NCBI GenBank assembly: GCA_003116975.1
Contig: BGKB01000043.1
Coordinates: 186,001 to 250,000 of the forward strand
Reading direction: 5' to 3'
Origin: Aurantiochytrium sp. KH105
Lineage: Eukaryota; Sar; Bigyra; Thraustochytrida; Thraustochytriidae
Length of the DNA stretch: 64,000 nucleotides
Below, piece by piece: positions 1-64,000 of the stretch. Every line of letters starts with the position of its first letter. Position 1 is the first letter of the stretch. A program made the translations under genes and the position numbers. A model generated the notes under the pieces. That model ran no database searches and was not told the origin of the DNA. It saw only the letters and a list, made by a program, of their open reading frames with translations.

Positions 1-1
1 G

Positions 2-1141
2 TTTGACGACGATGACGACGACGATGATGAAGTCGAAGTGGAAGAGGAAGAGGAGGAGGAGGAAGAGGAGGATGCCGAGCCAATCGAAGATGTCGATGGC
101 GAGGAGTCCGACGCCGCCGCCGCTACCGCCGAACCGGACGTGCGTCTTTCAACCCACGAGGAACAGCAACTGGCGCTACGCGAGCAAATTCAAGAATTTG
201 AGGATGAGCTCGTTGGAGAAAAGAATTGGGAACTCACCGGTGAGACGCGAGGCAGGGATCGTGAAAAGAATGAGCTGCTGGAAAAGGGCGCCGACCTGGA
301 GGTGGACTACATTGCGCGACCCGCGCCCGCAATCACCGAGGAAGTGACGCGGAGTCTGGAGGACACCATTCGTCAGCGCATCTTGGACGCTGACTTTGAC
401 GATGTGGAACGCAAGCTTCCCATGGAAAAGGACGCAGACTACAGGCCCAAGGCAGAACTGTCCATGGAAAAGAGCAAGGTCGGCCTCGGCGAAGAGTATG
501 CCAACGCCTACGAGCAGCAGGTGCTCGGACATGCTTCCGAGACTGACACGGCGCGTACGGAAGCGCATCAGGAGCTACACAGCCTTTTTACCTCATTGTG
601 CCACAAACTCGACTCGCTGTCGAACTTCCACTACACACCCAAGCCACCAACGCTTGAAGGCGCCGTGGAGGTCAAGAATACCGCTGCCATCGAAATGGAA
701 GAAGCCATGCCGGTCGCTGTAAGCGCATCTGCCCAGGCTGCGCCGGAGCAGGTGCTCGCCGTAAAGAAGGGTCGCGAAGGTGTCGGCAAGACGCGCGAGG
801 AGATGGACCAGGACGAGCGCAAGGCACTTCGACAGGCGACCAAAACGGCCAAACGCAAGCGCAAGCGTATGCGCGATGCGGAGAAACGCATCGTATCGAA
901 ACTGAATCCTGGGCTGGGCAACAAGCACGCCAAGCGTGCGGCTGCTGTGACGGCGAGCGGCGCAGCGACGCCTGGAACGGTTGGCGACGACACGAAATGG
1001 ACCAAGTCTTCGACCTTTTTCGCCAAGATGCAGCAGAATGCAGCCGATGACCAGACGGGAGGGTACCGCGGCAAGGCTGAACGCCAGTCTCGCGACGACA
1101 AGCTGAGCAATGCCAGCAGGACAGCGCAGCTGCGTCTTTAG
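2..1141 (+). CDS. MPP10: U3 snoRNP protein MPP10, 5'-partial
   Basis: The frame is open from the left edge, so the N-terminus lies outside the window; 379 residues are visible. Seen: a long Asp/Glu tract (about residues 1-30), then the conserved Mpp10 C-terminal block with ENW-like 'KNWELTGET', 'YIARPAPAITEEVTRSLEDT', 'IRQRILDADFDDVERK' and 'LDSLSNFHYTPKPP', followed by a Lys/Arg-rich tail. Known for the family: Mpp10 binds Imp3 and Imp4 in the nucleolar SSU processome and is needed for U3-dependent cleavage of pre-18S rRNA. The acidic N-terminal tracts are typical. No intron is evident in the visible part. An AATAAA-like signal lies about 50 bases after the stop (near 1189). Confidence 0.9.
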   Translation, partial: FDDDDDDDDEVEVEEEEEEEEEEDAEPIEDVDGEESDAAAATAEPDVRLSTHEEQQLALREQIQEFEDELVGEKNWELTGETRGRDREKNELLEKGADLEVDYIARPAPAITEEVTRSLEDTIRQRILDADFDDVERKLPMEKDADYRPKAELSMEKSKVGLGEEYANAYEQQVLGHASETDTARTEAHQELHSLFTSLCHKLDSLSNFHYTPKPPTLEGAVEVKNTAAIEMEEAMPVAVSASAQAAPEQVLAVKKGREGVGKTREEMDQDERKALRQATKTAKRKRKRMRDAEKRIVSKLNPGLGNKHAKRAAAVTASGAATPGTVGDDTKWTKSSTFFAKMQQNAADDQTGGYRGKAERQSRDDKLSNASRTAQLRL

Positions 1142-1772
1142 ATGTCTCTCTTATACACACCGATTCCCTTTTTGATCAACCAAGATAAAATAAATCAAAA
1201 CAATCGAAAAGTGACTGTTGCGTGGATGATGATGATCATAATGATTTGATGATGACAGTTGCGTAGATGATGATCATGATCATGATCATGATGATGATAG
1301 ACGAGCCTACTTTGTACACGTGGTAGAATTCTACAATTCGACGTTAACGAGTTACGCGGTAGGCTTGCAAAGGTAGAGCGAGCTCGAGAGGGAACAGATA
1401 AAAGCAGCAAGAGACGAGAAGAAAGAGAACAGGGAAACAATATTGAGTGCTTCGAGATAATGATCGAAGGAAATTCAGAAACTTGAAGGTTCACAGCAAA
1501 CGATGTGAACGAAAAGAAGAAAAAGAAGAAAAAGAAGAAGAAGAGGAAATTCAGGTCGAGACCTCGTCGGCTCATCTTCTCCGAACTTTCGTCGACGAAG
1601 GAAGAGCCCATAAATGGAGGCACTCGTAATGGAATGGGAGGGTAAAGGGTAAAGTCAGACCTCTACGGTCAATATGCGCGGATGATTTCCGAGGCGAATC
1701 AGGGTGAATGAATAAAGCAGCAACAAGCCAGGTGAAAGATACAGAACACGAAGAGCGAGCGACCCTCTCTAG
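1142..1772. other. Intergenic, convergent 3' ends
   Basis: This lies between the stops of MPP10 (+) and the next gene (-), so it should hold both 3' UTRs. It contains an AATAAA-like signal near 1189. A GATCAT/ATG-rich patch at 1223-1298 includes two diverged copies of an 'AcTGTTGCGTrGATGATG' segment. A purine-rich AAGAAG run lies at 1513-1550. No conserved ORF is seen. Confidence 0.5.
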
Positions 1773-2645
1773 CTAGGCCATCACTTGGAAAAGAGGCTCT
1801 AGCTCGCCTTGTGATTGGTCCTGTCGGAGCTCCTCGAGCGAGGCTTCCTCCACGCAAATATGGCCGAAAGGATCGTATTCGCTGTCGCGCATGAAATTAT
1901 CCAACTTAACGCGCAATTGCGCAGAAAGTGTCTTTTTCAGAGCGGCGGTGCGCTGCTTGTGAAGCGACGACTTGCCCGACATTTCGCTCTTTTCCAAGAG
2001 TTCGCAAAGGTCCTCGTCCTCGAGAAACTCCTCCATGACGGCCATGCTGGCGTCAAGGACAAAGTAGCAGGTGCAAACGGGGCTGTGCGGCTTGAAGTGG
2101 TTAAAGAGGCGCTTTAACCGCGTATCCTTGCCTCGCACGACACCAAAGAACACCTCGTTGAGGTACTCGCAGAGCGCCACGACGGTCGCCGACGCATCGA
2201 TGGGCTTACCCGCCTGGCGAAGCGCGACCATGCGGCCCACGAGGGTGTCAATGACAAAGTTTTTGAAGGCTTCCTCCGCAGCGTCCCGTGCTGCATTTTC
2301 CTCGAGGTTGGTGAGGCCCGCGTGGTAGTGGCTGACGCTGCGAAACTGCTCTTCGAGCCGGACCGAGCGTTTGCGCCAGGATTCTCGCCGTTGCTCGAGC
2401 TGCGCGGCCACGAGTTTCTTGGACGCCGACGACTGCGCGAACTCGAGCATCTTGGAGGCGTCCACGCCCGGCGGGCTCACGCCGCGCTGCGTGGGCTGCA
2501 CGGACGTGCGCCTGGCGGTCGACACCTGCCCGTCCTCCGGGCTCGACGACAGGTACCTCGCGTCGTCGTCGTCGGCGGCCGCCAGCGCGCCCGGCTCCAG
2601 CATCGTCCCGCTCTCCGCGCGCATCTTGCCCGCGCACCCGCCCAT
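1773..2645 (-). CDS. Hypothetical protein with MGGC N-terminus
   Basis: A 290-residue protein I do not recognise. It starts MGGCAGK at a true ATG. Gly2 followed by Cys4 is a classic dual N-myristoylation/palmitoylation start, so membrane attachment is inferred. Residues 10-80 are low complexity with a DDDD run. Residues 85-285 look helical and well structured, with 'FVIDTLVGRMVAL', 'LCEYLNEVFFGVVRGKD', 'LKRLFNHFKPHSPVCTCYF' and 'LDNFMRDSEYDPFGHI'. That arrangement suggests one compact helical domain, but I cannot name it. No intron is evident. It lies on the same strand as the LRR-Roc-COR-TIR gene 1.5 kb away; nothing shows that they work together. Confidence 0.7.
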   Translation of the reverse strand: MGGCAGKMRAESGTMLEPGALAAADDDDARYLSSSPEDGQVSTARRTSVQPTQRGVSPPGVDASKMLEFAQSSASKKLVAAQLEQRRESWRKRSVRLEEQFRSVSHYHAGLTNLEENAARDAAEEAFKNFVIDTLVGRMVALRQAGKPIDASATVVALCEYLNEVFFGVVRGKDTRLKRLFNHFKPHSPVCTCYFVLDASMAVMEEFLEDEDLCELLEKSEMSGKSSLHKQRTAALKKTLSAQLRVKLDNFMRDSEYDPFGHICVEEASLEELRQDQSQGELEPLFQVMA

Positions 2646-2651
2646 GCTGCC

Positions 2652-2700
2652 CTGCCTGCGTGCGTGCGTGCGTGCGTGCGTGCCTGCCTGCCTGCCTGCC
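2652..2700. repeat. (TGCG)n then (CTGC)n tandem repeat
   Basis: Tetranucleotide array directly upstream of the ATG of the minus-strand gene at 2645. The unit switches from TGCG to CTGC near 2683. Confidence 0.9.
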
Positions 2701-3360
2701 GCGCCTCGTCTCGCGACGCGTCCGGCGCCGCGGGGACTCGCGGCCTCGCGCCTGCCGTCTCGACCTGCCGAGGGACGACCCGCGGGGTGCAGATTTGAAT
2801 TTGAAATCCACGGAGTAAAATGAATGAACGCCTCGCTCGCTCACACGAAGGGACGAGACGACCGAACCGAGCAGAAAGAAGCCTGCCTCCCCGTACCTCC
2901 ACGCGGTACCTCCAACCTCGGCCGGCCGCCGCGTCGTCTCACGAAGCCGCTCTCGGCGCGCGAGCGGGAGCGGCGGACGGGAGGGCGGGCGCGCGGCCTG
3001 CACCTGCTGCAGCTGCTGCCCTCGCGCGCGGTTTGGGGTCTGGTTTGCGGCGCCGAGGAGACGAAAAACACACGGACACAAGTCAAGTTTTTCTCTGGTG
3101 GCTGCGAAGAAAGCAAATCAACAAGCCGGGCACGCGCACTGACAGGGCGCCCAGGCAGGAAGAAGCAGCCAGCAAGTGGGCGGCGCGCGATAGCCGACTT
3201 GCGGCGCGAGAGATGCACTTCGGGGCGCCGCGCGCGCAGTGCGGCAACGCGAGCCGAGAGGTCGGAGGCCACGCGCCCCGTCTCCAGAAAGCCAGCGACC
3301 GTCGCTTTCTTGCTTTCTCGCTGCCTTTGCTGTGTTGCTTTTTGGGCGCTTCCTGCGTTG

Positions 3361-3421
3361 GTTTGTTGCTTGGTTGCTTGGTTGCTTGGTTGCTTTGTTG
3401 CTTGGTTGCTTGGTTGCTTGG
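3361..3421. repeat. (TTGCTTGG)n octamer repeat
   Basis: About seven near-perfect copies of an 8-base unit with one interruption near 3395. Confidence 0.85.
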
Positions 3422-3544
3422 CTTCAAGTTGGCTCGGCTCGTGTCGCTCTGATTGCTCGCAGTCGCTGTGCAGGGGTTGTTTTCTTGGCTTTCTTGGCGC
3501 GCGACCCCTTCGGTGGCATGTGGGTGGTGTGGAAAAGGGCGCGC

Positions 3545-3570
3545 GCCTCGCCTCGCCTCGCCTCGCCTCG
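3545..3570. repeat. (CCTCG)n pentamer repeat
   Basis: Five tandem copies. The same unit recurs as a longer array at 43241-43281. A related (ACGAG)n run lies at 3641-3662. Confidence 0.85.
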
Positions 3571-4124
3571 GGCGGGAGTGACTGACTGACAGCTGAGGCG
3601 GCGCGAAATATGATGGTGAGAGAGATGCGAGATGACAGGAACGAGACGAGACGAGACGAGACCAGGGAGGCAGGCATGGGCGATCGCGCGGGACGAGCTC
3701 GATCGACAGCCAACCTCGCTTCCGCCGGGGCGGGGCGGGGCAAAGCAGCAGAGGCGGCGAGGAGGGCGCCGGAAGCGACGTCGAGCGAGGCTGGCCGCAA
3801 TAACACCCCCTCGCATCGCTGGGCGAACGAGAGGCTGCGGGCGGGCGAGCGAGCGAGGGAAAGGAGCCCCGAAATGGGCACGTGCCACTTGCGTACAGTA
3901 TGTTTGCTGCGTTGGCGCACTGCACAGCGCGAGCTTCAGCGTCGCCGGCACGGCTGGCGCTTCTCGGTGGACGAGGGGCAAAAGGACGCGCCTTTCGACG
4001 GACCGTTCGGCCAGTCAGATGCGATCATCGCTCGAAACAATGACAAGACATCAATAATGTTGTAGGTAGTATGAGTTAGGCCCATCGAGTAAGACAGACA
4101 GGCAGAGAGAATAGCGCTCTCGTC

Positions 4125-7100
4125 TCAGTTCTGCCGCATCCAGGTTGAGAAAGTCTCTCGGCGGGACGCCGCGGTGCTCTCTTCAGGAGGTAACATCGCG
4201 TCCTCCTGCGAGGCGAGGATGGCTCGAATCGCCAGCTCAAGGTCCTCGACCTCTGACGCAAGATCCGGCATCCGAACACACAATGCATCTTCGTTCCACG
4301 AAGTCCCAAAGCGTCCCTCCCATCCGCTCACATCCATCATGTCATCATCAACCACGTAAGGGAGCATATTTGCAGCCCGGACACGCTGAAGGGCATAGCA
4401 AAACTCGTCGCGACAGGTGTCATGCTCCGTCTTGTCCCGATTGACCCTCTGCATGTACGTTCGGGTGACAAAAACCACAACAGCCTTCGACCGGTCGATG
4501 CCGTTCACCATGGAGTCGAGTGTGTCCGCAGTCTCGTCTGCTTCTTCGTGCTGCTGCTCCACCTCTTCCTCCTCATGAAGCCAACAGAGAATCCCACGCG
4601 CCTCGAGAGCCTCCGCCACAGCTTCGACCTTTGCATGATGTTCATCAATTCCATCCAAAGCATGCAAAAGATAGACGTCGAAAGGCTTGTCCGTGCTTAG
4701 CAAACAATCAGCCGCATCGGCGCCCTCTACAAACTGTTCAAACGCTGTCAAAGGAAGAGATTTAGAGCCCAAGGACGCAACATGCGATCTTGCATGATTC
4801 AGCGCTTCGTCGATGTCCTCCAGAGAAGCGCAAGCGGCTCTGCGATCTGTACCGTCGGAACTGATAAAAAGCTCCCCGCCGAGTTTACCCTTTGCGAACG
4901 AGACGTTGATGGACTTGAGAGTATTCATGATCAGTTTGACGTGATTCGTCAAACTCTTGTACACGGACTGCTTCGAAAAGTACAGCAGCACTCGATTGTC
5001 GCTCGTCTCCAAAATCATGCGCACATCGTCGATAACGACAGCCGCAAAGTCGGAATACAAAGCAGGACTCGCAACACTCATGAGTGCCGGAAGGCTTTGC
5101 GCGAGGCTAGCAATCAGGCGTTGAAAGATGTCTTCGGGCAAAACCGCAAACTGAATGTAAGCCAAAACATGTCCTTTGCCCAAATCTCGGAGGGCGTTCT
5201 CTCTATCATCCTTTTCAACAGGACGCAAAAGACTTGGCAGCAACAATGCGCCTTCTTCGTCGCCATCATCGTCGTCGCCGATCCAGGGACTCGGGCACGC
5301 CAACAGCATCGTTTGCGCTAGCTTTGTGAGGTAGGCTATCGGTTGATCTCGCCACAACCTTTCCAGTAGATCACGACTGGCCACGCCTCGCACTGATCGA
5401 TCGTCGAACGGGCTCAGTGACTGCAAGGCGTTCTCATCGTCATCATCGCTCATTCGAGGACTCATATCATCCGTCAGCGTTGGCGAAATCAGCGCCATGA
5501 ACTGGTCCATCGCTTGGCTCCAAAGACCCTGATTCCCAGCTTCATGGCCTGGCCAGTCATCGAGCGCTCCCTCGAGATCGGGCGGGAAACCTTTGTTGTT
5601 GCCCCCCGCGCCGTCGACGCCATCGACTTCATCATCATCCTCCTTCCGTTTGTCCATGCTTGGATCGCGAATCACGCTTGAGAGGCTTGCCAGCAACCAT
5701 TGCGGCCGGGTCACGACAGTCTGGTGCAGCTCGTCGTTCTGGCCTGTCGCCAGATGCACGAGCGCCCCAACTTCGTGCATGTACCTGAGCATCTTGTGCA
5801 ATTCCTCTTTCGAAATGTAGCACTTTTCTTCCGCTATTTTCTTCACTTCATCCAGTGAAACGAAGTTGTTGTCTTGCGAGAGAAGCTGCTTCAAGCAGTA
5901 CGACCACCGCAGGGGAACCTTTTGCTTACAAAAGTCTTTCTCCGCGACACTTTCGAACAGCGCCGCGCGGAGGTGTGCTACTCGTTCGCCTGCGTCCTCT
6001 TCGTCAGTGTTATCGATGGGGAAGAAGTGAAGCCTTTCCGCCTCGTTTCGCACCACAGATGCCTTGACATCGCTTCTCATCAGTATCTTGGCATCGAGTG
6101 TTTTGTGGATCGTCTGGTGATCCTCCGGGTCCGGGACCTGGTCCAAATGAGTGCCGACGATCACAATGCTGGCATTTGGCGCGTGCAAACGAATGGAGCC
6201 AATCCAGAAGCGAAGCGCCTTCAGCGCGTCCTCTTGTGAGGCGAGGTGTTCCAAGTCTCTCTCATCCAGGACTCCCGCACGCCGCGTCTTGCCCAGCACC
6301 TCGCGCATGTCAAAGACCAACGCATAGACGCCATGCTGCGTGAGAAAGAGGCGGTGCAGGGAATGAAACATCTCTTGCCCACTGTGGTCCCAGATCATGA
6401 AACTGACTTCCTCGTCCGGCTTGTGCGCTTGCTCCTTGGCGTGCAGACGAACTGGAGTCTCGAGAGCCTGTGAGATCTCCTTCTCGTCAAAGTGCGGTAC
6501 TTGGCCACGCGAAGCACTTGCCCGCATTGTGTCGCGGACGCTCTTGCGAGGGACAGATAAGCGTGCCGCGACCTTGGACATGCGACGGGACAGGCGTTGA
6601 GCTAGGTTCCGTTGACGGTACGCATATTTTGCAAGTTGTACCCCCAGATCGGCGTTGTCGATCTTCCCACTCATCTTCCAGTCACGTGTGTACAAGAGCG
6701 CAAGATCCACACCGACCGTCGGATCGTAGTCGGGGTTGAATGCCTGATTGAGGAGCGAGCGGACCATCGCCGTCTTGCCCACGGAGACCTTGCCCACAAC
6801 GATGAGCTTGGCACGGCCCCAGCGTACCGATTCGTTAGCTTTAAGGGCCTCTTGCGCAGCCAGATTAAGACTCTGCACCTCTCCCATTACGAGCTTGAGG
6901 TGAGCCCTGATACGAGCCGCGCCCACAGAGTCTTTCGAGTCAAGTCTGCATGACAGGTGTGTTAGTACGAGCTCATCTTTGGCTTCTCTCTCGTCATGCA
7001 ACGTACTCGATCTCACGAAGAATCTCGTTGCTTTCCAAAGCCGCGGCCAGTGCCTCAGAACCTGCGTCGCCCATTTTGGTTTCCCAGAGGCTGTGCAAAA

Positions 7101-10100
7101 GTTGCGCAACGCCAATACGTTAATTATCATCTTCAGCAAAGCTCTGATTTGCCCCACTGTCTTTCTCCGCGTACAAAATACAACGTACTTCAACTCTTCC
7201 AGCGACGTAGAATTCTCCTGAAGGGCGCTCGCCAAGGCCACAACGCCATCATCGCCGATGGGATTGGAGCTAAGACTGCGCTTTCACATCCAGAAGCAAT
7301 GTTGTGATGGTGAACCAAGTAGGTACAAAATTGCAGAGTAGAATAGGTTCAATAGCAAAGCAGCGTGAGAGAATGAGTGAGAGAGAGAGTGCGCAAGGCA
7401 GACGATGATGGAGGGACCCAGACGTCGTATTTGGTGCAAGAGTATACATTGTCGCGCAAAACCGCCCTGGTTAGCTTCTCCTGCGTCTTGCAAACATTCA
7501 TCATTTCCTTCTCGCGACTTACTCGAGGTGTTTCAGGGACGAATTTCTAACAAGCGCGGTCCCGAAGGCCTCCGCACCGTCAGCGCCAATGCTGTTTTCG
7601 CGAAGACTGTGTTTGTTTGCACAATCGTTGATTTGAAGAAGAAAACAAGTCGCAGCAAAAGAGCAATCGTAAAGCATGCGGGAGAGGAGATAACGATGGT
7701 GCTGTGAGTTGTCGAATCAACATTTGAATGGTTTGCAACGGAAAGAGGGAATAGGCGCATCATTAAACCCCTCTCACTCTTTGCACACCGTGCTTCTTTG
7801 CCTTACGCGTACTTACAAGATCTTTTGTAGTGAGGCGTTCTTTGCGAGGCCGTCCGCTAGCGCTTTCGCGCCATCTGAGACGATTCCGCAGTTGGAAAGG
7901 CTGCGGTTTTGCGCATTAAGTACACATCGAAAAGGCAAATGACAACCGCACCGGAGTTGTGAATTTGTAAAAGTCATTTGTGCGGGTGTGCGTCGCAACG
8001 TGAGTATTACTATTCGATCCTCCCGTTCACTCGCACACATGTACTCTTTCGTCACTGCCACGTACTCTAAACGTAGGAGCGCTGAGTTCTTTGCGAGCGC
8101 GCCCCCTAGCGCTTTCGCGCCATCTGAGCTAATACTGTTCATGTCAAACCTGCGCTCGTGGTAAATGAGAGACGCAATATCACAACAAGAGAGAAATGGG
8201 CCATGCATCGGTGGGCGACGACGAGCATCAATTATTTTGAAATTGGTGAGTTGTTCTTGCTTCTGATACGCGTTTTCCTTTTCGGCCAATACTACTTACG
8301 AAAGCTCCTCTAACGACGAATTCATGACGAGCGCGCCGGCCAGAGCCTTTGCGCCATTTGGGCCCAGATCGTTCTCGCAGACGCTGCGTTCGCGAATTGT
8401 GGACATACCGTGAAGACGTTAACATACCGCAAGAGAGCATGCATTTCGGTCAGTCTTTCTCAGTCCAAACACCATTCTCATCATCGTCATCATCATTACT
8501 ACCATGCGACTTACTCGAGCAAAAGCAACGAAGAGTTCCTTCCAAGCCCTAGAGCCAGCATTGACGCGCCATCATCGCCAATGGCATTGAAACCAAGGCT
8601 GTGACGCGGGAACGGTAACGACAAATGTCGATAGGCCCGTGCATCAGAAGAACGATTCATTCATTCATTCATTCATTCATTCATACTGATTAGTCTTCCT
8701 TACTCCTTGCGCGCGCCATTTTACTCTTCACATGCATCACCTACTTCAACTTTTGCAGCCGCGAGTTCGTCACGAGCGCAGCGCCCAGAGCTTTTGCGCC
8801 GTCCGAGCCGATCGTGTTGGTCATGAGACTGCGTATCAGATGTACATAGAGGAGCAAGAGAAGAGTGCCAGGATACGGCAGCGCCGCACATTTTGCAAAG
8901 AAACGAATATGGGGTCATTGCATGCGGTGGTCAGCCATTCTCGTCAATCTGTATCTTCGATTCCATCGCGAACCACTTACTTGATTTCTTTCAGCGACGG
9001 GTTTCGCGCAAGGGCTCCTCCCAGCGCTTTGGCGCCATTTGAGCCAATTTGGTTATTTGTGAGACTGCAAACATGCGTCATGGTCAAGTGCATTGTTTTC
9101 AAATTTAGCAGGAAGAAGTCAATGGCATCGAGAATTGTTGATTCGATTCGTTTTTCGTCAGATGCGCACGTGTGCTCGTGAGTTTCTCGAGCTCCCGTCA
9201 TGAATTCCTTTCCTTGTATAACGTACTCTAAAATCTGCAGCGAAGAGCTTGCCACAAGCGCTCTTGCAAGCTCTACTGCCCCCAGGTCGCCAACTTTGTT
9301 CCCAAGGAGACTGCACAGATTATGTACTGGTCAGTCGTTCTCGCTCCTTTCACACTTTACTTCTTTGCTCTTCGTCACTTACTTTAACTTCTGAAGTGAC
9401 ACATGCTCTGCAATCACGCTCGCAAGCGCTTGTGCGCCACTCCACCCGATTCGATTTTCGTCGAGCCTGCGCAACGTGAGTACTGGTCCTTGTCAGTGCT
9501 TCTTGTTTGTGCGAACAGTCTCATTTTCTTCCCTCATCACATCTTGCAACACGTACTCGAGGTTTCGCAGCGACAAATGTTTTGCAAGCACGCTAGCGAG
9601 CGCTTTCACGCCATCCAAACCAATGTCGTTGCCACAGAGTCTGCAGTTTCAACATCACGCCCGTCCGGAAGCAAAGCAAAGCAAGGAACAGGACAAGTGT
9701 GCCAGAGAAGTTAGGTTTTTGATGATTAGACAGGCACCTCACGCACACTCCTTCTCGCAAGACTTACCGCAGTTCTCGTAAGGACGAGGTCTTCATGAGA
9801 GCATTCGCAATCACAATAATGCTATCATCGGCCAAATCAGAACGATACAGACTGCAGCATGTGAAAGCGACAACAGTATACCAGAGTTAGTTGGTTGGGT
9901 TCGGTACACTGTGTACGTAGCCTTTCGTTGACGCGAATTCATCCTGTGTCGTCTTTTGAACATGACTTACCCTAGGTGCTGTAGTGAGTCGTCCTTCGCA
10001 AGCGCGTCGGCAAGCACTTTTGCGCTTTCAAGGTCACATTTCGCAAGTCCTAGACTGTTCGTGATATGGTCGAGGTGAACCGAATCAGAGATGTGCCAAG

Positions 10101-10301
10101 GACAATATCAGACCATGGACGTGGCACAATTCAAGTGCGTGGTTGTTAGGAGCTCGTTTCACCACTATTTGAATCGATGCTCTTTCTCAAAACCTACTGG
10201 ACTCTCTCTTTGCCCTCGGCTATCGCCTTGAGCTCCTTTGCGAGACCTTCTTTGGTATAGCGGCGCGACGCTTCGTCCTCTCTGCTTTCAGCTCCCCCCA
10301 T
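4125..10301 (-). CDS. LRR-Roc-COR-TIR (Roco family) receptor-like protein, 16 exons
   Basis: Exons in transcription order: 10301-10198, 10054-9971, 9851-9768, 9640-9557, 9466-9383, 9310-9227, 9064-8981, 8828-8745, 8598-8515, 8383-8300, 8149-8066, 7900-7817, 7606-7523, 7275-7189, 7090-7007, 6945-4125. All junctions are GT-AG, and the joined frame of 4104 nt encodes 1367 residues. Residues 1-34 start MGGAES (myristoylation-like). Residues 35-427 are 14 ribonuclease-inhibitor-type LRRs. The Roc GTPase has P-loop GKVSVGKT (479-486), switch II WDHSGQE (613-619) and G4 THLD (693-696), with an unusual insert of about 95 residues between switches I and II. COR starts about 770. A C-terminal TIR-like domain (about 1183-1330) has FDVYLLH, SKAVVVFVT and CRDEF, whose Glu1275 aligns with the TIR catalytic Glu. 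Known: Roco proteins are GTPase switches and many TIR domains are NADases. Inferred: a cytosolic sensor/immune-type receptor. The stop, start and every splice site were read by eye. Confidence 0.85.
7007..10054 (-). repeat. Array of 14 single-LRR exons, all phase 2
   Basis: Thirteen exons are exactly 84 nt and one (7189-7275) is 87 nt. Each encodes one LRR of the form LxxNxIGxxGAKALAxAL plus NxSLxxL. Every intron interrupts a codon after its second base at the same place in the repeat. The introns inside the array (7091-9970) run from 72 to 247 nt and do not look alike outside the splice sites. Exons at 7817 and 8066 share an almost identical stretch of about 20 bases, which suggests recent duplication or gene conversion. 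Confidence 0.9.
8655..8684. repeat. (ATTC)n in an LRR-array intron
   Basis: Seven tandem ATTC units inside the intron between exons 8515-8598 and 8745-8828. Confidence 0.85.
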
Positions 10302-11870
10302 ATCGCCGGACTGCTGTCGCTTGCACAACAGGTTGTGTGAGAAGTCACCTAGGGCTCGCAATGCGACGAAGCGAGTCTACCAAGCGAGCCTCGCGCTTGC
10401 GAGCACGTGCACGCCTAAGGCACGTCGCGAGCGAAGCGGGAGACGACGCGCAGCCCTCGTGTAGGCGCGTTCAAGATTTGCACAGCCCACTGGTCGAATC
10501 CTTGGCAGCAGCAGCCGTGCCTCTGCTGAAAAAGAAGGCAAGTTCGAGTTCTATACACTCATATCTTCGGAATGTGCAACGAGGTCTAACCTGACCCATC
10601 ATACTCGATGTCAACCATGCGACAGGGGGGTAGAAAGCACGTTTCGATGGTACTGTCTTAAAGTCTATCCCGGCCCATCCCTACCTCCGCTTCAAAGAAA
10701 CGTGAAAAGAGAAAAAAGAAGGTAGTAATCAGAGGTGTGTAGAGCAAGCGCGAGAGGCAAGGTCGATGTCTAGGGTTTTCGACAGAGGACCAGCTTGATA
10801 AAAGTTGCTGTTGTATCGGAATTCGCACATCCCAGAGCAAAGAACACATGCTCGTCGAGAGATCGATTCGTGCGGTCTTTGATTTCAGACAGCCGTGCAG
10901 AGATGCGTGATCGTGCTACCTAGAGAAAGGGAATTGTCTGTCACTAGAGAAACACCAGTGACGGTCACGAACCAAAAACTTGCGCGGCCTTATGAAGAGG
11001 CTGTTTCGGAATGATATGGGAAGACGAAGTGCAGCCGCAAGATAGACCCAGTGCGCCTCAGCAGCACACACAGTCAGCGAATGCCCGTTTCTATAGTGTG
11101 ATGATCGTTCGACATTCTAGTGCGTGCTAGCCTGAGGCCGAGCGTTTCGTCTTTGGATACGATCGTCTTGTAGGCCAAGGCGGCAAAGTGGGCATTACAA
11201 ATTTATGCATTTTGGTCGCATTTGGGCAATAAAAACTTCATGAGTGGCGAGGGGAAAAAGAGCGAGTAAAAATACTCACCGATGCACATTTCACTGTCTG
11301 GGCCTCAGCTTCCCACTCTCGTAAACTCCAACGTATGCGTCGGACTTTTGCTCGTTGAGAGGAGCAATGGCTTTTGTCCCAGTGGGCGTCAAAACAGCGT
11401 GGAGCTTATAGATTTTTTCTGTTACCGCTTCCTGGAACCAAGGCAAGAGCTCACCCGGCTCTTGGTGTGACAGTGAGTCAAGTCAGCTATCTGCCACTCA
11501 CAGTGGGTGTAGCTAGCCTATAGGCTGACAGAAAAGATACATTATCAGAAGAACGATGCAAGATAAAAAGTACCGTTGAACTTAATGAAAACTACCAACC
11601 ACCTGGTATGCAACGAAACATAAAAAGACACCGTGAAAACGTATCATGGAACCAACGTGGAAATTCGATGGATGCACTTGCTTGGCCGTCTACCGCAGCT
11701 CGTGGTTGCCAAAGAACCTAAAATAAATTGAGTCGTACTCATTTTATTTTATTTCATGTTTTCACGTACAAAAAAGCCTGGCCTGACGCGTGGGACTCAG
11801 CAGCTCTTGGGCAGCAAATCGCTTTCACGGAGAATAAATTCACTTCTGGAATTGTGAGCAGTCGAGAAAG
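10302..11870. other. Divergent intergenic region
   Basis: About 1.57 kb between two divergent starts, the receptor gene (-) and the membrane-protein gene (+), so both promoters should lie here. It is less GC-rich than most gaps. An open frame from 10360 (MRRSESTKR...) is Arg-rich with no recognisable domain, and it begins only 58 bases from the receptor start. An AT-rich patch (TTTTATTTTATTTC) lies near 11740-11757, about 120 bases before the ATG of the + gene. I see no tRNA-like box pair. Confidence 0.4.
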
Positions 11871-13769
11871 ATGCCCAAGTCCACCGTGCAGTCCTCGCGC
11901 GTGAAATCAAGCGTGCTGTCCTCTACTGCCGGATCAACGACCGAATCGGGAGACATTCTAGGGAATCATGGCGCGAGCAAGAAACGCCAAGCGCTTGTCA
12001 CTAAGATCAAGTCAGCAATTCTTGGCTTCGGAAACGCCGGATTCATTATCACGACGTACATGTGTCTGCTTCGAGCGTTCGCATTCCAGGCAGGTTTCTT
12101 GGTGGAGAGCATGAGCACATCGGTCCAAATTGCCTTTACTGATGACCACCTCATCAATACGACCATGCCCAATATCGCTCTCCACGTGTACCGAGACGGT
12201 GGCAGTGCAGGGGGACTTGCCTGGTTTCCGAGCAGCAGTGATGTGAACGTCATCGAGGTGGACTCTGGAATGAGTCACTTTGTTGGGGTGCGTACAAACG
12301 AAAGCATTACCTTTTTGGCGTCGCACGCCTGCGAAGGAAGCACTCTTGGCATCGAGGGTATTCTCGCCTTTGTTTGCAATCTTCTGCCCGATAATTCGAC
12401 GCAAGACTGCAAAGAGGTATGTCTCGGGCTCAGCGATCCTTATATTCATACGGCATCCGATTCGCCTTCGGAAACCTCGTTCGAGATCCAGGAATTCTAC
12501 CGTACAAAGAACAGCGTGGGTTTCGGAACGACATATACGACCGAACATGTGACTGCGATCGAGCATATCGAGGGTTGCATCTACAATCTCGAGCTTGAGC
12601 TTCGCTCTGAACACAGGTCGAATGCACAAACAAAGTACTACGTTCCATGGCAAGATATTGTGACATGGTACTTGATGCTCAACATTTCCCTGAACGTCGC
12701 GGGGAGGCTCATGACATGCCCCGTCCTCTTGAATGGTGTAAAGATCCGTTCTTCTCGTGTTCTCGTCAAAGCTGATCTGGCTGGTGGTCTCTTCACATCT
12801 CCGGGACGCTCATTGTACATGTTCTTGTTCACGGTCATTTGTGGATGCCAAAACTATCTCTTTTTGGACGCGGCACTCTATCCGCATTGGTTTGTATCAC
12901 AGTTTTGGGTCATTGCTGGCGTTGCCTCGACGGCAAGTGTTTCGCTCACGATGCTTCTTTCCAGAACCGACTATCGCCTCTTTGCCACAGGGAGCATGCT
13001 ATTCGCTCTCGCCGCTGTTGCTCGATTGCTTACCATGTCGACGAGTCAGCAGAATGCACAAAGCGAGATTCGTGGCCTCGGCCAGGTTCTCACAATGAAT
13101 TGTGAAATTTGGGAAGAAGGCATTTCGATGCCTCTCCAAGCGTTTGAATGCAACGTTGCCGACGGAATGGGCATGTCGGGATTGGAGATTTTCTACAAAG
13201 TCTTCTTTGAGCCTCTCGTGGTCCTTTTCTTCCTCATCGTAGCGCTCGAGTGTTTTGTCTTCATTTCGAGTACGATCAAAATGACACTGGTCAAATCGAA
13301 AAAGGTCAACCCAAGTGGCTCGCACATGAGCGGCTCCGGGACTTCTACATCATCAAAGAAGTACCGCGTCAGTGCAGGCTCCACGATCCCGGGCGTATCG
13401 GACTACGACAAGACTGTTTTGCTCGGAAATCTCGGCAAGAGTGTGTTCTGTAGGACGTGGGCGAATCCAATCTGGACCATTTTGGGCAAGTTCACTCATG
13501 CGAGCACCTTCATTGAAGACGATCTGGTTCTGTACGGACCCCTTCTTCTCAAAATGAACTTTTTCCCAATTGTAGTCATCGCGGGACTTTTGGTCGGGAA
13601 GAAGAGGCTGGTTGAAATCATCATTTACTTCAAGGCGTACGTTGGCGTCCTCAGCGCCGATTCCAAGCTTCAGTCGCGCAAGGAGAACGGCAAGCAGATT
13701 TCTGAATATGTTGCTGAGTACGACTATGACAACATGCCCACACTCCTCAACGGTGCTCCCTTGCAGTGA
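11871..13769 (+). CDS. Orphan multi-pass membrane protein
   Basis: A 632-residue single-exon protein that I do not recognise. Seen: a Ser/Thr-rich cytosolic-type N-terminus (1-45) ending in KKRQ; a first hydrophobic segment at about 49-76; a large loop (77-258) with NxS/T sites and Cys at about 154, 169, 180, 184 and 236; then hydrophobic segments at about 263-281, 314-334, 344-364, 370-388 and 445-466; and a Ser-rich, Lys-rich cytosolic-type tail, with another weak hydrophobic stretch near 562-572 (FFPIVVIAGLLVG). The topology suggests one large cysteine-bearing extracellular loop followed by a bundle of five helices. The start is the first ATG in frame. Function unknown; no transporter or channel motif is visible. 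Confidence 0.75.
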   Translation: MPKSTVQSSRVKSSVLSSTAGSTTESGDILGNHGASKKRQALVTKIKSAILGFGNAGFIITTYMCLLRAFAFQAGFLVESMSTSVQIAFTDDHLINTTMPNIALHVYRDGGSAGGLAWFPSSSDVNVIEVDSGMSHFVGVRTNESITFLASHACEGSTLGIEGILAFVCNLLPDNSTQDCKEVCLGLSDPYIHTASDSPSETSFEIQEFYRTKNSVGFGTTYTTEHVTAIEHIEGCIYNLELELRSEHRSNAQTKYYVPWQDIVTWYLMLNISLNVAGRLMTCPVLLNGVKIRSSRVLVKADLAGGLFTSPGRSLYMFLFTVICGCQNYLFLDAALYPHWFVSQFWVIAGVASTASVSLTMLLSRTDYRLFATGSMLFALAAVARLLTMSTSQQNAQSEIRGLGQVLTMNCEIWEEGISMPLQAFECNVADGMGMSGLEIFYKVFFEPLVVLFFLIVALECFVFISSTIKMTLVKSKKVNPSGSHMSGSGTSTSSKKYRVSAGSTIPGVSDYDKTVLLGNLGKSVFCRTWANPIWTILGKFTHASTFIEDDLVLYGPLLLKMNFFPIVVIAGLLVGKKRLVEIIIYFKAYVGVLSADSKLQSRKENGKQISEYVAEYDYDNMPTLLNGAPLQ

Positions 13770-14093
13770 GTCCTTCACGCACTGTCACACGAGAATCTTA
13801 TCCTTTCTACCTTGCAAACAGACGGCACGCTAAATATTTTTTATTCTATGGGTTGTGGGGCCGCATCATGAAGCATATTAAAGCTCAAGGCGTGCGATTT
13901 CCCTTTCTGCTTGCGCGGTCACAAACAAACCTTCATGATCCACCGCGAGGAGCATCACTTTCCAAACCGTTTTTGTCACACGAAGAGATTTACGTGACTT
14001 ATTGCAAAGCGCGCAGGTCATGTTAAGGGCGGAAACTTGGCCCCCCTTTCCCCCCTCAACCTTTCAACGACTGCCCATACGAATCGTCCCGTA
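13770..14093. other. Intergenic, convergent 3' ends
   Basis: 324 bases between the stops of the membrane-protein gene (+) and carnitine acetyltransferase (-). It should hold the two 3' UTRs; no repeat or ORF of note. Confidence 0.4.
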
Positions 14094-15917
14094 TCACAAT
14101 TTTGATGACGGGACGCCAGCCAGCGCAGCAATCTCACGAAGCGCTTGATCAACATCGAGAGCGAACTGACGCGAGTCCGTCTCTGAACTTGCATGCTTGG
14201 ACTCAATACAAAGGACCACGTCCTCTTTGCCGGGGATGTAACAAACGCCATAGCCATTCGGCACGCCGCAGCCAAAGAGACCCCCAAATGGTCGCGTCAC
14301 ATAGGAATTGTTCGACGTCGAAAGCACAAAGCTGGTGGTCTGCGCAAAGACAGGGTGCTCAAAGAGAGCCGGGGAAGCGCCCTGGAGTCGCAGACCCAAA
14401 AGATGACGATCGATCCCGCCTCCCTGCTGACCCTGCTGAATGTAAGCAATATGTGCGTCGCACGCCTTGCGCAGTAACTCTCCAGCCTCCGGCTTTCCAC
14501 CGAGAGCAGCCTCAACGAAAGCCTCGCTCGCATTAGAGACCACTCTGCACGTCTCAGTGCGTCCCTTGAAATACTGAACCATGCCGATTGTTTCGTATGT
14601 GGGCGGAGGCAATGGAGATTGTGTCCGATGGCGCCATGCTAGTTGCATTGCCATCTGCACGGCCGCATCAGGGCTCAGGCGGGCTTCCTTCCACACACCG
14701 CGGCCGAGGCCTCGGCACTGATAAACGTGAACGTCCGAGTCGGCAATGGCGATGTCAACCAGCCGCTCTGCCTCGCAAATGTCCGCTGCAAGAGCATCGT
14801 CCACGTGAAACTCCACGTGGTTGAATGAAAGCGCGTTGCCTTGGGAATGGTCGACTCCAGATTCTGCCTCTGCTTCGGCGTAGGGGAGAGCATCGTTGAA
14901 GAACATGCCCAGAGGGACCGGTGCGTCAGCCCAGCTGTGCTCCACATTAATGGAAGGGTTGCCGTCCTCTTTCACCTTGAGCTGGAACGATTTATCAAAC
15001 CATGTCGTGCGGCCGTCTCCTACAAAGGTTGTCTTTGCGCAGTCGGAGTCTGTCTCGTCGATACCATCCTCGAGAGAGATGGCGAACACCGCTGATTCGA
15101 CAACATGAAGAGCGCTGGCATTAACTTCATCACTAGTCATGCGGTTACGGACGCGAGCCCAATCCTTGCGAGGCAGCGCCGTAAGCACAGACACGGGCTG
15201 GGGATCGGGTCCGCGGCTCGTAGCGTCCGCCTTGATTGTGGCAAAGGTTGCGCGCAGATCGTCGAGGGCGACTACCTCGCGGCCCTGCAGAACGGGTACG
15301 GTGTACAGACGACGACCCGCGATGACGACCACGTGTTGAGACTCTTCCTCGGAATACTTGACTTGATGATCTTCCTCGATGCCAGGGATGCGCGTGAGGG
15401 AAAACATGCGAGTGTACTGGTCCATGCACTGGACCTTATCGCCACGGGCCGTCTTTGCCGGATAGCTTCCCTCAAGCAGGGCAACGTGATTGAGCAGCGC
15501 GCCGCGAGTGATGGCAGCCGCGGAGAATGCCTGGTCCCATTGTTTCCGAGCATCCCCAAAGAGGTACCCGGTCACGTTGCTGTTGATGGGGAGCGCCACG
15601 TCCCACTTCATGTACGCATTGGAGGTCCAGAACCTGTCGAGCCAGTTTCGATCTTGCTCAGCAATGTCTTCGAGCTTGCGCTGCGCGGCCATCATGCTCT
15701 CGTCGCTTTTGGCTGCATCCACGAGCGCTTGCACCTCCTCGCGCTCCTTCTTCGTCTGCAAGAATGGCTCGGCGGTTGCCATGAACTTGTCGAGGGTTTC
15801 ATCGAGCTTGCCAAGCGGGAGTGCCGGCAGGCCGCCTTGCTGCGAGTACGTCGTCATGGCGCGGAGCGAGCTCGCGGCGCCGCGCATGCGCGTCTGCGCC
15901 AGCTTTCGCGCGAGCAT
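14094..15917 (-). CDS. CRAT: Carnitine O-acetyltransferase, likely dual-targeted
   Basis: 607 residues, close to the family's usual length. It moves acetyl (short acyl) groups between CoA and carnitine so they can cross organelle membranes. Seen: 'WFDKSFQLKV', then 'NVEHSWADAP' with catalytic His327; 'GRTETCR'; 'IDRHLLGLRLQG', which resembles acetyl- rather than palmitoyl-transferases; 'LSTSNN'; and 'GYGVCYIP'. The last three residues are SKL, the canonical peroxisomal signal PTS1. The first 21 residues (MLARKLAQTRMRGAASSLRAM) are Arg/Ala/Ser-rich with no acid, like a mitochondrial presequence, and a second Met lies at 11 and a third at 21. Dual location through alternative starts, as known for yeast Cat2, is inferred. 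Single exon. Confidence 0.93.
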   Translation of the reverse strand: MLARKLAQTRMRGAASSLRAMTTYSQQGGLPALPLGKLDETLDKFMATAEPFLQTKKEREEVQALVDAAKSDESMMAAQRKLEDIAEQDRNWLDRFWTSNAYMKWDVALPINSNVTGYLFGDARKQWDQAFSAAAITRGALLNHVALLEGSYPAKTARGDKVQCMDQYTRMFSLTRIPGIEEDHQVKYSEEESQHVVVIAGRRLYTVPVLQGREVVALDDLRATFATIKADATSRGPDPQPVSVLTALPRKDWARVRNRMTSDEVNASALHVVESAVFAISLEDGIDETDSDCAKTTFVGDGRTTWFDKSFQLKVKEDGNPSINVEHSWADAPVPLGMFFNDALPYAEAEAESGVDHSQGNALSFNHVEFHVDDALAADICEAERLVDIAIADSDVHVYQCRGLGRGVWKEARLSPDAAVQMAMQLAWRHRTQSPLPPPTYETIGMVQYFKGRTETCRVVSNASEAFVEAALGGKPEAGELLRKACDAHIAYIQQGQQGGGIDRHLLGLRLQGASPALFEHPVFAQTTSFVLSTSNNSYVTRPFGGLFGCGVPNGYGVCYIPGKEDVVLCIESKHASSETDSRQFALDVDQALREIAALAGVPSSKL

Positions 15918-16503
15918 GCTTGGGCTTTTGTCTGGAGGCGGACTATATACCCACGTTGCCTGCGCGAGCGTAAGGGCGGCACGGCGCGCTCAAGATCGGA
16001 CCACGGGTGGGCCCTTATGTCCGGCGTCCAGTGTGGCCCCAGTGACATACATGTTTGCTTGCACACACTTGTGGGAACGCAGGCCAAATAAAAAGTTAGG
16101 GCGTGAACGGTGGCAGAGCAAAAAGCAGAGTAAAGACATGGCAAAGACCAAAGGAACAAGACAACCAGCTCAATCTAAATTGAAATTGAACACAAAGGTG
16201 TCCTCACCAGCCAGGGGAAGCCTTACATGGGGAGGCTCGTCACATATGTGTGCAAAGGAAGGGCTCGGACGAGGAACTTACATTAACAGGGCTCCTCGCA
16301 TAGTCGGCAGACAACAAGAAGAGAAAGAGTCGTGGCGAACGCGAACCTTCAATGTTTTATGATGTACTGAGGCCAATCATGTGCGAATTTCAACACGTGT
16401 ACCGGTGCGTGTGCGCGCGTCATGTCAATAACCTTTCGGAAAGTATCTTGGGGAAGAAGGCATGTCTTTTCTTTCTTTTTTTTGGTCGTCCTATTGCGTC
16501 GTG
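15918..16503. other. Intergenic, tandem minus-strand genes
   Basis: 586 bases between the CRAT start and the MPS1 stop. It should hold the CRAT promoter and MPS1 3' UTR. No repeat array or conserved ORF is seen. Confidence 0.4.
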
Positions 16504-19500
16504 TCATGGGCTTGCTGCGTCGAGATCGTCGGCGCCAAGAAAATCCCACGTCGTTCCAGATCGTACAATGGCCTCAATGGTGTTGTCCTGAGAGGCTAAA
16601 ACCTCGCGTTTCGCTTCGAGCCCCTTTCGCAAGATGGCTGCAAGGTCCCCGCCCGGCTTTTCCGGTGTTGAGCCTTTGGGCCGCATGAAGCGAGCCGAGC
16701 CCGACTCTGCTACTGGTTTGAGCGCGGCACGCCCACTTGCGATGGAAGCCTGTAGACTCGTAGGCAACATCGCGTTTGATGGTGGTCTTGAGGACCGAGC
16801 AGGAGGTGGCGTCGCGTGCGATTCTCGCATCGAGCTTCCCGACCGGGCTGCCGCAGCCGCAGCCGCTGCAGCTGCTGCGGATGCTGCGAATCCAGGGTTT
16901 CGGCGCCCGCTGCGATCCATGGCCCCACCGACTCCACCGGCAGCAGCAGCGGCAGCAGTAGAAAGTCCTGTGTTTTCGTCAAGATCGGCCGTGGACTCTT
17001 CTTTGACCTGGGGCATGTTGGGCGGCGAGCGTGACTTGCGGGGGCCATGATGCAAGTCTGTCGCTCCGCTAGAATCAGCCGAGGGAGCTGCATCAGTAGA
17101 ACCGACCGCGTCCGTCGCAGCCATATCCTGCATGATGCTTCCCACGAGGTTATCTACGATCTGATCAATGCGAGCTGGGTCTGAGGCCCGCACCTGTTCG
17201 ATGCGAGCTGCGTTTTCGCAGACTTGATCCACAATGCGTTGCAGCTTTTGCCGCAAAATATCAGCCTTGCCACTGAGCGCACTTGTCTGCATGGTCACGG
17301 AACCTGCCAAATGCGCGCTTGGATTAAGAAAGGGATGCGCGAGGAGCCCGCGACGGCCCGGCTTATCGACAATCGGCGCACGCTTGGCCGGATCAAAGCG
17401 CAAGCACTGCTTGATGGAGTCCACCATGTCTGGATACGGGTGCTCGAGTTCTGGAAATGGGATCTCGTAATTTGGATCGGAGATGCAGTGGATCTTCTGA
17501 ATCAGCTTGTGATTGTGGAATGGCGTGTACCCGTAAACCAAGAGGTAGAGGATGCAGCCCATGGACCAAATGTCGCTCGCGCGGCCTTGCTTGAGCTTCA
17601 TCCCTGGCGCTCCGATCTTTGGCCGCGATCCAGGCGTGCTGTTAATGTCGATAATAGACTCTGGGCTCATGAAATTGATGGTTCCGACCTGCGTGTCGCG
17701 CATAATGTTGGTGGTATCGTTTGAAATAGCCTTGGCAATGCCGAAGTCAATCAATTTTAGCTTGCCCTTGACAAAGAGAAAGTTCGCTGGCTTCAAATCA
17801 CCGTGCACGATGCGCTCCTCGTGGATTGCGTGGACAGCCTGCAGCATGTTCATCCACACGAGACGAATGAAGTTGACAGAAAGATTACCGACCATACCTG
17901 GCTCTTCGGCACGAGCTTCCTTGCGCTGTTGCTGCAACATTAGATTCAGGTCAACTTCGCCGTGCTCCATCACCACGTAGATGACCTTGCGCGCGTGGTC
18001 AATCTCTGAGTCAATGAGCGTAATGATATGCGGATTTCCACGCAAGCGCTCCAAGAGGGAAATCTCGTTCTTGAAGCTGCTCAGCGCAGACGGTTCGGCG
18101 CGCGTGAGCTTGATCCGCTTCAGTGCATAAATCTGCGGCTCGTCCTCGCCGATTGCAAGAACTTTGAAAACCTTGCTCGTACCACCGCGTCCAATGACCG
18201 CAAGGCGCAGGTACGGTTTGCCGTTCACCATAAAGAGGTTCTTGCTCGAGAACATGGAATCGTGAAAGCCCTGCGCTTCCACTGGCAAGCTCTCACGTCG
18301 AAGGTTTGACGAATGTGCGGCCGCCCCTGCAGACAGAACCCCAGTCGTTGTCGCCGTAAGGTCCTTCATCATCCCGCTTTCGTAGCCTGAGTGGGTCCGC
18401 CGCAAGACAATCGTCGGCTTGTCGGACGAGCTCGACGACCTTGACGGTTTGGGCTTTGAAAGCGGGCCGCCATCTTCAGCAAGTGGCATCGTTTGCGTCG
18501 GTTCATCGTCACCATTGCCAGTCGTACTGCCGTCACCGCTCACGTCCGCGTCTTGGTCTCTGTCCTCAGCAGACCCATGATCTCGTGTCGAAGACGGCAG
18601 ACTCGGCTTCCAATTCTTAATGTAGCTAAGGTCACCAATCCGTCCTGTGAGAGGAGCCCCACTGCTCTTTGCATTTGTGTCGTTAGACGCGGCAGTAGAT
18701 CCTTTGACATCCTCGTGGGCTGTACCGAGTCCATTCGACGAGGGGGCTGTTGCTGCCTGTGAAGAGGCTGCAGACGCGTCCTCTTTGGGAGCATCGTCGC
18801 CGTCGTTGAGGACAACACGCTGAGCGCGTCCGATTTTTGTAAGCTTGGTCTGCGGTTTGCGCAGACCACCCCGCTTGGCCGTAGCGCTGCTCCGCAGACC
18901 CCCCGGCCGCAAGCTCGAACCGCGTCCGAGCACAACCGTCGGTTCTGCAGTCATCCGCGATGAAGAATTCGCCGATGCTGACTTTGTCGCGCCGCCAGAA
19001 GCCAATGAGCTGGCCGATGGCACCGCGACGGCTACGTTGTCTCGAGGTCGAGAGGACGATTCTCCAGTTCGCAACTGGTTTGTCACGTCGCTCGCTTGAA
19101 AAGAGATGGTTTCGTCCGCGTCGGCGGCGGTTTGGTGCTTTGCGATCCATGCCTTGAGTAGTTCTGCTCGCTCGGCGGCGTCAATGACCTTGTTCTTAAT
19201 TGCAAGGTCGATGACTTGCCGCGCGTTTTCAGCAGCTTGGCTTCGAATCTCGAAGCCTGCCCACTGTTCGTAGAACTCCTTGTAGAATCTGGCAATGCCA
19301 AGTGTAGCCATGCGCTCAAAGACGAGACGAGCGCACTTGCTTGTACTTGTTCGCTCAACAAACCTGGCAAGGCCTACCCAGGCGCGGAGTTTCAGGTATG
19401 CAGCTGCATCAAGATCTGCGGTGTCTTGCTCCATTTGTTTGAGCTGCGCCCGCGTGCTTGCCTCGGGGGCCATTTGAACCAGCTGCGCTGCGTCGAAGCG

Positions 19501-19728
19501 ATACCATTCCTCAAAGGCGGCGTCGGGGCTGCCTTTCTGCAGAGCCGCGTCTACGAGGGCTTGCCGCGCCTTGGAAGCGGCCTGGATTTCGATTTGCCTT
19601 TCGTTTTCGAATTTGCTCGGGTCAAAGATGAGCTTGCGACGATCTGCGCTCCGTTTCGAACGCACGCTCGACGCGCCGCCGCTCTTGCCCCCCAGCGGGG
19701 CAAGGTTTTCCTTGTCGGGCACAACCAT
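16504..19728 (-). CDS. MPS1: Spindle checkpoint dual-specificity kinase MPS1/TTK
   Basis: 1074 residues, one exon, ATG start. Residues about 55-200 resemble the TPR/Mad3-Bub1-like N-terminal domain (FEEWYRFDAAQLVQ, LRAWVGLARFVE, YEQWAGFE). The kinase domain spans about 505-803: glycine loop IGRGGTSKVFKV, ATP Lys in YALKRIK, HGDLKPANFL (the HGD, rather than HRD, is typical of Mps1), DFGIAKAI, activation loop VGTINFMSPE, and SDIWSMGCILYLLVYG. The C-terminal tail has a poly-Ala run (16846-16890). Known: Mps1 sits at unattached kinetochores, starts the spindle assembly checkpoint and is needed for spindle-pole duplication in some fungi. The linker (200-500) is Ser/Lys-rich and probably disordered. 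A candidate kinetochore partner (SKA3-like) lies at 46.1-47.2 kb. Confidence 0.93.
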   Translation of the reverse strand: MVVPDKENLAPLGGKSGGASSVRSKRSADRRKLIFDPSKFENERQIEIQAASKARQALVDAALQKGSPDAAFEEWYRFDAAQLVQMAPEASTRAQLKQMEQDTADLDAAAYLKLRAWVGLARFVERTSTSKCARLVFERMATLGIARFYKEFYEQWAGFEIRSQAAENARQVIDLAIKNKVIDAAERAELLKAWIAKHQTAADADETISFQASDVTNQLRTGESSSRPRDNVAVAVPSASSLASGGATKSASANSSSRMTAEPTVVLGRGSSLRPGGLRSSATAKRGGLRKPQTKLTKIGRAQRVVLNDGDDAPKEDASAASSQAATAPSSNGLGTAHEDVKGSTAASNDTNAKSSGAPLTGRIGDLSYIKNWKPSLPSSTRDHGSAEDRDQDADVSGDGSTTGNGDDEPTQTMPLAEDGGPLSKPKPSRSSSSSDKPTIVLRRTHSGYESGMMKDLTATTTGVLSAGAAAHSSNLRRESLPVEAQGFHDSMFSSKNLFMVNGKPYLRLAVIGRGGTSKVFKVLAIGEDEPQIYALKRIKLTRAEPSALSSFKNEISLLERLRGNPHIITLIDSEIDHARKVIYVVMEHGEVDLNLMLQQQRKEARAEEPGMVGNLSVNFIRLVWMNMLQAVHAIHEERIVHGDLKPANFLFVKGKLKLIDFGIAKAISNDTTNIMRDTQVGTINFMSPESIIDINSTPGSRPKIGAPGMKLKQGRASDIWSMGCILYLLVYGYTPFHNHKLIQKIHCISDPNYEIPFPELEHPYPDMVDSIKQCLRFDPAKRAPIVDKPGRRGLLAHPFLNPSAHLAGSVTMQTSALSGKADILRQKLQRIVDQVCENAARIEQVRASDPARIDQIVDNLVGSIMQDMAATDAVGSTDAAPSADSSGATDLHHGPRKSRSPPNMPQVKEESTADLDENTGLSTAAAAAAGGVGGAMDRSGRRNPGFAASAAAAAAAAAAARSGSSMRESHATPPPARSSRPPSNAMLPTSLQASIASGRAALKPVAESGSARFMRPKGSTPEKPGGDLAAILRKGLEAKREVLASQDNTIEAIVRSGTTWDFLGADDLDAASP

Positions 19729-20512
19729 GGAGGCCGAGCAAGCGAGAGCAAGCGAAAGAAAGCCCCAGACGTTGGTCGCCGGGCGCCTCGTTCGAGAGAC
19801 CCTTCCTTGCTCGTCTCACGCGGCGCGACGCAGCGCGGGAATTGCGTCGCCTCGCGCAGCCCTCTCCACCCTCGGCGTCGCCCGGGCTTTCCTGTCCGTG
19901 CCAGGCCAGCGGGTCCTCGCTGCTCAGGTGGGTCTGCAAGTGCCGCCGCTGCCGTCTGTTGCGCGCTCTCGAGTCCGGAGATGGCGAAATGTGGAAAACC
20001 GCCGCGACCCACCTTTTCAAGTTGTTCGCCCTTAGTTGTCTTCTTCGAGTTTTTCCTCGCTCGCGCGCACGCACTGGCAGGCACGCACTCAGTGGCGCGC
20101 ACGCGAACGGACCCGTGCCGCGCCCCGTCGACTGCAGCGAGGGCAGGCCCTGCGCGAGTTCTCTGGACCTGCTGCACAAGCGCCTTGTGCCGCGCCGCCG
20201 CGCGGAGGTCGCAAGGCGCAAGTTGGAGTTCTGCAAATTGCTCTGTTATTTGCCGGTGGTGCTCGAGACCCTCTCGTTCAAACTTCCATCGCAAGAGACA
20301 GCAGGTAGGCCTAACAACGATTACAAACCAAGGGAGCGAGAGCATTCTGATGCCCGCGTGGACGTGATGAACACACGTCGCGGAAGTGGGAAGGGAAGAA
20401 GTAGGTCTAGGCCTCGGCCAGAAGATGTGAAACGAAGAGCCATTGCGTTCGTGTCGTCAGAACGTCGAGAGAAAGGTGACAATGATTAGAATGCAGCAGT
20501 GACAGGAATGAA
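19729..20512. other. Intergenic, MPS1 upstream region
   Basis: 784 bases, very GC-rich, between the MPS1 start and the stop of the BART-domain gene (both minus). Overlapping frames on both strands around 20150-20310 look faintly coding-like, but no domain or consistent splice pair was found. Confidence 0.35.
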
Positions 20513-21049
20513 TTATTTATGGTTTGGGTGCTCACGCGGACGGGTAAAAGAACGCGCAAAAATCTCAAAGTCCTCGATCCCGAGCACAAGGTCCACAAAC
20601 CAGAGATTAATGTCCTCTTCGAAGAGAGCGCAATACTTGCCGTCAAGACTGTCCCGACATTCTTGCATAAATTCACGTCGAGAGGCACCATGTTCGCCAA
20701 GGAAGACTTCGAGCATCTTTTCTGCAGCCCGGACAAACTCCTCGTGCGCCTCGGTCTGCTCCAGCGAATACTCTTGCGATGACACTGCTGCTGCAGCTGC
20801 AGATGATGATGCTGTTGATTCTGATGGCCATGCTTGCGCATGGGCAGCGCAAATATCATGGTGCAACGCATCGAGTTGCGGCGCTAACTCCTGGCTTGCG
20901 CGGTACAGCAGTGTCCACGAGGAGGAAGACGACCCTGTTGAAGAAGAATACGATGATGACGATAGCTTTGACGGCGGTGAAGAAGAGGCTTCTTTGCTCT
21001 CTTGCTCGTGCTGCCGCCATTCGCCGTGAAGGTCGACTTTTGACTCCAT
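20513..21049 (-). CDS. BART-domain protein (ARL2BP/CFAP36-like)
   Basis: 178 residues from the ATG at 21049 (MESKVDLHGEW). The frame stays open farther upstream, but that part is encoded by a CCTTT pentamer array and is probably 5' UTR. The first third is Ser-rich. The C-terminal half reads 'EQTEAHEEFVRAAEKMLEVF', 'FMQECRDSLDG' and 'LVLGIEDFEIFARSF', which follows the BART pattern of helices ending in a (D/E)(D/Y)xxF block. Known: BART domains bind GTP-loaded ARL2/ARL3 and act in ciliary or mitochondrial trafficking. Whether this is the ARL2BP or the CFAP36 type cannot be settled here. Poly-Ser and poly-Ala runs are seen at about residues 25-42 and 75-85. Confidence 0.65.
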   Translation of the reverse strand: MESKVDLHGEWRQHEQESKEASSSPPSKLSSSSYSSSTGSSSSSWTLLYRASQELAPQLDALHHDICAAHAQAWPSESTASSSAAAAAVSSQEYSLEQTEAHEEFVRAAEKMLEVFLGEHGASRREFMQECRDSLDGKYCALFEEDINLWFVDLVLGIEDFEIFARSFTRPREHPNHK

Positions 21050-21070
21050 TTTCGCGGGCGTGAAACACGC

Positions 21071-21096
21071 TTTCCTTTCCTTTCCTTTCCTTTCCT
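21071..21096. repeat. (TTTCC)n pentamer repeat
   Basis: Five tandem units about 20-50 bases upstream of the chosen ATG of the BART gene. Confidence 0.85.
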
Positions 21097-22040
21097 TGCC
21101 AAGGCACGTCTCTTGCGCAGCGTCAGTACATTTCCCGATGTGCCGCGCCGTGCCTGCCTGTCTTGCACGGTTGTCTCCGTGCGATCGAGACGAAAGAAAC
21201 AAGTCGTCGGCCCGTCGCAGAGCCGTTTCAGGTTCTGCTTGCAATGCAGACTTTTTTTGTTTTCATTTACTCTGCCTTGCTTGTCTTGGCAGTGCGTCCC
21301 CAAAATATCAGCCTTCAATAAACATGGTGCCAGCGGTCTGAAGCCCTGAATCACCTCGCCACCGGCTCAGTTGGGCTCGATTCCATCAATCCATGCCTAA
21401 CAATAAGGCAAGGCCTAGTCACATGCAATCAACTTTATGACGTAGAGCGAACGCCAACCATGTTCGTCTCGAGTGCTTGCTGGCAAGCAGCAACAGAGGC
21501 ATTGAGAAAATGCCCGTCAGGAATCAAGTTTTTCGTGCATACACATCCTGGCCCGCGAGCCTCGATCGAGTGCTCAAGCCCCGCCTTGGCGCGGCCTACG
21601 AATAACTTTTGAGCTTGGCAAGTGAAAACACACCAAAGCGAGAAGAAAAAAAAATCCAAACCACAATTAGGCCTACCAAGGGTCGACTCACTCACGCGCG
21701 CAGACAAGGCGGCGCGCGCGTCGCGTCGCGTTGCGGTGCGACCCTTGACTGAGAGCTGCGCGGCAGCTTGAAGCGGGGACTGCCGTGAGCCGCGGTGCAC
21801 CGCGGTCTCGCCGCGAACCCGGCCGAAGTTGCCTGGCCAGAGTGGGCTGAAGAAAGGAATTCTCCAGCACACATCGACGACGCAGTCCGCCGCTACCTCT
21901 TGCGCGCGAGGCGAGCTGGCGCCAGCGCAGAGACCCAGGTCAAGAAAGGGCAGGGCCGCGCGTGTACGCTAGCCTCATCGGTCTTTACAAGCAAGACAGA
22001 GCACCCTCTTGCGCTCTCGCATTGGTGGTCGAGCTATCAT

Positions 22041-22170
22041 CAGGCCAGGCCAGGGCAGGCCAGGTCTCGTCAAGTCAAGTCAATTTCTCACATCACATCA
22101 AATAGATCAGATCTCAGATCACATCAATTAAGATCAGACCAAACCAGTACAGACCAAGCCAAGTCAGGAT
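22041..22170. repeat. GGCCA / TCAAG / AGATCA degenerate pentamer-hexamer tract
   Basis: A chain of short repeats that drifts from (GGCCA)n to (TCAAG)n to AGATCA-like units, ending about 40 bases before the pantothenate kinase ATG. Confidence 0.7.
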
Positions 22171-22208
22171 AAACCTAGGAGGACAGGGAAAAGGAAAAGA
22201 AGGCTAGC

Positions 22209-24035
22209 ATGGCTTCCGACGATGAAGAACAGGACCCAAACACGGCCTCATCCCCTCTTTCCGAGGTCGTAGGCGCTGTCGCTTCAGCCGCCCGTGGTCG
22301 AAGAGTGGATGATCGCGGCGGATCTAATGCGGATGAAAGGGATTCATCGAATTCAAGACCAACTTCACCCGTGCGGAAACGTCAATACTCGTATAGCGAT
22401 CTCGGGTTCACAAGCTGGGACGAGAAACCGCTGACATGGGACGCCGGCATGACCTTGGGTCTGGACTTTGGCGGAACATTGTCGAAGATCGTCTTTTTTG
22501 AACCCAAGGAAGTACCAGGCTACGCAAACCCGCTCGCTGACTTTCTCCTGAAACGGACAACGTATGGACACAGCGGAGAACGCGACACCCACCTTTCATT
22601 CTACTCGGAGAAACTTGGAGGTAGACTGCATTTCATCAGTTTCGAGACCTCTCGCACGCATGGCGCGATCCAGCTCCTCAAGAAACTCGAAGGTCACAAC
22701 ATTCGGCGCGTTCACGCTACAGGCGGCGGCGCCTACAAGTTCAGCCAGCTCATCAAGGATGAACTCGGAATCCGGCTCTTGAAACAAGACGAACTTGAGA
22801 CCGTGGTTCGGGGTATCATCTTCACATTGCTCGAGCATCCAAACAGCGAGTGCTACTCATACGAGGCCAACTTGGATGATCTCAACGAGAGCGCACGTGA
22901 GGGCCGCCATCACGGCGTCTCGCATGACGCACTATCTTATGAAATGCGCAGAGTACCTCGGCCAATGCCTGTGGAGAGTGGGTCATTCTTCCCTCTCTTG
23001 GTCGTGAACATCGGTTCTGGCGTCTCGATCATTAATGTCACATCGCCGTCTTCATTCAAACGTGTCAGTGGTACCGCCGTGGGCGGTGCTACATACTATG
23101 GTTTGTGTAAATTGCTGTGTCGGTGCGATGGCTTCAAAGAGGCCATGGATCTTGCCGAGCTCGGAGATTCACGTGATGTCAATCTTACTGTGCAAGACAT
23201 CTATGGCGGCTCGTACGAGCTGGCCGGACTCTCGGGCGAAATTACCGCGTCTTTCTTTGGCAAGGCGGCAGCTGCGCGTGGTCGAGTCCGTACAAAGCGC
23301 AGTCGCAAGCGGCGTTACGTTTCGTACCTGGAGCGCCTCAGTCTGGTGATTATCGCCCTGTTGGTGGCGAATCTTTTGGTGGGCTCGTATGTGTCATTTA
23401 CTGCCGGCTCCTTTGATCTGCGCGATCTCATTCTTGTTCTACTTCCTGGAGGCATGGCCTATCTTGTTTTTTGGTCAACCGAGGCGAAAATGACATCTTC
23501 GCATCCCCCGGACGATCGGCCGCCAGCGGCCGACCCACCATTACATTCAATGCGGGGACCTACAGACAAGGCCACACTTTTTGAAGAGGCAGACATTGCG
23601 CGCGCCCTCGTGGTTATGGTTGCGCAGAACGTCACGCAGATTGCCTTTCTGAACGCTCGTTTGCACAAGTCCAAGCGTGTGCTCTTTACGGGCAATTTTT
23701 TGCGTCACAACCGCATCGCTCTTCGCGCTCTTTCATCGATGATGCAAAATTGGTCGCGCGGGTCGATCCAAGCCCTCTTCATGGAGCACGAGGGTTACTT
23801 TGGCGCGATTGGCACCTTTTTGTACTCGATTGACAAATCGACCCATCAGCAACCGGACGACGAGGACATGGACAACGATACGAATTCGCAAGAAAGTGGT
23901 GGCGACGAGGCCAGTGAGGAGGAGATCGACGTTGTCCAAGATCTCCTCTTTCGAGGCGCCTTTCCTCGACGCCGCACAGCAAAGCTTGATGTCTCTTCCG
24001 AAGGACCTCGCGCTGCACAACCCACCGAGTCTTGA
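22209..24035 (+). CDS. PANK: Pantothenate kinase, eukaryotic type, with membrane insert
   Basis: 608 residues, one exon. It phosphorylates pantothenate, the first and controlling step of CoA synthesis. Seen: a disordered N-terminus (1-75), then the acetate/sugar kinase-like fold with GLDFGGTLSK (84-93), ATGGGAYKF (170-178), KQDELE with the catalytic-type Glu near 195-197, VNIGSGVSI (266-274), GTAVGGAT, and C-terminal VLFTGNFLR and MEHEGYFGAIGTF (525-537). Odd: between SGEITASFFGKA (342-352) and DIARALVVM (462-470), where animal PanKs have a short loop, there are about 105 residues. This insert has a basic stretch (KRSRKRRY) and two hydrophobic segments at about 377-397 and 405-423. A membrane-bound enzyme is inferred. 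The tail is acidic. Confidence 0.92.
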   Translation: MASDDEEQDPNTASSPLSEVVGAVASAARGRRVDDRGGSNADERDSSNSRPTSPVRKRQYSYSDLGFTSWDEKPLTWDAGMTLGLDFGGTLSKIVFFEPKEVPGYANPLADFLLKRTTYGHSGERDTHLSFYSEKLGGRLHFISFETSRTHGAIQLLKKLEGHNIRRVHATGGGAYKFSQLIKDELGIRLLKQDELETVVRGIIFTLLEHPNSECYSYEANLDDLNESAREGRHHGVSHDALSYEMRRVPRPMPVESGSFFPLLVVNIGSGVSIINVTSPSSFKRVSGTAVGGATYYGLCKLLCRCDGFKEAMDLAELGDSRDVNLTVQDIYGGSYELAGLSGEITASFFGKAAAARGRVRTKRSRKRRYVSYLERLSLVIIALLVANLLVGSYVSFTAGSFDLRDLILVLLPGGMAYLVFWSTEAKMTSSHPPDDRPPAADPPLHSMRGPTDKATLFEEADIARALVVMVAQNVTQIAFLNARLHKSKRVLFTGNFLRHNRIALRALSSMMQNWSRGSIQALFMEHEGYFGAIGTFLYSIDKSTHQQPDDEDMDNDTNSQESGGDEASEEEIDVVQDLLFRGAFPRRRTAKLDVSSEGPRAAQPTES

Positions 24036-24515
24036 TCGTTTTCTATTTTCTTTCTTCTTTTGAGGAGAGAAGGCGCACGAAAAGGGGGGGGGGGGGAGGG
24101 GATGGACGTGGCGCGGTAAGGCGATGTTATTATCGCCAATCACTGTCTGGTCCAGACGCAAGGATCCCCTTCCCCAGAAAACAAGGGCGTATACGTATTT
24201 ACAACGTAAAAGTATCTTTTACTTGCAATCCTACTGACGAGAGAAAATCAAAGAAAACAAGTAGGGAATAAAAAGGACGACGCATCACTCTCATGCAGAA
24301 ATAGGCCAAGAGCTGGCCTTGGTTCGCTCGAAACAGAAGAAGCGCGACATGGTTCTTCTCGAACCCGCCCAAGAAAAACGTGTGAACAACGAAGAAGATT
24401 TAGATTCATGGATTAGATTCATGGTGAGGCGCAAATGTGCAAGAGAAGAAAGAAAAAAGAAGAAAAGTAGAAGAAAAGAAATGGTCTGGAGGAGGTCGGG
24501 GCATCGACGTAATGT
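24036..24515. other. Intergenic, convergent 3' ends
   Basis: 480 bases between the stops of PANK (+) and the PUF gene (-). It holds a poly-G run at 24084-24096 and an A-rich stretch; no gene is seen. Confidence 0.4.
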
Positions 24516-27500
24516 TCATTTGTTCACGTGATTCAAGATGTGACGCCCGTATGTAAACCGCGAAAGAATGTCAGCGCGCGCGTTCACCTCGGTAAACAGA
24601 CGGTCGCGCAAGTCGCCCTTGGAAACCTCATAAGCCTTGGACACGACAAAGTTGCCATATGGATCCTTGGCCAAATGAAGAATCACAGAGCCATCCGACT
24701 CTGGCGGACTTGCTTCGAGACCGAGCGAAGCGGCGTGCGAGCCGTCATCATCGACAAGAGGTTCGAGAAGCTTGCGCACTTGCTCTGGAGAGGCACACAG
24801 CAGTGCCTTTTCAACGAGATGGCTTCCAAACTTGTGTTTGGCCAACTCAAGGAGATGGGCTGAGACGACGTTTTGCACGCGCTCAACCTGCTCGGGGGAC
24901 CCACTGGCCAGAACATGACCTGCGGCAAAAACGCCATGCTGGTCCCACACGAGTGAGGGGTACGATCCTTCGAGACTTGTCATAATGCTTGAAATATGAG
25001 GTGATCGCGCCGTGTCGCAGTCCCCAAGAACCAGCAGAACCAGACGAGAGGCGTTTTGGTTACGGCTCAGATCGACAGCCTCGGCAGCAATGGCACGTTC
25101 GAGGATCGCCATGAGCGCTTCGTCGCGAGCTGTCAACTTGGGACGCGGGCGAAGCGGAGCGGTTCCCCGCCGACTGCCGCTACCTCCACTCTGGCCAGAA
25201 GAGCGGCCGCCACCCCGCGAGCCGCTTGCGGCCCGAGGCTGCGGCTTCTCGCCCCCATCGCGTACAAGCAAATCTACAGCGCGCTGGAGCACGTGGGTAG
25301 CATTCGGATCCCGGGCAGAGCGGCGGACGAGATTGTCGTCAGTACAGAGCTCGAGAACAAGGTCCGTGCGCCAAGACGGAGGGGCGACCTCGAGCGCGCG
25401 CTGCACAACACGTGTGCCGTACTGATCGAGCGAAAGGTCAAGAACTTTGCCCTTCATGGTCTTGAGCAGTCGAAGACGCTGTTGCTCGTCGCAATGCACG
25501 AGCAGGTTCTGAATGACATAATTGGCAAAGACATCCTTCATGAGACCAAGGGCCTCGGGCAGCGACTCCTCAAGGAGGAGCTCGCGATCCGCATGAGAAG
25601 CATTGTCATTCAGGCACTGGATGTGCCGCGATCCATGGCTGTCGCGCGCAAACTCGATGACGTGGCCTCGAAGCTCTTCAGCCGAAGGACGGTACCCGGC
25701 TTGTTTATGATGCTGGAGAAGAGTCGACATGGTCTTCGAGCCGTCAGCGGAGCGCTCGGGGCTTTGACTCGTACGACGACTGGCGCTCTGCGCTGACTCG
25801 GCGCTTTGTCCGTTCCGAGAGGGGCGGCTAGAGCCATGAGGCTGAACATTGCGACCTTTACCTCGCGTTCCGCGGCTGCCACGAGCTGGGTTCGAGGCCG
25901 CCTGTCCGTTGCTTCCACGCGTGTTGCGAGCTCGGCCTTCCTGGAAAGCATCTGGAGAGAGCGAGCCACTGGCAGCCACATGCTCGCCGCTGGAGTGCTG
26001 ACGCTGTTGCTGGCGCTGTTGGAGTAGGTATTGCTGCTGCTGCTTCTGCTGTTGCTGCTGCTGCTGCGCATGGACCGGTTCTCGAGCCTGCGGAGGCAAG
26101 GCTCCACCCATCATCATGGGCATCATGGGGACCTGCGGGGCCATTTGCGCAGGGAAGTGATGCGGGTGAGGCGCGCCCACAGATGCACCCGAGGGAAAAT
26201 ACATGCCACTCGCCGCCGCGGCAGTGGCAGCGATGCGCTGCTGTTCAAGCATGATGAGACGTTGCTGGTGCTCTTGCATCTGCATCCACTGCATCATGAC
26301 CTGATTTTGCATTGCTTGAATCGCCTGCAACTGCTCTGCAGTGGCCGAGCGCGGATCGATGGTCCCGGGCATCCCCATCGGAACTCCCGCATATCCAGCT
26401 TGCGGTGCGTACTGATGGTGTTGCATTTGTTCAGGAATCCGGTCCACGCCCGCGTGCTGATGGCCCGAATAGTCGTGCTGCAGTTGGGCGGGATGATACG
26501 AGTAAAAGTGGCCATGCTGTGGGTGACTTGACTGCGGCTCCCGGAGAGCATCGACCTCAGCGTCAACTGGGTGTCTTTGCTGTTCATGCTGCTGGTCACT
26601 GCGTTCAGCCGAAGGACCGGACTCGATACCACTGGATTGATGCTCACGGCGACTGGGCTCTTGAGCGGCTGCGGAGAGACGGACTTCCTTGAGGAGGGAG
26701 CCGTCGTTCGCGGTGCTTTTCCTTCCACAAGGGGATGGGGACTTGGACTCGCCGGGGCTCAGCGGGCGCGGGGACGCAGGAATCGAGGGCAGGCTTGAAA
26801 AGTTGCCACCCAGGGCCGCGATAGAGAGGAAGACCGCAGATTCAGAAGTCGCGCGCTGATGTCCGCGATGGCGGCTGCCTGGGTGCAAGAGCTCATGGTC
26901 CCGATGATGTGAAAAGCCCGCAGCCTGAGGCGATCTTGAGGAAGACGACGAAGACGACGACGAGGACGAGGCCGAGGCTGAGGAAGGCGGCGGAGACAGC
27001 GCGCCGGTATCACGAAACATTGAAGGTGGGAAAGCCTCGCGCAGCTCGCTCGATCGACCACCATGACCCACGGTGTCGCGAAAGGGCGCATCGTCCAAGG
27101 CGTCATCAAAGCCCATACTTGCCGCTTGAAGAGCGATGGACTCCAAATCTCCGGCAAAGGTAACGCTACGCCGCTTCTCAAAGTGTGAACGACCTTGACG
27201 GGAGTACGATGCGGAAAATGGAGACGCAGAAGGAGAGGGCAGCGTCGGGGACGAGGAAGGACCCGTGGTGGTCGACGTCGACGTCGAGACCGACGATTCG
27301 GACGAGGTGAACGACTTGGATGAAGAGAATGATGACGAGGACGATGACTTTTCCGTGCGGAGGCGCGGGGCGCGATCTTCAGGGTTCTGCACGCCTTCGC
27401 AGTTTGCGTCCGGTTCCTCGACGGGTTCGCGGGCGAGGACGGGGTCAAGGCGAGAGGATCCGAAGAGAATGGAGGGCTCCGCCACCGACACTTTCATATC

Positions 27501-27854
27501 GTCGGCAGCATAGGCGCGACTATCTTGCGCGTCATCGAGCCAGCTTGCGAAATCAGTGGATTTGAGCCCCATCAAGCTCGTATGGCGCGCATGGTGGTGG
27601 TGGTGGTGGTGGTGCGAGACTTGCGGCGCGGCAACGTTCGTGGCCTCAGACGGGGAGAGCGCATGATGGTGTTCCGACTTGTGGCGGCCATGGAGCCCCG
27701 AGGTATCGAGTTCGCTCAGGAGGTCTGAGAGGCCAATTCCGTCCCAGGTTGTCTGATCCCACGTCTTGCATTTTTTGTTTCGATCGTGCATGCCGCGCAC
27801 CGCCGGCGTGAACCCCGGCGGCCCCGCGATCGGGCTATCGTTGGCTTTGTACAT
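24516..27854 (-). CDS. Pumilio/PUF-family RNA-binding protein
   Basis: 1112 residues from the first ATG (27854); the open frame reaches a little farther upstream only through a GTG codon and a GTACGT. The N-terminal 700 residues are disordered, with a His run encoded at 27593-27613, Ser runs and Gln runs. The C-terminal 390 residues carry eight PUF repeats, with core hexads near GSRHIQ, NYVIQ, GTRVVQ, ATHVLQ, ASRLVL, GVFAAG, GSHLVE and GNFVVSK. Known: each repeat reads one RNA base, and PUF proteins repress or localise mRNAs through 3' UTR sites. Repeats 5 and 6 have lost the usual base-reading pair, and a Gly/Arg/Ser-rich insert of about 60 residues splits repeats 4 and 5. Single exon as read. 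Confidence 0.88.
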   Translation of the reverse strand: MYKANDSPIAGPPGFTPAVRGMHDRNKKCKTWDQTTWDGIGLSDLLSELDTSGLHGRHKSEHHHALSPSEATNVAAPQVSHHHHHHHHARHTSLMGLKSTDFASWLDDAQDSRAYAADDMKVSVAEPSILFGSSRLDPVLAREPVEEPDANCEGVQNPEDRAPRLRTEKSSSSSSFSSSKSFTSSESSVSTSTSTTTGPSSSPTLPSPSASPFSASYSRQGRSHFEKRRSVTFAGDLESIALQAASMGFDDALDDAPFRDTVGHGGRSSELREAFPPSMFRDTGALSPPPSSASASSSSSSSSSSSRSPQAAGFSHHRDHELLHPGSRHRGHQRATSESAVFLSIAALGGNFSSLPSIPASPRPLSPGESKSPSPCGRKSTANDGSLLKEVRLSAAAQEPSRREHQSSGIESGPSAERSDQQHEQQRHPVDAEVDALREPQSSHPQHGHFYSYHPAQLQHDYSGHQHAGVDRIPEQMQHHQYAPQAGYAGVPMGMPGTIDPRSATAEQLQAIQAMQNQVMMQWMQMQEHQQRLIMLEQQRIAATAAAASGMYFPSGASVGAPHPHHFPAQMAPQVPMMPMMMGGALPPQAREPVHAQQQQQQQKQQQQYLLQQRQQQRQHSSGEHVAASGSLSPDAFQEGRARNTRGSNGQAASNPARGSRGTRGKGRNVQPHGSSRPSRNGQSAESAQSASRRTSQSPERSADGSKTMSTLLQHHKQAGYRPSAEELRGHVIEFARDSHGSRHIQCLNDNASHADRELLLEESLPEALGLMKDVFANYVIQNLLVHCDEQQRLRLLKTMKGKVLDLSLDQYGTRVVQRALEVAPPSWRTDLVLELCTDDNLVRRSARDPNATHVLQRAVDLLVRDGGEKPQPRAASGSRGGGRSSGQSGGSGSRRGTAPLRPRPKLTARDEALMAILERAIAAEAVDLSRNQNASRLVLLVLGDCDTARSPHISSIMTSLEGSYPSLVWDQHGVFAAGHVLASGSPEQVERVQNVVSAHLLELAKHKFGSHLVEKALLCASPEQVRKLLEPLVDDDGSHAASLGLEASPPESDGSVILHLAKDPYGNFVVSKAYEVSKGDLRDRLFTEVNARADILSRFTYGRHILNHVNK

Positions 27855-28573
27855 GATACTACTTTTGTAGTACGTACCTTGAGTTGGCACGCGATCGCGC
27901 TCTGCGCAAGCCGCAGGTTGCCTTGCGGCTCGCTAGCTTCACAGGCTTCTCCGGGAAAGCGGGGGGGGGGGGTGGGGGGAGGCGAGGCGAGTGGGGAGTA
28001 GGGTTCGTCCCGCCTGGCCTTTTCACGAACGCGCTCGTTGGCTGGCTGACCGGCCGCTAGCGCAGCTGCAGCTTTAGCTGCAGCCTTTTGCGACGCTGGA
28101 CAGTTTTTAGCTGTAGGCTTTACGAGGCCAGGCTCGCTCGCCTGGAACACGGTCGAGCTGCTCCCTCCGCTCCCTTCGCTCGCACCCTTGCCGGCAGGGC
28201 CACGCTCGACGCGCCGTGCCTCCCTCCGCCCGCGCGCGGGCTACGCTTTGCTCTTTTGCTGCCGCGCGTCAGGCAGACAAGCAGGCAAGCTAAGGTAGGC
28301 AAGCAAGCTAAAGCAGGCAGGCCCGCTCACTCCCTCACGCACTCAATTGCCGCTGCTTTCGCCGCCTCGCTTGTTTTCCTCCGCTCGCCCGGCCTCGCCG
28401 TCGCCGGCCCGACCGTCGCCTGCGATCCCTCGCACCTGCGATCGGCGTCTGCTGCCCTCTCTCTCGCCTGCCTCGCCCACCTGCCTGGCTGCTCGCTTGC
28501 TCGCTCGATCGCCTTCAACTCACAGTCAAGCTGCTTGCTGTTGCTGCTTATCTTATGCTGCCGCAGACGCCTC

Positions 28574-28598
28574 CTTTCTTTCTTTCTTTCTTTCTTTC
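28574..28598. repeat. (TTTC)n tetramer repeat
   Basis: Six tandem units in the gap upstream of the PUF gene. Confidence 0.85.
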
Positions 28599-28639
28599 CT
28601 CTCTGCCGCGGGCTCCTCCTCGCGCCAGCGCGTGCCGCG

Positions 28640-28691
28640 ATTCCGCACTTGCGCCGCGCCCATTCCGCACTTGCGCCGCGCGTGCGCAAGT
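28640..28691. repeat. Direct repeat with 8-bp hairpin
   Basis: A unit of about 20 bases beginning ATTCCGCACTTGCGCC occurs at 28640 and again at 28662. In the second copy ACTTGCGC (28669-28676) pairs with GCGCAAGT (28684-28691) across a 7-base loop. Confidence 0.7.
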
Positions 28692-29047
28692 CCGCTATCC
28701 CACGCGGCCACTCGATCACGGCCGCCTCCGCAAAGAAGTGCGCCGGCGCACACCCCTGGCCTCCTCCCCCTCTTCCCCCCCTCTGCGCCGCTCTGCTCTA
28801 CTCGCGCTGTGGGGGCGTGTCTACTATAGTGTTAGAGCAGTAAAACTTGCCTTCTTGTTACTAGGCCTAGTTACAGTTATAGCCCCTGACGGGCGCGTGA
28901 AGAACTACTGTAAACAGCAACCTATGTTTTTTTTTAACAAACGCGCCGCGCTGGGTTTTCAGGGCACGCACGCCCGCACGCGCGCGACGGCCAGCCGGGT
29001 CGTCCGTTGCCGCGCGTGCTGCAGCTGCTCGCCGGCGGCAGCGGATA

Positions 29048-29080
29048 GCTGGCTGGCTGGCTGACTGGCTGGCTGGCTGG
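29048..29080. repeat. (GGCT)n tetramer repeat
   Basis: About eight units with one GACT variant; a second array of the same unit is at 29528-29555. Confidence 0.85.
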
Positions 29081-29398
29081 ACACGAGGAGGAGGGTGTGC
29101 GTGACAGGCTCGCGCTCGGGAGGGAGGGCTGAAGCGGACCGGCAGCCGACCGCGACCTTATCGTTCGCGGCCTCTTCGCTCCGTGCCTCTTCATTTCGGA
29201 CGTATGTCGAAACGAGCAAGAATCATCGACATGGCCGCACTGGCGAGGAAAGGGACCCGCGCTGGCTGGCCGAGAGGAACGCTGTTCGGATCGTTCGTTG
29301 CCGATGGTTGATTCACCGAGCCAGGGTGTGCGAACGAAGGGCCGGCCAGCCCACTGTGTCCGAGCGGTGACCAAGTGGTGACCGAGTTGAAGGGGCCA

Positions 29399-29442
29399 GG
29401 CAGTCAGGCAGTCAGGCAGTCAGTCAGTCAGGCAGAGTCAGG
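29399..29442. repeat. CAGT/CAGG tandem repeat
   Basis: Alternating AGGCAGTC units followed by pure CAGT units, in the 3' flank of the sulfatase gene. Confidence 0.8.
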
Positions 29443-29689
29443 TATCCGCCAGCCCTCGAAGAAACGAGCCAAGCAAAGGAGAGGCAGGAGTCCACCAGCC
29501 TTCAAAGGAACCAACCTGACTAGCGGAGGCTGGCTGGCTGGCTGGCTGGCGGGCGAAGGGTCAGGTCATAACTCCACAAAGATCCCCATAACCGTAACCG
29601 TAACCATCATCTTCATCTTCAAATCATCATCATCAAAGCGGGGAAAAGATCAATTCATGGGGGGGAGGGGGCAATGCAATGCAAATTTG

Positions 29690-32089
29690 CTAGGGGGAGA
29701 AACCGGCATCTGTGAGAGAAATGTACGCCTCAGCAGCCTTAACGCACTCCATCGTGGCCTGCTGCTGGTACAGCGTGGCCGTCTTCGTGGACTCGTTGGC
29801 GTTGTTGGCCGTAACGTAGAGGTTGTCCTCCTCAAAAGGGTCGTTGGTGATGTCGAAGAGCTCCATCTCCTCCGACTCATAGTCATAAATGAGTTTCCAG
29901 TTGCGAATCAGCAAAGACCAAGAGCAGTATGAGTCCGCGTCAGACTTGATGGACTTCCAGTTGTCTGACTGCTGGTCGCAGTACTCAAAGTAAAGGTATC
30001 TGTGCAAAACCTGATCGTCGTCGTTGCCAGAAAGCGACGACACTAGACTGATCGAGTCCAAAGGCCGTGTGATTCCAGCCGATCCATCGACCTCCAGGTC
30101 GCTCGAAGTCAAACCGGCGACGTCGGCAAAGGTGCTGAAAATATCCGCCGTCGTCGTCGGCGTCTGCGAAACATGGCCAGAGGTCACCCCCTTCCAGTAC
30201 CAGATCATTGGAGTCAGCAGCGAGCCCTCGTACAGTTGGCGCTTGATTCCACGGTGCCCGTTCGTTGACCCAAAGGTAAAGATGCTGTGAAGCACCTTGA
30301 AATTATTCTGGCGATTGTATACGGAGTTCTCGTTTACGTAGTTCGCATTCCGTTCCGGACCGTTGTCACCGACAAAGACGACCAGCGTGTTCTTGAGCTC
30401 GTCGTAACTGTCAATCAAGTCCATGATACGTCCGATGTCGCGATCAATGTAGTTCTCCATGAGACTCTTGTGTCGGCACTCTTCCGTATCAATGCCGCGT
30501 TCCGAATCTCCCTCATTGGAAGCCCACACAAGGTTCTCAAGGCAGTCAGGGTCCATGTACGGTGCGACCTTGCGCTGTTCGTCGTTGGGGTTGTGGCTCC
30601 ACGAGCAAATATGCGGGACGGTGAGCGACAGGTACACGAAAAATGGCGTCGTCAATCCGCCACTTCCATCCGAGTACTGTGACACGTGGTTCTCCATGTA
30701 CTCGAGCGCCTTGTTGGCAAAGACGTCCTGCACAAAGCTGCAAGGGGTGTCTCCCGATGCATACAGGGGGCTTTCAAGACCCGAGCACGTGCTCTTGGAC
30801 GCATCTTTGTTCTCGGGAAAGAGCTCCGACTTGGCGTACTTGCCTGCGTTGTCTGACGCGTCGGCCGAGTTGTTGTGCATGTTCACAGGGAAACATGCAT
30901 GTGCATCCTTGTGCGTGAGCTGACCGTAAAAGTAGTCGAAGCCCTTTTGGATTGGGTGCGATTTCTCGCTCTTCTTGCCGAGGCCCCACTTGCCAATCAA
31001 GGCAGTCTTGTACCCTGTGCCCTGTAGGACTGATGCCAGCGTGACCTCATCGGTCGTAAACGGAATGTCACTGCTCGTACCCGAGTTTCCGCGCACTCGC
31101 GAATGTCCTGCGTGACGTCCGACCAGCATCGAGTACCGGCTCGGGAGACAGACGGCATTGACGGAGTACGCTTGCGTAAAGACCACACCTTTGTTGGCCA
31201 TCTTTTGAAGGTGTGGTGTCGAGATTGTGTTGAGCTTCTCATAGTTGCCATTGAATTGGTCCACGCCCGTATCACCAATTCCCAGATCGTCAGCAAGAAT
31301 GAGCAAAAGATTTGGTCGCCTGCCATGCAGACTATTTGACGTATCGATGCCGAGGTTGCTTGCGGGGGGCAGCTCCGTACCCTTGACCACGATTTTAGCC
31401 AGATTTACCGACGTTTTCCAGGCGACAGCCGAAACCGGCGATGTGACTGCATTCTTGGACGCTGTGGACCCCCACACGCTGGAGGTGTCTTCGTCAGCCG
31501 CGTCGAGCCCACACGAGTCGACATTGGTCAAGTCATCCTCATCCTCATCCTCATCCTCGTCTTCGTCCTCATCTGCGTCTGTGTCCTCGTCTGTGCCTTC
31601 ACCGGTATAATCGTCTTCGTCTTCATCGCCACTGTCTTGCCCATCGACGGTGCCGTCTTCCCGGCCAGGACAATCAATAGAGTATGAAAAGAACTTGCGC
31701 AGCTTATTAATGGAGCGCCACAAGTCACCGCTTAGCGTTGAGCACGAGTACAACTGACAGTGCAATTTACCATTGCCACGCACAGTCCACGTTTCTACAT
31801 ACGTGCATGTGTCATCATCTTCGCAGGACTGCAGACAGTCGCTGGTCTTTTTCCTGTGCACCTCGTAGGCGTCACCAATCGCGCATGACGCGTCCACGCG
31901 TCTCTCGTCATTTCGTTTCCAGCCACATTTTCTCTTGCACTGCGACACCTTGGAGCTGCTGCAATCATTGCTTAAAGACCTTGGCAAAAGAGCTTGCTGG
32001 ACGTCTGCATTAAGGAGTCCTGTTGACACGGCGCCTCCGTTGGTGGTGACCATGAAGAAGACCACCAACAAGATCGCCACGTTCTGCAT
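29690..32089 (-). CDS. Secreted arylsulfatase-type sulfatase
   Basis: 799 residues from the ATG at 32089, chosen because it opens directly with a signal peptide (MQNVAILLVVFFMVTTNGGA). An upstream in-frame ATG at 32188 would bury that signal. Residues 43-140 are Cys-rich and resemble a PAN/apple module (CKRKC, DCLQSC, CTYVETW). An Asp/Glu repeat linker follows (154-187). The sulfatase domain begins at about 258: LLLILADDLG (metal Asp267/268), then CLPSR with Cys314, the residue converted to formylglycine, GRHAGH, GKWGLG, and VFVGDNGPE. Known: such enzymes hydrolyse sulfate esters. The substrate cannot be told from sequence; sulfated polysaccharides are a guess. No C-terminal retention or GPI signal is obvious. 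Confidence 0.9.
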   Translation of the reverse strand: MQNVAILLVVFFMVTTNGGAVSTGLLNADVQQALLPRSLSNDCSSSKVSQCKRKCGWKRNDERRVDASCAIGDAYEVHRKKTSDCLQSCEDDDTCTYVETWTVRGNGKLHCQLYSCSTLSGDLWRSINKLRKFFSYSIDCPGREDGTVDGQDSGDEDEDDYTGEGTDEDTDADEDEDEDEDEDEDDLTNVDSCGLDAADEDTSSVWGSTASKNAVTSPVSAVAWKTSVNLAKIVVKGTELPPASNLGIDTSNSLHGRRPNLLLILADDLGIGDTGVDQFNGNYEKLNTISTPHLQKMANKGVVFTQAYSVNAVCLPSRYSMLVGRHAGHSRVRGNSGTSSDIPFTTDEVTLASVLQGTGYKTALIGKWGLGKKSEKSHPIQKGFDYFYGQLTHKDAHACFPVNMHNNSADASDNAGKYAKSELFPENKDASKSTCSGLESPLYASGDTPCSFVQDVFANKALEYMENHVSQYSDGSGGLTTPFFVYLSLTVPHICSWSHNPNDEQRKVAPYMDPDCLENLVWASNEGDSERGIDTEECRHKSLMENYIDRDIGRIMDLIDSYDELKNTLVVFVGDNGPERNANYVNENSVYNRQNNFKVLHSIFTFGSTNGHRGIKRQLYEGSLLTPMIWYWKGVTSGHVSQTPTTTADIFSTFADVAGLTSSDLEVDGSAGITRPLDSISLVSSLSGNDDDQVLHRYLYFEYCDQQSDNWKSIKSDADSYCSWSLLIRNWKLIYDYESEEMELFDITNDPFEEDNLYVTANNANESTKTATLYQQQATMECVKAAEAYISLTDAGFSP

Positions 32090-33894
32090 CACGGAGCGCC
32101 AGGTTTGTAGAGATTGTTCGCTACGGTAACTATAGCGTTTGCAGACGCCAGCGGCGCATGCTGCTCTTGGTGATGCTGCTGCTGGCATTCTCGCGTTTGC
32201 AATGAGCAGCTGAAGACAATGTGTTTGCTCGCCCGCGCCCTCGCGGATAGAAGGACAGCAGACGAGCTCGCCACGACCTTACTGACCTGAGGCTTTGCTC
32301 GTCGTGGCCTAACTGCGCTCTGCGCGTTCGCCGGGGCCGCGGGTTCACGCCGCAGCTGGCACCCGGCTCTTGCGCGTAGCGGCCAGAGCTGCGCGACTCC
32401 GCGCGCCCACCTCGCGGCCGGCACGCCTTGATCAGCGAGAGGCCAACAAAGGTCTGCGCGTAGAAGCCGGCGTCCTTGCTTGGACTCTCACTCGCGAGCG
32501 TCAATGGCGTCGCCGTCCAGCGAGTCAGCCTGCCTTCCCACTATCTGGCGAGTCGGTCTGCTCGCCACTTCGCACGCGCTGGCTGGGGAAAGCCACGCGG
32601 GCCAGAGCTCGCTCGCTCGCCCGCTCGCTCGTCGCGCAACTCGCGCGACAGGCGGAGACGCGCCGCGACCGTCTCGCTCGCGCGAAGGCGGAGGCCGTCT
32701 CCCCTCGCTCGGCTGTTTGTCTGCGCTTCTCTGCGCTGTGCGCGTGCCGATGTCGCTTCTATCCAGACCGATGGTGAGCAAGGTGAGCCAGCCCTTTTCT
32801 CCTTGCCGGGGGCAACGTGATGCGGGCCCCGAGGATCCGCAGGACGTCCTAGCGCCCTTCTAGCGCTTTGTCCGTCGCCTACAGGCCGCTCGATGCGGCC
32901 CCCACCAATCACGGAGCGCCACTCACAATCAAAGAAACAACATGGCGGCCCTCTCGCTGCTTCTTTCTAAGCGCAATTGGCAGTTGTAGACGAGCTTGTG
33001 CTGTGCTTACTTGCTGGTGAATGTTTGACTGTGAGTGCTTGCTCGCCTGCCGCCTGCCTACCTGTCTTGCGAGCGCTGCAACGCCGCGGCAAAAAGGCCG
33101 AATCATTGCACGCGTCAGCGTCCAAGAGGCGACCTACGTCCTTAGCATGATGAGCAACCTTTCCCTTCCCTCCCCTCGCTCTGCTACTGCAGCTGCGCAT
33201 GCTGCACGGACAGCTCCGACCTCTGAATTGGCGCCGCTGTGCGTCGCCCACCGCGCTTTCTCACGCCGCGCGGAGCCGTCTCCTCCCTCTTTCTTCCCTC
33301 CCTCTCCTCTCGGCCCTCCTCGACGAACGCGCGAGGCTGCAGCATGCAGCGATCGCCGTCCTCTTCTTCTTGTGTGCTCCGATTGACTGTGAAGCGACGG
33401 TCGCGTGCTGTGGCCCGCCTTGCAAGTGTCTCTAGGGAAGGCGTGCCAGTGGGACCTGAGTATGACCCCGGGACAGCCGCAGGTCATACGTGTTGGTGCT
33501 CTGGCCATGGCTGGCTGCTGCTGCTGCTGCTGCGTTGCGAGTCTCGGCGCTGCCGGGAGTATGGCGGTAGCAGCAGCGGCGCGGTGGCGGTGTCAATCAA
33601 GAGGTGCGGGTTTTGCTTGCCGCCGCGATGGATAAAGGAGGCGAGCGAATGGAAATGACAATGTGCAGCTCATGAGCAAAACGGCATGGGTGGTGGTTGG
33701 TCCAGGCCTTCTTCTGCACTGTTATTATTTTTCTGGACACTCTTGAGCGTCACAGCTGGCTGCACAACAATACAGAGGGGGGAGTCTTTTGTTCCTACAA
33801 GAAGAAAGAAAAAAAAAAAGAGCGGTGAAGGGAGAAAAAGACACAGTGTGTTCTCGTATAGGTTCTCTACAAATGTGCAGACTGGCTGGTGCGC
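32090..33894. other. Intergenic
   Basis: 1.8 kb between the sulfatase start and the stop of the IQ/WW gene, both minus. It is GC-rich, with a (CTG)n run at 33512-33533. Overlapping Arg/Ala/Ser-rich frames on both strands are not supported by any domain. An A-rich block lies at about 33800-33840. Confidence 0.45.
33512..33533. repeat. (CTG)n trinucleotide repeat
   Basis: Seven tandem CTG units in the gap between the sulfatase and IQ/WW genes. Confidence 0.85.
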
Positions 33895-36660
33895 TCAAAA
33901 GAATACATCGTAACGGGCGTTGGAATCAAACGAAGGAGAGACCACGGCTGGAGACGTCACTTCGCTGAGCTCATCCATGTCAAAGGAGCTGCGGCTCTTT
34001 TTGGCCTTTTTCTTGCCACGTTTTTGTCTTCGGCTCGACGCCTTGGACATTCGAGAGGGCGAACCGACCGCTTCGCGATTTCTATTACCATTCTGCAAAA
34101 GGTCATCCAAGGTACCATCGACCTCGGCAGCTAAGACCTCTTGCGGCTTTTCCCAAACACTTTGGCCCGTGACACGGTTGTAGTAGAATTCATTGCCCTC
34201 CTCGTCGCCGCAAATTTCCCAGTCTCCCACCAAGGCCTTGACGTTCTCGACAGTCTCATGCGAGGCGCTTTCCTCAACGTTTGCCAAAGCAAGGAGCTCC
34301 GTTGGCACTGTAAAGAAATACTTGAGCTTTTTGGCAACGACCCTGCCATCTCCGCACTTGCAACGAACGCGGTTTCCGTCCAACATTACCTCGAGAAGCT
34401 CCACGTCGGTAGAAGAACCATCACTTCGCACCATCTTGAGTTGCATCCCTGCTGCCAGAACCGAAAGGTCGTCGAGGTCAGTAAGACAGACAAAGCCGCT
34501 GTCTTGTAGCGCACCTGCGGCACTGCTCACAACCTCTGTCGGTGATAAGGGCGACATTGGGCCGGAGAAAGATTGACGAGCTTGCGATGCTGAGAAGCTG
34601 TTGCCCGCAAAGTCTTGGTTGTCCTGTTGAATTGGCATGGATTCATCTTGTGCAACGGCGTCATATGACCATTCTGGGATGAACTCGTCGCCCATTTGCG
34701 TTGCGGAAGCAAACTGCTCCGGCGTGGCCCCCGTAGTCTGGACGGGGTCATATCCTTCCACTTCCTGCTCGTACTGATCTTGCTGTTGCTGCTGCTGTTG
34801 CTGTTGCTGTTGATGCTGAATATCATGATAGTGCGAGCTAGCAGAAGCCGCGTGGGAGCCAGATACGGAGGTGTTTTCGTAATTTGCGCTGGCGCCATAG
34901 TTCGCTTCGTTGTACGACTCGAAAGACAGCGAAGTGCGCGCTCGAGATGGGGCACTCGCAGCCATGGAATCTGCTCTTTCCGTTGGATACTGACCCATTC
35001 TATGCGTAGCTGAGCCTGCACGAGAGCGACTCTCTGAGCCTTCATCCTTGCCTTCATCACTCCAAAAGTCCTGCCACTCTTCACGGTAATTCTTTGCGCG
35101 TGGCACGGTCACATGTCGCGTGCGATGACCACGGAACGCCTTTTGCAGCGAGACTGCAGCCTTGTCAGAAAGGTGCTTCTCCAGCGCAATTTTGAGTTCC
35201 TGGCGAACGGCGGTAGGAATTCCGTCCATTTGCGCTCCAGAAAGTGCTTCGAGCATTTCTTGTAGATCTTGTAGCGAAGCTTTGCCAGGGTTTTGAAATT
35301 GTGGAAAGCGGTGCCGACTCTGAAGGCCCTTGGCGCGGCGAAGGACATTAACGTACTCGCTCGCGAGACTTGCGCGCCATGCCGTCTGGATTGTAATTGC
35401 AGCTGCCTCGCGATAAGCAACCCTCGAATATTGTATCTCATTGGTGCGGACCAGGCGGTAGAATTCACGCAGACGCATTTTGAAAAGGCGACCAATGGAC
35501 ACGTTTTGGCGCGCCGCTTCCTTTAGTATGATCTTGCGTGCATTCTTGATCTTTTCGAGCTCCGCCTCGAGTTCACGTTTTCGTCTCTCGAGCAAAGCGG
35601 CTTTGTCCGCAAGATCCTGCTCAATGTGGTCGAGCTCTTTTCTTTTAGCAAGCTCCACGCTAAGTGAGCTTGTTGGCGTTTGCAGCATTTTCTGTAGTGA
35701 GCTTCTCGTATCACGATTGGAAAGAATTGTCTGGATTTCTTCGACCTGTGAGGTGAAGCGATCCTGGGGTGCAGCCATGCCGGTTCCACGACCATGCATA
35801 CGCGAGGCGGCGCTCGCAGGTCGCATTCGTCCCGAGTTTTCTTCGGGCGATCTCTCATAAGAGTTTCTTCGCGTGTGCTGCTGCGAGTGCTCTCGGGCGC
35901 TACGAGCATGGTTCAATTCTGATGCAGAATCAGTGCGTCGAGGATCATCACGGAAGAGTGCAAGCGGCAGATCTCGGACCATTTCGGATGTGGAGTCCTC
36001 GGCTTCACTAAAGAGGCTTTCGCACTCTTCGATCTGAGTAGTAGGGGAGAGCATGGACATGGTGTTGCGCCCACGCGCATTATACTTGTTGTTGTTGTTG
36101 ATTGCACCATTACTGTAAAAGTTTGGATTCTCAGGAGTTGATGACGATGACCTTGCCCAGAGAGCTTCGACGAACTCGCGCTTGCGGCGTTCGCCTTCTC
36201 CCACGTTAAGGCCAGCAGATCGCGCAGAGCCAGTGGATTGTCGAGGTGTCGGCATTTGGGCGTCGACCGAGGGCAGTCTACCTGCAGAAGACGTTCTCCC
36301 TCTGCGACCGCGTTTGCCAGGACCTGGAGGCACGCGCGAGGGCGTCGATCGTCTTTTATCCCTTGTTGAATAGACCATGTCGGATGTTGCGGCGGCTGGA
36401 GCTGCTCTCGCTTTGGCACCTTGGGCGACTTGGCGAGAAGGGCGAGCTGATTTAGGGCGTGCCGAGCCAGTGGGGTTGCCCTCATTCAATATTGGCGTCG
36501 CGCGCTCTTTTCGGCGTGTCGTTGAACTCACCGACTCGTGCCTCTCGTAATCATCAGCACGACGATGGTTTGACTGTGCGAGGAGCATTTGCTCTTGGCC
36601 TTGACGCATGCGCTGCATCTGCGTTGAGAGTGGTACATCCTCGGCATAGATGCGTGGCAT
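33895..36660 (-). CDS. IQ-motif, coiled-coil and WW-domain protein
   Basis: 921 residues from the ATG at 36660 (MPRIYAEDVP). The frame upstream opens only at TTG and runs through a CCGT/CCCG array, so it is not used. Seen: a disordered basic N-terminal third; a coiled coil at about 325-400 rich in ELEAELEKIKN-like heptads; IQ motifs at about 418-440 (AAAITIQTAWRA) and 505-525 (AAVSLQKAFRGHR); a poly-Gln run encoded at 34776-34812; and one WW domain near 812-845 (GDWEI... YYNRVTGQSVWEKP). Known: IQ motifs bind calmodulin or centrin-like proteins and WW domains bind Pro-rich ligands. A centrosomal or flagellar scaffold role is inferred from this mix only. Confidence 0.75.
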   Translation of the reverse strand: MPRIYAEDVPLSTQMQRMRQGQEQMLLAQSNHRRADDYERHESVSSTTRRKERATPILNEGNPTGSARPKSARPSRQVAQGAKARAAPAAATSDMVYSTRDKRRSTPSRVPPGPGKRGRRGRTSSAGRLPSVDAQMPTPRQSTGSARSAGLNVGEGERRKREFVEALWARSSSSTPENPNFYSNGAINNNNKYNARGRNTMSMLSPTTQIEECESLFSEAEDSTSEMVRDLPLALFRDDPRRTDSASELNHARSAREHSQQHTRRNSYERSPEENSGRMRPASAASRMHGRGTGMAAPQDRFTSQVEEIQTILSNRDTRSSLQKMLQTPTSSLSVELAKRKELDHIEQDLADKAALLERRKRELEAELEKIKNARKIILKEAARQNVSIGRLFKMRLREFYRLVRTNEIQYSRVAYREAAAITIQTAWRASLASEYVNVLRRAKGLQSRHRFPQFQNPGKASLQDLQEMLEALSGAQMDGIPTAVRQELKIALEKHLSDKAAVSLQKAFRGHRTRHVTVPRAKNYREEWQDFWSDEGKDEGSESRSRAGSATHRMGQYPTERADSMAASAPSRARTSLSFESYNEANYGASANYENTSVSGSHAASASSHYHDIQHQQQQQQQQQQQDQYEQEVEGYDPVQTTGATPEQFASATQMGDEFIPEWSYDAVAQDESMPIQQDNQDFAGNSFSASQARQSFSGPMSPLSPTEVVSSAAGALQDSGFVCLTDLDDLSVLAAGMQLKMVRSDGSSTDVELLEVMLDGNRVRCKCGDGRVVAKKLKYFFTVPTELLALANVEESASHETVENVKALVGDWEICGDEEGNEFYYNRVTGQSVWEKPQEVLAAEVDGTLDDLLQNGNRNREAVGSPSRMSKASSRRQKRGKKKAKKSRSSFDMDELSEVTSPAVVSPSFDSNARYDVFF

Positions 36661-37610
36661 TGGTGCGTTTGCCGCGCCCGTCCGTCCGTCCGTCCGCCCG
36701 CCCGCCCGCCCGCCTGTCCGCAATCTGTTCCTTTCCCAGCAAGGAAAGGTTTCCCCCAATAGCGTTTGCGCGTCTCGCCACCTCAAGGGGCGTTCGGCGC
36801 GACGAAAGTGTTTTTCCTGTCGTCGCGCGTGGCGCGCGCCACGACGTCACTGGCGAGGAAAATCACAAGCTTGCGTGCGATTCTGGCGGTTCCCAATCCC
36901 TCGCAAGCTACGACATATCAAGTACGCGCACACGCTATGGACGAGGCCAGCAAAAGAAAACTTTCAATCGATCGTACGAAGGCACAAAGGAAGAAACAGC
37001 CTCTTCCTTTGTTTTCTCCACCTCGTCCTCTGTCCTCAAGCGTTTGCGCGTGTCCGCCGTATGACTTATATCGACGGCACGTGCGCCTGCGAGTCGTTAT
37101 TGCACTTTATCCTAAGCCTTCTGCGTCGAGAACGACAAGTGCTTTATTTTTATTTTCTCCTGACGTTGAGGCGAGCACGCAACAACGAATTGAATCGAAG
37201 TGGATTGAACTGGTTGGTCAGTCTATTGAAATGCTCGGTCTGCGCGCGGCGCGGGGCGCGCTCACAAGCGAAAGGGGTGGAGTGGCCGGCCGGCCCGAGG
37301 CAGCGGGCCCTCGCAGCCAAAGCGACTGAGGGACAGCGCTCGCTCGACACGTTCGACGTGCACCTAGCCAGCTAGCTCGCTCCAGGGCGCCGGCCTCGGC
37401 GCTCCTGCGCGCAAGAGGTCTATTACCGGATCTCTCGCGCGATAGGCCACTTGGGCCTCGCGTCCACCGAAAGCGTCGAGCACGAGGAGCACGAGCAGGA
37501 CGCGGCCGCAGACCCCGACCGAGCCCGACCGCGCGAGCCCCTGCGAGGCGAGCGGCGTGCACGCGGCGGAGACGTGCCCGGGGCGGCGGAGCGGCGGCGC
37601 ACTTCGATCC
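36661..37610. other. Divergent intergenic region
   Basis: 950 bases between the starts of the IQ/WW gene (-) and tRNA dimethylallyltransferase (+). It should hold both promoters. A (CCGT)n/(CCCG)n array at 36678-36720 sits just upstream of the minus-strand ATG. An AT-rich patch (TTTATTTTTATTTTCTC) lies near 37142-37158. No gene is seen. Confidence 0.45.
36678..36720. repeat. (CCGT)n / (CCCG)n repeat
   Basis: Two adjoining tetramer arrays beginning 18 bases upstream of the IQ/WW ATG. Confidence 0.85.
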
Positions 37611-39254
37611 ATGCGACGCGCGCGCGTGCTGGCGACCGCTTCGCTGGCGGCGGCAGCGGCGGGACCGAGCCGCGGGCTTCTTCATCGCCGCCTCGGGTGG
37701 CGGGCGTTCACCATGGCCAGCACCGGGCTGCCGGACTCGCCCGGCACCGGCGCGACGGCGACGGCGACGGCGACGACCAACGCGTCCGCGGGCCCGAGCT
37801 TGGCGCCGGGCGTGGCCTCGAGCTCGGCGGCGACGGGCACACGAGGTCTCTCCACTGGTGGAGAGGGCTTGCGCACGGAACCGGAACCAGATGTACCTGA
37901 ATCCGACAAGCCTGTCCTTGTGGTTGTGGGCGCCACCGGCGTTGGCAAGTCAAAGCTTAGCGTGGACCTCGCTCTCCGCTTGAACGGAGAGGTGGTGAAC
38001 GCTGACGCAGTTCAGATGTACCGCGGTCTTGACATTGCCGCAGCAAAAGTGTCGCAAGAGGAAATGCAAGGGGTTCCTCACCACTTGATGAGTTTTCTGG
38101 ACCACACCGATAGCTATACTGTCAAGCGCTTCCGGGACAATGCGCTCACGGTGATCAATGACATTCATTCGCGAGGCAAGCTTCCCATCATTGTCGGCGG
38201 AACCCTGTATTACATTCAAAATGTGTTGTGGCCAACACTCATTGACGGAAGCGAAACAGATGCCGAACCCGACGAGCCAATCGATGACCGGGCTGGCGTA
38301 GAGATCCCCGAGGGCATGACGCCACACGAATACCTGAGCAAGATTGACCCCGTTCGCGCCGATACTCTCCACCCTCGAGACACGCGCAAGATCCAACGCA
38401 GCATTTACGTCACCAAGACCAGAGGACGCCCACACTCTGAGATCATCGCGGAACTCCAAGCTTCTGGTGTGCAGAAAAAACTGCGTTTTCGCACGGCAGT
38501 GTTGTGGCTTCGTTGTAACAAAAATGTGCACGAGGAGAGGCTCGACAAACGCGTCGAAGGCATGCTGGAAGCTGGTATCGTTGAGGAAGCCATGAGCTTT
38601 ATCAAAGAGCACGATTTGATCGATAAGCTGAAAGCCAACGACCCCTGTCTGCAGGACGGCCAGCTTCAAGCCATTGGCTTCAAAGAGTTCCTCCCTTTTC
38701 TACGTGCCTCTGAGGATCCGAATGTAGACGCACGTACGCGGGACGAGATCAAAAAGGAGTGTCTGAATACCTTGCTCACCCACCACAATCAGTATCGAAA
38801 GTACCAGACCAAGTGGATTCGCAAACGTCTGCTGACGCGCAACGCGCCAGTCTATGGCCTGGAAACCGATCGATGCGGCAAACATCCTTTTGCTTGGGAG
38901 AGGGATGTTGTCGAACCTTCTGTCAAAGTGTACAAGTGGCTCACGTCCACCATGGACCTGAGCAACACGGAGCCAAAGAATATGCGCCGTGAAAACGCTT
39001 CTTCGGAGGACCAAACCCTGTCAACATATCATTGTGCACTGTGCAACGTCACAAGCATTGGCAAAACGCAGCACATGAAGCACATTAAGGGCCAACGCCA
39101 CCGTCGTAGGGAGCAAGCATGCCAAGTTCCGCGTCAGAACAAGCGACCACGTGACGAACGTTTTGCAGAACTTCTCAAGGAGGAGCTCGAGCGCGAGGTT
39201 GCCAAGACGAAAAAGGACGACGGTGTCACAGGCCCCAAGGCGGATTCGTCATGA
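37611..39254 (+). CDS. TRIT1: tRNA dimethylallyltransferase
   Basis: 547 residues from the ATG at 37611. It transfers a dimethylallyl group to N6 of A37 in tRNAs that read U-starting codons. Seen: P-loop GATGVGKS (about 107-114), 'NADAVQMYRGLDI', 'GVPHHL', 'IIVGGTLYYIQ' and 'RDTRKIQRSI', all typical of MiaA/Mod5/TRIT1. A C-terminal C2H2 zinc finger (about 472-498, CALC...HMKHIKGQRH) marks the eukaryotic form. The first 33 residues (MRRARVLATASL... RRLGWRAF) resemble a mitochondrial presequence, and a second ATG opens MASTGLP right after them. Two starts giving mitochondrial and cytosolic/nuclear forms, as in yeast Mod5, is inferred. Single exon. Confidence 0.93.
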   Translation: MRRARVLATASLAAAAAGPSRGLLHRRLGWRAFTMASTGLPDSPGTGATATATATTNASAGPSLAPGVASSSAATGTRGLSTGGEGLRTEPEPDVPESDKPVLVVVGATGVGKSKLSVDLALRLNGEVVNADAVQMYRGLDIAAAKVSQEEMQGVPHHLMSFLDHTDSYTVKRFRDNALTVINDIHSRGKLPIIVGGTLYYIQNVLWPTLIDGSETDAEPDEPIDDRAGVEIPEGMTPHEYLSKIDPVRADTLHPRDTRKIQRSIYVTKTRGRPHSEIIAELQASGVQKKLRFRTAVLWLRCNKNVHEERLDKRVEGMLEAGIVEEAMSFIKEHDLIDKLKANDPCLQDGQLQAIGFKEFLPFLRASEDPNVDARTRDEIKKECLNTLLTHHNQYRKYQTKWIRKRLLTRNAPVYGLETDRCGKHPFAWERDVVEPSVKVYKWLTSTMDLSNTEPKNMRRENASSEDQTLSTYHCALCNVTSIGKTQHMKHIKGQRHRRREQACQVPRQNKRPRDERFAELLKEELEREVAKTKKDDGVTGPKADSS

Positions 39255-39507
39255 TTGGGGAATGCATATCATGATTGATCGTAAAGGTGGTTCAGAGACG
39301 CAGGAGAGGGACGAATGATGGGTTGCGATTGTGAGTGGAGGTGACGCGAGGTCGTTTCCGTCAAGTTCTTGCGTTTGTGGAAAGAGAAACGAACAAAACA
39401 TACATCAAATTGAAGGCAATTGTGCTGGGACGAGGCGGGCATCAGGATGTTTTCGCATGGCGCACCTTTGCTTTTGCTCATCCTTTGACGCTCGCATCAC
39501 GGGTGCT

Positions 39508-39541
<34 letters not shown>

Positions 39542-39686
39542 GTACGAGAAACACTGTAATTATTTTACCACGTTAGACTTTCTTCGTCCCATGTGTTCCT
39601 GCATGGAAGAGCCCAAAGGGCGGACTCGCACCGCTGGACACTGCACAGTTTTCGAAGCTTCGTTTGCCCGAGGCTAGACTCTGAAA
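39255..39686. other. Intergenic, convergent 3' ends
   Basis: 432 bases between the stops of TRIT1 (+) and the SPATA17-like gene (-). It holds a (GA)n run at 39508-39541. No ORF is supported. Confidence 0.45.
39508..39541. repeat. (GA)n dinucleotide repeat
   Basis: A GA run of about 34 bases with one GGG interruption. Confidence 0.9.
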
Positions 39687-40661
39687 TTAAGGAAAGACTT
39701 CGTGTTGATCTGCAATTTCGTCGAAGAGCTGGTTTTTAGGAAGAGCCGTCTGAAAGTTGCTTTGCCCAGGCGGTAGCTTCTGGCCACGATTTGTCGTTTT
39801 GATTCTCCAAGCGTCAATAAACTCGGTACCGGCGCTGAGCCCAGGACCCTGTGGGGCTTCGCAAAGCCTACCCTTGCCGCCCGCTACAAAACTCTGCTCG
39901 GATATCCGCATGGTGCGCGAGCGACGTGACTCTGCACGCGTGGCTTCGCGGCAAACATCGTACTCTGAGGAAGCTTGCACGCTTTTCCGAACACGACGAC
40001 GATGCTTGTGCGGAGGTCGTAGGCCTTCGTTTCGCAACAGCTCCGTTGTGTAATTCCGCAAATGCTCCTCGACCGGAACGCCAAACGCAGTCGGAGGACC
40101 CTCAAGGGCGTAAGGGGAATTGTAAACACCGGGTCGCGACTTTGTGGAGAGCAAGTGGTGCAACTTTTGCGCGACCTTTTTGAAGTCGTCCTGCATCTCC
40201 CGCAACTTTCGCTCCTGTTCTTCTTGTGTTGCTCGCTCGCGATTCGCGGCCAATTGCATGCGCAGCTCGCTGCTCTTTTCGAGGATGTTGGCGATGTACG
40301 CTTTTCGCGCGTGAAAGTCGTGCTTGTACTTGCGACTGTGAAAGCCGCGAAACACGTGCTGGATCGCACAAGCTTGATAGTGAAACATGCTCATCAAGGC
40401 CTCGTCGTCGAGCAGCTTTTGAAGTCGCGCGCATGCTAGTCGCCCACAATGTCCCCGGAAGACGCGCGAGATTTCGAGGCAAGCGAACCTCTTGCGCTTA
40501 TACAATTGATATGCAAAGTGCCTTCGCACTTGGCGCTGGATGAGCACCGTAGCGCCGAGTTCTTCTTCCTTGGCCTCATCGCGTTCTTGGAGCGCCCTGC
40601 TCACCGCCTGTGCCACCGAGACTTCTGCTACGGCGCGGAGGTGCAAGAAGAGGTGCGCCAT
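39687..40661 (-). CDS. SPATA17: SPATA17-like axonemal IQ-motif protein
   Basis: 324 residues, near the length of animal SPATA17 (about 360). Three IQ-like motifs: ATVLIQRQVRRHF (about 37-49), ACLEISRVFRGH (60-71) and ACAIQHVFRGFHSRKY (96-111). A Glu/Arg-rich helix follows (ANRERATQEEQERKLREM). The diagnostic SPATA17 string is 'HHLLSTKSRPGVYNSPY', and near the C-terminus 'NFQTALPKNQLFDEI' matches the family's FQTxLP block. Known: SPATA17 is conserved in ciliated organisms and is linked to the flagellar axoneme. Its presence implies that the organism builds a flagellum at some stage. Single exon, ATG start. Confidence 0.82.
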   Translation of the reverse strand: MAHLFLHLRAVAEVSVAQAVSRALQERDEAKEEELGATVLIQRQVRRHFAYQLYKRKRFACLEISRVFRGHCGRLACARLQKLLDDEALMSMFHYQACAIQHVFRGFHSRKYKHDFHARKAYIANILEKSSELRMQLAANRERATQEEQERKLREMQDDFKKVAQKLHHLLSTKSRPGVYNSPYALEGPPTAFGVPVEEHLRNYTTELLRNEGLRPPHKHRRRVRKSVQASSEYDVCREATRAESRRSRTMRISEQSFVAGGKGRLCEAPQGPGLSAGTEFIDAWRIKTTNRGQKLPPGQSNFQTALPKNQLFDEIADQHEVFP

Positions 40662-40903
40662 GGCGCTCCTCAGTCTTGGTCGAAAGCCTGCTCTCTGATA
40701 TGCCGCAAGTGGCCGACCACCCCAGCCAGCCAGCTAGCCAGCCGGTTTTGCCTTTTCTCTTATCCAACGAGGCGCCGCTCTGCGCCGCGCAGAGCGCTGC
40801 GCCCGATAGAGAGATGCCGCTAGATTGGGAAAGGATTACAGTCAGTCAGTCGCCTCCGCTTGCGTACGTGCGCTGTGTGCGCGCACTTTTTCGTGCGTGC
40901 CCG

Positions 40904-40930
40904 GGTGTGTGTGTGTGTGTGTGTGTATGT
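40904..40930. repeat. (GT)n dinucleotide repeat
   Basis: About 11 GT units ending in GTATGT. Confidence 0.9.
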
Positions 40931-41179
40931 GCGCAAATAGAGATAGAGAGATATCGAAAGCAAGGAAGCTCAATATGCATCTCGTACTTTTCGAGCTACT
41001 TCAATCAATCAACCACGTGAAAAGCATCTCAGAAGATCAAGAAGCACCAGGTGAAATGAGAAAATAACAAAAGGTCCGTTGAGAAAATAGACCTTTTTCG
41101 TTCTATTAGAAATTACATATGAGCGAATAGGCCTTATTTTCTTGTCGATCTCTAGATAAAGCCAGGGTCTCCCGTAAGC

Positions 41180-41204
41180 AACAGCAGCAGCAGCAGCAGC
41201 AGCC
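41180..41204. repeat. (CAG)n trinucleotide repeat
   Basis: Eight units in the 3' flank of the WD40 gene. Confidence 0.9.
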
Positions 41205-41261
41205 CACAAGACTTCTTTGTGTCTCTTACGTTGTATTACCTTTCGCGAGAGGTAGAAAACT

Positions 41262-42932
41262 TTACGGCATGCTTTTCTTCTGTTGTTGCTTTGAAGAAAT
41301 CGTTTTCGGGTGGGTGCAAACAATCTGACCATCTGCTCCGCACGAGAAAAAGTAAATGTTCGTCCGCTCATATCGAGGAAGATGGGACGGGGGAGCCCAC
41401 GTGGCAAGTTTGAACGCGCACACTGGGTGGGGCTGTGTCTCGAAAGCGTCTGAGAGCGCAAGCGATGAGACGCGAAGAGTTCCGTCAAAAGCGCATGTCG
41501 CCAGTACTGGCCCACGTTGACTACCGGTTGTGTGAATTTTAATGTCCATGATCCAACTTCGATGCGCTTGTATTCTGCGAACACAGGTTCCAGCACTTAG
41601 ATTATACACGGCAAGCACGCCTGAACGAAATCCAGCGATAAGAACCTGTGAGCTCATGCTGCGATCTTCGTTCGCGCGTGCGGATGTCAGGCAACAAGCA
41701 TCCATTGCGCTCGCTTCCGCCGACTCGGAAAAACGATGCACAAGCTGTATAGGAGACTCGACGCCATTGCCACGAGCACCAAGCTGCTCGGCCATTCGAT
41801 AAATGAGCATTTCTCCATTCTTGCAGCCAACACAGAGGAACTCGTCATTGACTGAAAGTGCGACGCGGGATACAAACGAGTCAACTTGTCCCACAAAGAC
41901 TTGCAGATTTTGATTCTGGGCCTGAGCTGCAAGCGCCTTTAGCGAACGAGGAGCACTGACGCTCTCTGCCGACGACGGGCGCCGCCACACACGCACACCG
42001 CCGTCGGGGCTTATGGCAAGGATCGCATGCCCCCAACGCGGCACGAGTTGTATATGTGTAATTCCTCCAAAGTGCCCTTTCAAGATGGCATGGCAAGACA
42101 GATCCACGAGACTCCAGACGCGAAGATCGCCGTCAGAGGATGCCGAGATGAGCTGGCCAGCAAAATACGCGCACGCAAGCTGGACGACCGGCCCAGTATG
42201 ACCATGCAAAGTGCTCGAGGCGGTCTCTTCGATCTCTTTATAGCCAGCGTCACTGCTCTCATCCCGACAGGACGGCCGCGCCCATATTCGTATCGTGGTA
42301 TCTTCCGACGCCGTTGCAAAGCGCGAAGCGCCAAGCGCGCACGCGTGTAAAATTGCCGCAGTGTGGCCACGATAGATTGCCTCAACGCGTTGGCTAGTTC
42401 TGCAAGCTACACTCTGGGCTGCGGGGTTTCCTTCCATGCACGATACACGTCTCAATGCGGCAACTCCACCTTCGCATCCGCTGAGAAGGTGTGAGGGCCA
42501 GAGAAGCGTCAAACAACGGACCGAGCGATCGTGTGCGAATTTGCGGCGTGCGTTGGGCTGTTGTGGTTTTTGAGCAATTTCTTGTCGCCAAGTTTTAGTC
42601 CGAGCTTGCCAGTAATCCTCGTCGCAGGGCGAGCTCCCGACGAGGTACTGTGAGAGGTCGTTTCGTGCAATCCGGGGCGAGACGTTCCATGATGGTCGCT
42701 TCGTCGAGCGTGCCGATGCGACGCCATTTCGGCTTCGCGGCGGACGCGGAACGAGACCTTTTACGCGCGCAGATTTCACAGCCGGCCCTTTCTGACGCCG
42801 GTCCTGCTCCTCGCGTTCATTCGTCAGACGTAAACGCGGCACTGACTGCGCAGGCAGCGACGAGGGCGAAGGCGAAGCCGAAGGCAACGGCGAAGGCGAA
42901 GGCAAAGACGAAGGCCAAGGTGGCGGCGCCAT
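41262..42932 (-). CDS. WD40-repeat protein
   Basis: 556 residues from the ATG at 42932 (MAPPPWPSS); the frame upstream opens only at GTG. Residues 1-60 are a Pro/Ser repeat encoded by a degenerate GAAGGC hexamer. About seven WD40 blades follow; the clearest are 'YRGHTAAILHACALGASRFATASEDTTIRIW', shown by its GH near 200 and IW about 25 residues later, then 'HGHTGPVV...SASSDGDLRVW', 'KGHFGGIT...SPDGGVRVW' and a C-terminal 'AHRSWIMDIKI...AFDGTLRV'. It probably forms a single beta-propeller used as a protein scaffold. I cannot assign it to a named WD40 family. Confidence 0.82.
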   Translation of the reverse strand: MAPPPWPSSLPSPSPLPSASPSPSSLPAQSVPRLRLTNEREEQDRRQKGPAVKSARVKGLVPRPPRSRNGVASARSTKRPSWNVSPRIARNDLSQYLVGSSPCDEDYWQARTKTWRQEIAQKPQQPNARRKFAHDRSVRCLTLLWPSHLLSGCEGGVAALRRVSCMEGNPAAQSVACRTSQRVEAIYRGHTAAILHACALGASRFATASEDTTIRIWARPSCRDESSDAGYKEIEETASSTLHGHTGPVVQLACAYFAGQLISASSDGDLRVWSLVDLSCHAILKGHFGGITHIQLVPRWGHAILAISPDGGVRVWRRPSSAESVSAPRSLKALAAQAQNQNLQVFVGQVDSFVSRVALSVNDEFLCVGCKNGEMLIYRMAEQLGARGNGVESPIQLVHRFSESAEASAMDACCLTSARANEDRSMSSQVLIAGFRSGVLAVYNLSAGTCVRRIQAHRSWIMDIKIHTTGSQRGPVLATCAFDGTLRVSSLALSDAFETQPHPVCAFKLATWAPPSHLPRYERTNIYFFSCGADGQIVCTHPKTISSKQQQKKSMP

Positions 42933-43240
42933 GATTTTGGCGCTCTCAGCTGCCGCCTGGAGGCGCACACCCCTGCCGGGTCACCCTGCGAGTTCCTCAA
43001 CCATCGTTACCTAACCGCTTACACGGAGGTCCCTTCAATTTCCCCCGCACAAACTCGCCAGCTACTCCCTCAATCAAGTTTTTCAATCTGACCCCCTAAC
43101 CACTTCTGTTTCCCCGAACGTTCATTTTAATTATAATCAACGCCGGCGGGGTTGTTTTCCCGAAAGAGGGCAGTCTGTAAAGAAATTCAGAGGGCCAAAT
43201 TGCAAGCGCCTGGGCCCAGCTTCTTCTACCTCCCACCTTC

Positions 43241-43281
43241 GCCTCGCCTCGCCTCGCCTCGCCTCGCCTCGCCTCGCCTCG
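43241..43281. repeat. (GCCTC)n pentamer repeat
   Basis: Eight perfect tandem units; same unit as at 3545-3570. Confidence 0.9.
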
Positions 43282-43639
43282 CATCTCGCGCCTCCTGCTA
43301 CTGCCGCCACCGCGAGGTACGTACCCGGGTCGCAGTCGCGCGGCCTCGCTCCGAGTCCTGCCTCGCGGCCTTGGACACGCGGATTCCGGGCGCCCTACCT
43401 CGCACCGCATTGCATTGCATTCCACTCCTTTCCGTTTCATGATGGTCGTGCTCGAGCCCGCCGTTCATTTCACGCCGCCGCGCCGCGCCCTGGTCGCTGG
43501 GCTAGCTGCTGCTGCACGCAGCCGCGCCAAGGCGCGCTCTGCCTGCGCCGGCGTCGTCGCGGCGCCGCCCGGCCCCGGAAGCCCCGCTCGGAGGGCGTAA
43601 TGGCGGGGCGCGGTGCACGGGCAGGCTGCGTTACACGCG

Positions 43640-43962
43640 ATTGCATCGCATTACATCGCTACCTGGAACTCGCTCGCAGTGCTGCGCAACATTGCACGCG
43701 GCGCTTGCACGCGTTGCGGAGCTTGCTTGCTTGCTTGCTTGCACATGCCTCGTGGCATGGCATTGCGCTGCATTGCACTGCGCTGCATGGCATCGCGCTG
43801 TATGTATTGCATTGCGCCGTATTGCATCGCCCGCCCTGCGCTGCGCGGTGTGCGTGGATTGCATCGACTACACCGATTGCATTGCACTGCACTGCACTGC
43901 ACTGCACTGCATTACGCTGCATTGCAATGCGCCGATTGCATTGCACTGGATTGCATTTCATC
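43640..43962. repeat. Degenerate pentamer tract (ATTGC/ACTGC)n
   Basis: About 320 bases dominated by ATTGC, ACTGC and related pentamers in near 5-base register, with the cleanest run at 43879-43912. It lies 0.4-0.7 kb upstream of the thiolase ATG. Confidence 0.7.
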
Positions 43963-44377
43963 GAGCAGCATACCCCGAACGGAGGAGCTCGAAGGCGCGA
44001 CGGAGCAGCACGCGAGGAGGGTACGTGGCGGGCGTGGAGAGCGGGCGGGCGCGGGAGAGCGGGCGGGCGGGCGAGCGAGCGCGAGCGAGCAGGAGAGCGA
44101 GCTGGAGAGAGAGCAGGGGACGCGACAGACGCCGCGGGACGGGACGGTTGCTTTGCACGGCTTGATCTTGCAAGTGCTTGCAAACGTACCAGTGCGATGA
44201 CTTGCGCGGGCTCCGAGCGAGCGAGCGAGAGAGATTTGACGCCAAGGAGAAATGCGAGTTTGCATCCTATCGAGACGAGACAACTAACCGACGCAAGGTA
44301 ACCAACGCAAACCGCAGATCAGAAAAGACTCTCTGGTGCTCAGCGTCACGCTTGCTTTCTTCAACAAATCAAGCACA

Positions 44378-45700
44378 ATGTTCAGGAAGGGCGCAGAGCG
44401 CACAATGTCGACGGCGGCGGCAGCCAAGTCGGCACCCTCGAAAAAGGTCGTCTTCATCGACGGCGCCCGTGTGCCGTTCAACCTGGCCAGCACCACGTAC
44501 AAGGACAAGATCTCGTACGATCTGGCGCGCATTGCCGCCAAGGGCGTCGTTGATCGCACCGCGATCGACAAGAACGCGATCGACTACGTTGCCTGGGGCA
44601 CCGTCGTGCAGGAGGTGCGAACAAACAACCTCGCCCGCGAAGTGACCCTCGGCGCTGGCCTTCCCCTGGGTATCCCCTCGCACACGATCGGCCAGGCATG
44701 CATCTCCTCGAACCAGGCCGTGTGCACCGGCGCTGAGAAGATTCTCGCCGGCCAGGCCGACGTCGTGCTGGCTGGCGGATCCGAGACGTTTTCGGACGTT
44801 CCCATCCGCTTTTCTAAGCCGGTCCGCGAGCGCCTCATCAACGCCAACAAGGCCATGAAGAAGGGCCCGGCTGGCATTTTGAAGCTCCTCAAGGGTCTCA
44901 AGCTCTCCGACCTTGCCCCGGAGCCCCCTGCCATCAAGAACTTTAGTACTGGCGAGGTCATGGGCCACAGCAGTGACCGCCTCGCCTCGCGCTTTGCCGT
45001 GAGCCGCCAGGACCAGGACGAGTTCGCCCTGCGCTCGCACCAAAACGCCGCCAAGGCCCACGAGGCCGGGTACTACAAGAACGAGGTGCTCAACGTGGGT
45101 GGCTCCACGGAGGAGAACTGCATCCGCGGCGACACCACCATGGAGCGTCTGCAAAAGCTCAAGCCTGCTTTTGTTAAGCCCCACGGCACTCACACTGCGG
45201 GTAACTCCTCGCCTCTCACCGACGGCGCCTCGGCCTGCATCATCATGGGCGACGACAAGGCCAAGGAGCTCGGCTTCACGCCCCGCTCGCACATCAAGTC
45301 GTGGAACTTTGTTTCGGTCGATCCCTTTGAGGAGATGCTCCTCGGACCTGCCTACGCCATGGCTCGCATCCTCAAGGCAAACAACCTCACGCTCAACGAC
45401 ATTGACGTCTTTGAGATCCACGAGGCCTTTGCGGGCCAGGTTCTCAGCAACCTTGCCGCCCTCGAATCCGACGCCTGGTGCAAGGAGAACATCAACATGG
45501 ACAAGGTCGGCGCTGTGCCTTTTGACAAGCTCAACCAGTGGGGCGGCTCGCTCTCCATTGGCCACCCTTTTGGTGCCACTGGTGTGCGCATTCTCACCAC
45601 GGCCACCAACCGTCTTCACCAAGAGGATAAAAAGTACGCGCTCATTGCCGCCTGCGCCGATGGTGGCCAGGCCCACGCCTGCCTCATCGAGCGCATGTAA
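44378..45700 (+). CDS. HADHB: Acetyl-CoA acyltransferase, trifunctional-protein beta type (thiolase)
   Basis: 440 residues from the ATG at 44378; the frame upstream opens only at GTG. It performs the last step of beta-oxidation, thiolytic cleavage of 3-ketoacyl-CoA. Seen: 'RVPF' at the start of the fold, nucleophile Cys108 in ACISSNQAV, 'AGGSETFSDVPIRFSKP' typical of the HADHB branch, HEAFAGQ, 'NQWGGSLSIGHPFGATG' with its His, and the general-base Cys in CADGGQAHACL. The N-terminus (MFRKGAERTMSTAAAAKSA) fits a mitochondrial presequence, and no peroxisomal SKL is present. Codon use is extremely C/G-ending compared with neighbours, which suggests high expression. The partner alpha subunit is not in this window. 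Confidence 0.93.
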   Translation: MFRKGAERTMSTAAAAKSAPSKKVVFIDGARVPFNLASTTYKDKISYDLARIAAKGVVDRTAIDKNAIDYVAWGTVVQEVRTNNLAREVTLGAGLPLGIPSHTIGQACISSNQAVCTGAEKILAGQADVVLAGGSETFSDVPIRFSKPVRERLINANKAMKKGPAGILKLLKGLKLSDLAPEPPAIKNFSTGEVMGHSSDRLASRFAVSRQDQDEFALRSHQNAAKAHEAGYYKNEVLNVGGSTEENCIRGDTTMERLQKLKPAFVKPHGTHTAGNSSPLTDGASACIIMGDDKAKELGFTPRSHIKSWNFVSVDPFEEMLLGPAYAMARILKANNLTLNDIDVFEIHEAFAGQVLSNLAALESDAWCKENINMDKVGAVPFDKLNQWGGSLSIGHPFGATGVRILTTATNRLHQEDKKYALIAACADGGQAHACLIERM

Positions 45701-46087
45701 GTAGCCATTTTACATACACAAGTTGGCACAGTCGTGGACATGTAGAGCAATGAGAGGGAGAAACCAATGTGATGACACGTAGCTTATATCTTGATTGATT
45801 GATAGTTCACACTTCTTCTCCGCGCAAGCTGCTGCACCTTGCTTGATACGCGCCAATGTGTGCAGAGAGAAAAAGCTCTCGCCTTCCCTTTTGAATTTCG
45901 GATGATTGGAGCATTTTGTGCCCTGTCCTCTCTGCGGAACGACAAGGAAGCGAAGAAGTGCGACGAGTGATGACGCAGTGATTATGACACTTTTATATTA
46001 TAGCTTCGTTTCCTTCTTCTTCTTCTTCTTCTTTGCTGTCTTGCCTGCAGAAAAGGGTTCGACAATTTTCCATTGTCACATATACCA
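45701..46087. other. Intergenic, convergent 3' ends
   Basis: 387 bases between the stops of the thiolase (+) and the SKA3-like gene (-). It has a TTC run at 46013-46032; nothing else is seen. Confidence 0.4.
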
Positions 46088-47236
46088 TCACTCCGCAAGC
46101 TGATAGGTGTCGCGCCGCGTTCCCGACTCGAGTCTTCCCAAGTCAAGAAGCGCCAAAACAAGCGCCTTACCCGAGCCAGACGCACCACTGCTTGCTGCCA
46201 CCTTTTCAATCTCAGAAAGAGAAATACTGCCTTGGTTGCTCACGAGGTCCAAAACTTTGTTGAGCGTCGGAACATCCACCTGAGTTTGCACGTAGCTTGG
46301 CAATGCATCGAGGTCTTCCTCGAGCAGGAAGCAGTCCGCCGGGCCCTCCGCGCTGACACCTCTTTTTGGCGCTTTGCCAAATACGTCTTCCCCACTTCCG
46401 CTCGGACTCAAACTTTGAGGAGGAGGGTTGTGCCCATTCCGCTCAACCATGGGTGAATCGAGTGGCAGCGCTTTCGCAACCTTGTCTTCGTCTTGGTTGA
46501 AATCCGCATAGCGATTCGCAAGGCCAAAATCCTCAAGCGTTGGTGTGCGCGGGTCGCTATCGCAATCGGAAGCTACGCTCAAGAGCGATCCACGACGTCG
46601 CATTGGAGTCGGCTGTGGTGTATGCAGGGGCTCGTCTGCACATGCAGCACCTTTGGGCGTGCCGGAGACCCCAGCAAGACCACGTGAATCGAGGCCGCGA
46701 TTGACATTAGCGCTTTGCATTGAGTTTTCAGCATTGCGTGGCTTAAGCTCACTCTGCACGAATGCTGCCTTTCGCGTACTCCGCAATCCGGTCGTGACCC
46801 GTGGTGTTTGCGATGGGAATTGAGTGCGCTGTTGCGGTGTTGCCGACGGCGGTGACAGCGCTGAGCTTTTGGGACTCCGGGCGAACGTGTGTCCGCGCTC
46901 GCGACACACTGCGGCGAGAAGCCAGGCGTTTTGGTCCCGCTTTGCACGCCCGACTCTCAACATTTGCTCCAAGGATGGCGCCGTACGTTCGTAGAGTCGC
47001 TCCGAGTACTCGAGCGACTCTTTAAGGTCCTCCATTCGAGAGGTGAATGCACTCATTTGCTCTCGCGCGTCAACCGCGGACTGATGGTGATGTCTGGTCT
47101 CCCTCCTCTCTGACGTTGATGCGTCGATGTCTGCGCCATCCCCTTCTGCACGCTCGTATGAGGCAAGCGCTACGCGATGCACATCGTCCATGGCGGACTC
47201 GAGGGCCGCCCCAAACCTCCCCAGGATTGCTTCCAT
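46088..47236 (-). CDS. SKA3: SKA3-like kinetochore protein
   Basis: 382 residues, ATG start, one exon. Seen: a helical/coiled-coil N-terminus (MEAILGRFGAALESAMDDV and SRMEDLKESLEYSERLYERT) like the SKA3 part that joins the Ska trimer; a disordered Ser/Pro middle with several TP/SP sites; the block 'PRTPTLEDFGLANRY', which matches the (S/T)PxLxDFGL signature of SKA3; and 'LDALPSYVQTQ' followed by a small helical, winged-helix-like end. Known: the Ska complex couples kinetochores to microtubules, and Mps1 and Cdk1 phosphorylate SKA3. The assignment rests mainly on the DFGL block and overall layout, so a divergent non-SKA coiled-coil protein remains possible. Confidence 0.62.
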   Translation of the reverse strand: MEAILGRFGAALESAMDDVHRVALASYERAEGDGADIDASTSERRETRHHHQSAVDAREQMSAFTSRMEDLKESLEYSERLYERTAPSLEQMLRVGRAKRDQNAWLLAAVCRERGHTFARSPKSSALSPPSATPQQRTQFPSQTPRVTTGLRSTRKAAFVQSELKPRNAENSMQSANVNRGLDSRGLAGVSGTPKGAACADEPLHTPQPTPMRRRGSLLSVASDCDSDPRTPTLEDFGLANRYADFNQDEDKVAKALPLDSPMVERNGHNPPPQSLSPSGSGEDVFGKAPKRGVSAEGPADCFLLEEDLDALPSYVQTQVDVPTLNKVLDLVSNQGSISLSEIEKVAASSGASGSGKALVLALLDLGRLESGTRRDTYQLAE

Positions 47237-48073
47237 GCTTGTGGTGGTTCTCTGTCTCTACCTTGACCCCGACTGCAAGCTCGGGGTGCGGGGCCAGCCG
47301 CAGCGCGCCTCTTCCTTTCCCAAGAATCCCCGCGCGCTTCGGGACGCAGCGCGCCCGCTCCCGCCCTGCTCACCGTGAGCAGGCTTGCGAGCGAACGGTT
47401 ATTGTTTTCCTGCCTTGCCTTTCCCTTGTGCCCTTTGCTAGGATTCTCGCCATGCCTCGCCATCGGTCGAGAGCGCCTTTGCCGCGCGACCCGCACGCGT
47501 GCGCCAGGACTCGCGCTCGGGGCCGGAGCGGAGATCGCGCTGCAGACGTCCCGCCGGCGGTCCTCTCTCCCGCGTCCTCGGAGCCTCCTCCGTCTGCGCA
47601 AGCCGCAGTGCGGCGCGGCATGGCACCGCACGGCCTTGCCCATGTGTCCCTCATCTCCTCCTCGTCTAATCTCCTCATCGACCCGACTCGCCTCATCTCA
47701 TCTCATCTCATCTCATCCCATCTCATCTCGACTCATCTCCTCCCACCCCTTCCGTCGCGTGCCAAGCCAAGCCAAGCCAAGCCAAGCCACGCCAAGCCAA
47801 GCCAGCTCCGGGTCAGGCGGGCGGCTCTGGCCGAGTCGTGGCGCGCGAGGTCTGGCACGCGAGGTCGCCCTGGCCTCGGCAGGAGGGAGCTTGACTTCAT
47901 CAGGGGCCAAGGCAGGCGAGAAAAGGAAGGCAGCAGGGCGGGTGGGTGGTGAGAGAACGAGCGATGCACGACCAGCTTGAGCTTGAGCCGGCCAGAAGGC
48001 CGCGGCAGACCCGCAAGGAGAGCAGCGCCGAGGAGAACGAGGAGCGGAGCGAGCGGAGAGGAGAGCAGAGAAG
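47237..48073. other. Divergent intergenic region
   Basis: 837 bases between the starts of the SKA3-like gene (-) and the PTPS gene (+), so it should hold both promoters. Two pentamer arrays lie in its centre (47691-47738 and 47761-47804). Open frames are Arg/Ala/Pro-rich without domains. Confidence 0.45.
47691..47804. repeat. (TCTCA)n and (GCCAA)n adjoining pentamer repeats
   Basis: About nine TCTCA units (47691-47738), then about eight GCCAA units (47761-47804), between two divergent genes. Confidence 0.9.
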
Positions 48074-48969
48074 ATGCCCTTCTTCGAGGTGCACGTGGCG
48101 AAGGAAAAGTTCAAGTTCAACAGCGCGCATTTCATCGCTTTCAAGGTACGTCAGGACGGGTCCGTGCGGATGGGCGGGCCGAGCGAGCGAGGGCGACCGA
48201 GGAAGGGGGAGACCGGGGCGGCGAGCGTAGCGGAGGGACGAAGAAACTGACTCGATGCTGGGCGACGTGACAAACTGGACGGTCTACTTTCTGGTCTCGC
48301 GAACACATCACGGTGGACGGGCAAATGCAAATGCAAATGCGCGACTTGTCAAAATTGCTCGATCACAAAATTGTGGCGCACGAAAAATAGGGATTCCGAG
48401 AGCGCCTGCATGGGCACAATTACCAGGTCGGCGTCAAGCTCAGTGGCGACCGTGGCCCCGATGGCTACGTACTCGACTTTGGCGAGGTCAAGGAGCAGGT
48501 GATGCGGATCTGCAAACTCTGGAACGAGCGCTTCATTTGCCCCGTGAAGAGCGATGTGCTTGACATCGACCTTACGAGCAACGAGGACAACATTACAATC
48601 AACTGTGAGGATGGGACGCACTTCTCCTTTCCTCGAGATGACTGCCTCTTTCTCCCTATCGTTCACTCATCAGCCGAAGAACTCGCCGAGCATTTCGCTG
48701 TTTTGCTCGTCTCAAGCGTCGGCGCAGAGCGCCTGCGCTCGCGCGGCATTAGGGATATCGAAGTTTCCGTCGCCGAGGCGCCTCACCAGGCCGCCATCTA
48801 CCGCTGCACAATCGAGCATTTGCTGGAGATCGCCAGCGGGTCAGCTGAAGCAACGCAAACACAAGTCGAGCGCCCGACCCCGAAGCCATGCACGCATACC
48901 AACTGCTGTAAGGCTGTGGCCTCTGACGCGCAAAAGCAAGAGCAGGAGCAAGAGCAAGAGCAAGCATGA
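48074..48969 (+). CDS. 6-pyruvoyltetrahydropterin synthase family, PTPS-III-like; two exons
   Basis: Exons 48074-48145 and 48391-48969, 216 residues. The intron starts GTACGT and ends AATAG; joining it restores the family string AFK|GFRERLHGHNY, which neither exon carries alone. Zinc ligands are His19 (FNSAHF), His31 and His33 (HGHNY). 'GYVLDFGEVK' follows. The C-terminal tail is an EQEQEQ repeat and probably disordered. Classical PTPS has a catalytic Cys a few residues before HGH; here there is none, and Glu28 sits in FRERLHGH. That is the pattern of PTPS-III, which in Plasmodium and some other microbes turns dihydroneopterin triphosphate into 6-hydroxymethyl-dihydropterin for folate synthesis. 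The function is therefore inferred to be folate rather than biopterin synthesis. Confidence 0.85.
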
Positions 48970-49244
48970 CGGTGAACAACAATCTCACATTCCGCAGTAA
49001 ATAGTAGGCTGTTTTTGTAAGAAAGAAAAGAAGTGACAAAAAGACAAGTATGAAAAGGCTTTGCGCGTCCATGCACATGACCTTAATAAGTATCTATCTA
49101 TCTGTCTTTGATCAGGGCAAGAGCAGTCTATCATGAGGCTGTTGATCATCGTCATCTTCACTTGGTAGTGCTCATCTCCATTTCCACCTTGACCGTGACC
49201 TTCATCTTCATCTCCATTTCACTTCGCTTCATGTCACCTTGCTT

Positions 49245-52200
49245 TTACTTCTTCTTGCCAGCCTTTCCCTTCTTCTTCTTGGCCGAAGCCTTGATGGCGC
49301 GGAGACGCTTCTTCTCCAGCTGCGCCTGCTCTTCGGCCTGCTGCTGACTAGCACGGCGCTCATCGACGCAACGCTGCGTGAGCGCCTTGACAGTCTGAGC
49401 AGACTCGGTCGTGCGAGGGCTCTTGGGTCCGTAAAGCGTCTTGAAGATGGCGTATGCGGACCGCTCGAACTCAAGCGACTGCGTCCAGCACTGCAGCCCT
49501 GCCATAGCCTGCGCAGAAAGGTGGCAAAGCAGTGCAATCTGATGCTTGTCGTCACCGCAACGGCTCATGGCCTCGTTCGCGCAGGCAAAGGCCTTCTCGG
49601 CTTCGCCAATCTCGAGGTAAATCGTCGCGAGACGCTGATAGATGGCCGAAAGCTGCTGCGCACGCGGACCGGCCATGAGCTCAAAGAGATATGCAGCGCG
49701 ACGCAAATGCTCCACAGCGCAGTCGTACACATGCTGCATGTGGTAGAGGCTACCCAAAGCAAGGTGCATGGCTGCCACATTGTCCGTGTCCCGGGAACCG
49801 AGCACCTGGGCGAGCGCGAGCGCGCGGCGGTGTTGCGAGATGGCGCCACCAATATCCCGAACAATACGCAGAATATCTGAGACGGTCATAATGCACGAGA
49901 GCGCGTTGCGGTGCACGGGGCCTTCGATCTGGCAGACCATGTTGAGAGCTTCCATGGAAAGCTGGTAAGCGGTGTGAAGCTCCTGAGGGGCGCCCGCCTT
50001 GACCGAGATCCGGCTGCGCGCCGCTGCAATGCGATCGCGGACCTCCTGCAGACACCACTCCGGACGGGACGTCTTGATGACGGGGATCACATCGACCATG
50101 TCCGTCTCAAAGAACGGTGTTTCTGCCTCAAACACGTAGTTGCGCGAGGCCACGCGGATACCGCAGACTTGGCATATGCGGCGCAGGAGAGCAGGCAGGT
50201 AGGCGCGATCCACGGGGGTGTTCTTGCCCTCCGTGGACCCCGGGGCCGCCACCTCGGGCTCGGAGTCCTCCTCTTCCTGGTTCTCCTTGGAAGACGTCTC
50301 CGCGTCCTCCTCCTTGGCCCACCACCAACGCAACTCGTAGCCAAAGTGTTGCTTGACGGAAGCACGAATTGCCTGACGCAGCTGGCGTGCACCTGCTGAA
50401 AACGAAGACGAAGAGCCCGAACCCAAGAGCCAGGCCTCGACCTCTGCAGACGAGGAGCTAGTCTCATCGTCGGCAGCGTTGCCATCGCCGAGTTTACCTA
50501 GCACGGCATTCAAAAGCCGCACAAGCGTGGTGGCGAGCGTCTGGTCCGCGGTCTCCTGCTGAAGCATGACACGACGGAAGATCCATTTGCAGCTGCGAGC
50601 CACCATCTCAATCTCGCAGAGCTCGTTCAAGGCCTGCGCCGCAGCAGGAAGCGCGGTGGAGATCTCAGAGCCCTCCTTTGCGGGCAAAAGCTTTGTCGTC
50701 TCCGCATCGAGCAGACCCTCTGCGATCTGACTAATGTACCGCACGTTAATGCCAAAGTTGTGCATCGTGGTCACGAGGGCTGCACCGTCGCTTGGGGTAA
50801 GCGCCCCGGTCCGGAGCCCGGTGACAAGGCTCGGGAGCTGGGTTTCGACGAGAAACTCAGCAAGCTCGCGCGCATCCGCAAGGACCTGCTCGTCACGAAA
50901 CTCCTTGGGCTGGTGGACCGTGAACAAGTTGCTGTCGATCTTGGGCAGCTTGGCATCGGGGACCTTTTCGCGTGCATCCCGGATCGCCTGCTCGAGCGCC
51001 GAGGTCGTCTCCGCGGACCAGGGCTCCTCCTCGGTCTGTTTTCCGTGCTCCTTTTCAAAGTCGGCATAAATGGTTTCGGCGGCCTGGCGGCGCAAGACCT
51101 CTTGTGCGCGACGCTTCGTGTCCACGAGCTGCTGGACGAGCTCAGGGCGGAGCAAAGCAACATATTGCGTTTCGTCGAGGGGTTTTTCCTCGAGGTCCTT
51201 TTCCTGGTAATGATTGAGATCCAGAGGCGTCGTGCGCGTGACGTCCAAAATGTAGCGGCGGCCGTCGGCGCCGCGCAGACCCTTGGACGTGACCGGGGCA
51301 GAAAGCGTAAGCTCGGCGTCGGCCTCAGCGTCGGTCTCCTCGCCAGCAGGCGAGGGCTTGACGCGACCACCCTCAATGTAGAGGGACTTCATGAGCGAAG
51401 TCACGTCATCGGCAATCTCGGCCTTGGCATTGATCTTGGCGCCAAAGTCAATCGAGCCGTAAAGCAGCGATTTGGCGTGGTCGTTCTGCAGAATGCCGGG
51501 CACCAAGCTCTGTGCGATAATGCGGTGGCCTTGAAAGTCGACAAGGACAGTGTTGAGCGTGTGCAGGCGGTCGCCAGGTTCTTCGGGCTTGGGCTCGTTG
51601 AGCCGCTGGCGCTCGAGCACATAGTTGATGCTCTTGATGGCCTGCAGGTCGTGGTTCGAGCCGCAGTATGTGGCGACAGGGTTCAATGCCGGGTCCAGTT
51701 TGCTCTCGGCATCGATGCCAAAGCCGTGCTCCATGCGCGCGACCGACAGAAAGACGTTGTTGAAAACGTAGACGTGAGACTCGGGCGCCTCCGACGGATT
51801 GAGCGCGAGGAGCGAGCCCTCGACGAGAGCGACAGCGCCGCGACGGGCGTTATCGGCAAAGTCGTTGTGAAGAGCTTCGAGAAGACGTGCACGTGCAATA
51901 CGCTGGTCGAGGGACTCGACGGGCATCTCCAAGAGACCTTGGTACTCTTCGTTCCAGTCGCGCGGGTTGCCAACCGTCTCGGCCATGTTGAGCGTATCGT
52001 ACATGACCTGAGAAGCCCGGTTGCGGTCGTGCGGGTGCGGGGTGTCAACCACATCGTTCCACTGACCCTGCGGATGGGGCATGATTGGGGCACGGTTGGC
52101 CTCTGCGTAATAAAGTGGAAGGTTGATGTTGGTCGTGATGGACGTCACGTCTGGCTCAGAGAGGCCCGAGGAGCGCAGCAAGGATTCGTTGCGTTTTTCT

Positions 52201-53267
52201 GCGCTGGCCAAAAGAGCCTTGTACTGTTGTGAAAATCCAGGCAGCACCGACGCGAGTAGTTCCACAAGAGTGGGGCATGTCGGGGAGTTTTTGGCAACCT
52301 CCGGGTTAAAGACGGTGTCGGTCGAGCTGTTCTGGAAGAAGCCGGCCTTGCAAGCCGTCACGTGCACAACGTTGTCATTGGCGGAGGCGATGCGAAGGTA
52401 AAAGAAGTCGTTGAGAAGGCGCCGGTTCGACGGGACCGGGTTCCAGCCCGAAGGCACGATCTCACGCGCGCACACGGGGTGCGGACGCGTGAGCTCTGCC
52501 ACGACGTCGATGGTACGCACGCCATCGGCATCCTGCTGCTCGCCCGAGTAAAAGCTCTCCAAGTTCACAGGCACTGGGAGAGGAGCATCGGGAATCTTGA
52601 CGGCCGTGGCGAGCGCGTCTTCGTCGCTAAGGGCCTCTTGGCCGTCGTGATCGGCAATAGGGACGGATCCGCTCATGCCCGAAAGGGGGCCCGGCGGATT
52701 GCGGAGGATCTCACGCACATGGTTCACGTGTTCCCAAGCAGTCTTGGACGTGTAGGCATCAGGGACAAGAACGAGATAGTCGCCCTTTGCCAGGGTCTCG
52801 CACTCTGCCAGGATGGCACTTTCGTCGAGAGAGGTGGTGTCCTGGAACGGGTGGTTTGGCGCCTGGCGGGAGCCCTGCTTGCGCTGTCCGTGCTTCTTCT
52901 TCTTGCTGGCATTACCCGAAGATTTCTTTTGCAAATGCTCAGCGACCTCCTCGGCGGGCACCGTGTCGAGGTGGCAGCTGTTCGAGATGTGGCACAGCTC
53001 GGGGACGTCACGCAGGAGCTGCTTCAGGTTCACCACGCTCTCCTGCAGACGCACTTGCGGGATCTTCAGCGTGCCCTTGACGCGGCGGCTGCCCAGCTCA
53101 AGCAGGACGAGGGGCGCGTCAAAGATCGCTTCTTGTTCTTCTCCTTCCTCTGCTTCTTGGCCCGCTGGCGCCTGCTCCTTCTCCTTCTCCTGCGCGGGCG
53201 CGGGCGCGCTCGCTTCCTGTGTCTCTGGCATGGTGTCCTCGGTGCCCTTGCTCTCAGCCGTGCTCAT
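49245..53267 (-). CDS. CLUH: Clustered mitochondria protein (CLU/CLUH)
   Basis: 1340 residues from the ATG at 53267; the frame upstream opens only at TTG. Layout: an acidic, Gln/Glu-rich N-terminus; a ubiquitin-like CLU-N region (about 45-150, LPDVPELCHISNS-type motifs); 'GWNPVPSNRRLLNDFFYLR' (about 272); the CLU domain with 'RDWNEEYQGLLEMP' (about 445) and 'FNNVFLSVA'; a central eIF3-p135-like region (about 780-960); TPR repeats (about 1090-1300, LGSLYHMQHVYDCAVEHLRR); and a Lys-rich end. Known: Clu proteins bind mRNAs of nuclear-encoded mitochondrial proteins and keep mitochondria dispersed. Single exon and strongly C/G-ending codons. The 275 bases after its stop hold only 3' UTR with (TATC)n near 49091. 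Confidence 0.92.
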   Translation of the reverse strand: MSTAESKGTEDTMPETQEASAPAPAQEKEKEQAPAGQEAEEGEEQEAIFDAPLVLLELGSRRVKGTLKIPQVRLQESVVNLKQLLRDVPELCHISNSCHLDTVPAEEVAEHLQKKSSGNASKKKKHGQRKQGSRQAPNHPFQDTTSLDESAILAECETLAKGDYLVLVPDAYTSKTAWEHVNHVREILRNPPGPLSGMSGSVPIADHDGQEALSDEDALATAVKIPDAPLPVPVNLESFYSGEQQDADGVRTIDVVAELTRPHPVCAREIVPSGWNPVPSNRRLLNDFFYLRIASANDNVVHVTACKAGFFQNSSTDTVFNPEVAKNSPTCPTLVELLASVLPGFSQQYKALLASAEKRNESLLRSSGLSEPDVTSITTNINLPLYYAEANRAPIMPHPQGQWNDVVDTPHPHDRNRASQVMYDTLNMAETVGNPRDWNEEYQGLLEMPVESLDQRIARARLLEALHNDFADNARRGAVALVEGSLLALNPSEAPESHVYVFNNVFLSVARMEHGFGIDAESKLDPALNPVATYCGSNHDLQAIKSINYVLERQRLNEPKPEEPGDRLHTLNTVLVDFQGHRIIAQSLVPGILQNDHAKSLLYGSIDFGAKINAKAEIADDVTSLMKSLYIEGGRVKPSPAGEETDAEADAELTLSAPVTSKGLRGADGRRYILDVTRTTPLDLNHYQEKDLEEKPLDETQYVALLRPELVQQLVDTKRRAQEVLRRQAAETIYADFEKEHGKQTEEEPWSAETTSALEQAIRDAREKVPDAKLPKIDSNLFTVHQPKEFRDEQVLADARELAEFLVETQLPSLVTGLRTGALTPSDGAALVTTMHNFGINVRYISQIAEGLLDAETTKLLPAKEGSEISTALPAAAQALNELCEIEMVARSCKWIFRRVMLQQETADQTLATTLVRLLNAVLGKLGDGNAADDETSSSSAEVEAWLLGSGSSSSFSAGARQLRQAIRASVKQHFGYELRWWWAKEEDAETSSKENQEEEDSEPEVAAPGSTEGKNTPVDRAYLPALLRRICQVCGIRVASRNYVFEAETPFFETDMVDVIPVIKTSRPEWCLQEVRDRIAAARSRISVKAGAPQELHTAYQLSMEALNMVCQIEGPVHRNALSCIMTVSDILRIVRDIGGAISQHRRALALAQVLGSRDTDNVAAMHLALGSLYHMQHVYDCAVEHLRRAAYLFELMAGPRAQQLSAIYQRLATIYLEIGEAEKAFACANEAMSRCGDDKHQIALLCHLSAQAMAGLQCWTQSLEFERSAYAIFKTLYGPKSPRTTESAQTVKALTQRCVDERRASQQQAEEQAQLEKKRLRAIKASAKKKKGKAGKKK

Positions 53268-53811
53268 GGCGCCTGTCTCGAAGATCAATCAAGTCGCCCC
53301 CCGACCTCGACTCGACCCGATCCGGCCCCAGCTCCAGCGGCCTCGCGCTCGCGTGTCTGCCTCGCGCCTGCGTGTCTGCCGCGCGCCTGCCTGCCCGCCT
53401 GCCTGCCTGCCCGCGTGCCTGCGCCGGGCGAGCTTGAAGTTTTGCTCGCAGCGCCTGCAGTGCCTGCGGCCTTGCTCTGCTTGCTTGCTTGTGCTTGCAG
53501 CGCTTTTCCTGCTCCCGCCGCGCCCCAAAATTGGATGGATGCCGCCGCCCCGCGCGCGGAGTCCGGTAGCACCGCCACGGAGACTAGAATAAGCCCAGCT
53601 GCTACAAGACTTGGTGGAAAATGGAGCCGCGAACTGCACGGCAGCAGGCCGGCCGAGTAGTGAGTGATGTATACTATGCCGCCGAAAGAGAAGAAGACGA
53701 GCACCTCGACGGACTTCAAGAGCAGCGAGGACGACGACGACGACGACGGCGAGGCAGATGATGGACGTGGCGCATTGCCAGGGTCGGGAAGGATAATGCG
53801 AAAGGCAAGCT

Positions 53812-53877
53812 GCGTGCTTGTGGTTGCCTTGCGTGCTTGTGGTTGCCTTGCGTGCTTGTGATTGCCTTGCGTGCTTG
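53812..53877. repeat. 19-bp tandem repeat, about 3.5 copies
   Basis: Unit GCGTGCTTGTGGTTGCCTT, three copies with one A/G change, then a partial fourth. Confidence 0.9.
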
Positions 53878-53955
53878 CTCGGATGCTTGAGGGTTCGTAG
53901 CGTAGCGTAGCAGCAGGCGCGGATGACGGTGGACGAAGCGAGGACGATCATTAAT

Positions 53956-53978
53956 TGATCGATCGATCGATCGATCGC
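53956..53978. repeat. (GATC)n palindromic tetramer repeat
   Basis: Self-complementary array of about five to six units. Related arrays are at 54751-54786, 62441-62468 and 62799-62831. Confidence 0.9.
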
Positions 53979-55111
53979 AAGGACGGTGTCGATAAGCACG
54001 GCGTGCTCGACCTCGAGCTAGGTAGAGATCCGTCCTCGCCTCTCGAGTCGGGCAAGGCAGGAAAGAAGGAAGCAAGCAGCAAGCAAAAAGGAAGGAAGGT
54101 CGTGCCGTGCTTCATGGTCGCGCACGGACCAAGACACAGATTGATTTCCTTTCCTTTGAGGGTTTGGCTTTTTGATCGAAGGAAAAGCCGCTGCCGCCCT
54201 TGCTGCTCGTGCTGTTGCTTTGCAAAAGTGACGGCCCGGGACGTGGCAAGGGTCTCGCGCGGCAAGAGTCTTGCGCGGCAGCATTTGGGATGGGCCGTTC
54301 TAGGCCTTCCCTCGCGCGTGCTCGCGCCCGTCAGCGTCGTGCGCCGCAGGCTCCGCGGGCGAGACAGTCGTATGACTGAAGGTGGTTGTCTCTTCCCGCC
54401 AAGACCGACAACGCAAGACAGCCAGCCAGCTCCGTGTCTGGCCGTCTCGGCAGCGCGGGGCAAAACTCGCCAATCTTCGACGCGCATTTCCTTCATCCAC
54501 GCCGCGACACTCTGCGCAGCAAGGTCTTCCTTCGCGTGCGAGAACTCCAAGAACTCCAGGTCGCCCGAGTCCTCGCCTCTCCTCAACAGCGAAGGCAAGC
54601 GCGGCCCTTTTTTGCCGCAAGTGACTCCACTGCCTCCCCGTCTCCAGATATCGAGGCTTGCATTTCGCACACACCTGGGGCAGAGCGCAAGTCCCAAGGC
54701 CCGCCCGGGCGCCGCAATTCGCCGGGGAGCTAGCTAGCTAGCTCTAGCTGCTATCGATGGAGCGATCGATCGATCCATCGATCGAGCTCAAGGCCGTCGA
54801 GCATCTCGCGAACCGCGCTGCGCGCAGCTGCGACGAGGGTCGGGCCAAGCCAAGCGCTCTCCGCGGGGCTTCCGCTCGGCCGGGCGCCCTGCGCAGGCAG
54901 GCAGGCAGGCAGGCAGAAGGCGGAAGACGCGCAGGCAGGCGAGACCCGGCAGTCGCGGTCTGGCAGAGAGCATCGGTACGACTCCGCTCGTGGTCAGACG
55001 AAGACCGGCGGCCGGCCGCGCCTGCGCCTGCGCTTGCGCTTGCGCGTGGCGAGGGGCTCGTCCTTGGCGAGGCGGGAGAGGCTCGCGAAGAGCTCGCGCG
55101 CGTGAACAAGG

Positions 55112-56941
55112 ATGGGGTCTTCGGATCTGCCCCTGAAAAAGGAGAAAAAGTCCAAGTCGAAGAGCAGCTCGAAGCGCAAGAGCAGCAAGAAGAAGAGCGA
55201 GAAGAAGGGAAAGCGAGGACCAGCATGGAAGATCCAGCTAGAGACGATCTTCATGCAGGCCAAGGTGAGGCTCTTTGAGCTGCAGGCAAAAATGGAGAGC
55301 AACCCCGAGTTCCGCCAGCGCGTCATGACCTTTGCCATCGGCACCGTCACGGTTCTGCTGCTTTTGGCCGTGATGCTCAAGAACGGTGGTGCCGCGGGCC
55401 ACGGCGCTGCAGCCGGCGGTGCCTCGGGAGGCTCCCTCATGTCATTGACGAAAAGCAGTTCAAGCCTCAAGGGAAGCTCGCATGCCACGGTCAGCAGCAA
55501 ACCGCCCGGCATCCTCGGCATGACCAAGCGCGAGCGCGAAAAAGCAGAAATGAACTTTGACGTGAGCGGCAGCGATCTCATGAGCGTCAAAAGAAGGTAT
55601 GGAACGCGCGAGGAGCACGAAGCAGCCCAAAAGACGGGCCACAAACAACTCTCTGCCAAGGAACAAGCCTGCTACAAGAACATGCCCGTGCAGGTTGTCC
55701 GAGACTCGCCCAAGGTGGGCGTGTACAAGCCGCGCAAGGTTTTCGATCTGGCCGTCTTGCAAGCTGCTCAGAAGAATCTTGGCTTCGTGGAGGAAAGCGA
55801 CATGAAAAAGGCCACACTCATTCTCAAGGGTGTGCCACGGGTCGTGTTTCGCCAGCTCAAGGAGGGCAAACAGTATTACGATATGGTCGCCTCGCTTGGG
55901 CGCATTGGGTCCAAAAAAAAGACGCAGCTGGCTACACTGCGCAATCATGTCCGCAAATTCAAGTGCTCATTTGAATCGCTTTACATTCAACCTCGATCAT
56001 ACGACATGAACAAGCCCACGGATTGCAATAACTTTTTCAAGAACCCAGATAAGGGCCGCATGTGGGTTCTCAAGAGCTGCAAGAGCGGCGAAGGATCCAA
56101 GGGCATGGGTATCAGTGTGATTGACGACCTTGGTCCTAGCCGCCAAGAATTTGGCGCCTGCGAGGCGAACGCAATGAACTACGTGGCCCAAGCATATATT
56201 GAGCACCCGCTGCTCCTCGACCAGCGCAAGTTCGATATGCGCATGTACCTCTTTGTCGCGAGCACCAAGCCATACATTGTCTTTGCAAACCCAGGCTACA
56301 TCCGCCGCAGTCTTGCCCTTTACAAGCCGTCCTCGACGGAGAAGAATGATGTTCTCACCAACTACCACGTGCAAATGGAGCGAAACGACTTCAAGCCCTC
56401 TGATGCCATGTGGAACTTTCCTCAATTTATCGAGTATCTTCGTTCCAACGATCACTGCGTTGCATGCGGTGACATCGAAATTCAGCTCTTCAAGATTGCC
56501 CGTCTCGTCTTTGACTCGGGACGCAGCTACTACAAACGTTGGAGCGGCTCCTTTCAGCTTGTCGGTCTGGACTTCATGATGGACGCATACCTCAACGTCA
56601 TGTTCATCGAAGGTAACGTGAGTCCCGGCATTGGCAATCACGGCCTCGCGTGGAAGCGCAAGATGATGCTGGATCTTGTACAGATCATGTACGAGCAAAC
56701 GATGCTCATTCACGAGAAACCTTCCGAGTTTGATCTCCGGATTGGCGACCGCGTCTACGGGCCGAACAACAATTACTTTGAGCTGGTGGTTAACGAGCAC
56801 CACGAAAAGTGCAACTCTGCCGCAAAATTCAATCCTTGCAAGGAGCTCAAACCCGAGGGCGTTCCAGACGTCCCCGAGGAGGAGGTAGCGGACGACGGTG
56901 CCGATCCTGGTCCGGACGGCGATGATGATGATGAGGACTGA
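55112..56941 (+). CDS. Membrane-anchored tubulin-tyrosine-ligase-like (TTL) protein
   Basis: 609 residues, ATG start. Residues 1-40 are extremely Lys/Ser-rich. One hydrophobic segment spans about 72-89 (VMTFAIGTVTVLLLLAVM), then a Gly/Ala/Ser linker. The TTL (ATP-grasp-type) domain covers about 205-575: 'MWVLKSCKSGEGSKGMGI' (ATP-binding Lys/Gly loop), 'YIEHPLLLDQRKFDMRMYLF', 'VGLDFMMDAYLNVMFIEGN' with the Glu-x-Asn metal pair. The tail is acidic. Known: TTL-like enzymes ligate Tyr, Glu or Gly to proteins, mostly tubulin, in the cytosol. By the positive-inside rule the basic N-terminus stays cytosolic and the catalytic domain would face the lumen or cell exterior, so tubulin may not be the substrate. 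Confidence 0.82.
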   Translation: MGSSDLPLKKEKKSKSKSSSKRKSSKKKSEKKGKRGPAWKIQLETIFMQAKVRLFELQAKMESNPEFRQRVMTFAIGTVTVLLLLAVMLKNGGAAGHGAAAGGASGGSLMSLTKSSSSLKGSSHATVSSKPPGILGMTKREREKAEMNFDVSGSDLMSVKRRYGTREEHEAAQKTGHKQLSAKEQACYKNMPVQVVRDSPKVGVYKPRKVFDLAVLQAAQKNLGFVEESDMKKATLILKGVPRVVFRQLKEGKQYYDMVASLGRIGSKKKTQLATLRNHVRKFKCSFESLYIQPRSYDMNKPTDCNNFFKNPDKGRMWVLKSCKSGEGSKGMGISVIDDLGPSRQEFGACEANAMNYVAQAYIEHPLLLDQRKFDMRMYLFVASTKPYIVFANPGYIRRSLALYKPSSTEKNDVLTNYHVQMERNDFKPSDAMWNFPQFIEYLRSNDHCVACGDIEIQLFKIARLVFDSGRSYYKRWSGSFQLVGLDFMMDAYLNVMFIEGNVSPGIGNHGLAWKRKMMLDLVQIMYEQTMLIHEKPSEFDLRIGDRVYGPNNNYFELVVNEHHEKCNSAAKFNPCKELKPEGVPDVPEEEVADDGADPGPDGDDDDED

Positions 56942-57501
56942 GCGAACTCGCGCCACGACCTTGCTTGCTTGGCTTAGGCTGCTGCTGCATGCTGCTGTAG
57001 CAGCAGCAGGAGCATGCAGTACTCACAATTGCGAGCGAACCATGTCGACTCAGCAGTTGGAGGTCGTCCTTGGCGAGGTGTCGCGCTCTACTGGCTAATG
57101 GAATAAGAAAAAAAATTATCGCTGTGAAAACATGACAAGGAAAAGGAAACAACTAAATTACATGACTCCTGGTAATGAATGCACTCTGCTTTCGTCATTG
57201 CAGAAATCTTTCTTCAGCACACGTATGACCTTTCGCGTCGCTTAATCCGGTCTGCGCAACTCGGTCAAGACTTGTTTCGCAAATAGGTCTTGTGCAACCA
57301 CCTCACCTATTCAGCGCTATTTTATGAGGCAAAGAGAATCATTAATCGCCACGCATTTGCGCGCGCCACTCATCAAGGCCAACACTTGTTCCGCAAAGGA
57401 AATTACCACCATGTGAGCGCGAAAGTAAACCCTGACCATGCGAGTGCGAAAGTCTATCCTCCCCATGTGAGCGCTCAATGATTCGCGCGCTCACAGCGCA
57501 T
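56942..57501. other. Intergenic, convergent 3' ends with duplicated gene tail
   Basis: 560 bases between the stops of the TTL gene (+) and the TMEM245-like gene (-). It contains two degenerate copies of the latter's C-terminal coding segment and a 27-bp tandem repeat, listed separately. Confidence 0.5.
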
Positions 57502-57545
57502 TTACGCGCCACTCAATTCGGCCAACATCTTCTCCGCAAATTCGT
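57255..57545 (-). repeat. Three degenerate copies of the SHOCT-like gene tail
   Basis: Minus-strand copies at about 57510-57545 (inside the gene, FAEKMLAELSGA), 57365-57401 (FAEQVLALMSGA) and 57255-57285 (FAKQVLTELR). They are spaced about 140 and 110 bases apart; the outer two lie beyond the stop. Confidence 0.65.
57408..57480. repeat. 27-bp tandem repeat, about 2.7 copies
   Basis: Units at 57408-57434, 57435-57461 and 57462-57480 share CCATGNGAGNGCGAAAGT. Confidence 0.8.
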
Positions 57546-60500
57546 CGTATTGCTCCTTTTTGATAAGTTTCTTCTCGAGCATAACTTGTGCTCTCAATAG
57601 CCTCTCTTCCGGCGAGGGTGATAGGCGCCGACGCGATCCTCCTCCGCCACCGCCTCCCCCCCCGACGCCCATGCCGCCTCCATTCATTTTTGAGCTGTTG
57701 TCGCCACGACGAGACAACATTTCCTGGAGCGTTCCGCCCGACGGAGGTCGATTTCGCGTCGTCGTTGCGTTGATCACAGTTCCAAGAAAACTATCAATCA
57801 GGCTCGTCTCCCCGCTTGCCGTGTGGTGCCTCCGGAGACGGGCACTTCGGCCCGCTTGACGGAATGAGGACGTATGCGCGAGCGGCGCCGTCCGGGTTGG
57901 GAATCCGCCAAAAGATCGCCGACCCTGGGTAACGTCAGTACCTCGTAAGATGCGCTCACGCCCAGAGTCACGATGCCGCGGTCTCTTCTTTCCTCGTTCG
58001 TAACCTTGCCGCGAGCTTGAACGCCGTTCCCCCTCTGTGGCATCATCGCTGTCAAAGTTGAGAAAGTTGCGGACCGTGGGCTCGCTCGATCGCCGTTGAT
58101 GGTGGCCTTCGGTTTCTTCATCCTCATTAGCCTTTCTCTGACGTTCCAATGCAGCTTGAGCTCGACTGTGTCTCATGACTTCTGCATCCTCGCCCTGGTC
58201 CTCGTCCCTGTCATTATCATCCCTGTATCCTCCTGTATCTGCTTCTGCGTCGCGGGGAGTATCGAACGACTTGACAGCGCAGAACGAGGAAGTCGATGAT
58301 GCAGTGGAGAGCGAGGATCCTTCGTAGTCGCTATGACGCCGCCCTCTGGACACATTCAAGGTGTTTGCTTCCCCAGCGTTGCCCGTTGCGAGACCAAAGA
58401 CGGGCTCTGCATCAGCTTTTGCATCCCGATGCGAGGTTTCGCTGGGACTGCGTGTCATGGTCCCGTGCCCCGTATCGTTCGCCGCGCCACCATTATCAGC
58501 CTCGTCGGGCAAGGTCGTCCCAGCTCCAAAGGGGTACGCTCCGTGGGGGCGAAGCTTGGAAGAAGAAAGATGTGTTTCCGAGTCGGAGCGGCGATGCCCG
58601 CGATTGCGGCGACGACGAGACGGTCGGGAAGCAGGCGTGTCTGTGGACCATGTTCGCTGAATGCCATGATGAATGGGGAAATTGGCAGGTGCATTGGTTC
58701 CCGGCCCGAGACTGCCCACGGTGCCGCTCGCGCTACCGAGGGTGAGCGAGGAGGTGAGCGAGTTCGTACCCGACAAGGGCTGGATTCCCCGGACGCTTTG
58801 TTGGGTGTTTTTAAGGGTATTGTACGATACAATGCCCAAACAAACGAGAAGTGGACCAAGGATGACGCCGTGCGCTCCGAAGGCGGTGACGCCGAAAAAC
58901 ATGGACATGCCAGTCATAAACTCGTTCTTGGACTGGTCCGCGTGCTCGCGAGTCGAAGGTTGCTGGACTTTCTTTTGAAAGGTCCCAAGCACCCAGCTGT
59001 CCAGTTGGAAGCTCAGAATGTACTGGAGAGAGAAAAGAAGTAACGAGAGGTACCAGTGCCCATTGAGTGCAAAAATGAGGCACCACGGAAGACAGGCCCA
59101 GTAGGCATAGACGACAGGAAAGAGAGTCAGCGCGATGGTGAAGAGCGCCGCCAAGTAGGGCAGTTGGATGCCCATGATTTTGAACAAGACGAGCGTCGCT
59201 GTGGCCCTATAAAAGCTCATTTTTACCGTGAGCATGACGACAGCCTCCATTGTGGCGCGAAGCTGCTGTTCGAGGAGGTAAATGTCTGAAGCGCGCTCCT
59301 CCGGGGCGATGGAGGACTCCGCAACTGGGCCCGCGCTTGGAGATAAAGTACCAAGTTCGCTATCGGCATCGAGATCCTCGTCGTCCATGGGCAGCGCTGG
59401 ATCATCCTCACACTCGGCAACACTCCGTGAGGATTCCGAGGTCGACGACGCTACAGCAATGATACGCTCGACAAAGGCGGAGCGGCGTTGATGAGACGGA
59501 GGAGGCCCAGGAGGACCACCCGCGCGAGCGGGGCTCGCGGCCGGCGCGGGCGCGGAACCGGTTGCTGAAAGCGGTTCCGAAGCTGAGACAAAGGCATTGC
59601 CACCAGCAGGGACGGGATCTGTCGGAGTGGCATCTTGAGCTTCAGAGCTAAAGATGCCAGTGAGAACTTCGTGCATGAGATTGTCCTCGCTACTGAGCAA
59701 AATAAAGGTGATCGTGACGAAGAACATGACGCGCACACCAAAGTCAATGACGAGGAAAAGCACAGACATGGTGAAGATCGTCGAGGTCCAAAAGCCGTCA
59801 CGGGCAGAAAGGGCAACGTCGCGAACTTTGTCCGTAACACCGCTGAGATCCGTCGACTTGGTGTGCTCGGCGACCATTTGAAGAATTTCTTGGAGAGAGC
59901 GGTTCTGCATCCAGTCCGGAATAGAAAACCACCCGTCGGCCATGAGAAAGGTATCGTCCATACTTACGGCGCCCTGGGAAGCAGGTGCCCCAAAGAGCGA
60001 AGCCTCTGCGGCAGAGAGTGAACAGGCAGCGGTGGCGGCCTGGCCCGAGAGCGAGCTCGCGTTCGAGGCTAGACAGGTTGCGTTGGGCGCAGAAGTATCG
60101 TTTGTGGCCGCGAGACGGGTCTCTTCCATGAATCGAACAACCCATCGAAATGCAGGCTCCCAGGTCGTGTTCGTGACATATTGATGCTCAAAGTCGCCCA
60201 GCCAGGCATCGAGGGCATTTTCTCCGTGGCCAGAGACCTCGTTCCAGACATCCTGAGCCCATCGCGAGTTCATGAGTGTCTCTCCAGCCCAAGCCTGAAT
60301 CATTTGAAGCATGACCTTGACGTCGTGGAAGGCAAAGACGACAAAAAGCGTGGTGCACACGACGCCGAGCACGAGGATGAAGAGAATGAGCACGAGGGCC
60401 ACAAAGGTGGAATCGTTAAGAACGAAGCGATGCATTCTGAAGAAGAAGAGGGCACGGCGGTCGAGCAAATAGACAAAGAGAGCCAGAGCCGCAAGCGCGA

Positions 60501-61305
60501 GCACCAAGAGCATCATGAGCAAAGGCTCGAGGAGGATCACGGGCATGAGAAATGCCAGAGCGAGCGCGATGGCCCAGCGAGGCGCCGAGCGGACCGTCTC
60601 GCGGGCTGTTCGCATGGCGTACTCGAGCATGTTTCGGGGCGAGATGGTGTTTTCGTCGTTGATGAGGACGAGGCAGTCGACAATGCTTCGTTTCGTCTCC
60701 CATAACGCCTCAGAGGCAAGAAAGGCGTAGAGGAAAACACCAATGTAAGATTCAAAGAGAACGTAGTTGAAGTACACGAGTCCAAGAATGCCGAGCGTGA
60801 AGAGGTTTCCGAGGATGATGCTGACGACGCGGTCTTTTTGCCTCCGTACGAGGTCTTCGGCGCCGTAATAGTCGTACGCCGAGGGGCCCAAGAAGGCCCC
60901 CTCGCCCTCTGACCCTGAGCTGTAGGCAGAGAGGTCACCTCCGGCGGCGACGGCGTTGGCCACCGCCATACCTCCGCCGCTGCGAGGAGACAACTTGCTC
61001 AGATCCGACGCATACGAGCTCGTGCGACGGCCGGGCGCGCGTCTCCGCGACGCCGCCGCGCCCAGCCTCTGCAGCTGCTGCTGCGGCGGCGGCGGAGGCT
61101 CTGCGACCGCGGACACCTCGCGCTCCTCGTCCTCGTCCTCGCCCTCGTCCTCGTCGTCGACGGCCGCCGCCCTGCGCGCCTTGGCCATCTCCGCGGCCTC
61201 GCGCAGCGCGCGGCTCGGGCCGGCCTCGCGCGTCTCCGCCGCGGTCCCCGCCGCGGTCTCCGCCGCGGTCTCCGCCGCGGCGGCGCCTTCGTCGGCGGCC
61301 TTCAT
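57502..61305 (-). CDS. TMEM245: TMEM245/AI-2E-transporter-family membrane protein with SHOCT-like tail
   Basis: 1267 residues from the first in-frame ATG (61305); the frame stays open upstream to about 61998 but only through GTG, an Asp run and GC-rich sequence. The N-terminal 140 residues are disordered and acidic. Hydrophobic segments lie at about 160-200, 243-280 and 300-326, a loop with NxS/T sites follows, then one near 480-510 and a C-terminal set with 'YLLEQQLRATMEAVVMLTVKMSFY' and 'MSMFFGVTAFGAHGVILGPLLVCLG', the conserved end of the AI-2E permease fold. Then about 270 disordered residues, a poly-Gly run (57631-57660), and the last 38 residues (RLLRAQVMLEKKLIKKEQYD...) resembling a SHOCT domain. 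The transported substrate is unknown. Confidence 0.78.
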   Translation of the reverse strand: MKAADEGAAAAETAAETAAGTAAETREAGPSRALREAAEMAKARRAAAVDDEDEGEDEDEEREVSAVAEPPPPPQQQLQRLGAAASRRRAPGRRTSSYASDLSKLSPRSGGGMAVANAVAAGGDLSAYSSGSEGEGAFLGPSAYDYYGAEDLVRRQKDRVVSIILGNLFTLGILGLVYFNYVLFESYIGVFLYAFLASEALWETKRSIVDCLVLINDENTISPRNMLEYAMRTARETVRSAPRWAIALALAFLMPVILLEPLLMMLLVLALAALALFVYLLDRRALFFFRMHRFVLNDSTFVALVLILFILVLGVVCTTLFVVFAFHDVKVMLQMIQAWAGETLMNSRWAQDVWNEVSGHGENALDAWLGDFEHQYVTNTTWEPAFRWVVRFMEETRLAATNDTSAPNATCLASNASSLSGQAATAACSLSAAEASLFGAPASQGAVSMDDTFLMADGWFSIPDWMQNRSLQEILQMVAEHTKSTDLSGVTDKVRDVALSARDGFWTSTIFTMSVLFLVIDFGVRVMFFVTITFILLSSEDNLMHEVLTGIFSSEAQDATPTDPVPAGGNAFVSASEPLSATGSAPAPAASPARAGGPPGPPPSHQRRSAFVERIIAVASSTSESSRSVAECEDDPALPMDDEDLDADSELGTLSPSAGPVAESSIAPEERASDIYLLEQQLRATMEAVVMLTVKMSFYRATATLVLFKIMGIQLPYLAALFTIALTLFPVVYAYWACLPWCLIFALNGHWYLSLLLFSLQYILSFQLDSWVLGTFQKKVQQPSTREHADQSKNEFMTGMSMFFGVTAFGAHGVILGPLLVCLGIVSYNTLKNTQQSVRGIQPLSGTNSLTSSLTLGSASGTVGSLGPGTNAPANFPIHHGIQRTWSTDTPASRPSRRRRNRGHRRSDSETHLSSSKLRPHGAYPFGAGTTLPDEADNGGAANDTGHGTMTRSPSETSHRDAKADAEPVFGLATGNAGEANTLNVSRGRRHSDYEGSSLSTASSTSSFCAVKSFDTPRDAEADTGGYRDDNDRDEDQGEDAEVMRHSRAQAALERQRKANEDEETEGHHQRRSSEPTVRNFLNFDSDDATEGERRSSSRQGYERGKKRPRHRDSGRERILRGTDVTQGRRSFGGFPTRTAPLAHTSSFRQAGRSARLRRHHTASGETSLIDSFLGTVINATTTRNRPPSGGTLQEMLSRRGDNSSKMNGGGMGVGGGGGGGGGSRRRLSPSPEERLLRAQVMLEKKLIKKEQYDEFAEKMLAELSGA

Positions 61306-61346
61306 CCTCGTTTGCGGTCTGTCGCACCCGGCGGCTCCATGATGAT

Positions 61347-61349
61347 CAC

Positions 61350-61380
<31 letters not shown>
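61347..61380. repeat. (CAT)n trinucleotide repeat
   Basis: Eleven units, about 40-75 bases upstream of the TMEM245-like ATG. Confidence 0.9.
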
Positions 61381-61890
61381 GTCGTCCCGGCCCCGCGGCC
61401 GCCCCGCGCGCGCCCCGGCCGCGACCACCGCGGCCGCCGCCGCCAGCGCCGCGGCCGCCGCGGCCAGCGGCGCGGGGCCGCCGCCGCCCTGCGCCGCGGC
61501 CAGCGCCAGCACCGGGCAGCGCGCGAGCTCGAGCGCGCCGCTGTGCGGCTCCGGGTCCCGCGCGAGGTCCAGGATGCCGGCGATGGTGCCGATCGGGGCG
61601 CGCGCACGCAGGCGCGCGGCTCGCCGAGGGCCGCGGCGCGAGGCGCAGGAGCGGCGGCCTCGCCAGGGCTGGCGCGAGGAGGCCTCCGCGCGCTGCTGCT
61701 CGCGGCCCTCCGGGTCCTGCGGCCAGGACGGCGGGGCGAGCGACGAGGGCGAAGAGAAGAGCGCACCTGCAGCTGCTTGCTTGCGTGGGCGTGCGAGTCT
61801 CGCCCGACCCGTACGCGGCAGAGCTAGGCAGGCAGGCGACTGACTCGAAGGCGAGGCAGCCAAGACAAAGCGTCCGACTTTAGGGTCTGC

Positions 61891-61920
61891 GCGGCTCGTC
61901 GCGGCTCGTCGCGGCTCGTC
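61891..61920. repeat. GCGGCTCGTC decamer, 3 copies
   Basis: Three perfect tandem decamers followed by degenerate GGCTCG units. Confidence 0.9.
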
Positions 61921-62095
61921 TCGGCTCGGCTGGGCTCCCGTGCCGCGGCCCAGATCGCAGTGGCCCGCGCTGGCCTGCACACACCCACTCAAACACACGC
62001 ACGCGCCTGCGGTTCACCTGGCTGGCTGTTTGTTGACAGAGTAGTAGTATGTCGTAGGATGCGTGCGCTGGATGTAGTGCCGAAGTCGTCCCAGC

Positions 62096-62163
62096 GAACA
62101 AACAACAAACAAACGAACAAACACACAAACAACCAACCAAACAAACAAACGAACAATCAAACA
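62096..62163. repeat. (CAAA)n degenerate repeat
   Basis: A strongly strand-asymmetric A/C tract of ACAAAC and ACAA units, unusual in this GC-rich sequence. Confidence 0.85.
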
Positions 62164-62440
62164 CAGCTTGGCGGGTGAAGGATCGAAGGCAAGCGCACAA
62201 CCGCCGGCGGCAGCGGCTAGCAGGCGGAGCACGGGGCCGGCAGCGAGGATCGAACCGCGCTGGCTGCTCTCGACGATGCCAGAACGGCGGCAGTTGAGGC
62301 TCGGGGGACGAGTACCTCGCAATCGAGCCCGCCGGTCCGGAGTCCTGTCCTCTCGGGTATGGAGTCCCCTTGCGCCCGTGTGAGAGACACGAACAGCCAC
62401 TCGAGGTCCGGCACGAGCCACGGCGGGTACTCGATCGGTC

Positions 62441-62468
62441 GCGATCGATCGATCGATCGATCGATCGA
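62441..62468. repeat. (GATC)n palindromic repeat
   Basis: About seven units, followed by diverged GATTGATCGACGAATT copies to about 62560. Confidence 0.9.
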
Positions 62469-62570
62469 CCAACAGCCAGGTTGATTTGATCGACGAATTG
62501 ATTGATCGACGAATTGATTTGATCAACAAATCAGCGAATCGATTGATCAGCGAATCCACCCCGATAACGT

Positions 62571-62602
62571 TGGGCTTGGCTTGGCTTGGCTTGGCTTGGC
62601 TT
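62571..62602. repeat. (TTGGC)n pentamer repeat
   Basis: About six units; the complement of the (GCCAA)n array at 47761-47804. Confidence 0.9.
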
Positions 62603-62798
62603 TGCGCCAGCGCCTTGCGGAGTTCTCGCCACTCGAGATCTCGTCGATCTCAATCGTCGTGACGGACTCCGGCCTGCGTACTCCGGGGCCCAAGCGCAAG
62701 GCAGCGCAGCGCAAAAGGTCGCCGAAGGCACTATTGCTGTGAATCCGGGGAGCCGCGATGGTCCCAAGTTGCGGTTCTGCACTGCAGCGTCTCTCGAT

Positions 62799-62831
62799 CA
62801 ATCGATCGATCGATCGATCGATCGATCGATC
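62799..62831. repeat. (GATC)n palindromic repeat
   Basis: About eight units; the longest of the four GATC/CGAT arrays. Confidence 0.9.
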
Positions 62832-64000
62832 TCTATCCCTTCCTCGGCGTGGCGGCCATCACATCCATCCAAACGCAAGGCATGCACGCTCGCATGGCAT
62901 ACGTGTGCACTATCTATCTTCCACGCGTTGCGGGGCGCTTCGACTGCCTTGGCATGTCGCACACGGCCTCGACCGCGCGGGGCGACCGGGCTTTCCGCGC
63001 GGCCATGCTGCTAGTGCATGGCCTTTGGTTTTACAGGCAGCGATGATGGTGGGTGAGCCGCCCCACACAGTGTGTGCGCCTGCACGCGCGGATTTCACAG
63101 CGCAGCGCGGCGGCTTTCCCTGCTCTCTTTCCCCCCTCGCCCCTCCAAGTCGCTTGCCTCCCTTCCTCCCTCCCTCGACGGCGCCGCCCTAGGACTCGGC
63201 GCGACGGCCGCGCGCCGCGTCTGCAGGGAAGTACGACGGCTCGGGCGAGGGGGAGGACAAGAACCTGGGCCGGGTCCTCGCATCGAAAAACAGAGATGAA
63301 TGTCGAGCACCGCGGCGAAGACATCCATCCTTGTCCATCTGCAAAAGCACTCACTGCGCGACCGTTCGTTCATGTCTCGTCTTCACGTGACATGTCGCGA
63401 TCGATGCCGGCGAGCGAGACGCTGGCGACGGCGCTCTGCTCGGCTGCGCTTTCTTCGCAGTCAAGCGGCGAGGCAGCCTCGACGGGCATTTCGGGAGGCG
63501 ACCGGACCGGTCGCCAAGCGCTGGCTGGCGTCACCTGGATGTCCAGGCCGCCGCGTCGACGCAACCCTCGCTGCCTTGCAAGACAAGGCCCGCGCTGCTC
63601 GAGTTGCGCAAGGGGGAAAGGAAAGCCGAGCCAAGCCTCGAGGGGAAGAAAGCATTCGTGGGGTTCGAGGCGGCATTGGCGCAGGAGCTGCAGAGCAGCC
63701 AGCCTGGTCCAGAGGAGGGAAGTAAATCAACCAAAACGAGCGGCGCAGCAAAGCTTCGCGAGGAGAGGTGAAATGGTGTAAGATGAAAGATGCGCAGGCA
63801 ACAACCATGCCATGCGTTGTGTCATGGATGACGCGGAAATGATCTTCGCTGAGTCGGCAGCAATGGGGGGCCACCAGATCGACTGATGTGACTTGCATAG
63901 TTGATCATGGGGTAAAATCCGGCATTACCTCGCGTCACCTTCTACAAAGCATCACTCAAATCGTGCGCGATTTCGAGCAAGAGCCAGGCATACAGAGAGG

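Follow-up and report, generated by a model that had tools for sequence, protein, structure and literature searches.

Plant TIR-NB-LRR proteins and animal NLRs follow a sensor-switch-effector plan with LRRs and, in plants, TIR, and their switch is a STAND ATPase. The Roco protein LRRK2 ends C-terminally in a kinase and WD40. Aplysia proteins were reported to contain LRR, ROC, COR, and TIR domains, and a GTPase-linked TLR signalling route was proposed for them (PMC9334734). A TPR-ROCO-TIR protein is described among the five ROCOs of Chondrus (PMC11378527), and TIR is listed among the domains of ROC-COR proteins in Trichoplax (PMC4104024), which has at least 17 ROCOs (PMC11378527). Brown algal LRR-ROCO genes, 9-47 per species, have duplicated and shuffled LRR exons and were proposed to encode immune receptors; the same survey assigned at most four Roco genes to unicellular SAR species and suggested that Roco expansion is tied to multicellularity (PMC11378527). 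In fungal nonself receptors, four positions per WD repeat are under selection and the repeats evolve in concert (PMC4986451).

Here we describe a gene for an LRR-Roc-COR-TIR protein in a 64,000-nucleotide stretch of the thraustochytrid Aurantiochytrium sp. KH105 (the window), and the Roco-TIR family to which it belongs. A first-pass annotation of this DNA read the combination as a separate solution to the sensor-switch-effector design; it has precedents, however, in Aplysia (PMC9334734), Chondrus (PMC11378527), and Trichoplax (PMC4104024). The Aplysia proteins likewise have all four domains in one chain, a likeness by content, as the account gives neither domain order nor exon cassettes nor hypervariability; they are few animal genes, filed as TLRs, with an extra MBT or EF-hand domain (PMC9334734). 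Chondrus and Trichoplax share the attachment of TIR to Roc-COR, whereas the sensor is different or unstated in these accounts and the genes are few (PMC11378527, PMC4104024). In bacterial conflict systems an AP-GTPase-COR switch of the Roc-COR type serves in a defence-like setting, but the systems are multi-gene and no Roc-COR-TIR protein is among those described there (PMC7159879). Our literature search, made in titles and abstracts with most subscription papers outside its scope, returned neither a Roco-TIR family nor thraustochytrid immune receptors. Roco-TIR proteins themselves are already published; what is new is the scale of the family, its swapped sensors, and its unicellular host.

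Gene model and domain architecture

The gene occupies 4125..10301 of the minus strand, where sixteen exons with GT-AG boundaries encode a protein of 1367 residues; the rebuilt model reproduces exactly the coordinates and length of the first-pass annotation. Each of the 14 LRRs has an exon of its own (84 nt in 13 cases, 87 nt in one, all with intron phase 2), a build that had gone unremarked, and Roc, COR, and TIR are all inside the single last exon. The features are as follows; the LRR exons rest on the gene model, the exon control, and the second copy described below, except LRR exon 13, which rests on the gene model and the second copy.

10198..10301, minus strand: exon 1, ATG at 10301, 34-residue N-terminus, donor GT, phase 2 (second copy matches 101/104 nt)
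9971..10054, minus strand: LRR exon 1, 84 nt, phase 2
9768..9851, minus strand: LRR exon 2, 84 nt, phase 2
9557..9640, minus strand: LRR exon 3, 84 nt, phase 2
9383..9466, minus strand: LRR exon 4, 84 nt, phase 2
9227..9310, minus strand: LRR exon 5, 84 nt, phase 2
8981..9064, minus strand: LRR exon 6, 84 nt, phase 2
8745..8828, minus strand: LRR exon 7, 84 nt, phase 2
8515..8598, minus strand: LRR exon 8, 84 nt, phase 2
8300..8383, minus strand: LRR exon 9, 84 nt, phase 2
8066..8149, minus strand: LRR exon 10, 84 nt, phase 2
7817..7900, minus strand: LRR exon 11, 84 nt, phase 2
7523..7606, minus strand: LRR exon 12, 84 nt, phase 2
7189..7275, minus strand: LRR exon 13, 87 nt, phase 2
7007..7090, minus strand: LRR exon 14, 84 nt, phase 2
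4125..6945, minus strand: last exon with linker, Roc GTPase, COR, TIR, and stop codon (Pfam Roc, COR-A, and TIR_2 above cut-offs)
4128..4751, minus strand: residues 1160-1367, the TIR domain plus tail, with acidic insert and conserved CRDEF glutamate (alignment A1)

Chance occurrence of such exons was assessed by counting, in region 6946-10301, the 84-nt stretches that are flanked by AG and GT and open in phase 2. There are 20 on the coding strand and 10 on the other, versus a mean of 3.3 and a maximum of 9 when the sequence is dinucleotide-shuffled 200 times. Requiring an LRR pattern, which was derived from the window gene's own repeats, brings the counts to 13, 0, and a shuffle mean of 0.0. 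A second copy of the gene (C46, locus L033) is 95% identical and keeps every exon and splice site (15/15 donors, 15/15 acceptors). Gaps between the copies are absent from 15 of the 16 exons and amount to 3 nt in the last, compared with 67 gap columns in the introns.

Database model P0001 retains only two LRR exons, as might be expected if LRRs and GTPase were encoded by two genes and the joined protein were an artefact. However, models P0002-P0005 likewise join LRRs to Roc-COR-TIR, each of the 15 introns has GT-AG ends in either copy and is phase 2 in the window, and exon lengths are kept, so that we consider a split into two genes highly improbable. The LRR-Roc-COR-TIR order within one gene, as originally proposed, is borne out by the agreement of gene model, exon control, second copy, and Pfam.

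The Pfam scan of the 1052-aa open frame at 4125-7283 (minus strand) identified Roc at 69.3 bits (cut-off 27), COR-A directly after it at 41.5 bits (cut-off 35.3), and TIR_2 at 32.1 bits (cut-off 28), and LRR_6 matched the joined N-terminal 700 residues at 1.4e-47; the profile searches suggested for the joined protein thus found every expected domain. With its P-loop (GKVSVGKT), DxxG (WDHSGQ), and base-recognition (GTHLD) motifs in Roc, followed by COR, the predicted protein conforms to the Roco type. The best solved match of Roc-COR is CtRoco, the Chlorobium Roco (3dpu, 6.7e-26), ahead of LRRK2 (3e-20), and profile A2 aligns with CtRoco through COR; unlike the window protein, both lack TIR. 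No NACHT or NB-ARC was found by Pfam at E <= 1, and AAA_22, AAA_16, and nSTAND3 match only at the P-loop, all below their cut-offs. Judged by these profiles, the STAND switch is absent and the protein is not an NLR in the STAND sense; a repeat sensor and an effector domain in one predicted chain make the plan NLR-like, which is not NLR membership. In plant TIR-NB-LRR proteins and animal NLRs the parts stand in another order and the switch is a STAND ATPase, not Roc-COR. In a Toll-like receptor the TIR is preceded by a signal peptide, an LRR ectodomain, and a transmembrane helix; the window protein has Roc-COR between LRR and TIR. PADLOC gave no match to the protein, and NCBIfam just one sub-threshold small-GTP match.

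All 14 LRR exons follow the pattern of the brown algal cassette genes, one LRR per exon with intron phase 2. The two also share N-terminal LRRs on a Roco switch, LRR exon duplication and shuffling (here in paralogues), a proposed immune-receptor function, and a stramenopile host (PMC11378527). In contrast, the brown algal LRR exons measure 72 bp, not 84/87 bp, and LRR-ROC-COR is the sole domain structure reported there, with neither TIR nor WD40 (PMC11378527).

The TIR domain

The TIR domain is the weakest part of the domain set. As a single query against solved TIR structures it gave no match at E <= 1, and its TIR_2 score lies above the cut-off by about four bits, which identifies a TIR-type profile. 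The profile built from paralogue TIRs does find solved TIRs, namely TIR-1 (8.8e-13) and SARM1 (7.4e-11); in the profile search the nearest solved relatives of the family are NAD+-hydrolase TIRs and Roco proteins. The glutamate of the CRDEF motif is present in 18 of the 19 rows of alignment A1 (Q in L028) and in 27 of 29 members of a second sequence set, where P0007 and P0014 are the exceptions and the placement of P0019 is doubtful. This residue is aligned by the family profile with the HKEL glutamate of TIR-1, which we take to be catalytic; the glutamate of the window TIR is accordingly labelled putative catalytic.

The Roco-TIR family and its sensors

Paralogues were anticipated, and they exist in the same genome: the assembly, which seems to carry two haplotypes, contains 124 COR-A matches, 116 of which exceed the cut-off, and at least 91 of all 124 are closely followed downstream by a TIR. 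The first-pass annotation had overlooked that the gene is one of about a hundred copies, the largest class of which bears a WD40 and not an LRR sensor. All nine scanned paralogue frames contain Roc, COR-A, and TIR_2 (one TIR below cut-off), and Pfam COR-B reaches E <= 0.01 in just one of the nine, below its cut-off. Three clades have Roc-COR-TIR in common. LRR exon cassettes occur in two of them, whereas the largest clade has a WD40 propeller; the family tree indicates that the sensor is swapped between LRR and WD40 on a shared Roc-COR-TIR.

In PADLOC, paralogue L029 matches PDC-S66 (1.8e-10), ThsB (3e-9), and bSEFIR (3.5e-6), L030 matches PDC-S66 and SAVED-TIR (about 5e-7), and L015 just PDC-S66 (0.0022). 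A prokaryotic source was sought in GTDB genome contigs by two pattern scans (P0131; alignment A3), in which 13 + 105 patterns matched with 0 confirmed relatives, although such scans reach close relatives best and distant bacterial Roco-TIRs could escape them.

The duplicated LRR cassettes of the paralogues differ mainly on the concave face, and in the WD40 propellers the variation sits at four positions of each repeat, the repeats being homogenised. A WD40 sensor pattern of this kind is found in HET-E-like NACHT-WD40 NLRs, which differ in their NACHT (STAND) switch and in having the HET or other effector N-terminal and WD40 C-terminal (PMC4986451). Against a receptor reading, purifying selection acts on the paralogues' Roc-COR-TIR exons taken whole (dN/dS 0.14-0.42, ten pairs), and the WD40 part overall exceeds the remainder only slightly in variability (mean identity 0.669 vs 0.69-0.71). 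Variation at exposed positions may also arise without an immune role.

Since the fast variation falls on the ligand face of LRR cassettes and WD40 propellers in other members, the family most likely recognises nonself or danger, filling the role of an NLR with a Roco chassis. The WD40 combination of homogenised repeats and hypervariable positions, four to a repeat, is also reported from incompatibility genes of Podospora (PMC4986451), and the family could instead act in self/nonself recognition (vegetative incompatibility or mating) or programmed cell death, not antimicrobial defence. In one copy of a class II member (L027) the reading frame breaks ahead of the TIR, a loss that recognition loci might tolerate. 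However, defence and incompatibility leave an identical sequence signature, and we regard this alternative as unlikely.

The window gene and its proposed function

The sensor signs that favour an immune role stem from the paralogues, not from the window gene. Between its alleles the concave LRR face shows no excess of differences (3/52 codons vs 22/299 codons), and no recent LRR cassette duplication was found in it; a reading of this gene as a hypervariable receptor is accordingly not supported. With dN/dS of 0.28 relative to L033, and 0.18-0.36 in large segments, the predicted LRR-Roc-COR-TIR chain is under purifying selection in both copies. Its closest public protein (99%) is from the thraustochytrid Hondaea fermentalgiana, in agreement with the labyrinthulomycete host supposed earlier.

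This selection, the unremarkable concave face, the weak TIR with its acidic insert, a long private branch (0.64) in the family tree, and a solitary position amid housekeeping genes, which itself counts against an immune receptor, would all suit ordinary conserved Roco signalling (stress, development, trafficking) with TIR as a passive scaffold, the immune-like traits residing elsewhere in the family. Such a role has perhaps one chance in four, as the gene shares its architecture and clade with members that underwent recent cassette duplication and retains the conserved TIR glutamate. Within the large thraustochytrid Roco-TIR family, it is a member that has diverged from the others and is itself conserved.

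We prefer, with a probability of about 0.55, a joint reading in which the window protein is a receptor-type Roco with TIR output, from a nonself- or danger-sensing family, and acts as a conserved-ligand sensor or helper. The protein is of receptor type and probably intracellular, and its own task is probably either the sensing of a conserved ligand or a helper function. The array of 14 LRRs would be the sensor, Roc GTPase and COR the switch and dimerisation unit, and the C-terminal TIR the output. Ligand binding at the LRRs would alter Roc-COR in both its nucleotide state and its oligomerisation, by analogy with the action of GTP on bacterial CtRoco, whose activation serves as a model for this step (PMC11052575). 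The change in Roc-COR may then bring TIR domains together, with signalling through NAD+ cleavage or scaffolding. The immune role of both the family and the window gene is inferred from sequence.

While surveyed unicellular SAR species have at most four Rocos (PMC11378527), the host assembly has about a hundred Roco copies; most carry a TIR as output, and the hypervariable sensors are of two kinds. We give roughly even odds that a unicellular stramenopile has independently evolved a large nonself repertoire of NLR plan from a Roc-COR-TIR chassis that bears either arrays of recently duplicated LRR exon cassettes or WD40 propellers in which four positions of each repeat change fast. Such a repertoire would parallel, on a Roco basis, the NLRs that plants, animals, and fungi have built on STAND switches. 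Should the family protect its host from infection or nonself, a large set of receptors can arise without multicellularity and without a STAND switch, and a thraustochytrid would offer a system for testing this.

The window gene and its second copy

The assembly around the window (G000:C43:186001-250000) comprises 76 Mb in 367 contigs. The closest public protein to the GTPase exon of the window gene is P0001 from Hondaea fermentalgiana (99% identity over 89% of the query), a thraustochytrid of the Labyrinthulomycetes. The gene is defined by two features:

4125-7283, minus strand: open frame with Roc, COR-A and TIR_2, each above the Pfam cut-off
10301, minus strand: ATG of the first exon, upstream of 14 LRR exons in the spliced gene model

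The spliced gene encodes 1367 residues with no internal stops. Thirteen of its LRR exons are of 84 nt and one of 87 nt, and all introns are GT-AG, in phase 2, and 61-247 nt long. The first-pass annotation had placed LRR, Roc, COR and TIR in a single gene, and profile searches confirm this: Roc, COR-A and TIR_2 exceed their cut-offs in the open frame, and LRR_6 is matched with E = 1.4e-47 within residues 1-700 of the spliced protein. There are 20 open phase-2 stretches of 84 nt between AG and GT on the coding strand and 10 on the opposite strand, compared with a mean of 3.3 over 200 shuffles; when an LRR pattern derived from the gene's own repeats was added, the numbers were 13, 0 and 0.0, respectively.

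Many small GTPases were found in pairs in the assembly scan, with identical E-values on two contigs each, which suggests that the assembly contains two haplotypes. The partner of the window gene on contig C46 encodes a 95% identical protein. All 15 donors and all 15 acceptors are common to both copies; there are no gaps in 15 exons and one of 3 nt in the last exon, and the introns, at 93.4% identity, contain 67 gap columns. The dN/dS ratio between the copies is 0.28 overall (LRRs, 0.36; Roc, 0.34; COR and linker, 0.21; TIR and tail, 0.18), and the three changes in the short N-terminal segment, all of them replacements, are too few for interpretation. The conservation of splice sites and exon lengths, together with the dN/dS of 0.28, argues that the LRR exons and the GTPase exon form one functional joined gene.

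Size, composition and relatives of the Roco-TIR family

COR-A was matched at 124 places in the whole assembly (124 of 124 candidates scored), 116 of them above the cut-off. At least 91 of the 124 have a TIR_2 match 547-1387 bp downstream on the same strand, a lower bound because the window gene and several fetched loci scored as having none do have a TIR. At least 58 of the 150 TIR_2 matches listed, from 258 candidates, have no adjoining COR match. Some COR matches sit in short or broken frames and may be pseudogenes. Nine paralogue frames were scanned with Pfam, a tenth being omitted on account of its size; all nine have Roc and COR-A above the cut-off and a TIR_2 match, of which only that of locus L028 (24.9 bits) falls below the cut-off.

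Counted as lower bounds that take in second copies, the class of the window gene (class I) occupies at least 27 places by identity (44 of 332 candidates scored), and a second LRR class (class II) at least 22 places at 50% identity or more, plus one at 45% (52 of 213 scored). LRR exons were sought in the fetched loci, and the pattern search found none in L034, the 45% place. The largest single class found is WD40-Roc-COR-TIR (for example L026, L030, L031, L040 and L041), with at least 42 places, all at least 68% identical to L030 (42 of 625 candidates scored); 39 of the 42 cover at least residues 16-1101 of L030. For L030 itself (G000:C154:87103-90414), a second copy is absent or very different, since no other match among the 42 exceeds 87% identity. 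In L027, the C36 copy of the class II gene C17:618492, the frame is lost near residue 605, ahead of the TIR, and the TIR persists downstream in a different frame.

In a tree of 31 Roc-COR-TIR rows, some of them long and with the root set by midpoint only, the class I clade including the window gene (12 rows, support 100/100), the WD40 clade (6 rows, 100/100) and the class II clade (8 rows, 100/99) are separated, and five database proteins branch on the WD40/class II side. Both class I and class II use 84-nt phase-2 LRR exons; from this we infer the direction of a sensor swap, in which WD40 looks like the swapped-in sensor.

The first-pass annotation suggested that an LRR-Roc-COR-TIR arrangement would be a separate solution; the combination has precedents, as LRR, ROC, COR and TIR have been reported together in single Aplysia proteins, in passages that leave the domain order unstated (PMC9334734). 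TPR-ROCO-TIR is described in Chondrus (PMC11378527), a figure legend gives TIR among the ROC-COR proteins of Trichoplax (PMC4104024), and bacterial conflict systems with AP-GTPase-COR as the switch are on record (PMC7159879). Brown algal ROCOs (9-47 genes) have phase-2 LRR exon cassettes, as does the window gene, but their exons are of 72 bp and they lack TIR, whereas the window gene has 84/87-nt exons and a TIR; for unicellular SAR relatives, Schizochytrium aggregatum being named, the same paper gives at most four ROCO genes (PMC11378527). According to a review of Roco topology, every prokaryotic Roco so far identified belongs to the LRR-RocCOR group. Two prokaryote genome scans, of a kind that reaches close relatives best, yielded no relative, and no thraustochytrid Roco-TIR family appeared among the titles and abstracts found in the literature search. 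Of the earlier description as an NLR-like build on a Roco chassis, the NLR-like plan with a Roco switch stands; the protein itself is a Roco protein and not an NLR.

STAND-type NLR-like proteins seem to coexist with the Roco ones in Hondaea, because precomputed Pfam lists give WD40, TIR_2 and NPHP3_N for P0035 and P0083; our Pfam scan confirmed NPHP3_N in P0083. The names given by NCBI to Hondaea family proteins mislead ('Rab family GTPase', 'LRRK2', 'NOD2', 'F-box/WD repeat-containing protein 7'). Among other database proteins, P0006 joins kinase, PH, Roc, COR and TIR, perhaps through a fused annotation; P0027 from Hondaea is a partial Roc-COR protein with SAM domains and no TIR in its precomputed list; and the list for the Roc-COR-TIR protein P0034 adds PF01582, perhaps a second TIR, absent from our scan at E <= 1e-6.

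Variation of the sensor repeats

The class I cassette, an LRR exon with its intron, is a tandem unit of about 259-265 bp, and some copies are 90-97% identical in four paralogous loci (L018, L022, L023 and L029). Four codons, which we take to face the concave side, were picked from the LxxLxLxxN plan.

Divergence between cassettes of one gene, for pairs with introns at least 80% identical (pairs inside one gene are non-independent); rank is that of the concave set among 3060 four-position sets, over all cassette pairs
Locus; pairs; replacement, concave codons; replacement, other LRR codons; introns; rank
L018; 22; 0.49; 0.145; 0.159; 39th
L022; 14; 0.19; 0.052; 0.137; 369th
L023; 3; 0.58; 0.079; 0.094; 95th
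L015; 1; 0.50; 0.000; 0.084; (none)
L029; 42; 0.42; 0.106; 0.148; 34th

The replacement excess on the concave face is a strong hint of diversification in these paralogues and not a formal test, because the pairs are non-independent, silent divergence at concave codons is likewise high (0.31-0.59), and silent divergence at other codons (0.15-0.27) is greater than in the introns, which served to select the pairs. Across whole Roc-COR-TIR exons, ten pairs of copies or paralogues have dN/dS of 0.14-0.42, one pair including a broken frame.

In ten WD40-class proteins, propeller variability has a period of 40.0 residues, its power being reached by none of 500 permutations (every second period scored) and, in a control COR stretch, by 19 of 300. 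Within each repeat, four positions vary most (phases 7, 9, 23 and 25). Replacement divergence among four genes is 0.430 at these phases, selected on a protein set that includes two of the four, versus 0.123 in the rest of the propeller, and silent divergence at the four phases is likewise high (0.412). Elsewhere in the propeller, silent divergence is low (0.125, versus 0.321 in Roc, 0.550 in COR and 0.514 in TIR), which suggests repeat exchange among the paralogues, codon constraint being the alternative. Mean identity among nine proteins is 0.669 for the whole propeller, slightly lower than for Roc (0.710), COR (0.693) and TIR (0.691). Concerted evolution and positive selection at four positions per WD repeat are described for the Podospora nwd genes (PMC4986451); the likeness is in the number of positions.

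Switch, output and the place of the window gene

The best match of the family TIR profile is NAD+ hydrolase TIR-1 (8.8e-13), followed by SARM1. The aligned glutamate is present in 18 of 19 TIR rows (Q in L028) and in 27 of 29 in a second set (exceptions P0007 and P0014; the placement of P0019 is doubtful). The window TIR has an acidic insert and, as a query alone, matched no solved TIR structure. Matches of the Roc-COR profile include CtRoco and LRRK2. In CtRoco, as the abstract of PMC11052575 describes, GTP drives monomerisation and a large conformational change with a hinge at the LRR-Roc linker; a similar nucleotide-driven change of Roc-COR would control TIR clustering.

Short simple repeats occur at window 3360-3420, in the 3' flank, and at 8655-8685, inside an LRR intron. 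A 643-aa open frame without a Pfam match at 1e-5 lies on the opposite strand upstream of the gene start (11838-13769, plus strand), and window 14097-56938 holds genes for carnitine acyltransferase, a protein kinase, pantothenate kinase (Fumble), Pumilio, a sulfatase, IPP transferase, a WD40 protein, CLU and a tubulin-tyrosine-ligase-like protein. The neighbours of the window gene are housekeeping genes.

A reading of the window gene as a hypervariable receptor is not supported, given no concave-face excess between copies and no recent cassette duplication: 3 of 52 concave codons differ, versus 22 of 299 others (counted over the 13 LRR exons of 84 nt), and direct repeats of at least 150 nt are absent from the LRR region. 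The window gene reads as a conserved member of the family, which may act as a helper or sense a ligand that does not vary.
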